64,000 nt of DNA from Palleronia marisminoris (GTDB taxonomy: Bacteria > Pseudomonadota > Alphaproteobacteria > Rhodobacterales > Rhodobacteraceae), in the NCBI RefSeq assembly GCF_900172315.1, contig NZ_FWFV01000010.1, positions 1 to 64,000 on the forward strand, given 5' to 3'. Shown here in pieces: positions 1 to 64,000 of this stretch. The notes under the pieces are model-generated. The model did not search any database, was not told where the DNA came from, and was given only the letters and a program-made list of their open reading frames with translations. Within the stretch, counting starts at the first letter, position 1. Each line of letters starts with the position of its first letter. A program made the translations under genes and the position numbers.

Positions 1-167
1 TTCTTGTACCAGACCCGCAAGCTATCCGGGGAGCAGCCAAGCTTCCGGGCAATGTCGCGCACCGCCGCCGTCAAAGTGCTGTAGCCATCGAGATGGTCCG
101 CAACCATCTGCACAGCCCGCTCGCGGAACTCGGCCGGGTACGGGCTCGTCGTGTTCTTATTGTCCAT
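1..167 (-). CDS. IS3-family transposase OrfA, N-terminal part (runs off the window)
   Basis: The first 55 codons of an IS3 OrfA read leftward from an ATG at 167. The protein begins MDNKNTTSPYPAEFRERAV and continues into a helix-turn-helix of the transposase-8 type (roughly residues 11-55), with the common ...ARKLGCSPDSLRVWYKK pattern. OrfA proteins bind the terminal inverted repeats and, by frameshifting into OrfB, give the active transposase. The start is supported by its position just inside the IS end. No disruption is visible in the portion present, but completeness cannot be judged. Confidence 0.85.
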   Translation of the reverse strand, partial: MDNKNTTSPYPAEFRERAVQMVADHLDGYSTLTAAVRDIARKLGCSPDSLRVWYK

Positions 168-216
168 AGAGCAATCCTTCGAGAGTCTTGCTCTCCAAGC
201 AACCCGGGGCGGTTCA
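1..216 (-). mobile_element. IS3-family insertion sequence, one end only
   Basis: The left edge of the window is the terminal part of an IS3-family element. Its outer end is at position 216, where the strand entering the element reads TGAACCGCCCCGGGTT, a terminal sequence typical of the IS51/IS407 branch of IS3 elements (from memory of the family). The transposase OrfA start lies 49 bases inside this end. The rest of the element lies outside the window. The bases just outside the end (217 onward) continue a nuclease-like reading frame, so the element seems to have landed in that gene. Confidence 0.8.
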
Positions 217-665
217 CATTCCTTGGGCCGGACGACATCATGGACAGCATCAATGTCCAGCAGCTCGCGCGCGGCCACGCCTATCCGCTCTTCTACGATA
301 CGCTGTTCGATGACCTGCGGCAAAGGCTGACAGAGGTGACACTGGAGGCCAAGGGGGCCCAGAAGGGCGTCTGGGAAACGGATAAGACCTCATCGGGGGC
401 TGCATGGGACGGTGGCCCCGCAACCATGGCCCCGATCTTCCCCAAGCTATGGAGGCGGATTGACGAGTTCACGCGCGACGAGACCTTCTTTGACCCGGAG
501 CAGCCGCTGGCGGGGCTCAAGCCTTGGATAGAGATCGTCAAGCCGGAGCGCGTGAGCGTTCCGCATCAGAACATCTTCACCGGGTTCGACAACCTCCTCG
601 AGACGACCGACACGACGGTCAGGATGATCTACGAGCCGCACGAGATCGTCGTCATTTCAGCGTAG
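217..665 (+). pseudogene. Thermonuclease (SNase)-like protein, 5' end lost to an IS insertion
   Basis: An open frame runs directly out of the IS end and stops with TAG at 665, giving about 149 codons. Residues such as INVQQLARGHAYPLFYDTLF followed by a basic/acidic helix and KGVWETD resemble the C-terminal half of staphylococcal-nuclease-like proteins, where a residue run ending in KG(L/V)W is common. The N-terminal half, with the catalytic Arg/Asp residues, is missing because the IS occupies that position. No start codon with a convincing ribosome binding site is seen after the junction. It is probably dead unless transcribed and translated out of the IS. The family call is from pattern only. 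Confidence 0.55.
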
Positions 666-737
666 GGAGCCACGACAGGACTCTGGCGTTGCCCGGCCGG
701 CTGAGCGTCGGGCAGCGGCCCCACCATGTTCAGCCAT

Positions 738-800
738 TCACCCATCAGCGACGACGGGTGCAGCGAGTGCCAGCGACAGGATCAGGACGAATTGCTTCAT
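738..800 (-). pseudogene. Signal-peptide remnant of a secreted protein gene
   Basis: An ATG at 800 is preceded (reading leftward) by a good AAGGAG ribosome binding site and encodes MKQFVLILSLALAAPVVADG and then a stop. This is a textbook Sec signal peptide with a cleavage site after VVA, but only 20 residues are present. It looks like the start of a secreted protein gene whose body has been lost or frameshifted. The sequence to its left (666-737) contains no matching continuation that I recognise. Confidence 0.35.
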
Positions 801-934
801 GCCGGATCTCCTTCATGAGCGTAACCGTCCCTTTATCCGTGCCACATCTTTCAGAAGGCCGCCAAGTGCGTCGGACCATCATCGCTCTTGCGGTGCGGGC
901 AGGATTGGACCTTGATCACAGTCAAGTGTATCGG

Positions 935-948
935 TACATCGAGATGTA
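935..948. promoter_or_regulatory. Candidate ArsR operator
   Basis: A perfect inverted repeat, TACATC-GA-GATGTA, ends on the first base of the arsR start codon. ArsR/SmtB repressors bind short imperfect dyads in the promoter of their own operon, so this is a reasonable autoregulatory site. Its overlap with the start codon is unusual and the repeat is short, so this remains a candidate. Confidence 0.35.
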
Positions 949-1283
949 TGGATAAAGCTGATGCTCTCGAGGCCTTCGCCGCTCTCAGCCAGCCAACCCG
1001 GCTCGATGTGTTCCGCCTGCTCATCAAGGCCGGTGAAGCTGGCATGTCTGCGGGCGAAATCGGCGAGACCCTCGGGGTGCGCCAGAACACGATGTCGACC
1101 AACCTGTCGATCCTGGTTCGCTCCGGCCTGATCCGGAACGAGCGGGAAGGCCGCAGCATCCGCTACTTCGCCGACATGGACGGCGTGCGGGGGCTGCTGG
1201 CGTTCCTGATGGAGGATTGCTGTGCCGGCCGCCCCGAGCTCTGTCAGCCGGTCATCGACGCAATTGCCTGCCGCCAATCATAG
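948..1283 (+). CDS. arsR: ArsR/SmtB-family arsenite-responsive repressor
   Basis: This 111-residue winged-helix protein is expected to repress the ars operon and to release DNA on binding As(III). Residues about 5-80 form the ArsR fold, with the recognition region around [19 protein letters not shown]. Near the C-terminus there is a Cys pair and a third Cys (C91, C92, C99). This resembles the C-terminal arsenite site of the Acidithiobacillus-type ArsR rather than the ELCVCDL site of plasmid R773 ArsR. The start at 948 is chosen because the homologous sequence begins MDKADALEA; an upstream in-frame start at 888 would add unrelated residues. It is followed after 10 bases by acr3 and is clearly the first gene of the operon. 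Confidence 0.9.
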
Positions 1284-1293
1284 GAAGACCGTC

Positions 1294-2358
1294 ATGGCCG
1301 ATACCTCACTTCCCGCCGCGGCGGGTCTGGGCACCTTCGAGCGCTGGCTTTCGGTCTGGGTGGCGCTTGCCATCGGCGCGGGGCTTCTGCTGGGCAATTT
1401 CTTCCCGGGCCTCTTCGGTATGCTCGCGGCGCTGGAGATCGCCTCGGTCAATCTGCCTGTGGCGGTCCTGATCTGGGCGATGGTCTACCCGATGATGGTC
1501 GGAGTGGATTTCGGATCGTTGAAACGCGTCGGCGACAAGCCGAAGGGGCTCGTGGTGACGCTGGTGGTGAACTGGCTGATCAAACCCTTCACGATGGCGG
1601 CCCTGGGCGTGCTGTTCTTCAACTATGTCTTCGCCGGGCTGATCCCGCCGGACGACGCGCAAGCCTACCTGGCGGGCGTGATCCTGCTGGGGGCGGCGCC
1701 CTGCACGGCGATGGTCTTCGTCTGGTCGAACCTCACGCGCGGGGACGCGACCTATACGCTGGTGCAGGTCAGCGTGAACGACGTGATCATGGTCTTTGCC
1801 TTCGCCCCGATCGTGGCCTTCCTGCTCGGCGTGACGGATATAGTCGTGCCTTGGGACACGCTGCTGCTGTCGGTTGGCCTCTATGTCATGCTGCCGCTGC
1901 TGGCAGGCTTCCTGACGCGCCGAAGCCTCGTCGCAAAGGATGGCGAGGCCGGGGTAGAGTCTTTCAAGAGCCGCGTGCAGCCGTTCTCGATCATCGGACT
2001 GCTGGTGACGGTTGTGCTGCTCTTCGGGTTCCAGGGCGAGGTGATTCTCGACCGTCCGCTCGTCATCACGCTGATCGCCGTGCCTTTGCTGATCCAGTCC
2101 TACGGCATCTTCTTCGCGGCCTATGGCGCGGCGCGGGCCTGGGGCATCCCGTTCAACGTCGCCGCCCCCTGCGCCCTGATCGGAACCTCCAACTTCTTCG
2201 AACTGGCCGTGGCCGTCGCGATCAGCCTGTTCGGCCTCGGCTCGGGTGCGGCGCTCGCAACGGTTGTCGGCGTCCTCGTCGAGGTGCCGGTAATGCTGTC
2301 CCTCGTCGCCTTTGCCAACCGGACGAAGCACTGGTTCCCCGCCGAGGAGGGCGCGTGA
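1294..2358 (+). CDS. arsB: Acr3-type arsenite efflux permease
   Basis: This 354-residue membrane protein belongs to the ACR3 family (bile acid:sodium symporter-like fold, ten helices), which exports As(III) from the cytoplasm. The family's essential cysteine is present in the [11 protein letters not shown] motif (C137), and the conserved acidic helix [16 protein letters not shown] lies near residue 300. The ATG at 1294 follows an AGGA-type ribosome binding site. Its stop overlaps the arsC start (TGATG), indicating translational coupling. Genes of this kind are named arsB or acr3 in different genomes; the sequence is of the Acr3 type, not the 12-helix ArsB type. Confidence 0.93.
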
Positions 2359-2915
2359 TGAGCATCGTCATCCACCACAATCCGGACTGCGGCACCTCGC
2401 GCAACGTGCTGGCGATCATCGAGGCGTCGGGCGAGACACCAGTGGTCATCGAGTATCTCGAGACGGGCTGGACGCGGCCGCAGCTCCTGGCGCTCTTCGC
2501 GGCCGCGGATCTGACGCCGCGGACGGCACTGCGGACGATCAAATCTCCGGCGAAGGATCTGGGTCTGCTCGATCCATCAGTCAGCGACGAGGCGATCCTG
2601 ACGGCGATGCTGGAGCATCCGATCCTGGTCGATCGTCCCATCGTCTGCTCGCCCAGAGGCGTGCGGCTCTGCCGCCCGAGTGAAGCCGTGCTCGATCTTT
2701 TCGACACTCTGCCGCCGGGCCCTCTCGCCGAAGAGGATGGCACGCCCGCTCATCGACGCGGAAGGAAATCGCGGTGCCTGATACTCCGAACCTCGACGAA
2801 CGCCACGTCCAGCCGATCGACACGGATCGCTTGCTGTCGCCCGAGCGGGCGACACATGCGCCCCGCATCTTGCTGCTCTACGGCTCCTTACGGGAGCGCT
2901 CGTTCAGCCGCCTGA
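2358..2915 (+). CDS. arsC: Glutaredoxin-dependent arsenate reductase, with an apparent 3' frameshift
   Basis: The first 130 residues are a normal Spx/ArsC-type arsenate reductase, which reduces As(V) to As(III) for Acr3. The catalytic cysteine is in [11 protein letters not shown] (C11), and the substrate-binding arginine region [15 protein letters not shown] is intact. The start overlaps the acr3 stop. After PLAEEDGTP (about 2748) the frame continues for some 55 residues unlike ArsC and stops only at 2915, deep inside arsH. Shifting the frame by one base there gives [10 protein letters not shown] and a stop at 2779-2781, a typical ArsC tail. A one-base insertion near 2750 is therefore likely. 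The enzyme may still work, because the active site lies upstream of the lesion. Confidence 0.85.
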
Positions 2916-3484
2916 TGACAGAAGAAGCCACCCGCATCCTGACGCGGTTCGGAGCCGAGACCCGGACCTATAGCCCCTCCGGCTTGCCCCTGCCCGACGA
3001 TGCGGACGCAGATCATCCGAAGGTGCAGGAGCTGCGCGATCTGGTCGCCTGGTCCGAAGGCATGGTTTGGTGCTCGCCCGAGCGGCACGGCGCGATGACT
3101 GGCATCATGAAGACCCAGATCGATTGGATACCGCTATCGCTCGGCGGTGTGCGGCCGACACAGGGCAAGACCCTGGCGGTCATGCAGGTCAGCGGCGGCT
3201 CGCAAAGCTTCAACGCGGTGAACCAGCTCCGTATCCTCGGCCGCTGGATGCGCTTGATGACCATTCCGAACCAGTCCTCCACCCCAGAGGCCTTCCTGGA
3301 GTTCGACGAGGCAGGACGCATGAAGCCGTCGCCATTCTACGACCGCGTGGTCAACGTCATGGAAGAGCTGATGAAGTTCACGATCCTCACCCGCGACAAC
3401 AAAGCTTACCTGCTGGACCGCTACAGCGAACGGAAAGAGAGTGCCGCAGACCTCTCGAAGCGCGTGAACCAGAAGGCGATCTGA
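2774..3484 (+). CDS. arsH: ArsH NADPH-dependent FMN oxidoreductase
   Basis: This 236-residue flavodoxin-like protein oxidises trivalent organoarsenicals to less toxic pentavalent forms (ArsH family). The FMN phosphate loop [10 protein letters not shown] lies near residue 40, and the [21 protein letters not shown] and [16 protein letters not shown] motifs are characteristic. Translation starts at GTG 2774, which overlaps the ancestral arsC stop at 2781, so the two genes were originally coupled. With the present arsC frameshift the overlap becomes about 140 bases. It is the last gene of the ars operon. Confidence 0.92.
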
Positions 3485-3571
3485 TCGACCGTCAGAAGTA
3501 ACCGCTTCCACGATGCCGGAGGCGGCCAAAGGCACTGGCCGCGTCGACGGCGGCCGGGGTGAGCACTGCGC

Positions 3572-3784
3572 TCAGTCGCGCCAGGCGCTCTCGTTTTTCT
3601 GTTCATAGTCACTGAACGCCTTCTTCAGCCCGCCCAGCACTTCGGCGGCCGTCTCAAACATCGCCTCCAACTGCGGCTCGTCGACTTTCTCGATGTCGGC
3701 GCGCAGGTGATCCATCATCTCCTGTAGACGGGTCTGCATCTGCTGGGTGTGGTGACGCGGATTTCGATCTGCTTCGCTGGCCAT
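3572..3784 (-). CDS. Small hypothetical protein, coiled-coil-like
   Basis: This is a 70-residue, mostly helical, charged protein (MASEADRNPRHHTQQMQTR... to ...YEQKNESAWRD) with no cysteine and no membrane segment. The ATG at 3784 follows a GGGGAG ribosome binding site. It is transcribed toward arsH and away from the padR gene. I do not recognise a domain; the heptad-like run around LQEMMDHLRADIEKV suggests a short coiled coil. No function can be assigned. Confidence 0.6.
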   Translation of the reverse strand: MASEADRNPRHHTQQMQTRLQEMMDHLRADIEKVDEPQLEAMFETAAEVLGGLKKAFSDYEQKNESAWRD

Positions 3785-3916
3785 GCAGGCTCCCCTGTCG
3801 ATATGTCCCGTTGCACCCGCCGATCTCGCCAGACGGGTTGCACGAGGAACCACCCTCGCACTAGTCGGTTTCCGATATCGGATTTCGACTGCGGGTGAGC
3901 ATGGGACGAGCCGAAG

Positions 3917-4231
3917 ATGGAACACCAGGAATTGCTCTCGGGCTTCATCCGGCTCCACGTGCTGCATCATGCCGCCGAGGGCGACCTCTACGGGAACTGG
4001 ATGATCGAGGAGCTGGCACATCACGGATACAGGATCAGTCCCGGAACGCTCTACCCGATGCTGCATGCGATGGAACGCAAGGGCTACCTGACCTCCCGCA
4101 TCGAGCGGGCGGGCCGTTCGCAACGGCGTATCTATCGCGCCACGCCCTACGGAATTGAGGCGCTGACGATGGCTCGGGAGAAGATCAGGGAGCTGCTTCA
4201 TGAGGTCGCACCCGAAGACCGAGGCGCCTGA
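3917..4231 (+). CDS. PadR-family transcriptional regulator
   Basis: This 104-residue protein has the PadR winged helix: LYGNWMIEELAHHGYRISPGTLYPMLHAMERKGYL at about residues 24-60, with the typical GTLYP turn. PadR proteins repress neighbouring transport or detoxification genes. Here it overlaps the start of a chromate transporter gene by about 30 bases, an arrangement often seen for chrA in alphaproteobacteria, so it most likely controlled chromate efflux. It appears intact although its partner gene is broken. Confidence 0.85.
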   Translation: MEHQELLSGFIRLHVLHHAAEGDLYGNWMIEELAHHGYRISPGTLYPMLHAMERKGYLTSRIERAGRSQRRIYRATPYGIEALTMAREKIRELLHEVAPEDRGA

Positions 4232-5422
4232 CGCCACGGCCCCACGCGGCTCGGCCGGAGAGGTCTTTCGCGCATTCCTGAAGCTCGGTTTGACCTCTTT
4301 CGGGGGGCCAGTCGCGCATCTCGGCCATTTCCGCGACGGGCTGGTCCTTCGGCGCAAGTGGATCGACGAAGCAGGCTATGCCGATCTGGTCGCGCTCGGT
4401 CAGTTCCCGGTCCGGCCAGCAGTCAGGTCGGGTTTGCGCTCGGGCTGCTTCGTGGCGGCCCGCTCGGGGCGGCCGCGGCATGGGCAGCGTTCACGTTGCC
4501 GTCGGCCTTGCTTCTGGTTCTTTTCGCCTTCGGTGCAACCGCGTTCGACGGCTCGCTCGGGTCGGGCTTCATGCACGGCCTCAAGATCGTCGCGGTCGCC
4601 GTCGTCGCGCAAGCCGTGTGGGGCATGGCCCGAACGCTCGCGCCGGATCGACAACGGGCCGCCATCGCCCTCGGGGCAGTATTGATCGTGGCCTTCGCCG
4701 GCGGCTCCGTCGGGCAGATCGCGGCGATCGTCATGGGCGGCATCGCTGGTGTATGGCTCTACCGATCCGCCGCAGCGCCGAATGCGAACCACCTGTCGTT
4801 CGCGGTGCCGAAGCGCGTCGGAGCCGCGGCGCTCGGGCTCTTCTTCGTCCTGCTGTTGCTTTTGCCAATTCTGTCAGGAGCTCTGTCGGCGCAAGGGCTC
4901 GAGCTGCTGGACGCCTTCTACCGCGCAGGCGCGCTGGTGTTCGGTGGCGGTCATGTCGTCCTACCGCTGCTCGAGGCGGAAGTGGTCCGGCCCGGTTAAG
5001 TAACCGAGGATGCGTTCCTCGCAGTGTATGGCGCGGCACAGGCCAGTCCGGGGCCGCTATTCACCTTCGCCGCCTATCTCGGCGCCGTCAGGGAGCCGGA
5101 ACCGAACGGCACGATCGGCGCGGTGATCGGGCTCGCCTGGATCTTTCTACCCGGTTTCCTGCTGCTGATCGGCGTGCTGCCATTCTGGGACGCGTTTCGG
5201 ACCCGGCCCCGCGCTCAGGCGGCGATGCGCGTCGCGAACGCGGCGGTGGTCGGCATCCTCGGTGCGGCGCTATACGACCCGGTCTGGACGAGCGCGATCT
5301 TCACCTCGCGCGACTTCGCCCTCGCCCTGGTGGGCTTCGTTCTGCTGACCGTCTGGAAAGCGCCGCCGTGGATCGTTGTGTGCCTTCTCGCGGCGGGAGG
5401 GACAGCGCTCGCGACGCTATAG
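4200..5422 (+). pseudogene. chrA: Chromate transporter ChrA, broken by a frameshift and a nonsense codon
   Basis: ChrA proteins export chromate. The N-terminal half opens normally (EVFRAFLKLGLTSFGGPVAHLG), but at about 4408 the frame slips: the expected QFLPGPASSQVGFALG appears as QF plus a jump into another frame where PGPASSQVGFALGLL continues. Roughly four bases seem to be missing. The second frame runs through hydrophobic helices to EVVRPG and meets TAA at 4997-4999 in the place where the family has a tryptophan. The same frame then continues as YGAAQASPGPLFTFAAYLGA to a stop at 5422. Two independent lesions make this a pseudogene unless they are sequence errors. Confidence 0.85.
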
Positions 5423-5697
5423 AGGTAGAAGAACGCGCCGAGGGCACGAGAGGCGGAGCCGCCGACTTGGCGGCTTCAAGCCGAATTGTCAGCAGAGTTT
5501 CGGCTGATCGGCATCGCCCATAGCTCAAGTCACGCCAGTCAAGATTGTGCTGCAACGGCGAAGCTCTTCACCATCGCAACGGCAAGTTTGGGCTCGATGC
5601 CGACCTTCGCCGCGCGGTGCTCGGACGGCCGAACCGCGGACAGAGCGGACCTTGCTCAAATCGCGGGCACGCGGCATTCAGAAGCAGGATCCCCTAG
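5423..5697. other. Intergenic stretch containing dispersed-repeat copy A
   Basis: This stretch has no convincing gene. It separates the decayed chrA from the acetyltransferase gene and contains one copy of a short repeat (see the repeat entry at 5585). Confidence 0.5.
5585..5615 (+). repeat. Dispersed intergenic repeat, copy A
   Basis: The core reads AGTTTGGGCTCGATGCCG followed by ACCTTCGCCGCG. Very similar cores occur at 12831-12860 and 19346-19373, always between genes and always in this orientation. The sequence is not part of any recognised gene. Confidence 0.6.
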
Positions 5698-6498
5698 ATG
5701 GTGTTCGTCGTGGCTCAGAACTCTCGTCCGCTGGTCACGCAGTCCGACATCGAAACTGCGCTTTGCGGTGCTGGACTGCAAACGGGCGACGTCGCGATGG
5801 TGCATGCCTCGATGTCCCGGTTGGGCTACGTGATCGGCGGTGCGGAGACGGTGGTGCGCGCCCTACTTCATTGTGTCGGAGACAGCGGCACGCTCATGAC
5901 CCCCGCACAGACATGGCTCAATCTCGACCCCGAACGCGGGGTGCATGACCTGCCACCTGAAGACTGGCAACTGCTTCGGCAGGAATCGCCCGGTTTCGAT
6001 CCTGCCGTGACGCCCAGCATCGGTATGGGAGCGGTGGCCGAGCTGATCCGGACCTGGCCGGGATCGTTCCGGAGTTCGCATCCCGCTCGGTCGTCGGCCT
6101 CCATCGGCGCGAGGGCCGCCGATCTGATGGCCCAGCATGACCTGCACGATCTGCATGGCGAACGCAGCCCGCTTGGCGCCGCGATCCGCGCCGGAGCCAA
6201 GATCGTCCTGCTGGGCGTCGGCTACGACAAGTGTACCGCCCTGCATCTTGCCGAAACCCGTGCCGCGCCAGACGATGCGCCTGTGCTGTCAGAACGAGGT
6301 TGGGTTCGAACGCCGGATGGGCGGCGCGAAGTCAGCTACACCACGCTTGCGTTCGACGGCACCGACTTCCCCGCGATCGGGCGGACCTTCGAGGAGACGT
6401 GTGATCCGCCCGTTGCAGTCGGGAACGGCGAAGTCCGCGTGGTCGATGCCGCTCGTCTCGTCAACTTCGCAGTTTTGCGGATTCAGGAGCATCGGTAA
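5698..6498 (+). CDS. AAC(3)-family aminoglycoside N-acetyltransferase
   Basis: This 266-residue protein is of the antibiotic-NAT/YokD type, which transfers acetyl from acetyl-CoA to the 3-amino group of aminoglycosides. Recognisable motifs are AMVHASMSRLGYVIGGAETVVRALL (about residues 40-65), GTLMTPAQTW, the serine/histidine region SSHPARSSASIGARA, and HGERSPLGAAIRAGAKIVLLGVGYDKCTALHLAE. Length and motif order are those of chromosomal AAC(3)-like proteins. Many chromosomal members have no proven resistance role, so substrate specificity is uncertain. It stands alone, and its neighbours do not suggest a cassette. Confidence 0.85.
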   Translation: MVFVVAQNSRPLVTQSDIETALCGAGLQTGDVAMVHASMSRLGYVIGGAETVVRALLHCVGDSGTLMTPAQTWLNLDPERGVHDLPPEDWQLLRQESPGFDPAVTPSIGMGAVAELIRTWPGSFRSSHPARSSASIGARAADLMAQHDLHDLHGERSPLGAAIRAGAKIVLLGVGYDKCTALHLAETRAAPDDAPVLSERGWVRTPDGRREVSYTTLAFDGTDFPAIGRTFEETCDPPVAVGNGEVRVVDAARLVNFAVLRIQEHR

Positions 6499-6648
6499 GA
6501 GGCGGCTTGCACCGGACTTCCGCTCCGAGGTGCTTGGACAACCGCAAGGCGGACAAAGCTGCCCGATGCTCTGTCATGCATCCATGGGTTCTTCGGCACA
6601 GGAGACTGGCGACGGCGCGCATCGCACTGCCGCCAGTCTTCTATGATG

Positions 6649-7524
6649 TCAGAGCATACTTGTTTCGCCGTCTCCGGGGGTCCGCAGTTTGTCCGAGAGC
6701 CCCTCGTCCGCCGCGAAAGCCCAAAGTTCAGCGCGCGTCAGGACGCAGTGGTTGATTGCTTCCATGTGCGAGGCGATTAGAACAGTCTCGGGGGCAGCCC
6801 GGTGAACCCTCAGGACATCCTCGGTTCCCATGATGATGCCACCGTCGACGCCCTGGACCATCGCGTAGCCCGAGTTCAGGATCGCGACTTCAGGTGCGTG
6901 CGCAGACAGGACGGCGGCAACGTCATCGTTCCAGATCGTGTCTCCGGCGAGATAGATGGTCTTCTCGTCAGGATGGCTGAACACCAAACCGCAGACTTCA
7001 CCCAGGATCTCTGCCATCAACTCGTAGTGCGCCTCTGTTCCGTGTCGGCCCGCCGTCTTGATCAGACGCACACCGCCAAACTCGGAGCTTTCGGACAGCA
7101 CGCGGACATCCGTAAAGCCTTGCCCGCGGATGACTTGGGCATCCGTGCCGTTCCGGGCGAAGACCGGCAGATCCCTGGGCAGCGCGTCTCGCGCCGCCTG
7201 GTCCCAGTGGTCTTCGTGCAAATGGGTGACGATCACGGCATCGACGTCGACGATGTCTGCAATCGGCATTGGCAGATGCACCATCGGATTGCGCTGCTCG
7301 CTGTTCACGGTCCCCGGGAACCCCGGCAGGGCGTGACGATCCGCCAGCATCGGATCGACAAGGAAGCGGACGCCGCCGTAGTCGATCCGCAGGGTGGCAT
7401 TGCGGACCTGGGTGATCTTGCCTCTGCTCTCGGAGCTGACCTCATTTCCCTGGGCTGAAACAGAGACAGCGCTTCCGACGACGGCGGAGGCGGACATGGC
7501 AAGCATTTGTCGGCGCGTAGTCAT
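6649..7524 (-). CDS. Tat-exported MBL-fold metallo-hydrolase
   Basis: This 291-residue metallo-beta-lactamase-fold hydrolase starts with a twin-arginine-like leader (TTRRQMLAMSASAVVGSAVSVSAQG), so it is probably exported folded to the periplasm. The metal site HLHEDH is at residues 101-106, and GDTIW near residue 194 supplies the bridging aspartate. The fold resembles UlaG/L-ascorbate lactonase-like hydrolases. The substrate is unknown. The stop of the next gene upstream (cysteine hydrolase, 7546) lies 22 bases before the ATG, so the two are probably co-transcribed. Confidence 0.8.
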   Translation of the reverse strand: MTTRRQMLAMSASAVVGSAVSVSAQGNEVSSESRGKITQVRNATLRIDYGGVRFLVDPMLADRHALPGFPGTVNSEQRNPMVHLPMPIADIVDVDAVIVTHLHEDHWDQAARDALPRDLPVFARNGTDAQVIRGQGFTDVRVLSESSEFGGVRLIKTAGRHGTEAHYELMAEILGEVCGLVFSHPDEKTIYLAGDTIWNDDVAAVLSAHAPEVAILNSGYAMVQGVDGGIIMGTEDVLRVHRAAPETVLIASHMEAINHCVLTRAELWAFAADEGLSDKLRTPGDGETSML

Positions 7525-7545
7525 TGGAACTCTCCTCTTGCCGGT

Positions 7546-8088
7546 TCAGCGCTTGATGAAATCGTCGGTGGCGACGACCTCGCCATAGGCGAACTCAAAC
7601 GCCGCCATCAGTGCCGTATGGACATGGGCCGCCGGAACAGTCGCGCCATTGAACTCGAGGTCGCGCGTGGCGCAGGCGTCGTGGATGGTCACGGTCTTGT
7701 AGCCGAAGTCGTTGGCGGCCCGGACAGTCGCGTCGACGCACATGTGGCTCATGGCGCCCACGACGAACACTTCCTCGACCCCCTTCTCGTCGAGCAGGTC
7801 CTTCAGACCGGTGTCGCGGAATGAATTGGGAAAGTTCTTGGTGATGACCGGCTCGCCCTCGCCGGGCGCGACGACCTCGTTGATTTCGGCCCCCTCCGAC
7901 CCGGGGACGAATACCGGAGCGCCGGGCATCTCATGTCGCACATTCACGATCAGGTCGCCGGCCTCGCGACCATGGGCAATAACACGCGCCGCGTTGGCCG
8001 CGGCTCGCTCGATGTTCTCGAGCGCCAAGCCCCCGCTCGGCCAGTATTCATTCTGCAAATCGATCACGACAACTGCACGCTTGGACAT
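7546..8088 (-). CDS. Isochorismatase-family cysteine hydrolase
   Basis: This 180-residue alpha/beta hydrolase has the isochorismatase-like triad: D10 in VVVIDLQNEY, K84 in VITKNFPNSF, and C117 in GAMSHMCVDATVRAA. Members hydrolyse amides or related C-N bonds (nicotinamide, N-carbamoyl amino acids and others); the substrate here cannot be told. The start at 8088 is chosen because the homologous core begins at MSKRAVVV with AAAGG upstream; a longer frame reaches 8190 but adds unrelated sequence. It is divergent from the GlxA-type regulator and upstream of the Tat hydrolase, so it is a plausible target of that regulator. Confidence 0.85.
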   Translation of the reverse strand: MSKRAVVVIDLQNEYWPSGGLALENIERAAANAARVIAHGREAGDLIVNVRHEMPGAPVFVPGSEGAEINEVVAPGEGEPVITKNFPNSFRDTGLKDLLDEKGVEEVFVVGAMSHMCVDATVRAANDFGYKTVTIHDACATRDLEFNGATVPAAHVHTALMAAFEFAYGEVVATDDFIKR

Positions 8089-8189
8089 GGTCTGCACCTT
8101 TCTGCGTCTTCGTTTCTTGATCTCAATCTGGCGCGCGCCCACATCCCTCGCTATTGGCGCAATCGACATAAGACGGGGCGATATCGACA

Positions 8190-9125
8190 ATGGGCGAGAT
8201 CAGGATCGGCATCGCCCTCTATCCCGGCGCGCAGCTCTCCGCGGCCATGGGGCTGACGGATCTGTTTCACATCGCCGGGCAGATGGCGGAACGCTCGGAT
8301 CACGGCGCTCCGCAGTTGCGGGTTCAGACCCTTCGGGCCGACGAGCTGGAAGGATCGAGCCATCAGGACGCTCCCTGTCAGGTCCTGATCCTGCCTCCGT
8401 CACTGGAGGCGCCCATCCACCCGAATATCGCTGCCCCACTGGCCGCCTGGTTGCGGGAGCGTCATGGCGAGGGGACAGTGCTGGCTTCCGTCTGTGGCGG
8501 TGCCTTCCTGTTGGCCGAGACGGGACTATTGAGCGGGCGCGCGGCCACAACGCACTGGTTCTATGCCGATGATTTCCGGGAGCGGTTTCCCGATGTTGCG
8601 CTGGATACGGATCGGCTGATCATCGACGGCGGTGATATAATTTCGGCAGGCGGCTTGATGTCCTGGACCGATCTTGGCCTCAAGCTGGTCGAACGCTTTC
8701 TCGGTCCGGTGGTGATGGCGCAGACAGCCCGGATGATGCTCGTGGACCCGCCGGGGCGGGAGCAACGCTATTACAGTGGTTTCGCGCCCCGCCTGACCCA
8801 CGGCGACGCGGCTGTCCTCAGGGCCCAGCATTTCTTGCAGGCGAACGAGGGACGGGATGCGCGCCTTGCGACGCTGGCCGAACAGGCTGGATTGGAAGAG
8901 CGCACGTTGCTGCGCCGCTTCCAGAAGGCGACTGGCCTCACAACAACCGATTACGCGCAGCGCCTCCGCGTCGCGAAGGCGCAGGAACTCCTGCAATTCG
9001 GACGTCTGCCGGTGGAGCGCATCTCCTGGGAGGTCGGCTATTCCGACGCCGGGGCCTTCCGCAAGATCTTCCACCGGATCGTGGGACTGACCCCGGGAGA
9101 ATACCGGAGGCGCTTTCATGCGTAG
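8190..9125 (+). CDS. GlxA-type AraC-family transcriptional regulator
   Basis: This 311-residue protein has two domains. The N-terminal DJ-1/PfpI-like domain spans residues 1-175, with the nucleophile-elbow cysteine in LASVCGGAFLLAE (C102). The C-terminal AraC double helix-turn-helix spans residues 215-310, with the signature ISWEVGYSDAGAFRKIFHRIVGLTPGEYRRRF. Such regulators sense small metabolites and activate nearby catabolic genes. It is divergent from the cysteine hydrolase, with about 100 bases between the two starts, so it probably controls that gene and the hydrolase behind it. Confidence 0.88.
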   Translation: MGEIRIGIALYPGAQLSAAMGLTDLFHIAGQMAERSDHGAPQLRVQTLRADELEGSSHQDAPCQVLILPPSLEAPIHPNIAAPLAAWLRERHGEGTVLASVCGGAFLLAETGLLSGRAATTHWFYADDFRERFPDVALDTDRLIIDGGDIISAGGLMSWTDLGLKLVERFLGPVVMAQTARMMLVDPPGREQRYYSGFAPRLTHGDAAVLRAQHFLQANEGRDARLATLAEQAGLEERTLLRRFQKATGLTTTDYAQRLRVAKAQELLQFGRLPVERISWEVGYSDAGAFRKIFHRIVGLTPGEYRRRFHA

Positions 9126-9215
9126 GGTCACTGCATTGGTGACGCCTTCCGCAAGACCCATACGACCTCAGCTTGAAGGGGAGAATGTCGCATAAGGGCT
9201 CATAGCCAATAGAAG

Positions 9216-10343
9216 CTACACCTCCCCACGACGTTCTGACACGTGTGCCACTGGGTATCTCGGCTCGAAGATCAATGACGCAGTAACGCCGTTCGGGCCG
9301 CTTTGCAGGTCGAAGTCGCAAGACAATTCGGCGCAGACGACCTCCGCAATCTTCATGCCAAGGCCGGCCTGGTCTTTCTGCGGATCGTCGGGGAGTCCCA
9401 CGCCATCATCAGAGCAAGCCAACCGAACCATCCCGCCACCCTGCGGCTCAAGTCGTACACGAACCCTTCCACCGCGGCCGCCCGGGAAGGCATGCTTGAA
9501 CGAGTTGGTGACGAACTCGTTCAGGAACGTCCCGACCGCCACCGCCTGCTGGGCGTCAACGATGACAGGGCTCGCAGAGATTTCGAGTGAAATGCCCGCA
9601 GGCGCGAATGCCGCCAACTGATCCCCGACCTGCCGGACGTAGACATCGAGGGTGACCTCGGCATGTTCGTCCAACTTGTAGAGCTGCTCGTGTAAGCTGC
9701 TCATCGCGTCGATCCGCGTCATCATGTGCGAGAGCGCCCTACGCGCGTCTGGCGAACTGAAGGAGCGGCGCTGGAGGCGCGCGAAGGAGGACAGAGATTG
9801 CAGAGAGTTCTTGACCCGGTGATCGGCTTCTTTCCGCAGAACTTCCGCATTTTTCAGACCCTTGCGCAATTCCAGTTGCGCCATGACCTGCCGTGCAAGA
9901 ACCCGAAGGGTATCACGCTGGAGGGGCGTAAGCTCCCTCGGCTGATAATCAAGCACGCACAGCGTGCCAAGTGGTAGACCTTCTTCTGTCTTCAGAAGCG
10001 CTCCCGCATAAAAGCGTAAGCCAGGTTCTCCGACGCAGAGCGGGTTATCCCGCATCCTGTTGTCCTCGAGCGTGTCGGGGATCTCGACGAAGTCGGGCTC
10101 CAGGATCACGTGCGAGCAAATAGACGTTTCGATCGGCGTCTCGCGCACGCCAAGGCCGATCTCAGCCTTGAACCACTGCCGCTCCGCATCGATCAGGTTG
10201 ACGACCGAAATCGCAGTTCCACAGATCTCGGCGGCAAGCTTCACAATGTCGTCGAAATCCTGCTCGCGATCCGTATCGAGAACTTCATACGACCGAAGCG
10301 CTCTCAGCCGGTCTTCCTGAGATGGGTGTGACAGCGCTCGCAA
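9216..10343 (-). CDS. GAF-domain sensor histidine kinase (HisKA_2/HWE group)
   Basis: This is a soluble histidine kinase of about 375 residues. A GAF sensor domain (DFDDIVKLAAEICGTAISVVNLIDAERQWFKA... to LGTLCVLDYQPR) is followed by a HisKA_2 phosphoacceptor box, ADHRVKNSLQSLSSFARLQ, and an HATPase domain with NEFVTNSFKHAFPGG and SDDGVGLP. No membrane segment is seen. I chose the TTG at 10343, preceded by GGGAG, since homologous sequence begins near ALSHPSQEDRLRALRSYEVLDTDREQ; the frame is open further upstream to 10439 with another TTG. It lies downstream of a response regulator gene on the same strand and probably pairs with it. Confidence 0.8.
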   Translation of the reverse strand: MRALSHPSQEDRLRALRSYEVLDTDREQDFDDIVKLAAEICGTAISVVNLIDAERQWFKAEIGLGVRETPIETSICSHVILEPDFVEIPDTLEDNRMRDNPLCVGEPGLRFYAGALLKTEEGLPLGTLCVLDYQPRELTPLQRDTLRVLARQVMAQLELRKGLKNAEVLRKEADHRVKNSLQSLSSFARLQRRSFSSPDARRALSHMMTRIDAMSSLHEQLYKLDEHAEVTLDVYVRQVGDQLAAFAPAGISLEISASPVIVDAQQAVAVGTFLNEFVTNSFKHAFPGGRGGRVRVRLEPQGGGMVRLACSDDGVGLPDDPQKDQAGLGMKIAEVVCAELSCDFDLQSGPNGVTASLIFEPRYPVAHVSERRGEV

Positions 10344-10570
10344 AGCAACTCCCGGGCTTGATTGGATAATAGAAGCAAACTCGCACCCGTTACTCGAATA
10401 CGCAATGCGGGTCTTCGCGCACTTCCGCGGCCAGTCCAAACTGGCGCGCGATGACGATAAAAGGCGCGGCGACCCGGGCAGTCAGACAGCAGCAGGCGCC
10501 GCCTCGGAGTGCAGCCCGACTGCCGCCGCGGAGATGAGAAGCTGGTGGAGGGGGAGCGGTTGCGAAGCGG

Positions 10571-10927
10571 CTACAACAACTCGTCAAAGAGGTCCTCGAC
10601 CCGAAGAGGTTTTTTCAACACCCTGTCGGGGCGAGCCGCAGCGATGCGGTGGAGCTTCCCGAGGGCCGTCGTCGCTGTGACGAAAATGAACGCTACATCG
10701 GGCCGGAGTATCCGCATATGCTCGACCACCTCCACGCCGTCCGAGGAGTCCGCCAGATCCATGTCTGTGATCCGGACATCCGGGAGCACGTCGGAGAATT
10801 TCTGCTGAGCGCCGGCGGCCGTTGTTGCAATCCCGAGGACACAGCAGCCGGCCTCTTCACAAGGAAATTGGAGATCGAGTGCGATTAGGACCTCGTCTTC
10901 GACAATGGCGACCGTTGTCTCATCCAT
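10571..10927 (-). CDS. Single-domain response regulator
   Basis: This 118-residue receiver domain has no output domain. The acidic pocket is E10-D11, the likely phosphorylation site is D55 in RITDMDLADSSDG, the switch threonines are in FIFVTATTA, and the conserved lysine is in RVLKKPL. It starts at MDETTVAIVEDE (10927). Gene order is response regulator then HisKA_2 kinase, about 230 bases apart, so it is probably the kinase's phosphoacceptor, perhaps in a general-stress type relay. The TDMD context of the phosphosite is slightly unusual. Confidence 0.82.
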   Translation of the reverse strand: MDETTVAIVEDEVLIALDLQFPCEEAGCCVLGIATTAAGAQQKFSDVLPDVRITDMDLADSSDGVEVVEHMRILRPDVAFIFVTATTALGKLHRIAAARPDRVLKKPLRVEDLFDELL

Positions 10928-10993
10928 TTCGAGTGCTTTCGTTTCGCAGCCAACGGCGCACTCTATCTGCCGTTCCCCGCAAGGCGCCGAACG

Positions 10994-11008
10994 TGACACC
11001 GTGTGTCA
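10994..11008. promoter_or_regulatory. Inverted repeat upstream of the response-regulator gene
   Basis: A perfect dyad, TGACAC-CGT-GTGTCA, lies about 70 bases upstream of the response regulator start. It overlaps a TTGACA hexamer on the same strand as that gene. I see no good -10 element at the expected distance. It could be an operator, but no specific regulator can be named. Confidence 0.3.
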
Positions 11009-11263
11009 ACAAAACTTCGCGCGCGGCGCTCTCGAATCTGCTTCCGCAGGAGGCGAAGCCCGGGCGTTCTGTCATGCCGGTCACGCATCCGCCGCCTTGG
11101 CTCGAGATCGAAGGGCGAAACGGCCTCTCGGAGAAACGATGCTCTAACGGCGCGGTATCGCCCATTAGGCCGGCGGTCCCGCGCGCCTGAGTGCAGCACG
11201 GTCGCACATCTACGGGCGCGCCTGCGCGCGGCGAGAGCGTGCAGGCCTACATCTTGTTAGAAG
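11009..11263. other. Intergenic stretch, nothing recognised
   Basis: Both strands lack a coding pattern here. It separates the two-component genes from the esterase gene, and I see no RNA gene or mobile sequence in it. Confidence 0.4.
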
Positions 11264-12409
11264 TCAGGCTGCGCTGGCCAATTTCGCAGCTTTGCGCTGC
11301 TTCAACGTCGTCCGGTGCTGTAGCAGAAAACGCAACGTCTCACGCGATGCATCAGGACCAGCAGGGTCGGTGAAGCGCCCGGCCCGACTGCCTCCAGACC
11401 ATGCATGACCAGCGTCCTTGACGACCCAAAATTCCGTGAACGATCGTCCTTTTCCCCGGCGATGCGACTGCCGAACAAACGCATGTCCGCCATGCGGTCG
11501 GCTGGTCCGCTCGGTGCGGCGCAGATCTGCGTAGGCGTCAGCGGCGCGCGCCGCAATATATCGCCCGTTCCTGACATGCACGACCTTGTCCTCTTCGCCA
11601 TGGAAGATGATTGTTGGCATCGGGCTGGGGAACCGGTTGCCTGGAGCGCCGTGCTGCATCGCGAACGCGGCTGTCGTTGCGTCGCGTGCCGCGCGCCATG
11701 CCAAACCTGAGTGGACCCCGACTGCGGCGAAGATATCTGGGTATGTCGCAGCGAGAATAACTGCCATTGACGCTCCCGCTGACAAACCCGCGACGTACAC
11801 CCGCGCGGGGTCGGCCGGAGTGATATTCAGAACATCCCTTGTCAGACTGGCCAGAAGTGCGGGTTCCCCCGCCTCCCGGCTCTGATCCCCGCGGCGAAAC
11901 CAGTTCCAGCAGCGGTTCGGCTGCGCTTGGCGAGTCTGCGCCGGATAGACAACAATGATACCCAGCTCCTCGGCCAAGGCGTTCATTCCTGTGCCCGTGG
12001 CGAAATCGTCTGGCGTCTGGCCACATCCGTGCAGCATGACGAGGACCGGCAGCGGCTGCATCCCCTGTGTGGCACAGGCAGGAAGGTAGAGCTTGTAATC
12101 CAATCTACCGTCGGCGCAGTCGTGGGTTCGAGATTGAAAAGACGCCCCCCGCGGCATCGGCATCCGCGACCGCGCGGTCGCCATTGAAGGCTTCGCGTTC
12201 GCCGCCTGCTTGACCTGCGCTTTCGTGCTGAGTTTTGCACGGCTGAGCGCCCGACCGGCATCGTTGGATGCGGCATTGGATTTGGGTCTGGCTTTCGGCT
12301 TTACCGGTTTCGGCAGCATGGCACCGGCCATTTTCCCGATAGCCGTTGCCGTGGCTTTGCGTATCCGCTTGCGACTACGGGTCCGCGCCTTCTTGAACGG
12401 ATCGAACAT
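11264..12409 (-). CDS. PHB-depolymerase-family esterase
   Basis: This is a 381-residue alpha/beta hydrolase of the extracellular-type short-chain PHA depolymerase/esterase family. The core has LPVLVMLHGCGQTPDDFATGTGMNALAEE (about residues 118-146), the lipase box YVAGLSAGASMA (about 210), an aspartate region in IIFHGEEDKVVHVRNG, and a C-terminal histidine in VVKDAGHAWSGGS. The first 90 residues are a Lys/Arg/Ala/Pro-rich tail without a signal peptide, so secretion is doubtful and binding to polymer or DNA is possible. The ATG at 12409 is preferred over a TTG three codons upstream. The natural substrate is not established. Confidence 0.82.
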   Translation of the reverse strand: MFDPFKKARTRSRKRIRKATATAIGKMAGAMLPKPVKPKARPKSNAASNDAGRALSRAKLSTKAQVKQAANAKPSMATARSRMPMPRGASFQSRTHDCADGRLDYKLYLPACATQGMQPLPVLVMLHGCGQTPDDFATGTGMNALAEELGIIVVYPAQTRQAQPNRCWNWFRRGDQSREAGEPALLASLTRDVLNITPADPARVYVAGLSAGASMAVILAATYPDIFAAVGVHSGLAWRAARDATTAAFAMQHGAPGNRFPSPMPTIIFHGEEDKVVHVRNGRYIAARAADAYADLRRTERTSRPHGGHAFVRQSHRRGKGRSFTEFWVVKDAGHAWSGGSRAGRFTDPAGPDASRETLRFLLQHRTTLKQRKAAKLASAA

Positions 12410-13141
12410 TCGGCTCAACTGCTTTGATGGGTCCGGGCAGAGCTACCCACCTTTGTTTCACGCTTTGGCTTTCAGCGGAGACGGACAAATGTCGATCTCC
12501 TTACTCGTGATGGTTAACGCAGGAAGCCGCCGAATGGTTCAAGTGGCGACCGGCTTGGCCAACCTCAACCTGATGCAGCATCCGCCCACGCCAGAAGATT
12601 TCGGTTCTTGCCCCCATCGGCCGCAGGCTCGCAAACCCTCCAAAATCGACCGGACATTCGAGACGCTACCGTGATCAGCGGCATCGTCCGCGCCGCAGAA
12701 GTCGTGGGGTCTAACGATCCTGCATGCTGACGCAAAGGGCCGCTTGGGGGAGACGGCGTCGCAGCATGCGGTTGCCGACGAACAGTCAGTCTCACTGCAC
12801 CTGCGGACTCGAGCTGGCACGCCGCGTGCATTTTGGGCTTGAGGCAGACCTTCGCCGGGCCGGGGTGCCACGAAATGTCTCCAGATCATGTGCCCGCTTT
12901 GACCGATCGTGCGTAGCCTCACAAGGGTAGCCCGCAGCTGGGATGCTATGCCGCCTTGTGGCGCTCAGCCTGCCGAACTCGCGTAAATCGCTTCAGCGGA
13001 TTCATGAAAACAGGGTGTCGGACGCCCCTGCCCTGCCCCGCAAACGGTTTCGAAAACTGTTTTTCGTGGGTTCGCTACCCGTGCGTCTCGTAAAGCATCA
13101 AGACAACGATCGATTTCCTCTATGTGGGGCGGCCGCGCGGC
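12410..13141. other. Long intergenic region with repeat copy B
   Basis: About 730 bases contain no gene that I can support. Several open frames exist on both strands, but none has a ribosome binding site with a recognisable protein. Repeat copy B lies at 12831-12860. The region separates the esterase gene from the phospholipase D-like gene, both on the minus strand. Confidence 0.5.
12831..12860 (+). repeat. Dispersed intergenic repeat, copy B
   Basis: The core reads TTTTGGGCTTGAGGCAGACC followed by TTCGCCGGGC. It matches copies A and C at most positions, and the sequence just upstream (TCACTGCACCTGCGGACTCG) partly resembles the upstream flank of copy C, so the repeated unit may be longer than the core. 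Confidence 0.55.
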
Positions 13142-14629
13142 TCATGGCGTGGCCGGTCTTCTCTTGGCGACGAGCCGCTGCCTTATCCGGTGGAGCCTGC
13201 CGCGGCGCCACCGGCTGGCCGGACGCTCTGGGTCGAGAAGGTCGTTCTCCCGCAGAATGGCATCCTCCGCGGCCCCGAACTCTGGCGGCACGAATGGAAC
13301 GAGCGACCGGCCGCCTCCGCGCAGCGCCTCGACTGCTTGGATGAGCGAGCCGCCCGCTGCATCTACCGCGTGCTCCACTGCCCGCGGCTCGACGCCCAGG
13401 TGCTCGGCCAGAAGCGTGGTCCTGAGACCGGCAATGCGCGACCGGGTGTCCGCCTCACCGGGCATACCCGGACGCGCCTCGACGGACAGGTCGCATTCCG
13501 TGTCGAAGCCGAGTGAGCGGTTGTTGAGGTTGGAGGAGCCCACCCGCATCAGGCGGTCGTCCATGATGACGATCTTGGCGTGGACGTAGATCGGCTGTCC
13601 GCCTTCCGTCACGGGGGTATAGATCCTGAAGCGGCCATTCTGGTCAGCCTTCTGGACGATCTCCAGAAGCCGCGCGCGGGCCGTGCCCATTGCCTTCTCT
13701 TCCAGCCACCCTTGCGCCGTCTCGGGATTGACGAGGACGATCTCGGGTCCGTCCGGTTCCGCCAGCCGCACGGCGATCGCCTCGGCCAGAAGGCGCGATG
13801 CGAAATATTGGCTTTCGATGTAGAGCGTCCGCCGGGTGGCGGCGATGATCGCGAGGTAGAGCGACTCGATCTCGTGGACCTCCTCGCGTCCGGCATGGGC
13901 CGGCATCGTGCGGGAGATGGCGACTGCGGCGCTGCGGAGCATCGGGTCAAGATGCTCGGGCCAGATCGGCGGGACGGCAGGCGGCGGCTTGATCGTTTCG
14001 CCGGTAGCATGTTCCCACCGCGTTCGAACGAGATCGCCCAGCGCGCGTGCCGCATCGCCGCCGACCGCGACAGTCGCGTCGTGCCACGGGTCATAGCGAC
14101 GCTTCGTCGTGGGTCTGATCCGGTAGGGGCTGTCGTCCGCGTGGTCGTTCGTGTCCCAGCGATCAGCGGTGGCGTCGATGCCGCCGCAGAAGGCGAGGAC
14201 GTCGTCGATCACGATGATCTTCTGGTGATGCGCCGCGCCCGAGGGATGCGCGTGATCGAGCTTGAGGCGGATCTTGCGCCCGAGCAGCCAGTCCGCGAGC
14301 CGGAGCGGCGTCGAGCCTCGGCCGAGCGTGCCCAGAAGGCCCACGTCCCATTGCAGCAGACGAATGTCGAGTTCGGGGCGGCGGCGGACGAGCCAGCTCA
14401 GCAACTGGCCGAGCCGGTCGGGCACGTCCCCGTCGTCCCCGCGTGGGTCGAGGGAGATCCGCGTGTCGAACTCCCAGCCGATCATGATGACGCTGTGCCG
14501 GGCCTTCTGCATGACCTCTCGCAGGCCGGCGAAGTATTCGGCCGCATCGACAATCACCGCCAGCCTGTCGGCCGTCTCGATCCGCCAGCACGTGTCGCCG
14601 GGCCGCAGAACGGATTGAGTCTCATGCAT
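13142..14629 (-). CDS. Phospholipase D-like phosphodiesterase
   Basis: This 495-residue protein has two complete HKD motifs: H135-x-K137-x4-D142 in HHQKIIVIDD, and H350-x-K352-x4-D357 in HAKIVIMDD. This marks the PLD superfamily of phosphodiesterases and cardiolipin-synthase-like phosphatidyltransferases. Downstream GSSNLNNRSLGFDTECDL is the usual motif after the second HKD. No signal peptide or long membrane helix is seen, which favours a cytoplasmic phospholipase D over a membrane cardiolipin synthase. The gene may form an operon with the hydrolase upstream. Confidence 0.88.
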   Translation of the reverse strand: MHETQSVLRPGDTCWRIETADRLAVIVDAAEYFAGLREVMQKARHSVIMIGWEFDTRISLDPRGDDGDVPDRLGQLLSWLVRRRPELDIRLLQWDVGLLGTLGRGSTPLRLADWLLGRKIRLKLDHAHPSGAAHHQKIIVIDDVLAFCGGIDATADRWDTNDHADDSPYRIRPTTKRRYDPWHDATVAVGGDAARALGDLVRTRWEHATGETIKPPPAVPPIWPEHLDPMLRSAAVAISRTMPAHAGREEVHEIESLYLAIIAATRRTLYIESQYFASRLLAEAIAVRLAEPDGPEIVLVNPETAQGWLEEKAMGTARARLLEIVQKADQNGRFRIYTPVTEGGQPIYVHAKIVIMDDRLMRVGSSNLNNRSLGFDTECDLSVEARPGMPGEADTRSRIAGLRTTLLAEHLGVEPRAVEHAVDAAGGSLIQAVEALRGGGRSLVPFVPPEFGAAEDAILRENDLLDPERPASRWRRGRLHRIRQRLVAKRRPATP

Positions 14630-14912
14630 GGGTTGCCATCCTCATTGAAATCCGGGCGCGCCGGCCACGGTCCCCAGGCAGGGCCGGACCCGGGGTCCTC
14701 TCGCGAAACCAATTGCGCGGTTGCAACGTTCCGCGCTCGGACCGCTCTGTGCCTGTCCGGTCCTTGCGGATCGGCGTAGCTGCCGCCACATCGTCCACCG
14801 GCCACGCCTGGCCCGAGCCGTCGATCCTACAAACCTCGATCAGAGGGCCGGCCGTGTTCCGCCCCCTCAGGACCTCGTAGCGGCGGCCGGCGGCCTCGCC
14901 GGGCCACGGCAA
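14622..14912 (-). CDS. Possible small protein between hydrolase and PLD genes
   Basis: A TTG-initiated frame of 96 codons fills the gap between the hydrolase stop and the PLD start and overlaps the PLD start by eight bases. The first half (RRYEVLRGRNTAGPLIEVCRIDG) has the GC-rich third positions of real genes; the second half is Arg/Pro-rich and less convincing. No domain is recognised. The position fits an operon, but the start codon is weak. Confidence 0.25.
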   Translation of the reverse strand: MPWPGEAAGRRYEVLRGRNTAGPLIEVCRIDGSGQAWPVDDVAAATPIRKDRTGTERSERGTLQPRNWFRERTPGPALPGDRGRRARISMRMATHA

Positions 14913-14930
14913 GCCGCGGCTGCGGCGGCT

Positions 14931-15770
14931 TCAAGCGCGCACGTCGCAACCAGAATCGGCCTCCTGCGGGCCGATCTCCTGTCTGATCAGGCGCAGCGTC
15001 TCGCCCGGAGCGTCCCACGGGATGTAGTGACCGGCATCCGTAATCCAGTGAAGCCGCGCCTTGGAGAACGCCGCGACCGCCCGATTTGCTTGTCGTGGTA
15101 GCAGCAGGCGGTCCTTGCGCCCCCAGACGATCGTGACCGGCTCGCGCGTCTTGTCCGTGCCCTCCTGAACGGGCCCGTCGGCCAGGTCGCGGGTCAGGGC
15201 GTCGAAGGTCGGGGTCGCCGCGAAAGACAGAAGCTCGCGCAGTGCCATGTCTGAAGGAACTTGTGACGGTCGGGCCGAGATCTGGGCCAGAAGCGCCGCG
15301 CGGCCGGCTGCGTGCCGCGTCATCATTGGCAAGGCCGGGCTGGCCAGCCGCGCAACACCGCCGCTGGCCAGCAGAGACACCTTCAGGAACCGGCTTTCCC
15401 CGGTGCTCCAGAACCCGCCTGGCGCCAGCGCGATCGTGGTGCCGACGAGACCGCGGCGCGCCATTTCCAGTGCGACCCGCCCGCCAAGCGAATGGCCGAC
15501 GCAATCGACCCCGACGAGATCCTCAGCGTGGATGAAGTCAGCAATTGCATCAGCGATGCCCCGGAACGTTCTGGCCGCAGGCGTCACCGGCGAGGCGCCA
15601 TGTCCGGGCAAGTCCACCACGATCACCTCGTTTGTCTTCGCCAGGACGTCAATCATATCGCCCCACGAGGCGATGTTGCCGCCCAGGCCGTGCAACAGGA
15701 GTAACTGCTTGCCCGTTCCCTTGCGCATGACGTTGATAGGCGGTGTGGAAGGGTTTGCGTTCGCGTTCAT
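14931..15770 (-). CDS. Alpha/beta hydrolase
   Basis: This 279-residue alpha/beta-fold hydrolase has the oxyanion motif LLLLHGLGGNIASW (residues 23-36), the nucleophile S94 in GHSLGG, the acid in VTIVWGRKDRLLLP and the catalytic His in ITDAGHYIPWDAPG near the C-terminus. It resembles the broad esterase/epoxide-hydrolase/haloperoxidase group; substrate unknown. There is no signal peptide, so it is cytoplasmic. It may be co-transcribed with the PLD-like gene downstream. Confidence 0.82.
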   Translation of the reverse strand: MNANANPSTPPINVMRKGTGKQLLLLHGLGGNIASWGDMIDVLAKTNEVIVVDLPGHGASPVTPAARTFRGIADAIADFIHAEDLVGVDCVGHSLGGRVALEMARRGLVGTTIALAPGGFWSTGESRFLKVSLLASGGVARLASPALPMMTRHAAGRAALLAQISARPSQVPSDMALRELLSFAATPTFDALTRDLADGPVQEGTDKTREPVTIVWGRKDRLLLPRQANRAVAAFSKARLHWITDAGHYIPWDAPGETLRLIRQEIGPQEADSGCDVRA

Positions 15771-15937
15771 ACGGGAGCAACGGACAGACCGCCGGAAACG
15801 ATCCCGTGCGTCCCAGATGATCGAACACCGCCACCGGTTGCGCGGTCTCCCGTCTGTTCCACGACCTCGAAATCCACCGGGTGCACCATCACTTCACGGC
15901 TCTGGTCCAAGCGTGGCCTCCTGTGCAATGTCCGTTC

Positions 15938-16237
15938 ATGGCGAAACTCAGTTCACTCTGGTCCGGCGACCTCGCCCTCGATGACGCTTTTTGGACATGG
16001 GCGGTGACGGTGGGTCTGCTGATCAATATCGGCACCAGCATCCTGTTTCTGGTGCTGATCCTCCAAGAACGACCGCTGGCCGCAGTGCTCGTTGGTTACG
16101 CGCTATCGATCCCCTACAACATCGTCGCGACCGTGGGGGTCTGGCGCTCGGCCGCACGCTACGCGGGTCCATCTGTCCATGCCGATCTTGCACGGATCGC
16201 AACCGTCATTTTGATGGCGGCACTCACGCTGACCTGA
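15938..16237 (+). CDS. Small membrane protein, function unknown
   Basis: This 99-residue protein has three hydrophobic segments (about residues 19-40, 48-68 and 83-98), with FWTWAVTVGLLINIGTSILFLVLIL in the first. The start at 15938 is chosen over an upstream start at 15881 because the residues before it are not membrane-like. No family is recognised. It lies between a hydrolase and a LysR gene pointing the other way, so context does not help. Confidence 0.55.
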   Translation: MAKLSSLWSGDLALDDAFWTWAVTVGLLINIGTSILFLVLILQERPLAAVLVGYALSIPYNIVATVGVWRSAARYAGPSVHADLARIATVILMAALTLT

Positions 16238-16348
16238 GAGACGCGAAAGATTTTCCTGCATCCCTGAAGAATCGGCCTACGATAGCGTTACCAATGTGCC
16301 GACATCGCGGATGTAAGACAGGGGCGGATCTTCCCGCATCTTGACGGC

Positions 16349-17236
16349 CTAACCGCAGATGTCCCGCATCAGCGAGCGAAGCCAGCAGTGGCATGGGTCG
16401 GTGTCCATGCGCGGGTGCCATACCAGCGCGACCGGAATGGGGTCGACCTCGAACGGCAGTGGAAAAGCGATCAGATCGTGGCGCAGGGCATCCGTAAATC
16501 GCTCGGGCACCGTCGCGGCGAGGTTCGTGCCGCGCGCCAGTCCCAAGGCGGCGCCAAAGCCTCCTGCTGTCGCTCCCGCCTTTCGCGCATGCCCCTGCGC
16601 GGCCAGTGCGCCATCCACAGGGGCGTGACCGCTTCCGGAACGACTGACGAGCACGTGTTGCGCGGCGAGATAATCCTCAAGTGTCAGGGGCTTCTGGCTC
16701 ATCGGGTTTTGCGGGCTGACCACCCCAACGAAGTGGTCGCGGAACAGCAGCGCGGTGCGGAGTTCCGGTGCCGGTGTGGCGCGAACGAGGCCCACTTCGA
16801 GATCGACCGTGGCGTCACGCAGAGCACTGCTTTCACGCTCGGCCTTGGGCAAGAAGCGCAGCCGAACAGAGGGCGCTTCCCTGGCGGCACGGGCCACGAT
16901 CGCACCGCCGAAACCTTCCGCGAATCCTTCGCTCGCGCGGATGGTGAAGGTGCGTTCCACGGTGGACAGATCCACATCTGGAGAGGGTGAAAGCGCTGCG
17001 TTTGCTCGCTGGACCAGGGAAGACACCTCCTGACGCAGCTCCAGCGCCCGCGGTGTCGGCACAAGTCCGCGGCCGGCCCGCACCAGGAGCGGATCGCCCG
17101 TCACCTCGCGGAGCCGGGCCAGTGCCCGGCTCATTGCCGAGGCGCTGAGCCCGAGCCGCCGCGCTGCCGCCGTCACACTGCCCGTGTCGAGCAGTGCATC
17201 GAGTGTCACCAGCAGGTTCAGGTCAGGGTGCGCCAT
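16349..17236 (-). CDS. LysR-family transcriptional regulator
   Basis: This 295-residue protein begins with the LysR helix-turn-helix (LNLLVTLDALLDTGSVTAAARRLGLSASAMSRALARLRE, residues 6-44), followed by a periplasmic-binding-like effector domain. The NodD/PcpR-like opening (DLNLLVTLDALL) is typical of regulators acting on divergent genes. The divergent neighbour, 216 bases away, is the truncated MFS transporter gene, which was probably its target. Confidence 0.88.
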   Translation of the reverse strand: MAHPDLNLLVTLDALLDTGSVTAAARRLGLSASAMSRALARLREVTGDPLLVRAGRGLVPTPRALELRQEVSSLVQRANAALSPSPDVDLSTVERTFTIRASEGFAEGFGGAIVARAAREAPSVRLRFLPKAERESSALRDATVDLEVGLVRATPAPELRTALLFRDHFVGVVSPQNPMSQKPLTLEDYLAAQHVLVSRSGSGHAPVDGALAAQGHARKAGATAGGFGAALGLARGTNLAATVPERFTDALRHDLIAFPLPFEVDPIPVALVWHPRMDTDPCHCWLRSLMRDICG

Positions 17237-17452
17237 CTTGGCAGATTAGCATGCACGGTGACATGGCGTCAGACGCAACTGTCGAATGCGGACGACGCGC
17301 GTTCCGCCATCTGACGGCGAGACGTATCTCGGGATCACAATTCCCCGGAGTAGCTTCAGATGATCCCTTCGCCCTACGCTTCAGACACAACCGAAATTCC
17401 GGCCATGCAGCATTCTGCGCCGCTGGCGCTGTGGCGAAGGGAGGCTTGAGCC

Positions 17453-18910
17453 GTGGCACCCAACGCCTCACAAGTCTCCAGATGGTCGCTTGCCGCCATC
17501 GGATCGAGCGTCCTTCTCGCCTCGCTCGGCACCAGCATCGCCAATGTCGGTCTGCCGACCTTGATGGATCACTTCGGCACCTCGATTCAACAGGCGCAAT
17601 GGGTGGTGATCGCCTACCTTGTCGCGTCCACGGCGCTGATCGTGGGCGCCGGTCGGCTGGGAGATCTGTTCGGCCGCCGGCGCATGCTGCTGGTCGGGAT
17701 CATGGTGTTCACCCTCGCATCAGCGCTTTGCGCGATGGCCAGCAGCCTTCCTCTCCTGATCGCTGCGCGTGCGGTTCAGGGCGCCGGGGCTGCGATGATG
17801 CTTGCACTATCCATGGCTTTGGCAGGCGACGCCCTGCCGCGCGAGATGCTCGGGCGGGCGATGGGCATCCTTGGCACCATGTCTGCCATCGGAACAGCCT
17901 TGGGCCCCTCACTGGGCGGTGCGCTGATCGCGGCCTTCGGATGGCAGGCCTCGTTCGCGATCGGTCTGCCGCTGGGGGCTCTCACCGCGGCGATGGTCCT
18001 GGGCGGACTGCCCGCCGACCGCCAGATCGCGAGCAATCAGCAGTTCGATCTGACCGGCACTCTCACGCTGGCTGCCTCGCTTGCCTGTTATGCCCTTTCG
18101 ATGACCCTCAACGGCGGTTTCGGAACGCTCAACCTGGCGCTGCTGGCCGCCGCCGTCGCTGGATTGCTCCTGTTTCTGCGGATCGAGGCGCAATCCGTTG
18201 CGCCGCTGGTGGACCTCGGAGTTTTGTCGGAGCCGCCCCTGCGCACCGGCCAGGCGCTTGCGGCGCTGATTGCGACGGTGGTCATGGCTACCCTTGTGGT
18301 GGGACCGTTTTATCTCGCCGCAGGCCAAGGTCTGGACGCAGCCGCTCTCGGCGCGGTGATGTCCGTCGGACCCGCCGTGGCCGCATTGGCTGGCGTGCCA
18401 TCGGGCCGGCTTGTCGAACGGCTGGGCGCCCCGACGGCTGTAACACTGGGGCTCTGCGTGACGGGAACGGGATCGCTGCTCCTCGCGACACTGCCATCTT
18501 CCGCCGGCGTCGCTGGATATACCGCTGCGCTGGCGGTGCTGACCGCCGGATACGCGCTCTTTCAGGCGGCGAACAATGCGGCCGTGATGTCAGTAGCAAA
18601 CGCCGACCGGCGTGGCATCGTTTCGAGCCTGCTCGGCCTCGCTCGCAAAGACGATCGTGCGTATGAGCACGTTCATATCCCCAAGACAGGGTGTCTTCGA
18701 GAAGAACAGACCGCCGGGCACCAGCACGTCATGAATGTGGCGCAATGCGACGTTCGGGTCGCGGACGAGGTGAAGGTAGTTGAAGCCCAGAACGGCATCG
18801 TATCTGGCAGGCTCCACTGCGATACTCTCTGCCGTCGCTGTGCGAAATGCGAGGCCGTCGACGGGATCGGCGACGCGCTTCTCTTCCGCAATCGCAATCA
18901 TCCGTTCTGA
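17453..18910 (+). pseudogene. DHA2-type MFS transporter, 3' end replaced by antisense of a methyltransferase gene
   Basis: This is a major facilitator drug:H+ antiporter of the 14-helix type. The GTG start at 17453 has a GGGAGG ribosome binding site, and motif A reads GRLGDLFGRRRM. Residues 1-397 match a normal transporter through SVANADRRGIVSSLLGLAR. From about 18644 the frame enters DNA whose opposite strand encodes a methyltransferase, adding 88 residues of nonsense before the stop at 18910. The last helices of the transporter (roughly 70 residues) are therefore missing. Loss of function is likely. The junction is discussed in the findings. Confidence 0.8.
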
Positions 18911-19123
18911 GATGTCGGTGGCGAGGTAGATACTTACTCCGTCGGCGAGCCGCAAAGCGGTCGATCCCGTGCCGCAGCCCAACTCCAGCACCCTGGCGTC
19001 CGGGGACAGCAGCGCGCGTGTCCGTTCCAGCGTCCGCTCATATCCTCCCTGATCGGCGATCTTGGCTTTCGAGTAGCGCCGCGAAGTTCGATCCCAGAAG
19101 CGGGCGTCTTTCGCTGTGGACAT
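18590..19123 (-). pseudogene. Class I SAM-dependent methyltransferase, 3' truncated
   Basis: The N-terminal 155 or so residues are a normal class I methyltransferase: ARFWDRTSRRYSKAKI, the SAM-binding motif I VLELGCGTGSTALRLA (about residues 45-60), LATDISERMI, and the FNYLHLVRDP strand. The sequence reads well to LGDMNVLIRTIVFA and then runs for 17 residues through the antisense of the MFS gene to a stop at 18590. The family normally has about 40-50 further residues (lid and C-terminal strand). It converges on, and overlaps, the truncated MFS frame. Confidence 0.75.
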
Positions 19124-19345
19124 CTCAAAACCGCCGTCGAGTTAAGGCAAAGCATAGGCGCTAAAGGCGCGGAATGGCAAAACACGAAGCGTCTGGAGGT
19201 GTGGAGGCGCGAGTGGGCCTCTGCGACAGGTTCAGCGCAGCGGCAGAGTTCTTTTGCCCCTTCTTCGATACGCTCGCGATTTTACCGTCGAATCCACGGA
19301 ACTGGCAGCAGCTCACCTGCGAACTCGGCGTCATCCGCCGCGGTC

Positions 19346-19373
19346 AGTTTGGGCTCGATGCGGACCTTCGGCG
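19346..19373 (+). repeat. Dispersed intergenic repeat, copy C
   Basis: The core reads AGTTTGGGCTCGATGCGG followed by ACCTTCGGCG, nearly identical to copy A. It lies between the truncated methyltransferase gene and the YigZ-like gene. Confidence 0.6.
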
Positions 19374-19412
19374 ACGCGGCGAAGCGTCAAATCCGCACCT
19401 GGACCCGGACAA

Positions 19413-19784
19413 TCAGTCGCTCTCGCGCGGGACGGCCGATACCTCCTCCAAGTAGACGCGGACCGCTTCCTGCACATGCCGGAAACGATCGCCGCCGAGA
19501 TGCTTGCCGCCATACCAGCGTGTGACAACGATGACATGGTTACGCAGGTTTTGGCGTTCCAGCATCCGCAGGATCACCATTCCTGCGCCACTCTCACCAT
19601 CGTCGTTCTTTGTCCGTCGTTCATCCGTCAGCAAGCCCCAGCTGTTGTGGGTTGCCTTTGCGAACTTCTTCCGGCGTTGCAGTTCCTTGACGAAGGCCTT
19701 CGCCTCTTTCTCGGAGCTACAGGGCTTGCCGGCGACTGCATATCTTGAGCCGCGATCGCTGATGATGTTGTCGAGCACGAGCAT
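19413..19784 (-). CDS. YigZ/IMPACT-family protein
   Basis: This 123-residue protein matches the N-terminal domain of the YigZ/IMPACT family (UPF0029): YAVAGKPCSSEKEAKAFVKELQRRKKFAKATHNSWGLL, KNDDGESGAGMVILRMLER, and the signature VVTRWYGGKHLGGDRFRHVQEAV. Bacterial YigZ is about 200 residues with a second domain; this short form lacks it, as many alphaproteobacterial homologues seem to. The exact function is unknown; eukaryotic IMPACT modulates translation-stress signalling. It sits behind two small genes on the same strand. Confidence 0.85.
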   Translation of the reverse strand: MLVLDNIISDRGSRYAVAGKPCSSEKEAKAFVKELQRRKKFAKATHNSWGLLTDERRTKNDDGESGAGMVILRMLERQNLRNHVIVVTRWYGGKHLGGDRFRHVQEAVRVYLEEVSAVPRESD

Positions 19785-19874
19785 GCTCTACGGCTATCGG
19801 TGTTTGTGCCGCCTTTCAAGATTCGCGTCAGGACGCGCTGCGCATCCTTTCTCACTCGACAGAACGCGGGGAAG

Positions 19875-20003
19875 CTAATGAAGATCCCCATGGGAAGCTC
19901 GCATCCTGCGCAATGCCAGTCTCAGATCGAACGCTGCCGTTCCGGCAGGCAGGTCGCTTCCGAATATCTTGACGAATGCTGGATTGGAAAATGGATGCGT
20001 CAT
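19875..20003 (-). CDS. Possible 42-residue small protein
   Basis: An ATG at 20003, 17 bases after the stop of the DUF2934 gene, opens a 42-codon frame (MTHPFSNPAFVKIFGSDLPA then a basic helix with DLRLALRRMRASHG). The spacing fits an operon with the gene before it and the YigZ-like gene after it. The ribosome binding site is weak (TGGTGG). No family is recognised. Confidence 0.35.
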   Translation of the reverse strand: MTHPFSNPAFVKIFGSDLPAGTAAFDLRLALRRMRASHGDLH

Positions 20004-20020
20004 CGCGCCACCAGCGATCG

Positions 20021-20476
20021 TCACTCGGCCTCGAAGTCGCGCGTCCGATCCCAATCAGTTTCAGCCCCACCTTCGGGACTTCCCTCTTGTTGCCACAGGA
20101 CGTAGGCACGCTCACGAATATGTTGATCATGAGCACGGTGCCAATGATCTTCCGCGCGCCCCTCTGGGCGCCCTTCCTGTTCCCAAAGGGCATGTGCCCG
20201 TTCACGCACCGCCTGTTCCAGGCCGAGCCTCGTCTCTGAATCACTGCTTGTCTCGTCGCCATAAGGCTGTAGTTGGCCACCCCGGCTCCGGTGCATTCGA
20301 GCGGTCAATCCTGCGAGTTCGTCATCGGGGACCAACAGTCCATGGCCGGCGGCCTCCAGCGCTTTTGCTTGATAATCAGCGTCGCTGGCCTCTCCCCGAG
20401 AGTTGCCAAGCGTGACGGGATACGTGTGAACTACTCGTCCGTTGCTGTCCACGACGTCCACTAAACGTTCTGCCAT
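20021..20476 (-). CDS. DUF2934-repeat protein
   Basis: This 151-residue soluble protein has two tandem DUF2934 motifs at the C-terminus: RERAHALWEQEGRPEGRAEDHW (approximately residues 91-112, first Arg at 91) and RERAYVLWQQEGSPEGGAE (about 121-139). Residues 1-65 form a separate segment (RLVDVVDSNGRVVHTYPVTLG). DUF2934 proteins are common in rhizobia and related soil or aquatic alphaproteobacteria and have no assigned function. Location near groESL hints at stress physiology, but that is only positional. Confidence 0.7.
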   Translation of the reverse strand: MAERLVDVVDSNGRVVHTYPVTLGNSRGEASDADYQAKALEAAGHGLLVPDDELAGLTARMHRSRGGQLQPYGDETSSDSETRLGLEQAVRERAHALWEQEGRPEGRAEDHWHRAHDQHIRERAYVLWQQEGSPEGGAETDWDRTRDFEAE

Positions 20477-20784
20477 TGCATTGCTCCTCTCGAGGGCTCT
20501 TGTAGCTCCGGTAATACCTGTTGCAGCCTACGCGGCGAGGTGTCCTGAGCGGGGGATAGTCTTTGTAAAAGTGTCGCAGTGAATCGTAATTCGACAGGCG
20601 AGTAGCGCGGACCGCCTCGGCATACGCCGCGGCCTGCAGCTTGACGAAGCATACTTTCCGGAGCAGTCGCCCAGCTTCGCGGCCGCGCATCCAGCTCTAC
20701 CGGAACTACATACCGACCCGTCACGAGTCGTTTTGAACTGAACTTCCTCGGCGTCCCGAGGCCGGTGCCACGGGACGCTGTCGT
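20477..20784. other. Intergenic stretch, nothing recognised
   Basis: About 300 bases separate the groEL stop from the DUF2934 start. Short open frames occur on the minus strand, but none has convincing protein character. No terminator with a T-run is apparent after groEL. Confidence 0.4.
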
Positions 20785-22464
<1,680 letters not shown>

Positions 22465-22752
22465 TCAGGCCATGACGCCGAGAATGTCGCCTTCCTTCAT
22501 GATCATGAGATCCTCACCGTCGAGCTTGATTTCGGTGCCCGACCATTTTCCGAACAGGATTCGGTCGCCGGCCTTGACGTCCATGGCGATGCGATCGCCG
22601 TCCTCGTCCTTTGCGCCGGGCCCGACCGAGACGATCTCGCCTTCCTGGGGCTTCTCTTTGGCTGTGTCAGGGATGATGAGCCCGCCCGAGGTTGTCTCGT
22701 CACCTTCGATGCGGCGAACGAGAACTCGGTCGTGGAGGGGGGTGAACGGCAC
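22465..22752 (-). CDS. groS: Co-chaperonin GroES (Hsp10)
   Basis: This 95-residue co-chaperonin caps GroEL. The family pattern is complete: [25 protein letters not shown], the mobile loop around residues 17-33, [15 protein letters not shown] and [29 protein letters not shown]. Translation starts at GTG 22752, eight bases after AAGGAG. It is the first gene of the groESL operon; groEL begins 42 bases downstream. Confidence 0.96.
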
Positions 22753-22806
22753 GAAAACGCTCCTTCTTTGAATTCCAAGGGAGCATGGCGATGTTCAGAA
22801 AGCACG

Positions 22807-22833
22807 TTAGCACTCGCCATACCGGAGTGCCAA
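22807..22833. promoter_or_regulatory. CIRCE operator of groESL
   Basis: The site reads TTAGCACTC (22807-22815), a 9-base spacer, then GAGTGCCAA (22825-22833). This is the CIRCE element bound by the HrcA repressor, with one difference from the perfect GAGTGCTAA arm. It lies about 55 bases upstream of the groES start, as expected for heat-inducible groESL operons. HrcA itself is not in the window. Confidence 0.93.
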
Positions 22834-23420
22834 TGGATCTAAGATGATGGGCCGCGACCGGCACGACAATGGACTGCGAAGAATAATTTCTCGGACAACC
22901 GGTTGGACCCGGTGTCCGAGGAGAATGTCAGCGACATCGTCGGGCTTTACCTGGTTCCAATCGACCGCCGTCGTGGTGAGTCAACGAGAAGATCCGCCCA
23001 AGCGGATCTCGGGGCAGAATCACAGGGTCCGGCACGGGTGTGTCCGAAAGTGTGAGGTGTTCTTCGCTGCATCCCGGCGAATTGGTAAAACGGGCTCAGA
23101 GCTGCCGTCCGCTGCGCCGTGCATGAAGGTCCGCAATGGGCCGATCGCGACAGTGAGCTTCACCTGTGCCTGCAGGCTCGAGGGGTCTGCTTTCTGCGCA
23201 TTGCCGAAGTTCGATCAAGGCGCGGCGAACGGCTGCTCTCCGCCCTTCATGACCGCCAGCCGGGTCATCGCAGCCTGCCGGCCTGGATCTCCGCTTCGAC
23301 GATATGTTGCGCCCGCCTCGCGGCAACGCCGCAAGTCCGCTTTCCGCCGATTCTGTGGGAAAACACCTGTTCGCGAGCGCAGAATCCTGGCGCTCGTGAT
23401 TGGCGCAGGCGCCTTTCTTG
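22834..23420. other. Gene-free region with IS debris
   Basis: Between the groESL operator and the IS1182-like transposase remnant there are almost 600 bases with no intact gene. An IS630-like fragment lies at 22882-22986. The rest is unassigned and could be the outer part of the IS1182-like element. Confidence 0.5.
22882..22986 (+). pseudogene. IS630-family transposase fragment
   Basis: One frame reads NNFSDNRLDPVSEENVSDIV followed by GLYLVPIDRRR. This resembles the segment of IS630-family transposases just before the first catalytic aspartate, where the family has (S/T)xDPxFxxKVxDIVGLYLNPP. The DDE core does not follow, and there are no flanking transposase sequences, so only a scrap of about 35 codons remains. 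Confidence 0.45.
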
Positions 23421-24382
23421 TCAGGCATTTCGCGGTTCCTGCGGTGCGGGAAGGATCTTCGCCAGTTTCCGGAGGTTCTGGGCGGTGGCGGCGAGCAGGA
23501 ATTCGTCGTTCGCGCCGCATGGTCCCCGTAGTCGGAGCCTCCCAAGGCCGAGGATACGCTTGAGGTGCGCGAAGAGCATCTCGACCTTCTTCCGCTGCTT
23601 CATCGAGACCGCGTCTTGCTCTGTTCTGGCGATGTCGCGGGCGACCTGGCGGGCGTCTTCGTGTTCCTCGCGGGTGACGGATCGGGCATCGGCGTTCGGG
23701 CAGCAGTGCTGTTTCGACGGGCAGGCCTGGCAGGTCAGTTTCAGGGCGCGGTATTTGGCCCGACCCTCACTGGTCGGTCCCCGGTTCGGGTCGGAATAGT
23801 TCCGGCGGAACTGCTTCAGTGCCTGGCCCTCGGGGCAAACGTATTGGTCGTTCTCGGCGTCCCACTCGAAGTCCGCCCGGCTCCAGGTGCCATCGCTGCG
23901 GCCAGACTTGTCGAAGACCGGGATGTGCGGTGCGATCTTGCGCTCGACCAGCCAGCCCAGCATCGGGCCGGTGCCGTAGGCCGTATCCGCGATCAAGCGC
24001 TCGGGATGCAGGCCGAACCTGGCTTTCACCCGATCCAGCATGGCCTTGGTTGAACCGACCTCGGCCTGCCGGATCGACCGTGTCGCCTCGACATCGACGA
24101 TGACGCCGTGGTCCGTGTCGATCAGGTAGTTGTCGGAATAGCTGAAGAACGCAGGCCCTTTACGAGCCGCGGTCCACTGGCTGGCTGGGTCGGAATGCGA
24201 GGTGAACTTGGGCTGGACCTCGCTGGCGGCGCCGAACGCGGCCTCGTCCAGTGTGTCCAGATACTCGCGGACTGCGCGGGGCGCATCGGCTGAAGCGATC
24301 TGCGAGACGTCCCAGTCCACCTTCGGCGTCGAGTTCTGCTTGTTCGCGTCCGCCTCGATCAGGCTGGCATCAATCGCCATGC
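23421..24382 (-). pseudogene. IS1182-family (IS5-like) transposase, N-terminal part missing
   Basis: The C-terminal 320 codons of an IS1182-type transposase are present. Landmarks are AIDASLIEADANKQ (catalytic Asp region), YLIDTDHGVIVDVEATRS, ERLIADTAYGTGPMLGWLV (second Asp), the Cys-rich linker LTCQACPSKQHCCPNADARS and the glutamate region KKVEMLFAHLKRILGLGRLRLRG. The first 100-150 residues are absent: at 24383 the frame meets the left end of an IS3-type element, and no matching N-terminal sequence is seen beyond that element's other end (25730). The remnant is not functional. Confidence 0.85.
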
Positions 24383-24440
24383 TGGCCTGCCCCCTGAAAA
24401 GTGGTCCTCCCTGAAGTATGGCTTTCGAGCCAGTTGGAGG

Positions 24441-24725
24441 ATGCAAGAATACCCCAGAAGAGACACAAGCCGGGAGATTGTCGCGAAGCTTCGGCAGGTC
24501 GACGTGCTGGTATCGCATGGCAGGTCGGTGGCCGAGGCGGTGCGGTCGATTGGCGTGACCCAGTTCACCTACTACCGGTGGCGCAAGGAGTATGGCGGTC
24601 TGAAGACCGACCAGGTGAAGCGGCTGAAGGAGCTCGAGAAAGAGAACGAGCGGCTGCGGAAGGCCGTTTCCGACCTGACGCTTGAGAAGCTGATCCTGCG
24701 GGAGGCCGCCTCGGGAAACTTCTGA
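24441..24725 (+). CDS. IS3-family transposase OrfA
   Basis: This 94-residue protein has a helix-turn-helix (SREIVAKLRQVDVLVSHGRSVAEAVRSIGVTQFTYYRWRKEYGGL, about residues 10-53) and a leucine-zipper-like C-terminal helix (VKRLKELEKENERLRKAVSDLTLEKLILREA). It appears intact. In intact relatives a -1 frameshift near its end fuses it to OrfB; here orfB opens at 24722, overlapping the orfA stop. Confidence 0.9.
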   Translation: MQEYPRRDTSREIVAKLRQVDVLVSHGRSVAEAVRSIGVTQFTYYRWRKEYGGLKTDQVKRLKELEKENERLRKAVSDLTLEKLILREAASGNF

Positions 24726-25087
24726 GCCCCGCCCGCCGCCGTCGGTGCGTCGATCACATCAGGCAGAAGTTCGGCGTCACGGAACGGTTCGCCTGCCGTG
24801 TGCTCGGCCAGCATCGATCGACCCAGCGGAAGGTGCCGCAGGGACGAGCCGACGAGGACGCGCTGACCGCGGATATCGTCGCGCTCGCCAGTCAATACGG
24901 GCGCTACGGCTATCGTCGCATCACAGCGCTTCTTCGTGAGGCTGGCTGGGTCGTGAACGCCAAGCGGGTCGAGCGGATATGGCGGCGGGAGGGGCTGAAG
25001 GTTCCCCAGAAGCAACCAAAGAAGGGTCGCCTCTGGCGGGGTGACGGGTCCTGCATCCGTCTGCGGCCGGAGCGACCGAACCACGTC

Positions 25088-25130
25088 CCCCTCTCGGTGA
25101 TTGCGAGCAATCACCTGCCGGTCAGCGGGA
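25088..25130 (+). repeat. Palindromic mini-insertion 1 in IS3 orfB
   Basis: Bases inserted between codons for RPNHV and SYDFV. The sequence opens CCCCTCTCGG, contains a perfect 9-base stem (GGTGATTGC and GCAATCACC, 25096-25104 and 25107-25115) with a 2-base loop, and continues CTGCCGGTCAGCGG. Net gain against the conserved protein frame is 40 bases. It closely resembles mini-insertion 2. Confidence 0.75.
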
Positions 25131-25444
25131 TCCTACGACTTCGTCGAAAGCCGGACGCACGATGGAAGGAAGTTCCGCATGCTCAACGTAATCGACGAGT
25201 TCAGCCGGGAATGCCTGGCCATCAGGATCGACCGGAAGCTGAACTCGACCGCGGTGATCGATGTCCTGACCGAACTGTTCATCTTGCGAGGTGTGCCCGG
25301 TCATGTTCGCTCGGATAACGGTCCGGAGTTCATCGCCAAAGCTGTTCGGGACTGGATCGATGCCGTGGGAGCAAAGACAGCATTCATCGAGCCCGGCAGT
25401 CCCTGGGAGAACGGCTACTGCGAAAGCTTCAACTCGAAGCTCCG

Positions 25445-25486
25445 CCCCTCTCGGCAGATTGCTTCGCAATCGCCTGCCGGGCAGCG
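25445..25486 (+). repeat. Palindromic mini-insertion 2 in IS3 orfB
   Basis: Bases inserted between codons for SKLR and DELL. The sequence opens CCCCTCTCGG, has a stem GATTGC-TTC-GCAATC in the middle and continues GCCTGCCGGGCAGCG. Net gain is 41 bases. Start, stem position and end match mini-insertion 1, in the same orientation, so both copies belong to one small element family. Confidence 0.75.
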
Positions 25487-25729
25487 GACGAGCTGCTGAA
25501 TGGCGAGATCTTCTACAGCCTTGCCGAAGCCAAGATCGTTATCGAAAGCTGACGCAGGCATTACAACATGAAGCGACCGCACTCATCCTTGGGCTACCGG
25601 CCCCCGGCGCCCGAGGTGGTGCAGTGGCCGGCTCCGCAATCCGGAGCCGCTTCGCCGGCCACTCCGGCCGTAGCGCCAAGTTCCGTCATGCACTAAGACT
25701 AAACCCGGACCACCCGATTGGGCAGGCCA

Positions 25730-25921
25730 CTTGCGTTTGAGCCACCCTCCGTCCGTCTTGTTGAGAAGAACGTCTCCCCGTCGAACGTCGAGGATCCTCG
25801 ATTTCTCAGTCGGTTGCGCTCCATCATGGAGCGTCGCCGCGTGCCAAAAGCTATCATTGACTCGCTGTTCTCGTCAGGAGAAGCCGCGCCCGAGCAGGGA
25901 GAACTGCTGCCAAGCCGGTGA
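25730..25921 (+). pseudogene. Unidentified C-terminal gene fragment beside the IS
   Basis: An open frame leaves the right end of the IS3 element and stops at 25921. It reads ...KNVSPSNVEDPRFLSRLRSI followed by MERRRVPKAIIDSLFSSGEA, a plausible protein tail with an amphipathic helix. No start codon lies outside the IS. It may be the end of a gene cut by the IS; I do not recognise it. Confidence 0.25.
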
Positions 25922-26302
25922 GAACAACCCCGAAATGAAGTTCGATTTCTGTTCCTTCCGGGGATGCGCCCCTGAAATCGAAGTGTTCAGCGGGATGCCT
26001 GATAAAACGCATTTTTATCAAGTGCTTGTCAAAATTTCACTGAATTGGCGCAGGCAACAGCTCCGGAGAATATCGACCCCGAGAGACCACTTCCGGGCCG
26101 CTTGGCGCCGCCGCCGGTGCTCAGCCCATCCCGCATAACCCGCGAAAACAACGGAAAGATCCGGCCGCAGCCGGATCGAGAGAACGCTTTCGCGAAGGCA
26201 AGTGGCGGGGGGACGTCCTCCGCACAATCCCGGCAAGCTTCTAGAAATATTGACTTTCTATTCGCGCCCTTGGAAACGTACCACGTAAAATACCACTCCG
26301 CG
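25922..26302. other. AT-richer intergenic stretch, possible left part of the island
   Basis: No gene is seen. Base composition drops compared with the IS region to its left. It contains a hairpin at 26158-26177. The left boundary of the tRNA-Ser island may lie in this interval. Confidence 0.4.
26158..26177 (-). terminator. Possible terminator after the 126-aa gene
   Basis: A perfect 8-base stem (GATCCGGC and GCCGGATC) with a 4-base loop is followed, on the minus strand, by TTTCCGTTGTTTT. It lies about 125 bases beyond the stop of the minus-strand gene at 26303, so it may end that transcript. The T-run is imperfect. Confidence 0.4.
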
Positions 26303-26683
26303 CTACCCGATGCGTCCCTCGCGACGACTTCTCTCCAAACCCTGCAGCTCTCTTAAGGCGCTCTGAAACCACATGCGCCTCACAAGGATACCCCCCAAAA
26401 GGTGTTCGGAAGGACTTTTCTTGCCTTCATCGCACTCCGTTGCATCCTTGCTGGATTCGTTCGCCCAGCCGGCATCGCGTAAGAACCACCATAGAAGCCT
26501 CTCGATAGACGATATTATAGAGCGGGACCTTAGCACCTCATTAACCAGCTTATCTAAGTCTTGGAGCATTTCTTCACGCACATCCTCATGGATGGATTCA
26601 TCCTTCTTGATCGCACGCCTAAGTCTTGTCACATTTGGTAAGCGTGGCTTCCCATTTGACTTCTCTTCATGCGGTTCGCTCAT
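26303..26683 (-). CDS. Hypothetical island protein, 126 residues
   Basis: A charged, largely helical protein (MSEPHEEKSNGKPRLPNVTR at the start, then ESIHEDVREEMLQDLDKLVNEV and SIERLLWWFLRDAGW). No membrane segment or signal peptide is evident and no family is recognised. Codon usage is more AT-rich than in the flanking chromosome, suggesting recent transfer. It is probably variable cargo of the tRNA-Ser island. Confidence 0.55.
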   Translation of the reverse strand: MSEPHEEKSNGKPRLPNVTRLRRAIKKDESIHEDVREEMLQDLDKLVNEVLRSRSIISSIERLLWWFLRDAGWANESSKDATECDEGKKSPSEHLLGGILVRRMWFQSALRELQGLERSRREGRIG

Positions 26684-26810
26684 TCCAATTCCTATCCGAC
26701 AGGTCCGCAGCAGCGTCTCAAAGAAGCGATTCAGGCTCCTAGTCGTCAGCCGACCGTCCCCCTAGGGGTGCTGAACGAATACCCGGAACTCTGCTCACTG
26801 ATTAGAGAGG

Positions 26811-26960
26811 CTACACCACGGTCAGCAGGCGCACCAACTCCCTAATCGCCCGCAGTTCGTTCGTTCGCAGGCCGTGACGGCAGTTCGGATGCGCGCAACC
26901 AGAAGGCGCCCCGCCACCGGCGCCATGCAGCCGGCAGACGTACCGTCCTTTCTCGCGGTG
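26811..26960 (-). pseudogene. Remnant of a small Cys/His-rich protein gene (second copy)
   Basis: On the minus strand one frame reads GRYVCRLHGAGGGAPSGCAH followed by PNCRHGLRTNELRAIRELVR and a stop at 26811. This is clearly related to the protein encoded at 27724-27999 (VCRLHGAGGGAP, HPNYRHGLRT, AIRALTRLL). The N-terminal third, with the first CxATxRxGxPC motif, is absent, and no start codon with a ribosome binding site is present. The copies differ at many third codon positions, so this is an old duplicate or an independent arrival, not a recent copy. Confidence 0.6.
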
Positions 26961-26992
26961 CACTGGCGCACTTCCGCCCAGACAAACAGCAG

Positions 26993-27529
26993 CTAGATGA
27001 ACGGATCGCTTGTCGTCGCGAACGGGTCAGAAGGTGAAGCCGGTGTGTCCAGTGGAGAAGTCTTTTCCCAACAGTCCATCAAGCTATCAATCGCCGCGCT
27101 TGAACCGCTCAGCGAAAAGGTGGCGAGCCTAAATTCATCATCATTGTAAAGAGCAACAGCTCGGCCCCTCTTAAGATCCGATAGAAAATCAACTGTCTTA
27201 GTTGCGTCCGATGGGGTCACAGACACAGATTTTCCACTTGCCGTACCGTCCATGTTCCAACGAGAATAATCAATGTCAATAATGAATGAGACGGGGCGCG
27301 ATTCGATATCCCAATTCGCATCCCAAACATAAATTGTGAAATCGCCGCTAGCAAACGCAGTCAAATCGAAGGTTTGGTTCTGTTGGTTTGTCGTAGTCGC
27401 CTCGCACCAAGTCACATCATCGCTGGACACATATTCGACGACCCATGAGCCCTTCGAAAATATAGTCGTTCTTTCGGCATTGGCAGCTAAAGGGAACGAC
27501 AAGCATAACAGTGAGAGGACTACGCGCAT
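26993..27529 (-). CDS. Secreted hypothetical protein (island cargo)
   Basis: This is a 178-residue protein with a clear Sec signal peptide (MRVVLSLLCLSFPLAANA, cleavage after ANA). The mature part is beta-rich and acidic, with Trp/Tyr-rich strands (WVVEYVSSDDVTWCEATTTN, FTIYVWDANWDIESRPVSF). Two mature cysteines (in DVTWCEA and SLMDCWE) could form a disulfide. No family is recognised. Codon usage is AT-rich and unlike the chromosome. It sits between the two copies of the small Cys/His-rich gene, as if inserted cargo. A periplasmic location is inferred. Confidence 0.65.
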   Translation of the reverse strand: MRVVLSLLCLSFPLAANAERTTIFSKGSWVVEYVSSDDVTWCEATTTNQQNQTFDLTAFASGDFTIYVWDANWDIESRPVSFIIDIDYSRWNMDGTASGKSVSVTPSDATKTVDFLSDLKRGRAVALYNDDEFRLATFSLSGSSAAIDSLMDCWEKTSPLDTPASPSDPFATTSDPFI

Positions 27530-27723
27530 ACCGGCTAGGCTACCATTCCGTTCCGATTCGGCAAGGGGCTTTTAGCTGTTCGATTTTGGGCGGTGGCACG
27601 GACGCTTCGTAGCGGCGGCCTCCGTCCAAAACATAGATGGGCGAAGGACTGCGCTTGCTCTCGTTCCGCCCGCGAGACCCGAAGCGCGAACGTCGACGCG
27701 TCGGCCGGCATCCGGCAGAGGCG

Positions 27724-27999
27724 TCAGAAATATCCCCCGTGTTCCGTCGCATCCCGACACAGAAGCCGCGTGAGGGCGCGTATGGCCTTAGCATCGCGCG
27801 TCCGCAGCCCATGACGGTAGTTGGGGTGGGTAGGTCCGCAGGGTGCACCTCCACCGGCGCCGTGAAGGCGACAGACCCGCCAGCCCTTCTTCGCCGGGCA
27901 TTGGCATGGAAGCCCGGTTCGCTTCGCCGTCGCCGTGCAGCGCGGGGCCGCACGCAGGCGCATGACAGGGTCTATGGGGTTAGGGTCGGTTCTAGTCAT
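27724..27999 (-). CDS. Small Cys/His-rich protein (HGAGGGAP type)
   Basis: This 91-residue protein has a Cys/His-rich core: APRCTATAKRTGLPCQCPAKKGW, then VCRLHGAGGGAPCGPTHPNYRHG. Proteins with CxAxxxxGxPC...CxxHGGxxxGAP are common in phages and integrative elements of alphaproteobacteria and may bind a metal; I know of no proven function. Its start overlaps the stop of the upstream gene by four bases (ATGA), so the two are coupled. A diverged remnant lies at 26811. Confidence 0.7.
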   Translation of the reverse strand: MTRTDPNPIDPVMRLRAAPRCTATAKRTGLPCQCPAKKGWRVCRLHGAGGGAPCGPTHPNYRHGLRTRDAKAIRALTRLLCRDATEHGGYF

Positions 28000-28520
28000 G
28001 CACCACCCCCCGTGTGCGTCACGTCGCCCACAATGGCCTGCCCGCCTTCGTTTACCGTGACCCGCTCCACGCGCACCAGTTGCTGCGCCTTCGCACGGTA
28101 TTTCTTCAACGCCTCCATCTGAGCCAGGAACGTCCTGCTAAGACGCGTCATCGACCGTTCGCAGCTCTCCCTCACCTGATAGCTTGTCTGGTAAGACGCC
28201 TTCTCGGAGAGGCTGGTCATGGCGATGTGAGTAGCCGTCATCTGCGCCACTAACGTCGCCTCCACGCCATCCCTTGGCTCCACTTCTGCAAACATGGCCG
28301 GGGCCAAGGACGCGAAGGTCTCGGCCGCCTTCCCCAATGCGCTAAGAGCGGTGCAGAAGACTAACCGCGCGGCGTCATCTGTCTTGATCCCCATCAGAGG
28401 TTCGAAGCGGAAATCCTGCACCGTTACCACGTCAATTTTTTCGCCGTCGCCGTAACGAATTTTTGGGAACTGGCGCGTCGCTGCCTCCTCGCGGGCCTCT
28501 GTTGTCGGTGTTGATGTCAT
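27996..28520 (-). CDS. Conserved island protein, 174 residues
   Basis: The protein is soluble and helical, with MTATHIAMTSLSEKASYQTSY in the middle and a C-terminal LEKYRAKAQQLVRV-like helix followed by ERVTVNEGGQAIVGDVTHTG. The end pattern (KxQQxVxVExVxVxxGGQAIVG) is one I associate with a family found beside HGAGGGAP-type proteins in mobile elements of alphaproteobacteria. Function unknown; a phage-derived or DNA-packaging role is only a guess. It overlaps the next gene by four bases. Confidence 0.6.
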   Translation of the reverse strand: MTSTPTTEAREEAATRQFPKIRYGDGEKIDVVTVQDFRFEPLMGIKTDDAARLVFCTALSALGKAAETFASLAPAMFAEVEPRDGVEATLVAQMTATHIAMTSLSEKASYQTSYQVRESCERSMTRLSRTFLAQMEALKKYRAKAQQLVRVERVTVNEGGQAIVGDVTHTGGGA

Positions 28521-28550
28521 GGCCGCGTTCCTTCGTATGAGTGGTAAGTA

Positions 28551-29063
28551 TTAGTGTTCCGTTCCAGAACCGTGCCGCCGACTGGATACGGCCCTGACGG
28601 GTTCTGAAATGGAACCAGACTTGTCGATTGGGTTCTCGAACGGAACCACGGCGGCGCCTAACTGGCCCATCCCAGAACCGCGTTCTGTTTTTTTGCCTCG
28701 ATACCGCCGCCAGTCATGGGAGGGTGGTTGGGTTCCTCTGACCTTCTGAACCGGCTTCGTTGTCAGGCGCCATTCATGAGCTTGGCGGTGATACCAATTG
28801 CCTTCCCGCTCCAGTGCCACAAGGCCACGCTCCACTAGTTCGGCATAGGCCCGCTGCACGGTCGCCTTACCCATGCCGAGCGCCTCTGCCGCCTCGGCGA
28901 AGGAAAGTCGCAGCTTGCCGTTGTTGCTGCCGTTGAAGCGCGTGTGCAGTTCGAGGAACAAGCGCACCGCGGCGCCCGACAGGCTGCGCCATGCAGCGCT
29001 CTTGAGCAATCCGTATGGGAGAGGGGCATACTGCCCCTCCCCCTTTTTCTTGGAGCTACCCAT
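28551..29063 (-). CDS. Winged-helix (HTH) DNA-binding protein
   Basis: About 170 residues. After MGSSKKKGEGQYAPLPYGLLKSAAWRSLSG there is a winged helix (AVRLFLELHTRFNGSN, SFAEAAEALGMGKATVQRAYAELVERGLV), followed by a basic, Pro-rich tail. This resembles replication-initiator or repressor-like HTH proteins of plasmids and integrative elements. I take the ATG at 29063, which overlaps the previous stop as ATGGGTAG; an upstream ATG at 29081 is also possible. It probably regulates or replicates the element. Confidence 0.6.
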   Translation of the reverse strand: MGSSKKKGEGQYAPLPYGLLKSAAWRSLSGAAVRLFLELHTRFNGSNNGKLRLSFAEAAEALGMGKATVQRAYAELVERGLVALEREGNWYHRQAHEWRLTTKPVQKVRGTQPPSHDWRRYRGKKTERGSGMGQLGAAVVPFENPIDKSGSISEPVRAVSSRRHGSGTEH

Positions 29064-29391
29064 CAAGACCACCGGTGCCATTGCTGCTGTTGTCGGGATC
29101 GTCGCGGTGCGGCGTCTCCAGTTCCATTACCAGCCCACGCGCCGACGGCGGATAGTCCAGCTTTGCTGGGTCGCATGTCTTCGCCAGATAATAGTGACCG
29201 ATGCGTTCCGGCCCCCGATACTCGGTCAAGATGGGCCAACCGTAGTTAGAGCGGAGCGTGTGGACGATTGCCCCGAGACGCCACCCTCGGACGCCTCGGA
29301 TAACGTCCATGTGGTTGAGCGTGTGCCCCCGCGCCAACGCGCGGCAGGCATAGTAAATTTGGGTAGGATTGCTGAACCAGTGGTCATTCAT
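29056..29391 (-). CDS. Hypothetical island protein, 111 residues
   Basis: Contains a helix-turn-helix-like stretch (IYYACRALARGHTLNHMDVI, RGWRLGAIVHTLRSNYGWPI) and the strand ERIGHYYLAKT, reminiscent of small winged helix-turn-helix proteins of phages. No family is assigned. Its ATG overlaps the upstream stop by four bases, and its own stop overlaps the next start, so it is part of a tight translationally coupled run. Confidence 0.55.
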   Translation of the reverse strand: MNDHWFSNPTQIYYACRALARGHTLNHMDVIRGVRGWRLGAIVHTLRSNYGWPILTEYRGPERIGHYYLAKTCDPAKLDYPPSARGLVMELETPHRDDPDNSSNGTGGLDG

Positions 29392-29575
29392 GGCAGACGC
29401 TCCCCAAGTGGAGCGTCAACGGCTGGATCGAGTTGCTGAGGCGATCCCAATAGAAGCGCGCCTCGGCTGGGCTTGCGTAACACGCGCCGTATGTGACATC
29501 TGTTGCACGTACCACCGTGGCAGTTGATGTCACATGAAAGGCCCTGGCTCCGCGTGCGGTGTTGGGGCTTTTCAT
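29384..29575 (-). CDS. Hypothetical island protein, 63 residues
   Basis: A short protein (MKSPNTARGARAFHVTSTAT...) with two cysteines and no recognised domain. The start at 29575 overlaps the stop of the excisionase-like gene (TAATG); the stop overlaps the start of the 111-aa gene (ATGA). The tight overlaps are the main reason to accept it as real. Confidence 0.5.
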   Translation of the reverse strand: MKSPNTARGARAFHVTSTATVVRATDVTYGACYASPAEARFYWDRLSNSIQPLTLHLGSVCHE

Positions 29576-29808
29576 TATGCGGCCTCCCCGTTCGGGTCGG
29601 TGCGCTGGGCACTGAGATAATCGTTTAGATCGGTACCATGGTACCCAATGCGCCGCCCGATGCGGATAAAGGCGGGTCCGCGGTTGCGGTGTCGCCACTG
29701 AGCTAGCTTCTCTACGCTGCCCAGAACCCGCATCTCTGGGTCTTCTGGGAAGAAAATGCGGTCCTCGTCGAACAACCGTCTCGGGGTTTGTTTCGAGTTC
29801 TCTGCCAT
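29575..29808 (-). CDS. AlpA/excisionase-like DNA-binding protein
   Basis: This 77-residue protein has a MerR-like helix-turn-helix of the AlpA/HTH_17 type: MRVLGSVEKLAQWRHRNRGP followed by AFIRIGRRIGYHGTDLNDYL (about residues 26-66). Such proteins are excisionases or activators of the integrase in P4-like elements. It heads the run of small overlapping genes, and 100 bases of non-coding DNA separate it from the 301-aa gene. Confidence 0.75.
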   Translation of the reverse strand: MAENSKQTPRRLFDEDRIFFPEDPEMRVLGSVEKLAQWRHRNRGPAFIRIGRRIGYHGTDLNDYLSAQRTDPNGEAA

Positions 29809-29909
29809 CGACTAGCCCTTTCTCGGCTTACTGCTGATGGCTGGACGTTAACCGGCATAACGCCGCTGCAAAAATCCGGTTACAACCTCGTAGCGGCAAC
29901 TTATTCGGA

Positions 29910-30815
29910 TTAAGCGCGATGGCTGCGCCGATACCTCTCGAACTCTTCCGAGATCTGCCTGAAATCGCTGATGTTCGCAGATGCCAAGCGGCACATTTGA
30001 CGGTAATTGTACTGCTTCCATGGCAGCAGGCCGAGGCTGATGGCTTCGTTTAACAGTCTGCCTAGCTGCGCCTGCACTTCTAAGAGCAAAGCGATAATTG
30101 GTGATTCACAGTCAGGATTAGCGTCAGTGGGAACCGCCACTCCCATAGGGAAACGTTCACGCTCCAACCCGGCCATGATGTGTCGGAACAATCGCTCGAG
30201 ACTGTGACGCTCCTCCGCCTCTACGTATCGCTCGGAATACGAATTGTTGTATGGCTCATTCCGCTCTTTCATTGCTGAAAAGTACGATAGATAGCGACGG
30301 AACGCCAAATAGTCGAAAAAGTCGTCGAGAGCCGGCTCGAAGTACGGCAGCCCAGCACCCGTCGTCCTATCGATGGCTGCGTCAGGACCATCGCCAACAG
30401 CGTCTGCCAAGCCGTGCGGGGCAAGCAACAAGCTGCGATCAAACTCGCTTAGCTGACTTAGAAGGGCGCTCAAATTTTGGGAGGCACGCTCAATCCGCTC
30501 AACCAAACCTTCAAAGTCGCTCGCCGGCATCGATGTTTCGCCAAGATGGCCAAATTCCCCTTCATTCGCCTCGTCGCGCCCCCAAATCTCGCAAACCCAA
30601 TGCTTAGCAAAGACCTCGACGCTGAACCTCACACCATCTTCTTGGGCCGTCGATAGAGTAACGCCAGTTCGGCGCGAGACGGCGTCAAAATCCAGGAACT
30701 CGGGCATCCTCCCGTCGAGTTGGGCGATCCAGCCCCCTCTGTCCTGATACCCGATCAGTTCTTCCAACCAACCTGGACCTCGACCGCCCTCAACTACCCT
30801 TCTTCGTCTAGCCAT
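29910..30815 (-). CDS. Hypothetical protein translationally coupled to the integrase
   Basis: A soluble 301-residue protein without membrane segments or recognisable motifs. It starts MARRRRVVEGGRGPGWLEEL, has an Asp/Glu-rich middle with FEPALDDFFDYLAFRRYLSY and a C-terminal helical region (LLEVQAQLGRLLNEAISLGL, ISEEFERYRRSHRA). The ATG at 30815 overlaps the integrase stop as ATGGCTAG, so its translation depends on that of the integrase; a further ATG at 30827 is possible. The position directly behind int suggests a core or accessory function of the element rather than random cargo. Confidence 0.65.
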   Translation of the reverse strand: MARRRRVVEGGRGPGWLEELIGYQDRGGWIAQLDGRMPEFLDFDAVSRRTGVTLSTAQEDGVRFSVEVFAKHWVCEIWGRDEANEGEFGHLGETSMPASDFEGLVERIERASQNLSALLSQLSEFDRSLLLAPHGLADAVGDGPDAAIDRTTGAGLPYFEPALDDFFDYLAFRRYLSYFSAMKERNEPYNNSYSERYVEAEERHSLERLFRHIMAGLERERFPMGVAVPTDANPDCESPIIALLLEVQAQLGRLLNEAISLGLLPWKQYNYRQMCRLASANISDFRQISEEFERYRRSHRA

Positions 30816-32004
30816 CGCGGCACCCATTTGCCGCTCGAGTTACCTCGTTCGACCAGCGCCCCATCAGCTCTCGCCGCCGCTCCAGAAGGTCCGACCGCGC
30901 ATAGGCCCGCTCTATCTCCGATCCGAATTGGTGCGCTAGCGCAGCCTCGGCAACCTCCCGCGGGGCGCCCGCCTCCTCCGCCGCCCAATCGCGGAACGTG
31001 CTACGGAAGCCATGCACGGTGTAGTCACCGCGGCCCATGCGCCGCAGAAGCATCAGCATCGACATGTTGGATAAGGGGCGGTGCCGCTTCTGACCTTCGA
31101 AGGCATAGGCTGAAGCCATCGCCGTCATCGGTTCGAGAACGCGCAGCATTTCATCCGTCAGGGGAACCCGATGCTGATCTCCTCCCTTCATCCGCTCCGC
31201 CGGGATCGTCCATAACCGATTTGCGGTGTCCACCTCATCCCATGTCATTCCCAGCGCCTCTGAGGTGCGACAACCGGTCAGAATGGTAAATTGCAGCGCC
31301 TTCGCCGCCGTGGCACTGCGCGCCTCCAGTTCCGCATAGAAGCCCGGAACATCGCGCCACGGCATCGCGTAGTGATGCTCGACCGTGGTCTTCACCTTGG
31401 GCAGGACCCCTCCCTCTTTCACCGCCGTGACCGGGTTCTCGCCGTTTCGGAACCTCCGCGACCGCGCCACATCCAGCACCGTCTTGACCCGCTGCGCCAA
31501 GCGCCGCGCGGTTTCGTGCTTGCTCGTCCAGATGGGAGAAAGGCACATCAGCACCTCGGGCTGCCCGATAGCGTCGACGGGCATCCGACCAATCTTCGGA
31601 AAGGCATAGTCACGCAAGGTGTTCAGCCATTGCTGGCCGTGCTTGGCGTTCTTCCAAGTCGGCATCCGCTCAATATGAACTTGCTGCGCCAGTTCCTCAA
31701 AAGTCGGCACCTCACGCTTGGCACTGAAGCGGGGATTGAGACCCACCTTTGCCATGCGGCGGTATTCTAGCGCCCGATCGCGGGCTTGATTCAGCGTCAC
31801 GACATCGGCGCCCCCCAAACCGAAATCCGTTCGCAGCGGAGCGCCCTTGCGGTTCTTTTGCCCCTTCACCGTCACGCGCACGACCCAACGCCGCGCCCCC
31901 GATGGGTCGACCACCAGATAAAGGCCAGCGCCGTCACCGTGGCGCCCCGGCCCCAGGTTATCCACCAGTCGCTTCGTCAGCTTTCCGTTCAGCACCGCTG
32001 TCAT
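30808..32004 (-). CDS. P4-type tyrosine recombinase / integrase
   Basis: This protein of about 398 residues integrates the island at tRNA-Ser. It has the N-terminal arm-binding domain (DUF4102-like: LTKRLVDNLGPGRHGDGAGL, YLVVDPSGARRWVVRV), the SAM-like core-binding domain, and the catalytic domain with Arg in ILTGCRTSEALGMTW, the HxxR box VHGFRSTFRDWA, and the terminal His/Tyr region ALAHQFGSEIERAYARSD. I chose MTAVLNGKLTKRL (32004) as start; an upstream ATG-like start at 32034 adds ten residues. No lesions are seen, so it may be active. Confidence 0.93.
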   Translation of the reverse strand: MTAVLNGKLTKRLVDNLGPGRHGDGAGLYLVVDPSGARRWVVRVTVKGQKNRKGAPLRTDFGLGGADVVTLNQARDRALEYRRMAKVGLNPRFSAKREVPTFEELAQQVHIERMPTWKNAKHGQQWLNTLRDYAFPKIGRMPVDAIGQPEVLMCLSPIWTSKHETARRLAQRVKTVLDVARSRRFRNGENPVTAVKEGGVLPKVKTTVEHHYAMPWRDVPGFYAELEARSATAAKALQFTILTGCRTSEALGMTWDEVDTANRLWTIPAERMKGGDQHRVPLTDEMLRVLEPMTAMASAYAFEGQKRHRPLSNMSMLMLLRRMGRGDYTVHGFRSTFRDWAAEEAGAPREVAEAALAHQFGSEIERAYARSDLLERRRELMGRWSNEVTRAANGCRDG

Positions 32005-32080
32005 ACCACCCTTTATACCACGCACCGGAAGCATACGGGCGAAATCGAATGAAAGCTACGGAAACCTCGGACAAAGAAAA

Positions 32081-32100
32081 AGCCCCGCGTTAGCGGGGCT
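32081..32100 (-). terminator. Rho-independent terminator behind tRNA-Ser
   Basis: An 8-base stem (AGCCCCGC and GCGGGGCT) with a 4-base loop is followed on the minus strand by TTTTTCTTTG. It lies 47 bases past the tRNA 3' end and most likely terminates tRNA-Ser transcription, protecting or insulating the integrase gene beyond. Confidence 0.8.
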
Positions 32101-32146
32101 CTATGGCATCTGAAGCCATCTTAGGCACGTCAGTGAGAGGTGGCAG

Positions 32147-32170
32147 TGGCGGAGAGGAAGGGATTCGAAC
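32147..32170. other. Likely attachment site in the tRNA-Ser 3' end
   Basis: P4-type integrases recombine at tRNA 3' ends, and this one lies beside its integrase. The core is expected to include the T-loop/acceptor 3' strand. I could not find a second copy on the far side of the island, so the site is inferred from position only. Confidence 0.45.
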
Positions 32171-32236
32171 CCTCGAGACGGTTTCCCGCCTACACACTTT
32201 CCAGGCGTGCGCCTTCGACCACTCGGCCACCTCTCC
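32147..32236 (-). tRNA. tRNA-Ser(GGA)
   Basis: A class II tRNA of 90 bases including encoded CCA. The acceptor stem pairs GGAGAGG with CCTCTCC; the D-arm reads GGCCGAGTGG; the anticodon loop contains CTGGAAA with anticodon GGA; a long variable arm follows (GCGGGAAACCGT region); the T-loop is GGTTCGAATCCC. The 3' end abuts the integrative element and is the likely attachment site. Confidence 0.96.
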
Positions 32237-32306
32237 GCCGGCGGGTGTAGCGAAAGGGTGTGGGGGAGTTCAAGGGCCTACGTGAAGATAGATCCCTTCC
32301 CCCTTC

Positions 32307-33338
32307 TCAAGCGTCCTGGAACACCGCCGGGACACGGCGTTCGGCGGTCTCGGTCAGCCAGTCCGGTGTCGGCAGACTCTTTTCACGCAGGAAGTCCGGG
32401 TTGAAGATCTTCGAGCTGTAGCGCGTGCCGTAGTCGCACAGGACCGTGACGACGGTGTGGCCGGGCCCAAGCTCGCGTGCGAGGCGGATGGCACCGGCGA
32501 CGTTCGTGCCGGTCGAGCCGCCCATGCAGAGCCCCTCGTCCCGCAGGAGATCGAACACCACGGGCAATGCCTCGGCATCCGGGATGCGGTACGAGAAGTC
32601 GGGCGTGAAGCCCTCGAGATTGCCGGTCACGCGACCTTGCCCGATCCCTTCGGTGATCGAGTTCCCCTCGTTCTCTTCGCCGGTGTAGATCTTGTACATG
32701 CCCGAGCCTTCGGGATCCGCCAGACCGATCTTCACGCCGCGGGGCTGCAGCACCTCGGCGACGCCGGCGATCGTTCCGCCCGAGCCGACGGCGCAGATGA
32801 AGCCGTCGATCTTGCCGCCCGTCTGCTCCCAGAGCTCGGGGGCCGTCGTTTCGACGTGGGCGCGGCGGTTGGCGGTGTTGTCGAACTGGTTGGCCCAGAT
32901 CGCGCCGTGCTCGGTGGTCCGGGCAAGCTCTTCGGCGAGGCGGCCCGAGTAGCGGACGTAGTTGTTCGGGTTGCTGTAGGGGACGGCCGGAACCTCGACG
33001 AGTTGCGCACCGGCGAGGCGGATCATGTCCTTCTTTTCCTGGCTCTGCGTCTCGGGGATGACGATCACGGACTTGAAGCCCATCGACGCGCCGACGAGGG
33101 ACAGGCCGATGCCCGTGTTGCCGGCGGTGCCCTCGACGATCGTGCCGCCGGGTTCCAGCAGGCCCTTCTCGACCGCATCGCGGATGATGAACAGAGCGGC
33201 ACGGTCCTTGACGGACTGGCCGGGGTTGAGGAACTCGGCCTTGCCCAGGATCTCGCAGCCCGTCGCCTCGGACGCGCCCTTCAGCCGGATCAGCGGCGTG
33301 TTTCCCACGGCCGCGGCCAAGTCGCTGTGGATCCGCAT
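32307..33338 (-). CDS. cysK: Cysteine synthase (O-acetylserine sulfhydrylase)
   Basis: This 343-residue PLP enzyme makes cysteine from O-acetylserine and sulfide. The PLP lysine is K44 in NPGQSVKDRAA; the substrate loop EGTAGNTGIGL and the phosphate-binding GSGGTIAG are present. It is somewhat longer than CysK of E. coli. It is followed upstream by trgB and trgA in the arrangement described for the Rhodobacter sphaeroides tellurite-resistance locus (trgAB-cysK), so a role in thiol supply during tellurite stress is likely. Confidence 0.9.
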   Translation of the reverse strand: MRIHSDLAAAVGNTPLIRLKGASEATGCEILGKAEFLNPGQSVKDRAALFIIRDAVEKGLLEPGGTIVEGTAGNTGIGLSLVGASMGFKSVIVIPETQSQEKKDMIRLAGAQLVEVPAVPYSNPNNYVRYSGRLAEELARTTEHGAIWANQFDNTANRRAHVETTAPELWEQTGGKIDGFICAVGSGGTIAGVAEVLQPRGVKIGLADPEGSGMYKIYTGEENEGNSITEGIGQGRVTGNLEGFTPDFSYRIPDAEALPVVFDLLRDEGLCMGGSTGTNVAGAIRLARELGPGHTVVTVLCDYGTRYSSKIFNPDFLREKSLPTPDWLTETAERRVPAVFQDA

Positions 33339-33399
33339 CGCTCACCGCCTTTTGTCATTCCGATCAGGTGCCGGAAAGTAGGCTCCTACGGCCGCACCT

Positions 33400-34518
33400 T
33401 CAAGCCGGGTCGAAGGTTCCCCGACGAAGCGCCCGGTCGACCCACAGAAGCGACAGCAGGAGCGGCCCCGTCTGTGCCTCGCCGGTGTCGATCAGGTCGA
33501 GCGCTGCGTCGAGGGTCAGGACGTGGCTGCGGATGTCCTCATGCTCGCCCTCCACGCCAGCCACGGTCTCGCTGCCATCCGGCAGATCCGCGATCCCGAC
33601 ATAGCTGTCGATGAACTCGCTGGTCGCCCCCGGGCCGGAATAGTAGCCGGCGATCCGGTGCATCGCGGCAAGTTCCACCCGCGCCTCCTCGAGCGCCTCG
33701 CGACGGGCGGCGGTTTCGGGCGTCTCGCCGGGATCGATCCGGCCGGCGATGGGTTCCAGGATCCACGGGTACGGGTCGCCGCGCAGGTAGGCGCCATAGC
33801 GAAACTGTTCGACCAGCAGCACGCGGCGGCGCACGGGATCGAAGGGGATGACGGTGACCGCGTCGGACATCCAGAACGCCGCGCGCTCCATCGGGGCGGA
33901 CATGCCGCCCGCGAAAGTCGGGTGCCGCAGCTGTGTTTCGGCCACCGCGAAGAAGTGGTGGTAGGGCACCTGCTGGTCGATCACCTCGACCCGGTCTCGG
34001 TGGATGTCGGCGCGCAGCATGGTCGGAGCGACCTCCCGCCCTGCGCGGATCGTCGAACTCGCACGGGCGCGGAGCGTGCCCATCCGGAAGCGCAGCGCCT
34101 CGGCGTCGATCCGGCCGTGTAGGCCCAGCACCTCTGTCGCGGCCAACCGCGTCATGGGGCCGTGCGCCGCCTGCCAGTCCGCAAGGCTCCACTCGGTGCC
34201 CGAACCCGCGCCACCCGGCGCGCGGTAGACCCGCGCCGTCACCCGTCCCGCGTCGGTTTCGACCTCTGCCTCCGCAGTCTGGAAGTCGAAGCCGTTCTCG
34301 TAGAAATCCATGCGCGCCGCGTGTTCGGAGGGGGGCTGGATCAGCAACCCCTGCGCCGCGTCGCCATCAGAGCGGACGAGGATCGGCCAGTCGCCCTGTG
34401 CCGACCGTTCCACCCGCCAGCCCGGCAGGTGGGCGGGCGTCGCCTCGATTTCGGCGCCCAGCACGATCCTGCGCAGGTCCGGGTCGAGCAGCGTTCCGAA
34501 GAGGAAGATGCGGGTCAT
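33400..34518 (-). CDS. trgB: TrgB-like GGCT-Nudix fusion protein
   Basis: This 372-residue protein joins an N-terminal gamma-glutamylcyclotransferase/AIG2-like domain (FLFGTLLDPDLRRIVLG, residues 1-110) to a C-terminal Nudix hydrolase of the ADP-ribose pyrophosphatase type, with the Nudix box GRIDPGETPETAARREALEE near residues 263-282 and the conserved LLVEQFRYG before it. It matches TrgB of the tellurite-resistance locus in layout and neighbours. Its start overlaps the trgA stop by four bases. The biochemical link to tellurite is not understood. Confidence 0.83.
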   Translation of the reverse strand: MTRIFLFGTLLDPDLRRIVLGAEIEATPAHLPGWRVERSAQGDWPILVRSDGDAAQGLLIQPPSEHAARMDFYENGFDFQTAEAEVETDAGRVTARVYRAPGGAGSGTEWSLADWQAAHGPMTRLAATEVLGLHGRIDAEALRFRMGTLRARASSTIRAGREVAPTMLRADIHRDRVEVIDQQVPYHHFFAVAETQLRHPTFAGGMSAPMERAAFWMSDAVTVIPFDPVRRRVLLVEQFRYGAYLRGDPYPWILEPIAGRIDPGETPETAARREALEEARVELAAMHRIAGYYSGPGATSEFIDSYVGIADLPDGSETVAGVEGEHEDIRSHVLTLDAALDLIDTGEAQTGPLLLSLLWVDRALRRGTFDPA

Positions 34519-34958
34519 TCAGATCGCCTCTCAGCCAGAAGTTCAGCGGAAATCCCGGCGACTAAGCCTCCGCCCAGGGCGCCGAGCAGCGCCCCGGGGA
34601 CCAGATAGAAGAGCCCCATCTCGGTAGCAATCCGGGCGACGTCCACAAGCCCCTCGACCGGGCCCGCATATTGCATCCTCAGCGACCGGCGCAGCATCCC
34701 CAGAAAAGCCCATAAGGCGCAGCTGCCGACGAGCAGCGCGGCCCCGCCCGACAGCCCTGCAGACAGTGCGGCCACCGGCCCCTGCCCCGCAGACGGACCG
34801 ATGAGGACCCAGCCCAGGACCAGGCCCAGCACCGCGTTCACCTCGGCGAACCGACGCGCCACGACGGGCAGGTCGGGTCCCGCGAGGATGACGGCGCTCA
34901 TCCACCAGGCAGCGGCCGCCAGGATCAGCGCCGCGGTGAGCTTAGAGAAGGTCGGCAT
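34515..34958 (-). CDS. trgA: TrgA family membrane protein (tellurite resistance)
   Basis: This 147-residue integral membrane protein has four hydrophobic segments (TFSKLTAALILAAAAWWMSA, VNAVLGLVLGWVLIGP, ALSAGLSGGAALLVGSCALW, LFYLVPGALLGALGGGLVAG). It matches TrgA, a membrane protein needed with TrgB for high tellurite resistance in R. sphaeroides. The ATG at 34958 overlaps the stop of an 87-residue protein upstream (TGATG), and its stop overlaps trgB, so the three are one translational unit. Confidence 0.85.
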   Translation of the reverse strand: MPTFSKLTAALILAAAAWWMSAVILAGPDLPVVARRFAEVNAVLGLVLGWVLIGPSAGQGPVAALSAGLSGGAALLVGSCALWAFLGMLRRSLRMQYAGPVEGLVDVARIATEMGLFYLVPGALLGALGGGLVAGISAELLAERRSE

Positions 34959-35221
34959 CAGGCCCGCCGCGTGACCGTGATCCGCGTGACGTCGCACTTG
35001 CCGCGGTGGAAGGCCGCGCCGCAGGAGGTCGCCTGCACCCGGGAGATGCGGCGCAGCCAGAAGCGCACCTTCTCGAACAGGCGCAGAAGGCGCATGCCGA
35101 AGCCGTCATGTACCGGGTCGCCCTCGAGCCGGCCACACACCATCCGCGTGGTCGTCTGGAACACCGGCGCGGAATAGCGCGGCACGTCGATCTGGCCCTC
35201 GGTGATCGTCAGGATGGTCAT
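34958..35221 (-). CDS. Hypothetical protein upstream of trgA
   Basis: An 87-residue protein (MTILTITEGQIDVPRYSAPV...) with two cysteines in ATSCGAAFHRGKCDVTRITV and one in RMVCGRLEG. It is basic at the C-terminus and lacks a signal peptide. It is coupled to trgA by a TGATG overlap, and it is probably the first gene of the trg operon. No family is recognised; the Cys spacing might suit metal or metalloid binding, which is speculation. Confidence 0.65.
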   Translation of the reverse strand: MTILTITEGQIDVPRYSAPVFQTTTRMVCGRLEGDPVHDGFGMRLLRLFEKVRFWLRRISRVQATSCGAAFHRGKCDVTRITVTRRA

Positions 35222-35313
35222 CCGATCTCTCCCTGCCCGGGCGAAGCTAGCCGCGGGCGCCACGGGAAAGCCGCGCCTCGTGGCAGGTTTCGGGCCTCTT
35301 TGGGCGTCCTGCG

Positions 35314-36021
35314 TCAGTAAAGCGAGACAAGGCGCGCCGGTTTGACCGAATGCAATACCGTGACCGGCGAACCCCATGGCACACGCTCGTAGAGGTCGAT
35401 CACGTCGTGATCAAGCATCCGGATGCACCCCGAGGAAACAGCCTGCCCCAGGTATTTCGGCTCGCACCCGCCATGGATTCGATAGAGCGTGTCCACGTCG
35501 TTCTGGAACAGGTAGAGCGCCCGCGCGCCCAGCGGATTGCCGGGACCCGGATCCATGCCGCCGTTCGCGACCGAATAGGGGGCAAATTCCGGCTGCCGCG
35601 CGATCATCTCGGCGGGCACCTTCCAGCGGGGCCACTCGCGCCCGTACTGGATCACCGCGTCACCGTCCCAGCCGAAGCCCGAGGCGCCGACGCTGACGCC
35701 GTAGCGCATCGCCCGCCCCTCTCCCAGGATCAGGTGCAGGTTGGCCGCGTCGGGATCGACCACGATGGCGCCCTCGGGCTGGTTGGGGAACGGGTTGTCC
35801 ACCTGCTGGCGCCAGAGATGTTCGGGCACGACACCGTCGGGGATCGCGGGCACGGGATAGGGCTCGTCCAGTATGGCGCCGTAATGGGCGGGCATCGGCG
35901 GTGGCGGCGGCGGCGGTGCAGGCGGCTCGACCGGAACGCGGCGCTGGACCGGGGGCGGAGGCGCGGCGCAGGCGGACAGAGCCACAGCGCCGGACGAGGC
36001 AAGGAAGAAACGTCTGTTCAT
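35314..36021 (-). CDS. L,D-transpeptidase (YkuD/ErfK type), probable lipoprotein
   Basis: This 235-residue enzyme forms 3-3 peptidoglycan cross-links or attaches proteins to peptidoglycan. The N-terminus has twin arginines and a lipobox (MNRRFFLASSGAVALSAC, C18), so it is probably exported and lipidated. A Pro-rich linker of about 15 residues follows. The YkuD domain has IHGGCEPKYLG and the catalytic SSGCIRM (C199). The start at 36021 is supported by the leader; a longer open frame upstream is not protein-like. Confidence 0.88.
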   Translation of the reverse strand: MNRRFFLASSGAVALSACAAPPPPVQRRVPVEPPAPPPPPPPMPAHYGAILDEPYPVPAIPDGVVPEHLWRQQVDNPFPNQPEGAIVVDPDAANLHLILGEGRAMRYGVSVGASGFGWDGDAVIQYGREWPRWKVPAEMIARQPEFAPYSVANGGMDPGPGNPLGARALYLFQNDVDTLYRIHGGCEPKYLGQAVSSGCIRMLDHDVIDLYERVPWGSPVTVLHSVKPARLVSLY

Positions 36022-36061
36022 GAGGTCGGTCTCGGTTCGGAAGAGGGGTGCTGACAGGCGA

Positions 36062-36289
36062 TCATCCGTGGCGCTTCGGCGGGTCGAGCGGCATCTGCGG
36101 GCGGTAGAGATCGCGCAGGCGGACGGCCTTCGGGGGCGCCGTCGTTGCCCGCCGCGTCCTGGCGACCACGGGAAGTGCCAGCACGGCGTCCGCAGCGCGT
36201 GTCGGCACCTCAACAAGGCGTGCGAATGCCCCCCAAGGCAGAACCCCTGGGCACGGAAGCGACAGGACGAGGGTACGCAGGATCGTCAT
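36062..36289 (-). CDS. Possible 75-residue protein
   Basis: An ATG-initiated frame between the L,D-transpeptidase and photolyase genes: MTILRTLVLSLPCPGVLPWG at the start, then a basic, Pro-rich tail. The N-terminus is weakly hydrophobic. No family is recognised; the frame could be chance in GC-rich DNA. Confidence 0.3.
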   Translation of the reverse strand: MTILRTLVLSLPCPGVLPWGAFARLVEVPTRAADAVLALPVVARTRRATTAPPKAVRLRDLYRPQMPLDPPKRHG

Positions 36290-36356
36290 GGACGTCGTTT
36301 GTCTTGTCGGATGGGGATTGTGAAGCCCTCTCGCCCGCTCACAGGCGCGTGGTCGC

Positions 36357-37784
36357 CTAGAAGTCGCGGTTGCCGTAGGCCGCGATCGCGCGGTCGCGCC
36401 CCTCCTTCGGGTCGACGACGGGGTGCTCGGGATAGGGGTCGTCCGGAGACATCCGCCAGCTGCGCGGGATCGCGTCGTAGAAGGCCAGCGCGGGGGCGGG
36501 CGGATCGTCGGACAGCTCGGCCAGAAAACGAGTGACGTAGGCGCGATCCTTGTCGAACTTGTCGAGCTGCGTGACCGGGTTGAAGACGCGAAAATAGGGC
36601 GCGGCGTCCGGGCCGGACCCGCTTGCCCACTGCCAGCCGAGCGCGTTGGACGCCGGGTCCCAGTCCACGAGCGTGTCTTCGAACCAGCGGCTGCCGATCC
36701 GCCAGTGGCTCATCAGGTTCTTGGTCAGGTAGCTCGCCGCGATCATCCGCGCGCGGTTGTGCATCCGCCCCGTGACGAACAGCTCACGCATGGCCGCGTC
36801 GACGAACGGGATGCCGGTTCGCCCGCGTTTCCAGGCCGTCACCTCGGGAAGCTGCTCGTCCTCGTTCCAGGGGAAGGTGTCCCATTCCCTGCGCCAGTTC
36901 TCGGTCAGGAGGTGCGGCGTGTGGAACATCAGGTGATACGCGAAGTCGCGCCAGACAAGCTCCTTGAGCCATGTCGCGGCGCCGGCCTTGCCGTCCTCCT
37001 GCGCCCGCAGCCCCGCATGCCAGCACGCGCGGACGGAAATCTCGCCATAGGTCAGATTCTCGCTGAGGCCGCTCGTCCCCTCGACGCCGGGATGGTTGCG
37101 CTGCGTCTCGTAGCCGTCGATGCGGTCGCCAGAAAAGGCGGCGAGGCGCGCCTGCGCCGCCTCTTCGCCAAGGTTGAGCCAAGGCCGCACCACCGCGGCC
37201 CCGCGATCCATCGCGGTGCCCATCCCCCAATCTTCGATCCGGTCGCTGTCGGGCCAGCGCGCGGGTGGCCGCAGTTCCGTCGGCGCGTCGAAAGGCGCGG
37301 GAACGTCGCGATCCTTGACCGCGCGCCAGTAGGGAGTGAACACCTTGTAGTAGCCACCCTGCTTCGTCTCGACCGTCCAGGGCTCGACCAGGATGTGCCC
37401 AGGGACGCTGCCAGCGTCGATCCCCCTGCCCGTCAGCGCCGACTTCACCCCTTCGTCCCGCTCGATCGAGGCCGGATCATAGGCGCGGGTCCACCAGACG
37501 GCGCCCGCTCCGGTCTCGGCAGCGAGACCTTCGAGCACCACCTGCGCCGTCCCCCGCCGCAGGATCAGGCGCGAGCCGATCCCGGCCAGCCGTTCGGCAA
37601 GATGTTCGACGCCCAGCCCGAGGCGCCATTTCGGCGCGGCGCCATGGCTCTCGAACACCTCGTCGAGCACGAAGACGGGGATCACCGGCCGGCCGCTTTT
37701 CGCGGCGCGGTCGAGCACGGAATTGTCGGTCAGCCGCAGATCGCGGCGCACCCACCAGATGACAGGAGAGGTCGGTTCAATCAT
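36357..37784 (-). CDS. phrB: Deoxyribodipyrimidine photolyase
   Basis: This 475-residue class I cryptochrome/photolyase repairs cyclobutane pyrimidine dimers with blue light. It has the N-terminal antenna domain (VIWWVRRDLRLTDNSVLDRA, residues 8-27) and the C-terminal FAD domain with WLKELVWRDFAYHLMFH, GRTGIPFVDAAMRELFVTG, MHNRARMIAASYLTKNL and WQWASGSGPDAAPYFRVFNP. The conserved tryptophans and N/R of the flavin pocket are present. It stands alone on the minus strand. Confidence 0.95.
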   Translation of the reverse strand: MIEPTSPVIWWVRRDLRLTDNSVLDRAAKSGRPVIPVFVLDEVFESHGAAPKWRLGLGVEHLAERLAGIGSRLILRRGTAQVVLEGLAAETGAGAVWWTRAYDPASIERDEGVKSALTGRGIDAGSVPGHILVEPWTVETKQGGYYKVFTPYWRAVKDRDVPAPFDAPTELRPPARWPDSDRIEDWGMGTAMDRGAAVVRPWLNLGEEAAQARLAAFSGDRIDGYETQRNHPGVEGTSGLSENLTYGEISVRACWHAGLRAQEDGKAGAATWLKELVWRDFAYHLMFHTPHLLTENWRREWDTFPWNEDEQLPEVTAWKRGRTGIPFVDAAMRELFVTGRMHNRARMIAASYLTKNLMSHWRIGSRWFEDTLVDWDPASNALGWQWASGSGPDAAPYFRVFNPVTQLDKFDKDRAYVTRFLAELSDDPPAPALAFYDAIPRSWRMSPDDPYPEHPVVDPKEGRDRAIAAYGNRDF

Positions 37785-37820
37785 GGGCGCTCAGATAGGC
37801 CGGTGGTCAGAAACGACAAA

Positions 37821-37844
37821 AGGGCCGGCGCGGCGGCCGGCCCT
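37821..37844. terminator. Terminator hairpin between BCCT and photolyase genes
   Basis: A perfect 9-base stem (AGGGCCGGC and GCCGGCCCT) with a 6-base loop. The minus strand continues TTTTGTCGTTTC and the plus strand TTCTTC. It lies 20 bases past the BCCT stop and most likely ends that transcript. Confidence 0.75.
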
Positions 37845-37864
37845 TTCTTCGCGAGGTCAGACCC

Positions 37865-39505
37865 CTATTCGCGCGGTTCGCTCATCAATCCCTTGTACGT
37901 GGAATAGCAGAGGAACAGCAGCACGACGGTGAAGAAGATCCCCGTCGCGTTCACCATGGCCTGCAACGCCGTAAGGCCGCCGCCGATCAGCAGCACGATC
38001 GCCACGATGCCCTCGGTCGTCGCCCAGAAGATCCGCTGCGCCGTGGGCGCCTCGGTCTTGCCGCCCGCGGTGATCGTGTCGATCACGAGCGAGCCGGAGT
38101 CCGACGAGGTGATGAAGAAGACCAGCACCAGGATGATCGCCAGGGTCGAGGTGACCGCCGTCAGGGGCAGCGCCCCCAGCATCGCGAACATGGCGATGGC
38201 GTCGTTGTAGTTGGCGATGACGTTCTCGTAGACGCCCGACTCCTGACCCTGCTGGACCACCTGGTGGATCGCCGAGCCGCCGAACGTCGCCATCCAGAAT
38301 ACCGAAACGAGGCTCGGGATCAGGATCACGCAGGTGACGAACTCGCGCACCGTCCGGCCGCGGCTGACGCGGGCGATGAACATGCCGACGAAGGGCGACC
38401 AGCTGATCCACCACGCCCAGTAGAACGCCGTCCAGCTTTCGCGGAAGCTGTCGTCGTCCCGGCCGAACGGATTCGACAGCGGCACCACGTCACGTACATA
38501 GGTGACGAGGCCGATCCCGGCATCCTGCAGGATCTGCAGCGTCGGACCGGCAAGGAACACGAACAGCAGCAGTATCCCCGCGAAGAACATGTTGATGTTC
38601 GACAGCACCTTCACGCCCCCGTCGAGGCCCCGCACGACCGAGATCAGCGCCACGGCCGTCACGCAGGCGATCACGATGATCTGCGTGTTCAGCGTGTTCG
38701 GCACCCCGTAGACATAGTTCATGCCCGCGGTCGCCTGCTGCGCGCCGAGGCCCAGCGACGTGGTCAGGCCGAACAGCGTCGCGAAGACGGCGATGATGTC
38801 GATCATGTGGCCGGGCCAGCCCCAGACGCGGTCTCCCAGCAACGGATAGAACGCCGACCGGATCGAAAGCGGCAGCTGCTTGTTGTAGGTGAACAAGGCC
38901 AGCGACAAGGCGACGACGGCATAGATCGACCACGGATGCAGCGCCCAGTGGAAGATCGTCGCCGAAAGCCCGTGCGCCCGCGCGGACGCCACCTGGTCGG
39001 GCTGAAGCTCTCCGTCCACGAACGGCCCATCAAGGCCCAGCGGTCCCGATACCTGCATGTGGTAGACAGGCTCGAGCACGCCGAAGAACATCAGGCCGAT
39101 GCCCATGCCCGCAGCGAACAGCATGGCGAACCAGGACGGGTACCCGTAGTCGGGCTTCGCGTCCGATCCTCCCAGCCTCACGCGCCCCAACGGAGAGATC
39201 GCGATGGCGAGGCAGAAAATGACGAAGATGTTCGCCGCCGCCAGGAAGAACCAGTCGAACGTGGTCGTCACGAAGGTGAAGAGCCAGTTGAACACGGCCG
39301 AGGCGCTGTCCTGGAAGATCAACGTCACCAGGACGAAGGCCACGATGGTCAGCGAAGAGATCAGGAAGACCGGGTTGTGAATGTCGAATTGCAGCGCGCC
39401 GGAGCCGCCTTGGTAATTGTCTTGCCCGACGGTGTAATCAGTATCGATCGTGTTGACCGCACCATCCGGCGTCGGGATGTCCGTCCCCGCCGATTCGTCT
39501 GTCAT
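37865..39505 (-). CDS. BCCT-family betaine/choline/carnitine transporter
   Basis: This 546-residue secondary transporter takes up betaine-like compatible solutes with Na+ or H+. It has about twelve membrane helices, the family segment AAGMGIGLMFFGVLEPVYH, the tryptophan-rich motif TAFYWAWWISWSPFVGMFIARVSRG and FFITSSDSGSLVIDTI. The short N-terminal region (to residue 50) is acidic and cytoplasmic. Substrate cannot be told. It has its own terminator and a long upstream region, so it is a single-gene unit. Confidence 0.92.
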   Translation of the reverse strand: MTDESAGTDIPTPDGAVNTIDTDYTVGQDNYQGGSGALQFDIHNPVFLISSLTIVAFVLVTLIFQDSASAVFNWLFTFVTTTFDWFFLAAANIFVIFCLAIAISPLGRVRLGGSDAKPDYGYPSWFAMLFAAGMGIGLMFFGVLEPVYHMQVSGPLGLDGPFVDGELQPDQVASARAHGLSATIFHWALHPWSIYAVVALSLALFTYNKQLPLSIRSAFYPLLGDRVWGWPGHMIDIIAVFATLFGLTTSLGLGAQQATAGMNYVYGVPNTLNTQIIVIACVTAVALISVVRGLDGGVKVLSNINMFFAGILLLFVFLAGPTLQILQDAGIGLVTYVRDVVPLSNPFGRDDDSFRESWTAFYWAWWISWSPFVGMFIARVSRGRTVREFVTCVILIPSLVSVFWMATFGGSAIHQVVQQGQESGVYENVIANYNDAIAMFAMLGALPLTAVTSTLAIILVLVFFITSSDSGSLVIDTITAGGKTEAPTAQRIFWATTEGIVAIVLLIGGGLTALQAMVNATGIFFTVVLLFLCYSTYKGLMSEPRE

Positions 39506-40244
39506 CGCATCGTATCCCTCTGTTTCTAGGCATCCTACGCACTGGTGACATACCGATTGGCCGTTGACGTAGCGCCATGCGGCTCTTCGTCCAAGCAGGG
39601 CGCGGCGCCGTGCTTGGAAGATCGGCTCCCGACTCCGCGCGTGTCGTCGCGCTGAAAAGGTGGTCGGGGTCGTCAGGCGTCGCCGTCTGCCTCATCGATC
39701 CGGCCTTGTCCACCGGAGGGACCCGATTCAGCAAGCGACTGTGGCGAAGACCCGACCCGTTCTGTTGGCGGATGGCGGGCTGAGCGCGACGGACGGACGG
39801 GACGCACCCTGTTCCGGATCGCGCGCGGACGGACTTGAAGGACGGCTCCGATGCGACTATCTTCAGCATGTCTCGCAAGGGACTATGGACATAAACGCGC
39901 ATGTAATAAGCGGATCGGACCCGGGGGCGGTACCCGGCGGCTCCACCAAACCACCCGTCATTGGGGTGCATGGGGCCGAAATAGGATCGACGGACGTCTA
40001 AAGATGTTGCTTTGTCTCGGTGAGGTACCACCGTTATCGGTCCGGAAAAGTACAATTGCCAATGACAATCGTGCTCCGGTTGCGGTTGCCGCTTAAGCGG
40101 TAACTAGACCGAAATTGAAGCCCTTGCCCCTAGCAGGGTAAGGCGGGGTTCGCAGGCACCTGGCAACAGAAGCCTGCACTTCCGCTATTTACCGGTTCTT
40201 CACAGCTGTCGTGACATTCCTTCGCCCAGAGGGAGTCCAGTTTC
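39506..40244. other. Long intergenic region with two inverted repeats
   Basis: About 740 bases lie between the divergent BCCT and SnoaL-like genes. I see no protein-coding gene. Two inverted repeats occur at 40086-40143 (separate entry). The rest could hold promoters or a small RNA, but nothing specific is recognised. Confidence 0.45.
40086..40143 (+). promoter_or_regulatory. Pair of inverted repeats upstream of the SnoaL-like gene
   Basis: The first is centred on the perfect 12-base palindrome CCGCTTAAGCGG (40089-40100), extending to nearly 18 bases with one mismatch. The second is CCTTGCCC (40122-40129), a 6-base loop, then GGGTAAGG (40136-40143), an 8-base stem with one G-U pair in RNA. 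They end about 100 bases before the next start codon. An operator plus an RNA hairpin is possible. Confidence 0.35.
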
Positions 40245-40670
40245 ATGACACATGAAGAATTCATCCTGAAGTTCTACGAGACGGTCTGGAGCGGCGGCGA
40301 CATCGCGGCGATCGACGAGTTCTTCGCGCCCACCGCCACGCTCGACGGATTCGCGCACGACATGTCCCTCCGCCCCGAGGATCTCGTTGTGTTCACCCAA
40401 GGCCTGCTGCGGCTGATCGAGCAGCCCCGGTTCGAGATCCTGCATATCCTCTCTCGAGACGATCAGGTTGCGGCCCTGGTCCGGTGTAGCGCCCGATGCG
40501 CGCGGACCGGCAACGAGGCCTCGATCACCGCGCAGATCATGCTGCGCTTCGTCGATGGCAAGATCGTGGAGGCGTACAATCACTACGACATGGTGGCGCT
40601 CTTCATTGCGCTGGGCCTCATGCCGCCCGACACGCTGGAGCGGATGCTCGCCGTCCACCCCTTGCGCTGA
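40245..40670 (+). CDS. SnoaL/NTF2-like protein
   Basis: This 141-residue protein has the cone-shaped NTF2-like fold pattern: EEFILKFYETVWSGGDIAAIDEFFAP at the start and strand-rich SITAQIMLRFVDGKIVEAYNHYD near residue 105. Such proteins are small ligand-binding or isomerase-like enzymes; many have no known function. Its 3' end overlaps the opposite-strand acetyltransferase-like gene by about 50 bases (tail to tail). Confidence 0.75.
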   Translation: MTHEEFILKFYETVWSGGDIAAIDEFFAPTATLDGFAHDMSLRPEDLVVFTQGLLRLIEQPRFEILHILSRDDQVAALVRCSARCARTGNEASITAQIMLRFVDGKIVEAYNHYDMVALFIALGLMPPDTLERMLAVHPLR

Positions 40671-41469
40671 GGCGCCATCCGATCGTCATGCCCGGGATCG
40701 TCACGGCTTCGGCGCCCGTTCCCAGCTTGAACCGTCGCAGCCCTTCGTTCTGTGCGGTGACGAGGCCCAGGTCGAACAGGACGGCGCCGGCCTTGGCTGC
40801 GTCCTCCATCGCCGTCGCGATCAGCAGGTGATGGGCCGACCGGCTGCGTCCGTCGGGGCCGGTCCAGCCCAGGTGGTACGTCCAGCGCCCCGAGTGGCGC
40901 AGGACACAAATCCCCGCCACCGGAAGGGCACCCGAGAACGCGGCATAGGTCAGGACGCCGCAGGAGTCGGCCGCGATCATTCCGCGAAGCCACGCCAGGG
41001 GCAGCGCCTTGTAGCCGCGCGCCGACCGCTGCGCGGCCTCGGCTTCCGACAGCCATCGCGGGCATCCGGCGATGCGGTGGATGCGCAGGTCCGACCGTTC
41101 CGCCACATGCAGGCGATTGCGCCACTTCTTCGCCATGCCCGCCCGGAGATCGCCGTCGAGCCGCCGAACCGCCACCTGTCGCGCGGTCGAAACGGCGCGG
41201 CCGGCGGGTTCGGCGATCAAAGTCAGTCCCGGCAGGCGCGCGGCATAGCTACCGGGGCGCCTGTAATGCACACCGACCGGAGCGTAGCCGACCCCGAAGC
41301 GGCGGACGAATTGAACGACCGCGTCAGGGTCGCTTGCCGGGCCGACCGCGTAGCGTTCGACCCGCGAACCCAGAGTTCGAGCAGTTTCGCCATAGGCCCA
41401 GCTTTGCTGAAGTGGCGCGCCGAAGGTCCAAGTATTCCACTCGGCGCGCGAAGGCTCGATACGTTCCAT
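40618..41469 (-). CDS. FemAB/GNAT-like acyltransferase
   Basis: This 283-residue protein resembles the FemAB/BioF2-like branch of GNAT transferases: LQQSWAYGETARTLG near the N-terminus, a basic stretch MAKKWRNRLHVAERSDLRI, and the C-terminal core PVAGICVLRHSGRWTYHLGW, SAHHLLIATAMEDAAKAGAV, LFDLGLV. FemAB-like proteins add amino acids or acyl groups to cell-surface molecules; the substrate here is unknown. It starts 34 bases from the agl operon end. Confidence 0.65.
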   Translation of the reverse strand: MERIEPSRAEWNTWTFGAPLQQSWAYGETARTLGSRVERYAVGPASDPDAVVQFVRRFGVGYAPVGVHYRRPGSYAARLPGLTLIAEPAGRAVSTARQVAVRRLDGDLRAGMAKKWRNRLHVAERSDLRIHRIAGCPRWLSEAEAAQRSARGYKALPLAWLRGMIAADSCGVLTYAAFSGALPVAGICVLRHSGRWTYHLGWTGPDGRSRSAHHLLIATAMEDAAKAGAVLFDLGLVTAQNEGLRRFKLGTGAEAVTIPGMTIGWRLSARGGRRASAPACRAA

Positions 41470-41504
41470 GGCCCGAGCATATGCCGGCGCCAGTTGGCAA
41501 TATC

Positions 41505-42617
41505 TTAACGGTAAAGCAGAGACCGCCCGTTGCGGAACAGGTGGACTCGGGCGGGATCGGCAGACAACCTCACCTCGCGTCCGCGCAGGTTCTGGTGGAC
41601 GCCCTGCAGCTTCGCGATCACCGCGGCGTCGCCCTTCTCCATGTCCTCCATCGAGGTGTCCGGGGTCTTGAAGTAAAGCAACGTTACCTCTCCAAGCGCC
41701 TCGACGATGTCGACCTTCCCCTCGAAGAGGTAGTCCGCGCCTTCGGCCACGGCGAAATCCTCGGGGCGGACACCGACCTTCACCTCGGCACCCTTGTCGC
41801 TTTCGGTGGATGGGTAGTGCGACACGGCCGTCCCGCCGCCATCCATCCGGATGACCGTGCGCTCGCCGGTCTCGACGATCTTGCCCGACAGCAGGTTCAT
41901 CGCGGGCGAGCCGATGAACTGGGCGACGAACTCGTTCTCGGGCTTCTCGTACAGCTCGAGCGGGCTGCCCACCTGGCTGATGCCGCCGCCGGCAAGCACG
42001 ACGATCCGGTCGGCCAGCGTCATCGCCTCGATCTGGTCATGCGTGACGTAGACCATGGTCGAGTCGGGCATCTGTTCCTTCAACTGCGCGATCTCGATCC
42101 GGGTGGCCACGCGCAACGCCGCGTCGAGGTTGGAAAGCGGCTCGTCGAAAAGATAGACCTTCGGGTCGCGAACGATGGCCCGCCCGATCGCCACGCGCTG
42201 CCGCTGCCCGCCCGACAGCGCCTTGGGAAGACGGTCGAGATATGGGTCGAGCTGCAGGATCCTGGCCGCATTCTCGACCCGCTCGTTGATCTCGTCCTTC
42301 GACTTCTTCGCGATCTTCAGCGAGAATGCCATGTTGTCGCGCACGGTCATGTGCGGGTAGAGCGCGTAGCTCTGGAACACCATGGCGATACCCCGCTGCG
42401 AGGGCGGCACGTCGTTTACCACCTGCCCGTCGATTTCGAGCGTGCCGGCGGTGATCTTCTCGAGCCCCGCAATCATCCGGAGCAGCGTGGATTTCCCGCA
42501 ACCCGACGGGCCGACGAAGACGATGAGTTCGCCCTTCGTGACATCGAGGTTGATATGCTCCAGCACCTTCACGTTGCCGTAAGCCTTGGCGACGTCTGTC
42601 AACTTCAAATCGGCCAT
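41505..42617 (-). CDS. aglK: Alpha-glucoside ABC transporter ATP-binding protein
   Basis: This 370-residue ATPase of the MalK/UgpC type powers sugar uptake. Walker A GPSGCGKST is at residues 36-44, the signature LSGGQRQR at 134-141, Walker B YLFDEP near 160, and a C-terminal TOBE-like regulatory domain follows. The start MADLKLTDV (42617) is used; upstream residues in frame belong to the aglA coding region. It is the last gene of the aglEFGAK operon, 16 bases after aglA. Confidence 0.9.
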   Translation of the reverse strand: MADLKLTDVAKAYGNVKVLEHINLDVTKGELIVFVGPSGCGKSTLLRMIAGLEKITAGTLEIDGQVVNDVPPSQRGIAMVFQSYALYPHMTVRDNMAFSLKIAKKSKDEINERVENAARILQLDPYLDRLPKALSGGQRQRVAIGRAIVRDPKVYLFDEPLSNLDAALRVATRIEIAQLKEQMPDSTMVYVTHDQIEAMTLADRIVVLAGGGISQVGSPLELYEKPENEFVAQFIGSPAMNLLSGKIVETGERTVIRMDGGGTAVSHYPSTESDKGAEVKVGVRPEDFAVAEGADYLFEGKVDIVEALGEVTLLYFKTPDTSMEDMEKGDAAVIAKLQGVHQNLRGREVRLSADPARVHLFRNGRSLLYR

Positions 42618-42633
42618 CGGTGGTGTTCTCCCG

Positions 42634-44295
42634 TCATTGTCCGGCCGCCGAAACGGCAAAGGCGCCCTGATATGGGCCGATTTCCACGGTGCCGTCCCCA
42701 AAATCCACCGCGAAGGGCGCATCGTCGCGGGGGGTCCATTGTCCGTCGGGCAGCGCGACCGTGAGGGGCGCGCCGCTCAGATTGTAGGCGGCGAACACCA
42801 GCGTGATACCGTCGTTGCGGGTCAACACCAACCGCGCTTCGTCGGCCGCGATGATCGTCAGATCTCCCTTGGCGAGCGCCGGTAGCGTCTTTCGGAACGC
42901 GATGAAGGACCGGTAGAAGGTCAGCGTCGACCCCAGATCGCGCTCCTGCACCGACACCGCCCGGTCGAGATGCTCGACCGCGACCGGCAGCCAGGGCCGC
43001 GCATCCGAAAACCCGCCATAGTGGTCCTGCGTCCACGGCATTGGCGTGCGGCACCCGTCCCGACCCTTGTATTTTGGCCAGAACCGTTTGCCATAGGGGT
43101 CCTGCAAGTCCTCGTAGGACACGTAAGCCTCGGTCAGGCCCAGTTCTTCGCCCTGATACAGGCAGACCGTGCCCTTCAGCGTCATCAGGATCGCGGCGTA
43201 GAGCTTGCGCTCCATCTCGTTCAGGCCGAAGCGCGAGGCCCACCGCTCGACGTCGTGGTTCGAAAGCGCCCAGCACGCCCAGCCCTCGGTGACGATGCGT
43301 TCGAAGCGCTCGAGCACCTCCCTGATCCGCGAGCCCGACGGATAGACCGTCGAGAGGAAGTCGAAATCGTAGGCCATGTGAAGCCGGCCGTTCGACGTGT
43401 ATTCGCGCTGAGTCTCCATGCCGCGCTGGCTCTCGCCGATCTCACCCACGCTGGTGATCGCCGGGTATTCGTCCATCACCGCTCGCAGCCGCTGCAGGAA
43501 CACGAGGTTCTCGGGCTGGGTCTTGGAATAGAGGTGATCCTGGAAGTTGTAGGGGTTCACCGAGGGCGCCGTGTTGTCGTTCTGCTGCTCGGGCGGCAGG
43601 GGCGGGTTGTCGCGCAACTCCTTGTCGTGGAAGTAGAAGTTCACGACGTCGAGCCGGAACCCGTCGACCCCCTTGTCCAGCCAGTAGCGCGCGACGTTCA
43701 GAAGCTCTTCCTGTACGTCCGGGTTGTGGAAATTCAGGTCAGGCTGGGCGATCAGGAAGTTGTGCAGGTAGTACTGCATCCGCTCGCCTTGCCACTCCCA
43801 CGCCGAGCCGCCGAAGATCGACAGCCAGTTGTTGGGCGGCGAGCCATCGGGCTTGGGATCGGCCCAGACATACCAGTCGGACTTGGGATTGTTGCGGGAT
43901 GCACGACTTTCCTTGAACCAGCGATGGTCGGACGAGGTGTGGCTGAACACCAGGTCGATCAGCACGCGGATGCCCAGTGAATGGGCCCGGTGGATCAGCG
44001 CCTCGAAATCGCCCATCGACCCGAACATCGGATCGACGTCGCGAAAGCTCGAGATGTCGTAGCCGAAATCCCGCATGGGCGAGCGGAAGAAAGGCGAAAC
44101 CCAGATCGCGTCCACGCCGAGCTTCTGCAGGTAATCCATCCGGTGAATGATGCCCGACAGGTCCCCGACCCCGTCATCGTTCGAGTCCTGGAACGAGCGG
44201 GGGTAGATCTGGTAGATCACCGCTCCGCGCCACCAGTCCGGATCGTGCGGGCCGGCCTCGATCGGCCGATCCGAAACTGCGTCCATGAACGCCAT
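42634..44295 (-). CDS. aglA: Alpha-glucosidase (GH13)
   Basis: This 553-residue cytoplasmic alpha-glucosidase hydrolyses imported alpha-glucosides such as maltose, sucrose or trehalose. GH13 regions are present: DLVFSHTSSDHRWF (I), GFRLDVVNFYFHD (II, nucleophile Asp), SVGEIGESQRG (III, acid Glu) and LSNHDVERW (IV). It starts three bases after the aglG stop. Gene order aglE-F-G-A-K matches the Sinorhizobium agl operon, which supports the name. A start at the fourth codon is also possible. Confidence 0.9.
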   Translation of the reverse strand: MAFMDAVSDRPIEAGPHDPDWWRGAVIYQIYPRSFQDSNDDGVGDLSGIIHRMDYLQKLGVDAIWVSPFFRSPMRDFGYDISSFRDVDPMFGSMGDFEALIHRAHSLGIRVLIDLVFSHTSSDHRWFKESRASRNNPKSDWYVWADPKPDGSPPNNWLSIFGGSAWEWQGERMQYYLHNFLIAQPDLNFHNPDVQEELLNVARYWLDKGVDGFRLDVVNFYFHDKELRDNPPLPPEQQNDNTAPSVNPYNFQDHLYSKTQPENLVFLQRLRAVMDEYPAITSVGEIGESQRGMETQREYTSNGRLHMAYDFDFLSTVYPSGSRIREVLERFERIVTEGWACWALSNHDVERWASRFGLNEMERKLYAAILMTLKGTVCLYQGEELGLTEAYVSYEDLQDPYGKRFWPKYKGRDGCRTPMPWTQDHYGGFSDARPWLPVAVEHLDRAVSVQERDLGSTLTFYRSFIAFRKTLPALAKGDLTIIAADEARLVLTRNDGITLVFAAYNLSGAPLTVALPDGQWTPRDDAPFAVDFGDGTVEIGPYQGAFAVSAAGQ

Positions 44296-44298
44296 GAA

Positions 44299-45450
44299 TT
44301 ATTTCACCGAGCCTGCAAGAAGTCCGCGTACCAAGAAGCGCTGCATCGAGAAGAAGACGATCAGCGGCACCGCGATCGACACGAAGGCCGCCGTCGCAAG
44401 TATGCCCCAATCCCCCCCGCGCGAGCCCAGAAGGTCGTCGGCGATCTTCACCGTCATCACCTTGCTCGCGTCGTCGGACGGAAGAAACACCTTGGCCACC
44501 AGCAGATCGTTCCACGTCCACAGGAACTGGAAGATCGAGAACGCCGCCAGCGCCGGCAGCGACAGCGGCAGAACGATCTTCAGGAACAGCTGGAAGTCCG
44601 TGGCCCCGTCCACCCTGGCGCATTCGATGATGTCGCGTGGCAGGCCGGCCATGTAGTTTCTGAGCAGATAAACGGCCAGCGGCATCCCGAAGGCTGTGTG
44701 CGCGAACCAGATCCCCATGAAGCTCTGCCCGATGCCGATGCGGTTGTGCAGGTTCAGCATCGGCACAAGCGCCAACTGCAGTGGCACGACCAGCAGGCCG
44801 ACGACGGCCGCGATCAGGATGCCCCGGCCGGGGAACTCCATCCAGGCCAGCGCATAGGCCGCGAAGGCCGCCACCAGGATCGGGATGATCGTCGCTGGGA
44901 TCGTCACCGTCAGCGTGTTGATGAACGCCCGATCCATGTTGTCGGCCGTCAGCACCTGTTCGTAGTTCTCCGTCGTGAAGCTGGGCGGGCTTTCGGCGGC
45001 GAAATAGATGCGCTGCCCCCGATCGCCCGGGTCCTCTGGCGTGCGCCATTCGTAGGTGCCGTCGGCGTTGACCGTCAGCGTCTCGCCCTCGCCCAGCTCG
45101 ACGGTCGTGCCGGCCTCGAACTCGGTCGGGTTCACGCCGCGAGTGCCGAACGCCACGACCTCGCCGCCGCCGTCGGGAAAGAAGCTCTTCGCCTCGGGGT
45201 CATCATAGATGCTCCCGGTCACGACGAACACGTCGCCCTCTTGCGTTGCCTCGGCCGCGGTGCGGCCGCGGGCGGTCAGTTCGACCGGAAACGGCGCCTC
45301 CCACCAGCCCGACTCGCTGATCTGGTCCCGATCGCGGAATGACGAGACGAACAGCCCGATGGTCGGGATGAGCCACAAGAGCACCAGCAGCAGGACCGAC
45401 AGGTGCGTGGCCCAGGCGAGCGAGGATTTCTGTCCGGCGATATTGTCCAT
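44299..45450 (-). CDS. aglG: Alpha-glucoside ABC transporter permease AglG
   Basis: This 383-residue permease of the MalG type has a first helix near residue 15, a long periplasmic loop of about 140 residues (SFRDRDQISESGWWEAPFPV... to FTTENYEQVL) and five C-terminal helices with the EAA loop EC(A)RVDGATDFQLFLKIVLP. The long loop is a known trait of AglG-like permeases. It lies one base from the aglF stop. With AglF it forms the channel, and with AglK the transporter. Confidence 0.9.
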   Translation of the reverse strand: MDNIAGQKSSLAWATHLSVLLLVLLWLIPTIGLFVSSFRDRDQISESGWWEAPFPVELTARGRTAAEATQEGDVFVVTGSIYDDPEAKSFFPDGGGEVVAFGTRGVNPTEFEAGTTVELGEGETLTVNADGTYEWRTPEDPGDRGQRIYFAAESPPSFTTENYEQVLTADNMDRAFINTLTVTIPATIIPILVAAFAAYALAWMEFPGRGILIAAVVGLLVVPLQLALVPMLNLHNRIGIGQSFMGIWFAHTAFGMPLAVYLLRNYMAGLPRDIIECARVDGATDFQLFLKIVLPLSLPALAAFSIFQFLWTWNDLLVAKVFLPSDDASKVMTVKIADDLLGSRGGDWGILATAAFVSIAVPLIVFFSMQRFLVRGLLAGSVK

Positions 45451-45451
45451 C

Positions 45452-46432
45452 TCAGCGCATCTCCTTCCGCGCTTCGCGGATGTTCCAGAACATCACGGGA
45501 AGCACCACGATCATGATGACGAAGGCGATGGCGGTCGCACGCCCATCGTCGCGGAACATGAAGTCCATCATGTAGGATGGCAGGATCTCGGTCCCGAAGT
45601 TGCCGCCGGTCATGGTGTAGACGATGTCGAACACCTTCAGCACCAGCACCGTGATCGTCGTCCAGACCACCATGATCGTCGGCAGGATCTGCGGCACCTT
45701 GATCTTGAAGAAGATCTGGAAGGGGTTGGCCCCGTCCAGGATCGCCGCCTCGATGGTCTCTTCGGGGATGCCGCGCAGGGCGGCCGACAGGATCACCATG
45801 GCGAATCCGGTCTGGATCCAGACGAGGATGACCATCAGGAAGAAGTTGTTCCAGAACGGAATCTGCATCACGTCGATCGGGTTCTCGAAGCCGGCGAAGG
45901 CGCGGACCGCGTTGATCAGGCCGATATCCGCGTCGTTGGCATAGACGAACTTCCAGATCAGCGACGCGCCGACGAAGCTGATCGCCATGGGCATGAAGAT
46001 CAGCGACTTGGCGATGTTGCCCCAGGATAGCTGGTCGGTCAGCTGCGCCACCACGAGGCCGATGAAGGTCGAGGCCGAGGGCACGAACAGCACCCACAGC
46101 ATGTTGTTCAGGAAGGCCGTCGTGAAGTCACCGCCTGCGAAAAGCAGCGCGTAATTGTCGAAGCCCACGAACGTGTCGGGGTTCCGCCCGTAAAGCGACC
46201 GGATGAACGACCCGATCACCGGATAGACGAGGTAGAGGCCCAGCACGAAGATCGCGGGAAACAGGAAGAGCCATGGCCGCACCGCATTCGCGCGGTTGAT
46301 GTTGCGGCCGATGTTCTCGCCCTTCGCCGGAAAGATGAAGCGGTCGAGGATGAGGTTCGACAGGTAGAAATATCCGACGCATCCGCCGACCCCGATGATT
46401 ATCGTGATCAGCCCCTGCAGGATCACCGGCAT
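45452..46432 (-). CDS. aglF: Alpha-glucoside ABC transporter permease AglF
   Basis: This 326-residue permease of the MalF type has about seven helices. The EAA loop ETIEAAILDGANPFQIFFKIKVPQIL lies near residue 220. The N-terminus has an extra helix (LQGLITIIIGVGGCVGYFYL). It sits between aglE (120 bases upstream) and aglG. Confidence 0.9.
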   Translation of the reverse strand: MPVILQGLITIIIGVGGCVGYFYLSNLILDRFIFPAKGENIGRNINRANAVRPWLFLFPAIFVLGLYLVYPVIGSFIRSLYGRNPDTFVGFDNYALLFAGGDFTTAFLNNMLWVLFVPSASTFIGLVVAQLTDQLSWGNIAKSLIFMPMAISFVGASLIWKFVYANDADIGLINAVRAFAGFENPIDVMQIPFWNNFFLMVILVWIQTGFAMVILSAALRGIPEETIEAAILDGANPFQIFFKIKVPQILPTIMVVWTTITVLVLKVFDIVYTMTGGNFGTEILPSYMMDFMFRDDGRATAIAFVIMIVVLPVMFWNIREARKEMR

Positions 46433-46551
46433 CTCGTCTCCCCCTCCGTGACGACCGTTAGCGCTCAGCTTTGCGCTGTCGGGCGCCTATTTCAAGCACC
46501 CATTAGCGTGACGTGGGGCGCGCAACGGCATGAGTTGCGCGCCCGCCCGCC

Positions 46552-47913
46552 TCAGTTCGACAGCTGGTCCCAACGGCTCTGGATCGCCTCGCCGGTGGCC
46601 TGCGCGTCCTGGCTGCCGGTCGTGAACTCGACCATCTGCGTCCAGAAGGCACCCGCGCCGATCTCGCCCGGCATCAGGTCGGAGGCATCGAAGCGGAACG
46701 TCGTCGCGTCCAGAAGGATGTCGTTCAGCGCCCGCTGGTCATCCGTCCCGAAAACCTCGGGGTTGATGCCCGTGTGCGGGGTCAGCAGGCCGCCCTGAGC
46801 CGCCCAGATCTCGTGTGCCAGCGGGGTCTGCAGGTATTCGATGAAGCCGCGCGCGGGCTCGCTGTCGTTGGTGATCGCGAACATCGTGCCGGCGCCCAGA
46901 ACGGGCTGCTCCGCATCGCCGCCTTCAGGCGCGGGAAAGTAGAAGAAGTCCACGTCCGTGCCGACTTCGCTGCCTTCGGGGAAGAAGGTCGGGATGAAGG
47001 TCGCCTGCTTGTGCATGTAGCACTCGGGCGGAAACTGGAACAGGCCGGAGGGCGAGTCGCGGAAGTCCGTCGTCGCCGCCGCCTCGCGGCCGCCGTTGAC
47101 GAAGCCGTCCTGCAGGAAGAAGCCGTATTCCTCGATCGCGTTCACGACTTCGGGGCTGTCGAAGGCCAGATCGTTCGCAACCCAGGCGTCGTATTGCTCG
47201 GGCGTGGCGGTGCGCAGCATCAGGTCCTCGACCCAGTCGGTCGCGGGCCAGCCGGTCGCCGCACCCGAACCCAAGCCGATGCACCACGGCGTCACACCGT
47301 CATCGGCCATCTGCTGGGTCAGTTCCTTGAGGCCCTCGTAGGTCTCGGGCACCTCGTACCCGGCTTCCTCGAACTGCTCGGGCACGTACCAGACCAGCGA
47401 TTTCACGTCGATCTTGTAGGGAAAGGCATACAGATGCTCTTCGCCGCCCTCGCCCTCGAAGCTGGCCAGATCCACCCAGGACTCGCCGGCCGAGTAGTTC
47501 TCGCGGATCCACTCCGCGGTCTCGGGTTCAAGCGGGGTGATGGCGCCGCGTTGCGCAAGGTCCGCCAGAAGGCCCGGCTGGGGGAACACGGCGATGTTCG
47601 GGGCCGAGTTCGCTTCGGTCGAGATGACGATGTCCTGTTCGAAGCTGTCCGAACCGGAATAGTTGACACTGGCACCGGTCGCCTCCTCGAAATAGGCGAC
47701 CACCGACTCCATCAGCTCGGCGTCGGCACCCGTCCAGGGGCCGGTGATGTCGATGGACTGACCGGAATAGTCATGGTTCGACGCGAATTCCTCGAGGCTG
47801 TCCCAGCTGAACGCGCCTTCGCCCTTCGGAAAGACGAAGTCTTGCGCCTGCGCCATTCCGGTGCCCAGTGCCACCATCGCGGCGCCGGTATAAAGCGTTG
47901 TCTTGAATGTCAT
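46552..47913 (-). CDS. aglE: Alpha-glucoside ABC transporter substrate-binding protein
   Basis: This 453-residue periplasmic binding protein has a Sec signal peptide (TTLYTGAAMVALGTGMAQA, cleavage after AQA near residue 22). The mature part is a family 1 sugar-binding protein (SGSDSFEQDIVISTEANSAP, GLGSGAATGWPATDW). The ATG at 47913 follows a GGGAG ribosome binding site; upstream in-frame residues are not signal-like. It is the first gene of the agl operon and is divergent from the glucosidase gene. Confidence 0.9.
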   Translation of the reverse strand: MTFKTTLYTGAAMVALGTGMAQAQDFVFPKGEGAFSWDSLEEFASNHDYSGQSIDITGPWTGADAELMESVVAYFEEATGASVNYSGSDSFEQDIVISTEANSAPNIAVFPQPGLLADLAQRGAITPLEPETAEWIRENYSAGESWVDLASFEGEGGEEHLYAFPYKIDVKSLVWYVPEQFEEAGYEVPETYEGLKELTQQMADDGVTPWCIGLGSGAATGWPATDWVEDLMLRTATPEQYDAWVANDLAFDSPEVVNAIEEYGFFLQDGFVNGGREAAATTDFRDSPSGLFQFPPECYMHKQATFIPTFFPEGSEVGTDVDFFYFPAPEGGDAEQPVLGAGTMFAITNDSEPARGFIEYLQTPLAHEIWAAQGGLLTPHTGINPEVFGTDDQRALNDILLDATTFRFDASDLMPGEIGAGAFWTQMVEFTTGSQDAQATGEAIQSRWDQLSN

Positions 47914-48117
47914 GGGTTTCTCTCCCTTGAGATGTGCAATTGACGTGCACCCCGTTCTGCGGGGCGTCATTCTACCACTTACGCGCGATCACGCGGGCCG
48001 CACGGATGCGTGAAGGCTCCCTCACCAACATGTAGAAGTCAAATGCCGGCCGGCAAAGCGGAAATCAGGTTCTTCGGGCAGGGGCTTGCAACGTCCGCTT
48101 GTATGGGTCCTCTCCTT

Positions 48118-48146
48118 TTGACGGAGTCGGACCGGCAATCTATGTT
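48118..48146 (+). promoter_or_regulatory. Candidate sigma-70 promoter of the glucosidase-glucokinase unit
   Basis: TTGACG at 48118-48123 and TATGTT at 48141-48146 are separated by 17 bases and lie 28 bases before the start codon. The match to the consensus is fair. The -10 element overlaps the left arm of the palindrome at 48136. Confidence 0.5.
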
Positions 48147-48165
48147 CTGCCCCGACCATAGATTG
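48136..48165. promoter_or_regulatory. Palindrome over the promoter and leader of the glucosidase gene
   Basis: Perfect 9-base arms, CAATCTATG (48136-48144) and CATAGATTG (48157-48165), are separated by 12 bases. The left arm overlaps the candidate -10 box and the right arm touches the GGAG ribosome binding site. It could be a LacI-type operator or, if transcribed, a hairpin that masks the ribosome binding site. Confidence 0.5.
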
Positions 48166-48173
48166 GAGTCTCC

Positions 48174-49499
48174 ATGCTCAAGCACAGCCGCGCCGATTTC
48201 CCCAAGGGGTTCCTCTTTGGGGCCGCAACCTCGTCCTACCAGATCGAGGGCCACGCAATGGGCGGCGCGGGCCGCACGCAATGGGACGACTTCGCCGTCA
48301 CCCCCGGCAACGTGACCAGGGCCCAGAACGGAGACGTGGCCTGCGACCACTACAACCGCTGGCCCGAGGATCTCGACCTGCTGAAGGACGGCAATTTCGA
48401 CGTCTACCGCTTCTCGACCTCGTGGGCGCGGGTCATGCCCGAGGGGCGCGGCGCGCCGAACCCCGAGGGGCTCGACTATTACGACCGGCTCGTGGACGGG
48501 ATGCTGGAACGCGGCCTGAAGCCCGCCGCCACCCTGTATCATTGGGAACTGCCCTCGCCGCTGCTGGACCTCGGCGGCTGGCGCAACCGTGACATCGCCC
48601 AGTGGTTCGCCGACTATACCGAGGTCATCATGTCCCGCATCGGCGACCGCGTCTGGTCCGCAGCGCCGATCAACGAGCCGTGGTGCGTGGGCTGGATGTC
48701 GCACTTCCTGGGCCAGCACGCACCCGGCATCTCGGACATCCGCGCCACCGCGCGGGCAATGCACCACGTCATGCTCGCCCACGGCCGCGCGACCGAAGTG
48801 ATGCGCGGGCTCGGCATGCAGAACCTCGGCGCGGTCTGCAATTTCGAATACTCGGTTCCCGCCGACGCCAGCCCCGAAGCCCGCGCCGCGGCGCGTCTGT
48901 ATGACGGCTACTACAACCGCTTCTTCATCGGCGGGCTGTTCAACAAACGCTATCCCGACGACGTTCTGGAAGGCCTTGGGCCGCACATGCCAGACGGCTG
49001 GCAGGACGACATGGACCTGATCGGCCAGCCACTCGACTGGTTCGGGATCAACTACTACACGCGCAAGCTGATCCAGGCGAATGACGGCCCGTGGCCCTCG
49101 CATGAAGAGGTGCCGGGCCCCCTGCCCAAGACCCAGGTCGGGTGGGAGATCTATCCCGAGGGACTGCACGCCATCATCAAGCGCGTCCATGACGGCTATA
49201 CCCGTGGGCTGCCGATCTACGTGACCGAGAACGGCATGGCCTCGGACGACCGCGTGGTCAACGGAGCGGTGAACGACAAGGCGCGGATCGCGTATCTGGA
49301 CGCGCATCTGGGCCAGGTCCGGCGCGCGATCGACGAAGGCGTACCGGTCAACGGCTACTTCGCCTGGTCGCTGCTGGACAATTACGAGTGGAATCACGGC
49401 TACGGCCCCCGCTTCGGCCTCGTGCACGTGGACTACAAGACGCTCGCGCGGCTCCCGAAGTCGTCCTACCACGCGCTGAAGGACGCGCTGGCCCGATGA
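48174..49499 (+). CDS. Beta-glucosidase (GH1)
   Basis: This 441-residue GH1 enzyme hydrolyses beta-glucosides. The acid/base Glu is E168 in PINEPW and the nucleophile is E352 in YVTENGMA; GAATSSYQIEG at the N-terminus and YFAWSLLDNYEWNHGY near the C-terminus are standard. There is no signal peptide, so substrates must be imported. It overlaps glk by four bases (ATGA), and it is divergent from the alpha-glucoside transporter, so the transporter may also supply its substrates. Confidence 0.93.
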   Translation: MLKHSRADFPKGFLFGAATSSYQIEGHAMGGAGRTQWDDFAVTPGNVTRAQNGDVACDHYNRWPEDLDLLKDGNFDVYRFSTSWARVMPEGRGAPNPEGLDYYDRLVDGMLERGLKPAATLYHWELPSPLLDLGGWRNRDIAQWFADYTEVIMSRIGDRVWSAAPINEPWCVGWMSHFLGQHAPGISDIRATARAMHHVMLAHGRATEVMRGLGMQNLGAVCNFEYSVPADASPEARAAARLYDGYYNRFFIGGLFNKRYPDDVLEGLGPHMPDGWQDDMDLIGQPLDWFGINYYTRKLIQANDGPWPSHEEVPGPLPKTQVGWEIYPEGLHAIIKRVHDGYTRGLPIYVTENGMASDDRVVNGAVNDKARIAYLDAHLGQVRRAIDEGVPVNGYFAWSLLDNYEWNHGYGPRFGLVHVDYKTLARLPKSSYHALKDALAR

Positions 49500-50452
49500 C
49501 GCGGATCGCGCTGGTATCCGATGTCGGCGGCACGAATACCCGCGTCGCCCTCTCGCGCGACGGAGAGGTCGACGAGTCCACCATCCGTCGCTTCAAGAAC
49601 CGCAATTACGGTGGGCTGGGCGAGATCTACACCGCCTTCCTCGCCGAGTTCGACGTCTCGTGCGATGGCGCCTGCATTGCGCTGGCCGGCCCGGTGATGG
49701 ATGGCGCGGGCCGCCTGACAAACCTCGACTGGAGCTACGACAGCGCCCGACTGGCCGCCTGCACCGGCGCCTCGTCCACTGCCCTGCTGAACGACCTGCA
49801 AGCCCAGGGCCACGCGGTGCCGTTCCTGTCGCCCGACAACCTGGCGCCGATCATCCCCGGCCCGGGAGGCGCCGAGCACAACGCCAAGCTGGTGATCGGC
49901 GTCGGCACGGGCTTCAACGCGGTGCCGGTGTTCCGCACCGATTTCGGCCGCTTCGTTCCGCCGTGCGAAAGCGGGCACGCCTCGTTCCCGGTCCTGTCCG
50001 ACAAGGACATGTCGCTGGCCCGCTACGTGACCGCCCATCACGGCTTCCCGGGGGTCGAGGATGTCCTGTCGGGCCGCGGGATCGAGCGGGTTTACGCTTG
50101 GGCCTCTGGCGAAGACGTGCAGAAGAGCTCGACCGAAATCGTCGGCCTGATCGCCGCGGACCAGGATGAGGCCGCGCGCCGGACGGCCGAGGCGTTCTGC
50201 AGCGCCCTTGGCCGTGTTGCCGGGGACCTCGCCCTGACCCATCTGCCCTTCGGCGGGATCTACCTGATCGGTGGCATGGCCACGGCGATGCGGCCCTACC
50301 TGTCCCGCTACGGGTTCGAAGAGTCGTTCCGCGCCAAGGGCCGGTTCTCGGACTTCATGTCGCGCTTCGCGATCTGGGGGGTCGAGGACGACAACGCCGC
50401 CCTGCTGGGCTGCGCCCGGCACATCGATGGTGTCATAGCCGCCGCACGCTGA
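49496..50452 (+). CDS. glk: Glucokinase
   Basis: This 318-residue ATP-dependent glucokinase (Glk/ROK-like, COG0837 type) makes glucose 6-phosphate. SDVGGTNTRVALS is the phosphate-1 motif, ACIALAGPVMDG and LVIGVGTGFNAVPVF follow, and CESGHASFPV resembles the family's E-x-GH metal/sugar site. The start overlaps the glucosidase stop. Together the pair converts imported glucosides to the entry point of glycolysis and, through pgm, glycogen. Confidence 0.93.
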   Translation: MTRIALVSDVGGTNTRVALSRDGEVDESTIRRFKNRNYGGLGEIYTAFLAEFDVSCDGACIALAGPVMDGAGRLTNLDWSYDSARLAACTGASSTALLNDLQAQGHAVPFLSPDNLAPIIPGPGGAEHNAKLVIGVGTGFNAVPVFRTDFGRFVPPCESGHASFPVLSDKDMSLARYVTAHHGFPGVEDVLSGRGIERVYAWASGEDVQKSSTEIVGLIAADQDEAARRTAEAFCSALGRVAGDLALTHLPFGGIYLIGGMATAMRPYLSRYGFEESFRAKGRFSDFMSRFAIWGVEDDNAALLGCARHIDGVIAAAR

Positions 50453-50475
50453 TCGGGACGCCCTTCTTCCGCTCC

Positions 50476-52179
50476 CTACTCCGACGACTGGCGCGCGTCG
50501 TCGCCGGCAGACGTCCGGGTCTGCGTCCGACCGGCCGGGTCGGGCGGCTTGAAGGTCGTTGCCGAGGCGCGGTTCCACCGGCGGCGGAAGACCTCGTCGT
50601 CGAAGCCCACGTCCCGCACCAGGAACCCGACCGGCAGGTAGGTCCAGACGTCCGACGCCTCGACCATGTCGCCGTCCCCCTCGCGCTTCATGAAGTGGTA
50701 CGGCAGGAAATCCCGCGGATCCTCGAGCCCCGCAGCCCCCGTCATCTCGGCCAGCGCGCGCATCGTGTTGCGGTGGAAGGCGGCCACCCGCTCGGATTTT
50801 TCGGGCACCACCAGAGCCCGCTGACGGAGCGGATCCTGCGTCGTCACGCCTGTCGGGCACTTGTTCGTATGGCACGCCTGGGCCTGGATGCAGCCGACGG
50901 CGAACATGAACCCGCGGGCCGAGTTGCACCAATCCGCACCCAGCGCGAAGGCGCGGGCGATGTCGAAGGCGTGGATCAGCTTGCCCGCTGCCCCGACGCG
51001 GATGCGGTCGCGGATGTCGGCGCCGCGCAGGACGTTGTGAACGAAGCTCAGCCCTTCGGTCAGGGGCATCCCGACATGATTGGCGAACTCCAGCGGCGCG
51101 GCGCCGGTGCCGCCCTCGGTCCCATCGACGACGATGAAATCGGGATAGATCCCGGTCTCGATCATCGCCTTCACGATGCCCATGAACTCGCGCCGATGCC
51201 CGATGCAGAGCTTGAAGCCCACCGGTTTGCCGTGGCTCAGGTCGCGCAGCTCGCCCAGGAACTCGCACAGCTCGATCGGGGTCGAGAATTCGGAGTGGCC
51301 GGCGGGCGAGACGCAATCCAGCCCCATCGGCACGCCGCGCGCCTCGGCGATCTCTTCGGTGATCTTGGCGGCCGGCAACATGCCTCCGTGGCCCGGCTTG
51401 GCGCCCTGGCTCAGCTTCAGCTCGATCATCTTGACCTGCGGGTCTTCGGCCTGCTGGGCGAACTTGCCGGGGTCGAACCGCCCGGTCTCGTTGTTGCGGC
51501 AGCCGAAATAGCCCGAGCCGATCTCCCATGTCAGGTCGCCGCCATGACGGTGATACTTCGAGATCCCCCCCTCGCCGGTATCTTGGCTGAAGCCGCCCAT
51601 CTTGGCGCCCTTGTTGATCGCCTCGACCGCAGCGCCCGAGAGCGAGCCGAAGGACATCGCCGAGACGTTGTACAGCGACGCGTCGTAGGGCTGCTTGCAG
51701 TCCGGCCCGCCGACGCGCACCCGGAAGTCGCGGCGGTCCAGATGCGTCGGCGCGATCGAGTGCGTCATCCAGGAATAGCCGCCCTCGTACACCTTCTTCT
51801 TGGTCCCGAAGGGGCGCGCGCCTTCCTCGTCCTTGGCACGCTGATACACGATCGAGCGATCCTCGCGGCTGAACGGTTCTTCGTCTTGGTCGCTCTCGAT
51901 GAAGTATTGCCGGATTTCGGGCCGGATCTTCTCGAAGAAGAAGCGGATATGCCCGAGGACGGGATAGTTGCGCAGGATCGAGTGGTGGATTTGGAAGATG
52001 TCGCTCAGACCGACGATCGCGATTGCCACGGCCACGACCGTCAGAAGCCACCACCACCAGCTGCCCGTCCCGATGGCGACCACCAGCAGGACGACCGCCA
52101 GGACAGCCGCCCCGCCGAGGACGCCGAAGCGATGAACCGGCCCGACACGCTCGGGATCGTATCCCAGGTACCTCAGCAT
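50476..52179 (-). CDS. FMN-binding glutamate-synthase-like membrane protein
   Basis: This 567-residue protein has two N-terminal membrane helices (about residues 18-62), then a glutamate-synthase-type FMN TIM barrel: NVSAMSFGSLSGAAVEAINK, GYFGCRNNETGRFDP, DFIVVDGTEGGTGAAPLEFA and the iron-sulfur cysteines in VGCIQAQACHTNKCPTGV. Stand-alone proteins of this type lack the glutaminase domain, and their true reaction is not established. It starts one base after the GghA-like gene stop, so it belongs to the glycogen operon by position. The minus-strand stop converges with glk. Confidence 0.88.
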   Translation of the reverse strand: MLRYLGYDPERVGPVHRFGVLGGAAVLAVVLLVVAIGTGSWWWWLLTVVAVAIAIVGLSDIFQIHHSILRNYPVLGHIRFFFEKIRPEIRQYFIESDQDEEPFSREDRSIVYQRAKDEEGARPFGTKKKVYEGGYSWMTHSIAPTHLDRRDFRVRVGGPDCKQPYDASLYNVSAMSFGSLSGAAVEAINKGAKMGGFSQDTGEGGISKYHRHGGDLTWEIGSGYFGCRNNETGRFDPGKFAQQAEDPQVKMIELKLSQGAKPGHGGMLPAAKITEEIAEARGVPMGLDCVSPAGHSEFSTPIELCEFLGELRDLSHGKPVGFKLCIGHRREFMGIVKAMIETGIYPDFIVVDGTEGGTGAAPLEFANHVGMPLTEGLSFVHNVLRGADIRDRIRVGAAGKLIHAFDIARAFALGADWCNSARGFMFAVGCIQAQACHTNKCPTGVTTQDPLRQRALVVPEKSERVAAFHRNTMRALAEMTGAAGLEDPRDFLPYHFMKREGDGDMVEASDVWTYLPVGFLVRDVGFDDEVFRRRWNRASATTFKPPDPAGRTQTRTSAGDDARQSSE

Positions 52180-52180
52180 C

Positions 52181-54544
52181 CTACCCCCGTTCGAAAACCA
52201 GCCCCATGCTGTCGCGCAGCACGATCGGCCCCGAGATGTACTCTTCCCCGATGCCGGGCGTGCGCAGCACACAGCGCCAGCCGCTGCCCTTCAGCCCCGG
52301 GATCGGCAGGCGCAGCGGGTCGAACTCGTCGGTCGCGCCGCCTTCCATGTGGGTGATCGTGAACACCTCCGTCTCGGGCCCCTTTCGATAGCTGGTGAAG
52401 ACGGTGCGCCCGTCCACCGGCTGCAGGTAGTCAAAATAGTCCTCCGGCCCAAGATTTCCCCTGAGCCAGGGATTCGCGCGACGATAATTCCGCAAGTCCA
52501 GCATGAAGCGCGTCTGCGCCGGGTTAACGTGCGACTGCGAATGGGCGACATTGCAGTAGTCGTGCATGTCGTCCATCCAGGCCCGCGCGATCTCCTTCAG
52601 GTCGTCGACCGTGAACACGCCCGGCCCCGCAAGCGGCGGCTCGACCCCGTTCAGCAGCTTCGCGATGTGGTCGAGGTCGTATTCCGTGACCTCGACCAGC
52701 GCCGGCAGGAACTCGAAGAAGCGGCGCAATTCCTCGCGCGTCTCGAAGCCCAGCTCCTTCAGCCGCTCGAAATTGCCGGGGACCGAGTACTGGTAGTCGT
52801 CGACCTGCCATTTCAGGCTGATCGCCTCTTCGGCCACGACCTTCACGCCGTACTTGTCGTCCTGGTTGCGGATGAACCCCCAGTTGGCGCGCGCAGTGGC
52901 GTTCAGGAAGTCCATCGGAACGCCCGGGAACGCCGCGTAGGTCAGCATCGAAACGGCCGGGTTGTCGTAGGCCTTCTCGAGGATCTCCATCCGGGTGTCG
53001 CCCAGCCGCGTGTTGATGTTGAGCTTGGGGTTCACCTGCGTGCCCCGGCGCAGCGTGTCGTGGTTCGCGGTCCCGCTGATCCAGTTCGAGCCGCTGTGCA
53101 GCATCTCCTTGATGCGCCACCATTTCGACAGCCAGTAGCCGTAGATGAAGGGCGTGTTATGGGCAAAGGTCAGCGGCCCCCACTGGAACACGTCGTCGTC
53201 CATGTGCTGCTCGATCACGGCGCGATAGGACGAGCTCAGCTCCCAATCCTCCTGAGGCCAGGGGCGGCCGTCCTCGAACACGAACCAGGGGCGATAGTCG
53301 GTGCCCGCCACGTTCTGCACGATGTCCGACATCAGGTTCAGGTACTCGTCGTCATGCTTGAGCTCCTGCGCCTGCGGATCCCACCATTTGAAATCCTGCG
53401 CGCCGTCGACCCGCACGCCGTCCGCACCGTAATCCACCTTGCGGCGCTGCAACTCCAGAAGGATCGCGCGCACGGCCGGGTTCTTGTAGGCTAGGTTCTG
53501 GCCGTACATGTTCGGCCCGCCGAAATAGTGGTTGTTCAGCGCGTCGAGGCCCTGATTGTCCGAGTGGCCGAAAACCACGTCGAAGACGAGCATCTTGGGC
53601 TTGTTCGGGAAGTTGTGCAGCGCCGCAGCCAGATCGGCCAACTCGTCGGGCCGTCCGGTCTCCAGAAGCACCGGGTTCACCGTTGCCATGCCCGAGATCA
53701 CAACGTCGTAGCCCCAGTTGGTCGTATCGGGGCGGATCAGTTCGACCTCGACCGAACCGTCTTCGAGCGGGTTCTCCTGCCAGAAGTCCGGGCCGGTCTC
53801 GTAGACGGTCGTGGGCTCGACCGGCAGAAGCTGCACCGCGTCATAGCCAAGGTAGATCTCGTCCATCGGGTCGGTGGGCAGATCTCCCTTCAGCCGCTCG
53901 GACAGGCGTTCGAACTGGCGGGTCAAGGAGGCAATCGTACCGCCCGCCGTCGCGGTGGGAATGTGGATCTGAAGGATGTTCGTCGGAGGTCCGAACTTGT
54001 GGGGCGCCTCGCCCCTCAGCCCGGCCCAGTAGTCCTTGTCCTTCCGCTCGGCCTGGAGCCGATGCATGTCGTAAAGCTCGGCCGGGGCGAAGGCCCCGAA
54101 GGGCAGCGAGGCTGCCAGCGGGTCCAGGATACGGTGCCATTCATCGTACTGGTCGCGCCAGACGAGCGCATAGAAGTCGCCGAGTCCGTCGCGCGTGCCG
54201 GCCCGGACCCCCGTCGCCGCGGCAAAGGTATGCGCCTCGTATCGGGCCACGGGCAGGTAAACCCGGTCGAAGGGGATCGTCTGGTGCGAGCGCGTCAGCT
54301 CCAGCGGCCCCTTCGGCGACAGCACCTCGAGGAAGACGTCCGCATCCGGGATCCGCGCGTCCTGAAGCTCGGGCGTCCAGAAGCCGAAGGTCGCCGTGTC
54401 GCCGTCGATCTGGCCCCCCAGCGTCCTGGCGATGGCCTGGTGCGCCTCGAACGCCGTCTCGGAGGTGTTGAGCCACTTGCGGGACTGTTCGGCCAAAGCC
54501 TGTGCGCGGTCCGTGTCGGCTGTGACGCGGTCTTGGAGGGACAT
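52181..54544 (-). CDS. gghA: GH13-like glycosidase, probable glucosylglycerol hydrolase
   Basis: This 787-residue protein carries GH13-like landmarks: DVVFGHSDNQG (I), GADGVRVDGAQDF (II, candidate nucleophile Asp), WFVFEDGRPW (III, candidate acid Glu) and TANHDTLRRG (IV). Long N- and C-terminal additions and the absence of usual amylase motifs between them fit the glucosylglycerol hydrolase GghA known from cyanobacteria. The name is from memory of the family and is moderately sure. The product glucose would feed glk. It lies 110 bases after pgm, with a strong hairpin in the gap. Confidence 0.6.
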   Translation of the reverse strand: MSLQDRVTADTDRAQALAEQSRKWLNTSETAFEAHQAIARTLGGQIDGDTATFGFWTPELQDARIPDADVFLEVLSPKGPLELTRSHQTIPFDRVYLPVARYEAHTFAAATGVRAGTRDGLGDFYALVWRDQYDEWHRILDPLAASLPFGAFAPAELYDMHRLQAERKDKDYWAGLRGEAPHKFGPPTNILQIHIPTATAGGTIASLTRQFERLSERLKGDLPTDPMDEIYLGYDAVQLLPVEPTTVYETGPDFWQENPLEDGSVEVELIRPDTTNWGYDVVISGMATVNPVLLETGRPDELADLAAALHNFPNKPKMLVFDVVFGHSDNQGLDALNNHYFGGPNMYGQNLAYKNPAVRAILLELQRRKVDYGADGVRVDGAQDFKWWDPQAQELKHDDEYLNLMSDIVQNVAGTDYRPWFVFEDGRPWPQEDWELSSSYRAVIEQHMDDDVFQWGPLTFAHNTPFIYGYWLSKWWRIKEMLHSGSNWISGTANHDTLRRGTQVNPKLNINTRLGDTRMEILEKAYDNPAVSMLTYAAFPGVPMDFLNATARANWGFIRNQDDKYGVKVVAEEAISLKWQVDDYQYSVPGNFERLKELGFETREELRRFFEFLPALVEVTEYDLDHIAKLLNGVEPPLAGPGVFTVDDLKEIARAWMDDMHDYCNVAHSQSHVNPAQTRFMLDLRNYRRANPWLRGNLGPEDYFDYLQPVDGRTVFTSYRKGPETEVFTITHMEGGATDEFDPLRLPIPGLKGSGWRCVLRTPGIGEEYISGPIVLRDSMGLVFERG

Positions 54545-54598
54545 GGAATTCCTTTCTCGATCGGTCGCGGCGCGTGGCCTTTGAACCCTAGAATGGAG

Positions 54599-54630
54599 CG
54601 CGCCCGCGCATGATCAAATGCGCGGGCGCG
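54599..54630. promoter_or_regulatory. Strong hairpin between pgm and the gghA-like gene
   Basis: Perfect 13-base arms (54599-54611 and 54618-54630, CGCGCCCGCGCAT and its complement) enclose a 6-base loop. There is no T-run on either side. It lies 25 bases past the pgm stop. It may slow or stop transcription or protect the upstream mRNA, giving lower expression of the last two genes. Confidence 0.5.
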
Positions 54631-54654
54631 TCTGTTCCCCGGGCACCGCCTGGT

Positions 54655-58150
<3,496 letters not shown>

Positions 58151-58154
<4 letters not shown>

Positions 58155-60235
58155 GCCGCGTCTCCCCATTGCAGGAACACCGCCACGCTGTCGGCGGGGA
58201 TCGTCACGACCCCCGTCACCAGTTCGCCCACCGCGACGCTGTTGGAGGTGTCGATCTGCCAGTCCCACGACAGCCCTTTGGGCAGATCGGGCAAGCTCCA
58301 GTCCCGGGCCTTGCCCTTGTTGAAGACCGCGAAGATGGCCTCTTCGGTTTCGCCGTAGTCGGGCGTTTCGGCGGCCATCCGCAGTTCCATCGACAGCGAG
58401 TCGAAGCTGGGGTCGTCCCAGTCCTCCTGCCGCATCGGCGTGCCGTCGGGGCGCCACCAGAAGATATCCTCGCGCCCGTCGAGGCTGCGCTCCTGCGAGT
58501 GCAGGAAAAGCTTCTGCCGCAGCAACGGGTGGTCCTTGCGGAACCGGATCATGTCGCGGGTGAACTCGTGGAACTCGTGGTCCATGTCGTCCCAGTCGAT
58601 CCAGCTGATCTCGTTGTCTTGGCAATAGGCGTTGTTGTTGCCGTTCTGGCTGTTGCCCATTTCATCGCCCGCCAGGATCATCGGCGTGCCCTGGCTCAGC
58701 ATCAAGGTGGCCATCATGTTGCGCTTGCGACGGGCGCGCGCCTCGAGCACGCCGGGCTTTTCGGTCGGCCCCTCGACGCCCAGGTTGTCCGAGAAGTTCT
58801 CGCCATGGCCGTCCTTGCCATCCTCGCCATTGTCGTCGTTGTGCTTGTCGGCGTAGCTGACCACGTCGTGCAGCGTGAAACCGTCATGGGCGGTCAGCAG
58901 GTTCACGCTGGTCGTCGCGGGGCGGCCCGAATGGTCGAATTGCAGCGCCGAGCCGGTCAGTCGATCCGCAAGGCCCGGAACAGAACCCTTGTCGCCCTGC
59001 CAGAACATCCGCACCCGGTCGCGGAACTTGTCGTTCCATTCGAGGAAGGGCGGCGGAAAGGCCCCGAGCTGATAGCCGCCGGGGCCGATGTCCCACGGCT
59101 CGGCGATGAGCTTGACCTGCCCCAGCACCGGATCCTGCCGCACGGCGTCGAAGAACGCGGCGCCCTGGTCGAAGCCCCCTTCGTTCACCCGACCCAGAGT
59201 CGAGCACAAATCGAACCTGAACCCATCCACATGCATCACTTCAACCCAGTATCTGAGTGAATCCATGATCATTCGCAGGACCATGGGGTGGTCCACGTTC
59301 ACCGTGTTCCCGCAGCCCGTGTCATTGACGTAGTACCGCTTGTCGTCGGGCATCAGCCGGTAGTAGGCGGCGTTGTCGAGGCCGCGGAAGGACAGGGTCG
59401 GGCCAAGCTCGTTCCCCTCGCAGGTGTGGTTGTAGACCACGTCCAGGATCACCTCGATCCCCGCACCGTGCAGGCGCGCCACCATCTGCTGGAACTCGGC
59501 GATCTGCCCGCGGGCCAGGTATTTCGGCTCGGGGGCGAAGAAGCCCAGCGTCTGGTAGCCCCAGTAGTTGGTCAGGCCCTTTTCGTGCAGGAAGCTGTCG
59601 GTCAGGAAGGCCTGCACCGGCAGAAGCTCGACCGCCGTGATCCCCAGGTCGGTGAGATAATCGAGCATCGGGTCGCTCGCGAGGCCCAGGAACGTGCCGG
59701 GATAGCGCGCATCGTGGCACAGCGCGGTGACGCCCTTCACATGCGCTTCATAGATGATCGACTGGCTGACCGAGGTCTGGGGCGGCAGGTCGCGCCCCCA
59801 CGAGAAGGCCGGATCCTCGACCACCGAGCGCGGCATGTAGGGCGCGCTGTCGCGGGGATCGGGGGTGAGGTCGTCCTTGCCCACCGTGTAGCCCATCAGC
59901 GCGTCGTTCCATTCGGGATGGCCCGTCAGACGCTTGGCATAGGGGTCCATCAACAGCTTGGCGGGGTTGAAGCGGTGCCCCTCGCGCGGGCGATATGGGC
60001 CATGCGCGCGGTAGCCGTACAGCGTGCCGGGCGTAAGGCCCGAGATGTAGCCGTGCCAGACGTCGCCGTCGCGCTCGGGCAGGTCGATGCGTATTTCCGC
60101 GCCCGCTTCGTTGAAGAGGCACAGCTCCATGCGCTCGGCATTTTGCGAGAAGACGGCGAAATTCACGCCGTCGCCGTCGAAGGTCGCGCCGAGCGGAGCG
60201 GCGCGCCCCGCGGCGATCGAAATGATGTTTGGCAT
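58151..60235 (-). CDS. glgX: Glycogen debranching enzyme GlgX
   Basis: This 694-residue isoamylase-type debranching enzyme removes short branches after phosphorylase. It has an N-terminal CBM48 (PLGATFDGDGVNFAVFSQNA) and the GH13 catalytic core with VILDVVYNHTCEGNE, DGFRFDLCSTLGR (nucleophile), VKLIAEPWDIGPGGY (acid) and LLTAHDGFTLHDVVSY. Its ATG at 60235 overlaps the glgA stop, and its stop overlaps malQ. It is shorter than maize-type isoamylases and fits GlgX. Confidence 0.95.
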
Positions 60236-61656
60236 CAGCTAGGAACGAGATCCCTGTAAAGGTCAGCATACTGGCCGGCAGACACGTCCCACCCGACGGG
60301 ATGACGCATCGCGGTGCGCGCCATGCGGGACCAGGTCTCCGGCGTTGCGTGAAGCTCTACCATGCGGGTGAGGGCAAGGGACAGGGCCTCGACGCTGTCG
60401 GGTCCGTGAACGATGCCGGTCGCCACGCCCGCGCGCAGGGCCGCGTCGTTAGCGTCGATCACCGTATCGGCCAGACCGCCCACGCGGGCGACCACCGGAA
60501 TCGCGCCATAGCGCAGGCCGTAAAGCTGCGTCAGCCCGCAGGGCTCGAACCTCGAGGGGACCAGCACCGCCTCGCCCCCCGCCATCATCCGGTGCGACAG
60601 GTCCTCGTCATAGCCGATACGCACGGCGACGCCGTCGTGCCGTTCGGCGGCCTCGCGCCAGGCGCTCTCCAGCGCCCGGTCGCCCGAGCCCAGAAGCGCA
60701 AGCTGCCCGCCTGCCGCAAGGTAGTCGGGCAGCGCCTCGATCAGCAAGTCGAGGCCCTTCTGCGCGCTCAGCCGCGAGATGACGACGGCCAGCGGGCCGT
60801 TCGACGCAGGCAGGCCCATCTCATCGCGCAGGGCCCGAACGGCAGCGGTCTTGCCGCGGAAGCTGCGGAACCGCGTGATCGCGGGGTCGGTCGCGGGGTT
60901 CCACGTCTGGGTGTCGATGCCGTTCAGGATCCCGGTCAGATCGCCGCTCCGGGCCGAGATCAGGCCCTCGAACCCCATTCCGAACGCCGGGGTGGTCAGT
61001 TCGCGCGCATAGCGGGGCGAGACGGTGGTGATCCGGTCGCACCACACAAGCCCGGCCTTGAGGAAGGACACCCTCCCCCAGAACTCGTAGCCTTCGACAT
61101 GGAAATCGGCCGGGTCGAGCCCCAGCCGATCGATCTGCGAGGGCTCGACCATGCCGGCGAAGGCGATGTTGTGAATCGTCATCACCGAAGGGACGCCCGT
61201 TCCGCTCTTCTTGAGGAAATACGGCAGCAAGCCGGCCTGCCAATCGTGACCATGGGCGATGTCGGGCTGCCAGTCGGTCGCCCCGCAGCAGATCTCGGCG
61301 CCGGCCCTGCACAGCGCGGCGAAGCGCTCGGCATTGTCGGTCCAGTCGACGCCATCCGCGTCGAGGTAGATGCCACCCGAGCGATCATAGAGATGCGCGG
61401 CCTCGAGCACGTAAAGCCGCAGCCCCGCCGCCTCGGCTTCGATCAGCCGCGCAGGGCCACCGTAGAGATCGTCCCAGGCGTGAACCACGCGCGCCGACCC
61501 CACGGCCTTCATCACCGCCGGGTAGCCCGGCAGAAGGGTCCGCATCTCGACGTCCCGCGCGGCGAGCGCACGGGGCAGAGCGCCGGCCACGTCGGCCAGC
61601 CCCCCGGTCTTGATCAGCGGCGCGCATTCCGACGCGACCGACAGGACGCGTGTCAC
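60235..61656 (-). CDS. glgA: Glycogen synthase (ADP-glucose)
   Basis: This 473-residue GT5 enzyme extends alpha-1,4-glucan from ADP-glucose. The N-terminal [13 protein letters not shown] contains the ADP-glucose-binding KxGGL, and the C-terminal domain has [21 protein letters not shown] (the E-x7-E region). Translation starts at GTG 61656, which overlaps the glgC stop (GTGA); the homologous sequence begins [10 protein letters not shown]. No lesion is seen. Confidence 0.95.
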
Positions 61657-62915
61657 TGGGCGGCGCTCCAAGCGTCGACCATGCCTTGAGTGATCAGCGT
61701 CACGCCGCCTTTCGACACCTCGAAGAACCTCGCGTCCTCCTTCGGGTCCTCGCCCACGACCATCCCCTCGGGGACGATCACGCGCGCATCCACGACGCAC
61801 TTGCTGAGCTGCGCGTGGCGTCCGATGGTCGCGTGGGGCAGAACGACCGTCTCTTCGAGCTGCGCGTAGCTGTTCGTCCGGACGTTCGTGAACAGAAGCG
61901 AGTTGCGGATCTCGGTGCCCGAGATGATGCAGCCCCCCGCCACCATCGAACTGAGTGCGTGGCCGCGCCGGTTCTCTTCGTCATGGATGAACTTCGCGGG
62001 CGGGGCGACCTCGGAATAGGTCCAGATCGGCCAGTTCTTGTCCCACAGGTCGAGGTCGGGGTCGAAATTGGTCAGGTCGATATTCGCGCGCCAATAGGCG
62101 TCCACCGTGCCGACATCGCGCCAATACGCCTCAGCCGTCGCCTTGTGCTTGACGCAGCTTTCGGTGAAGCGGTGCGCCTGCGCCCGCCCGTTCTTGACGA
62201 TGTAGGGGATGATGTCCCCGCCGAAATCGTGCTTCGACCCCTCGAGCTCCTGGTCGTTCAGCAGAAGCTCGCGCAGATAGGACCACTTGAAGACGTAGAT
62301 GCCCATCGAGGCCAGCGTCTTGTCAGGGTCGCCCGGCATCCCCGGAGGATCGGCCGGCTTTTCCAGGAACGAGGTCACGCGCAACTCCTCGTCCACCGCC
62401 ATGACGCCGAATGCCGAGGCCTCCTCGCGGTCGACCGTCAGGCAGCCGACCGTCACGTCGGCATTGGTCGAGACATGCTCCTCGAGCATCACCTCGTAAT
62501 CCATCTTGTAGATGTGATCGCCGGCAAGGATCAGGATGTATTCGATGCCGTAGCTGTCGATGATCTCGATGTTCTGCGTCACCGCATCGGCGGTGCCAGC
62601 ATACCATTTCTCCTCGTTCACCTGCTGCGACGCCGGCAGGATGTCGAGAAATTCGTTGCGCTCGGCCCGGAAGAAGGACCAGCCGCGCTGGCAATGGCGG
62701 ATCAGCGAGTGGGCCTTGTATTGCGTCGCGATCGCCATCTTGCGGATGCCGGAATTCAGCGCGTTGGACAACGCGAAGTCGACGATCCGCGTCTTGCCGC
62801 CAAAATAGACGGCGGGCTTCACGCGGTTGTTGGTCAGCTGCTTCAGCCGCGACCCACGTCCGCCCGCAAGGACGAACGCCATCGTCTTGGACGAGAGTCT
62901 CTTCTGGCTCTCCAT
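61653..62915 (-). CDS. glgC: Glucose-1-phosphate adenylyltransferase
   Basis: This 420-residue enzyme makes ADP-glucose, the committed and allosterically controlled step of glycogen synthesis. The N-terminal [29 protein letters not shown] is the nucleotide loop, [16 protein letters not shown] the catalytic aspartate region, and [16 protein letters not shown] the glucose-1-phosphate site; a left-handed beta-helix follows. It lies 21 bases after glgB. Confidence 0.96.
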
Positions 62916-62936
62916 CTCATTCCCCCCGGGCTTGGC

Positions 62937-64000
62937 TCAGCCCTCTTTCACGAAAATCACCGTCGAAAGCGGTGGCAGATAGACGGTCGCCTGCGCCGCC
63001 TGACCGTTCAGGCCTTCTCCGACGGCATCCACGCCGCCCATGTTGCCGCGACCCTCGCCGCCGTAAATCTCGGCATCCGAACAGAAAGCCTCGCGCCACC
63101 GCCCCTCTTGCGGAATCCCCAGCGCGTAGTTCCGCTCGACCGGCGTGAAGTTGCAGACCACGACGACCTCGGGGTCCGACCCGCCCGAGCGGCGGATCCA
63201 GGCATAGACCGAGTTCGTGTCGTCATTCGCCTCGATCCACTGGAAGCCCGCCGGGTCGCAATCCAGCGCATGAAGCGCGGGCTCGGCCCGGTAGAGCGTG
63301 TTCAGATCGCGGACCATCCGCTGCATCCCCTTGTGGCGCGGGTCGGACAGCACGCCCCAGGACAGCTGCGAGTTGTGGTTCCACTCGGACGGCTGGGCGA
63401 ACTCGCAGCCCATGAAGAGAAGCTTCTTGCCCGGATGAGCCCACATGAACCCGTAATAGGCGCGCAGATTGGCGAATTTCTCGTCCTCGCGCCCCGGCAT
63501 CTTGCCCAGCATCGAGCCCTTGCCGTGCACCACCTCGTCATGGCTGATCGGCAGGATGAAATTCTCGCTGAACGCGTAGTGCAGACCGAACGTCATCAGG
63601 TGGTGATCGTGTTTGCGATAGATGGGGTCCTTTTCCATGTACCGCAGGGTGTCGTTCATCCACCCCATGTTCCACTTGTAGCCGAAACCGAGGCCCCCCT
63701 CGTCGACGGGGCGGCTGACCATCGGGAACGACGTGGATTCCTCGGCGATCGTCATGATGCCGGGATTGTTCGACGTGGCGGCGACGTTGGCGCTCTTGAT
63801 GAAGTCGATGGCCTCGAGGTTCTCGCGGCCGCCATGCTTGTTCGGGACCCACTCGCCCTCTTTGCGCGAATAGTCGCGGTAGAGCATCGAGGCCACGGCA
63901 TCCACGCGCAGACCGTCGACGTGGTATTCCTCGATCCAGTAGAGCGCGTTCGAGGTCAGGAAGTTCTTCACCTCGGTGCGGCCGTAATTGTAGATCAGCG
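62937..64000 (-). CDS. glgB: 1,4-alpha-glucan branching enzyme, C-terminal part (runs off the window)
   Basis: The last 354 codons of a GH13 branching enzyme, which makes alpha-1,6 branches. Visible motifs are [20 protein letters not shown] (region II, nucleophile Asp), [14 protein letters not shown] (III, acid Glu), [17 protein letters not shown] (IV) and the C-terminal beta-sandwich. The reading frame is open to the window edge; the N-terminal CBM48 half lies outside. It is probably the first gene visible of the glgBCAX-malQ-pgm operon. Confidence 0.95.

Follow-up and report, generated by a model that had tools for sequence, protein, structure and literature searches.

The two short hairpin sequences that interrupt an IS3 transposase gene in the DNA analysed here belong to a widespread and apparently undescribed family of hairpins of about 41 bases, whose favoured address is the transposase gene of another mobile element and whose insertion usually breaks that gene. 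We think it probable, with modest confidence, that they are non-autonomous mobile elements of 34-45 bp which would be recognised in folded form and inserted in trans, and that their bias toward transposase genes would come mainly from the dispensable, mobile character of the host DNA. The bias, a C^GAYG target (the caret marks the insertion point), a second helix, a bulged A and a 3' tail linked to the target base all go beyond the initial annotation, which had described the two copies in this locus.

Two hairpin insertions in an IS3 transposase gene

The window (the whole stretch of 64,000 nt of Palleronia marisminoris DNA) carries an IS3 element with an orfB that is interrupted twice (Table 1). 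Two similar hairpin copies in the same orientation had been reported there, and both are present: the pattern CCTCTCGG-N5..25-CTGCCGG had two matches in the window compared to 0.05 expected from shuffles. We built a covariance model from relatives, window copy 2 included; it gave 68.8 bits to copy 2 and 34.9 bits to copy 1. By this model, the intervals given in the initial annotation (25088-25130 and 25445-25486) do hold the copies, but both started one base early and the first ended three bases late.

Table 1. Positions of the two mini-elements and of the mobile DNA around them in the window.
Feature	Positions	Strand	Remarks
Mini-element copy 1	25089..25127	+	39 nt; 20-nt hairpin without bulge; final six bases TCAGCG
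Mini-element copy 2	25446..25486	+	41 nt; bulged-A hairpin; final six bases GCAGCG
IS3 orfA (HTH_Tnp_1)	24441..24725	+	Open frame
orfB piece 5' of copy 1 (HTH_21 domain)	24800..25088	+	Start is the start codon of the listed ORF
orfB piece separating both copies (rve integrase core)	25128..25445	+	
orfB remainder 3' of copy 2	25487..25696	+	Holds an unrelated in-frame TGA, 25550-25552
IS3 element, approximate extent	24388..25726	+	Imperfect terminal repeats, by eye
ORF with DDE_Tnp_1_6 domain, apparent insertion site of the IS3 element	23421..24518	-	Nesting inferred by eye

The net gains claimed for the two sites, 40 (site 1) and 41 (site 2) bases, agreed with an uninterrupted IS3 relative, L186, which was compared directly at site 2 and, at site 1, through a sister copy (L006) that has the same flanks. 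That the inserted bases are an ancestral part of the IS3 orfB, or a product of chance, has next to no probability. Nothing speaks for it beyond the finding of two copies within one gene. The ancestral origin was rejected by the uninterrupted relatives and by the recurrence of the same element in unrelated IS types, while chance was rejected by the low number of matches expected per window and by the complementarity of the stems (see below).

The in-frame TGA of the orfB remainder, read by eye, replaces a Trp codon and is unrelated to the mini-elements; the window IS3 copy is therefore damaged beyond its two insertions. Positions 23421-25726 of the window can be described as nested mobile DNA, a transposase ORF holding an IS3 element that holds two mini-elements. 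Since the IS3 element apparently lies inside the ORF with the DDE_Tnp_1_6 domain, there would be three levels of insertion, one within the other. At 54960-54983 of the window, we also observed a 24-nt near-match (15.2 bits, E 0.42) with an almost absent hairpin, which may be either chance or a collapsed copy.

Fold, target and distribution of the family

On the window strand, the element consists of CCC, TCTC, a hairpin that opens with GG and closes with CC, then TGCC, GGG and a 5-nt tail CARYG. The length of the insert varies from 34 to 45 nt with a mode of 41. Copies of the modal class have a bulged base directly after the third stem pair, an A in 98 of 105 copies. The ends of the element are fixed; the letters of the stem vary widely, even inside one genome, but stay complementary. 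In the genome that contains the window (G000), window copy 2 and L003 lie in different IS3-type elements and have the same stem.

For the set of 203 places found by sequence only, complementarity extended over 80% or more of the free arm positions in 166, compared to 7.6 expected after shuffling. An alignment of 67 distinct copies showed changes on both sides in 9 of 13 pairs (125 cells), a level reached in 0 of 500 shuffles. The rows of this alignment were preselected by predicted fold, which makes the covariation test partly circular, and therefore the sequence-only set is the fairer test. The fold is conserved, with compensatory changes. The outer CCC/GGG helix shows little variation: 27 copies differ from it, six of them via a compensated double change, and two of its position pairs covary (H0/T6, z 5.8; H2/T4, z 6.3).

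Minimum-energy folding produced both helices in 121 of 154 distinct cores when the complementary strand was folded, while the written strand gave both in 63 of 154. The complementary strand was likewise favoured by wobble pairs (18 vs 8). RNAalifold, run on the strand as written, kept the inner stem and preferred another small helix over CCC/GGG. We take this as moderate evidence that the complement of the written strand may be the folded form. With respect to the coding sense of the host genes, the CCCTCTC strand was sense at 64 sites and antisense at 42 (p 0.04).

An uninterrupted homologue was available among the fetched loci for 87 of the 203 copies (at most five gap columns; 46 of them gap-free by our count; identities of 74-98%). 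Such presence or absence of the insert at homologous sites is as expected for a non-autonomous mobile element. No target duplication was seen at the insertion sites, including the 46 with gap-free homologues, and the base adjoining the insert sometimes differed from that of the uninterrupted homologue. Among 138 distinct sites (merged at 70% flank identity), the base before the insertion was C in 104, while the bases after it were G in 101, A in 96, T or C in 112 and G in 82, hence the target C^GAYG.

Occupied and empty IS copies coexist at 96% identity (L204 and L223) in G477, the genome with the heaviest load seen. We also observed that one homologous site carried different stems in different genomes (L017, L146 and L155), as did another (L032 and L083). 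L017 and L085 have identical 41-base elements at one site in spite of a dS of 0.55 in the surrounding genes; therefore, these insertions look younger than the divergence. Dispersed copies, empty homologues and a conserved fold all suggest movement, in line with the initial view of a very small mobile palindromic repeat.

Tail and target are correlated. Positions 7 and 11 of the tail covary (z 16.8), and both are linked to the base left of the insertion (L-1/T7, z 11.1; L-1/T11, z 10.9). When the left base is C, T or A, the tail is usually CARYG; with G at the left, it is often TAACA, TAATA or TGACA.

The element recurs in its own genome and in related genomes. In G000 (3.75 Mb), the strict pattern was found at six places, compared to none for a reversed control, and the right-half pattern at seven, while the covariance model reported 10 matches, the weakest two with E 0.004 and 0.012. 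A family-level sample had pattern matches in 133 of 394 genomes, and the reversed-pattern control matched in 16 rows by our count. From these matches, 30 loci were fetched, one per genome; 23 had the hairpin and 7 look like chance, so that some of the 133 genome matches are chance as well. With a stricter pattern, 63 of 196 genomes of an order-level sample matched, and the rows with control matches numbered zero. The scan of genomes of named species matched at least 119 stretches, 80 of them with names. Among the matches listed, the hairpin-bearing named stretches were mostly from Rhodobacterales, and a few came from other or unplaced Alphaproteobacteria or Proteobacteria (L067, L074, L098, L103 and L116).

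The numbers of sites given here depend on some filtering. Before the site analysis, 23 loci of the named-species scan were dropped by hand, 18 of them from outside Alphaproteobacteria and the others (L071, L072, L108, L121 and L180) as look-alikes or unclear. Matches that failed a hairpin filter were also dropped. Matches within 30 bases of a locus end were excluded from the site analysis, and those within 60 bases of it were excluded from the analysis of uninterrupted homologues. In the site analysis, 165 of 174 matches were left.

The strict pattern gave 40 copies in the genome G477, where 101 right ends matched with at most one mismatch. G304, of the same genus as G477, had no copies; in a second close pair, G425 had 33 copies and G266 had none. 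An unusually dense cluster in the sample of this genome (L264:876-1595) has five model matches in 720 bp, in both orientations. Annotated plasmids had 171 places in 75 records, mostly without a listed gene; pDSHI04 of Dinoroseobacter shibae, for example, had six. There were zero matches in a phage collection, seven viral contigs matched, and carriage by phages as the usual vehicle was rejected. We rejected an assembly artefact because the element recurs across many separate assemblies. An Rfam scan of positions 24900-25700 of the window gave nothing at or near the gathering score, so a known Rfam family was rejected too. A literature search, with most subscription journals outside its coverage, found no published description of the hairpin family among the papers listed, and the available sections of PMC12306157 do not describe it either.

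Transposase genes as hosts

In a Pfam scan of one flank for each of the 138 sites, the families listed (25 of 35, with overlaps) included rve (30), rve_3 (19), DDE_Tnp_1 (14), HTH_21 (13), rve_2 (8), DDE_Tnp_1_5 (7), Transposase_mut (6), DUF4096 (6), IS66 (5), HTH_Tnp_1 (5), IstB (4), IS240 (4) and IS110 (2), while ordinary enzyme families among those listed had single members only. Transposase labels were then assigned from Pfam-labelled seeds by BLAST spreading over six rounds, the names of IS types being derived from the Pfam families. By these labels, transposase sequence was located within 120 nt of 108 of the 138 sites and on both sides in 65. Three more sites (L004, L038 and L045:36969) were confirmed directly. 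Therefore, at least 111 of the 138 distinct sites lie within or next to transposase genes, which represent about ten IS types.

For G477, we used a transposase panel that excludes the sequence of this genome. A panel transposase was found within 120 nt of 29 of 41 distinct copies, compared to 16 of 600 random CGAYG control sites taken from a 400-kb sample of the genome (odds ratio 88, p 2.5e-29). A scan of this unselected sample with the covariance model, by which decayed copies are detected as well, reported 22 matches; 11 of the 21 examined were transposase-flanked. In G000, 9 of 10 model matches were inside transposase genes, with a panel that includes the segments of those copies themselves.

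Besides transposases, the addresses included a tyrosine recombinase gene and a hypothetical gene, and the neighbours included RelE, integrase, TfoX_C and GLF segments. Three copies (L070:2215-2257, L118:3826-3868 and L161:3002-3041) adjoin paired tRNA-Ile and tRNA-Ala genes with the CCCTCTC strand in the tRNA sense; these sites are presumably rRNA operon spacers.

The initial annotation had compared the element to the Rickettsia palindromic elements (RPEs) while calling it frame-breaking, and the lengths agree with this: among 166 well-paired copies, the insert length modulo 3 was 2 in 106, 1 in 47 and 0 in only 13, so that most insertions interrupt the reading frame. Selection on the host genes gave a mixed pattern. 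Three same-genome pairs with matching elements had dN/dS of 0.59 (14 changes), 0.94 (23) and 1.75 (6), which fit a dead transposase. The fourth such pair, L078/L088 in Salipiger aestuarii, has a common site and stem and a dN/dS of 0.18 with 58 changes; a dead transposase would be at odds with this value unless insertion came after the divergence. Among nine same-site pairs from different loci, seven had dN/dS from 0.09 to 0.45, and two had 0.66 and 1.09 (8 and 12 changes, respectively).

IS copies loaded with elements have been displaced. L190 and L248 have 1021 bp in common at 98.4% identity, with three elements each and with different flanks outside; this IS copy moved as a unit together with its elements. 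On a simple reading, the transposase for loaded IS copies would be supplied by intact relatives. The elements also seem to recombine with one another. L013:1481-1521 (contig C22 of G000) is a single hybrid element that, for the IS type of the window, is flanked on the left as at site 1 and on the right as at site 2; the catalytic core was apparently lost by deletion between two elements.

Origin of the bias, mobilisation and known relatives

If the explanation we favour is right, the folded single strand, more likely the complement of the written one, would be the form recognised. Its outer helix has 3 bp, followed by a 4x4 internal loop and by an inner stem that is free in sequence and usually has one bulged base. 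An enzyme acting in trans would insert the element at C^GAYG without target duplication, and the insertion would usually shift the frame and break the host gene. Copies would build up in transposase genes mainly because those genes are dispensable and mobile, and IS copies, probably moved by intact relatives, would transport their elements to new places. Bacterial group II introns are commonly said to survive in dispensable, mobile DNA, and the bias toward transposase genes may have the same cause.

Survival alone, though, does not easily explain why so few intergenic copies were seen, since these would need about 10 times poorer survival, an estimate made from 29 vs 12 copies, the 2.7% transposase context at control sites and an assumed intergenic fraction of about 12%. 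A real component of targeting is therefore possible, and the correlation of tail and target base is hinting at a targeting rule outside our preferred explanation. Insertion could be directed to transposase genes or actively favoured there, the element being a natural transposon silencer or a transposon-specialised parasite. This is unlikely in our view, even though it would account for the enrichment in G477, for the at least 111 of 138 sites spread over about ten IS types, for the homologous sites with different stems in different genomes (L017 and L146; L032 and L083) and for the tail linked to the target base. The sequence C^GAYG has too few bases to distinguish transposase genes from others, copies are also found in or beside the other genes named above, tRNA-Ile and tRNA-Ala included, and only about half of the copies in the unselected G477 sample were transposase-flanked. 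Similarly doubtful is the full version of this idea, where a 41-base element would home to the transposase genes of many unrelated IS families by means of an undescribed enzyme, with a 5-nt tail matched to the target, and would silence transposons. The difference matters: a bias in insertion itself would mean that bacteria possess a natural means of disabling transposons, and with survival as the sole cause, the family would record cleanly how the smallest mobile elements are shaped by hitchhiking and by dispensable DNA.

For the enzyme itself, we searched for Y1, Y2 and reverse transcriptase candidates, and none could be named as the mobiliser. Reverse transcriptase (RVT_1) was found in 6 of 18 carrier genomes compared to 10 of 16 others and was not found in G477; as a resident mobiliser, it was rejected. 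The rolling-circle (IS91-type) Y2_Tnp was present in 9 of 14 carriers (G477, G425, G491, G067, G250, G340, G342, G002 and G007) compared to 0 of 12 non-carriers. The integron attC site has an R-box GTTRRRY, and the outer helix, internal loop, inner stem with an extrahelical base and variable tip of our element resemble a folded attC. Movement by a Y2 transposase, or by a recombinase using the folded strand as it does for attC, would be compatible with the preferred explanation; we give it a low probability. G000 and four other carriers lack Y2_Tnp. A search for the two end motifs of the element covered 11 loci, of which 10 had Y2 hits; apart from ordinary copies (in L287 and L183), no element-like end was seen, and thus no end common to IS91 elements in these loci. 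The R-box was not seen at the ends of 68 aligned copies.

Somewhat less probable still is a REP-type element moved by a Y1 (RAYT/IS200-type) transposase, which could also serve as the enzyme of the preferred explanation. REPs are small hairpins thought to be moved in trans by RAYT. The size, the hairpin with a bulge and the lack of target duplication are similar, and the Y1 family (PF01797) was found in 3 of 16 carriers and in 4 of 7 further carriers (10 matches in G425 and 4 in G491), compared to 0 of 16 non-carriers. But PF01797 had no matches in G000 or G477, 16 of the 23 carriers tested were without it, and a Y1 transposase needed everywhere as a resident mobiliser was rejected. The Y1 and Y2 trends may both be explained by the carriers being rich in IS elements. 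Unlike REPs with RAYT, the consensus of the 68 aligned copies has no GTAG adjoining the hairpin, and the location is not extragenic. The complementary strand of the element inserts 3' of CRTC, which recalls the CGTC tag of some alphaproteobacterial REPs in the part of PMC3733652 drawn on here; however, CRTC is the target sequence, and the copies are mostly intragenic.

These CGTC-tagged REPs are the nearest published class. As described in the same part of PMC3733652, they are short palindromes, mostly of Alphaproteobacteria, with single-hairpin units, diverse stems and no dedicated transposase known. Our element is like them in all these respects. They are mostly intergenic and often dimers, with only few fortuitous associations with transposase genes reported, while the mini-element copies are mostly inside such genes. 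In addition, their CGTC tag adjoins an 8-9 bp stem with complementary A/T first positions, and their tails mostly fit CCA. The mini-element has a stem closed by GG/CC, a TGCCGGG tail and two fixed blocks of 7 and 12 nt, and CRTC belongs to the target, being present in the uninterrupted homologues. The covarying stem, the bulged A and the link of tail and target give direct handles on the enzyme, a question that also concerns REP-like repeats without a transposase.

Like MITEs, the mini-elements are non-autonomous and dispersed, but they lack the target duplication, and ends of the MITE type that match an autonomous IS were not found in what was searched. All 27 exact right ends read by eye in G477 had a recognisable left half, a few of them degenerate, and none belonged to a long autonomous version. 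Translational bypass elements are mobile hairpins of about 40 nt without a known mobilising enzyme. Yeast mitochondrial GC clusters such as GC42 are likewise mobile hairpins of about 40 nt for which the available sections of PMC4478555 name no mobilising enzyme. According to the same sections, GC42 has AG direct repeats at its ends that were read as a target duplication; our elements differ in having none, as well as in bacterial hosts and transposase context.

The insert could also be decoded, by ribosomal bypass or as an in-frame peptide like those of RPEs, with the transposase still functional. RPEs are kept in frame in ordinary genes; section 15 of PMC3733652 is a partial source for this. 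Our elements are similar to them as palindromic inserts inside protein genes with few stops: the consensus is open in all six reading frames, and copies with stops numbered 22, 3, 24, 15, 20 and 10 in the six frames, compared to 46-64 in shuffles (n=203, copies not independent). The low dN/dS of seven of the nine same-site pairs and of L078/L088 would also agree with a functional product. Nevertheless, we consider decoding very unlikely. Unlike RPEs, the mini-elements mostly shift the frame and lie in mobile genes, and in sites read by eye the last codon before the insert did not match its last triplet. Low dN/dS also fits insertion after divergence, as in L017/L085, and the other three same-genome pairs had values from 0.59 to 1.75. 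One weak model match, L308:1502-1541 (positions 189154-189193 of contig C9 of G000; 33.5 bits, E 0.004), is in frame within an intact 382-codon frame that reads by eye like epoxyqueuosine reductase (QueG); if real, it would be an RPE-like in-frame copy in a housekeeping gene.
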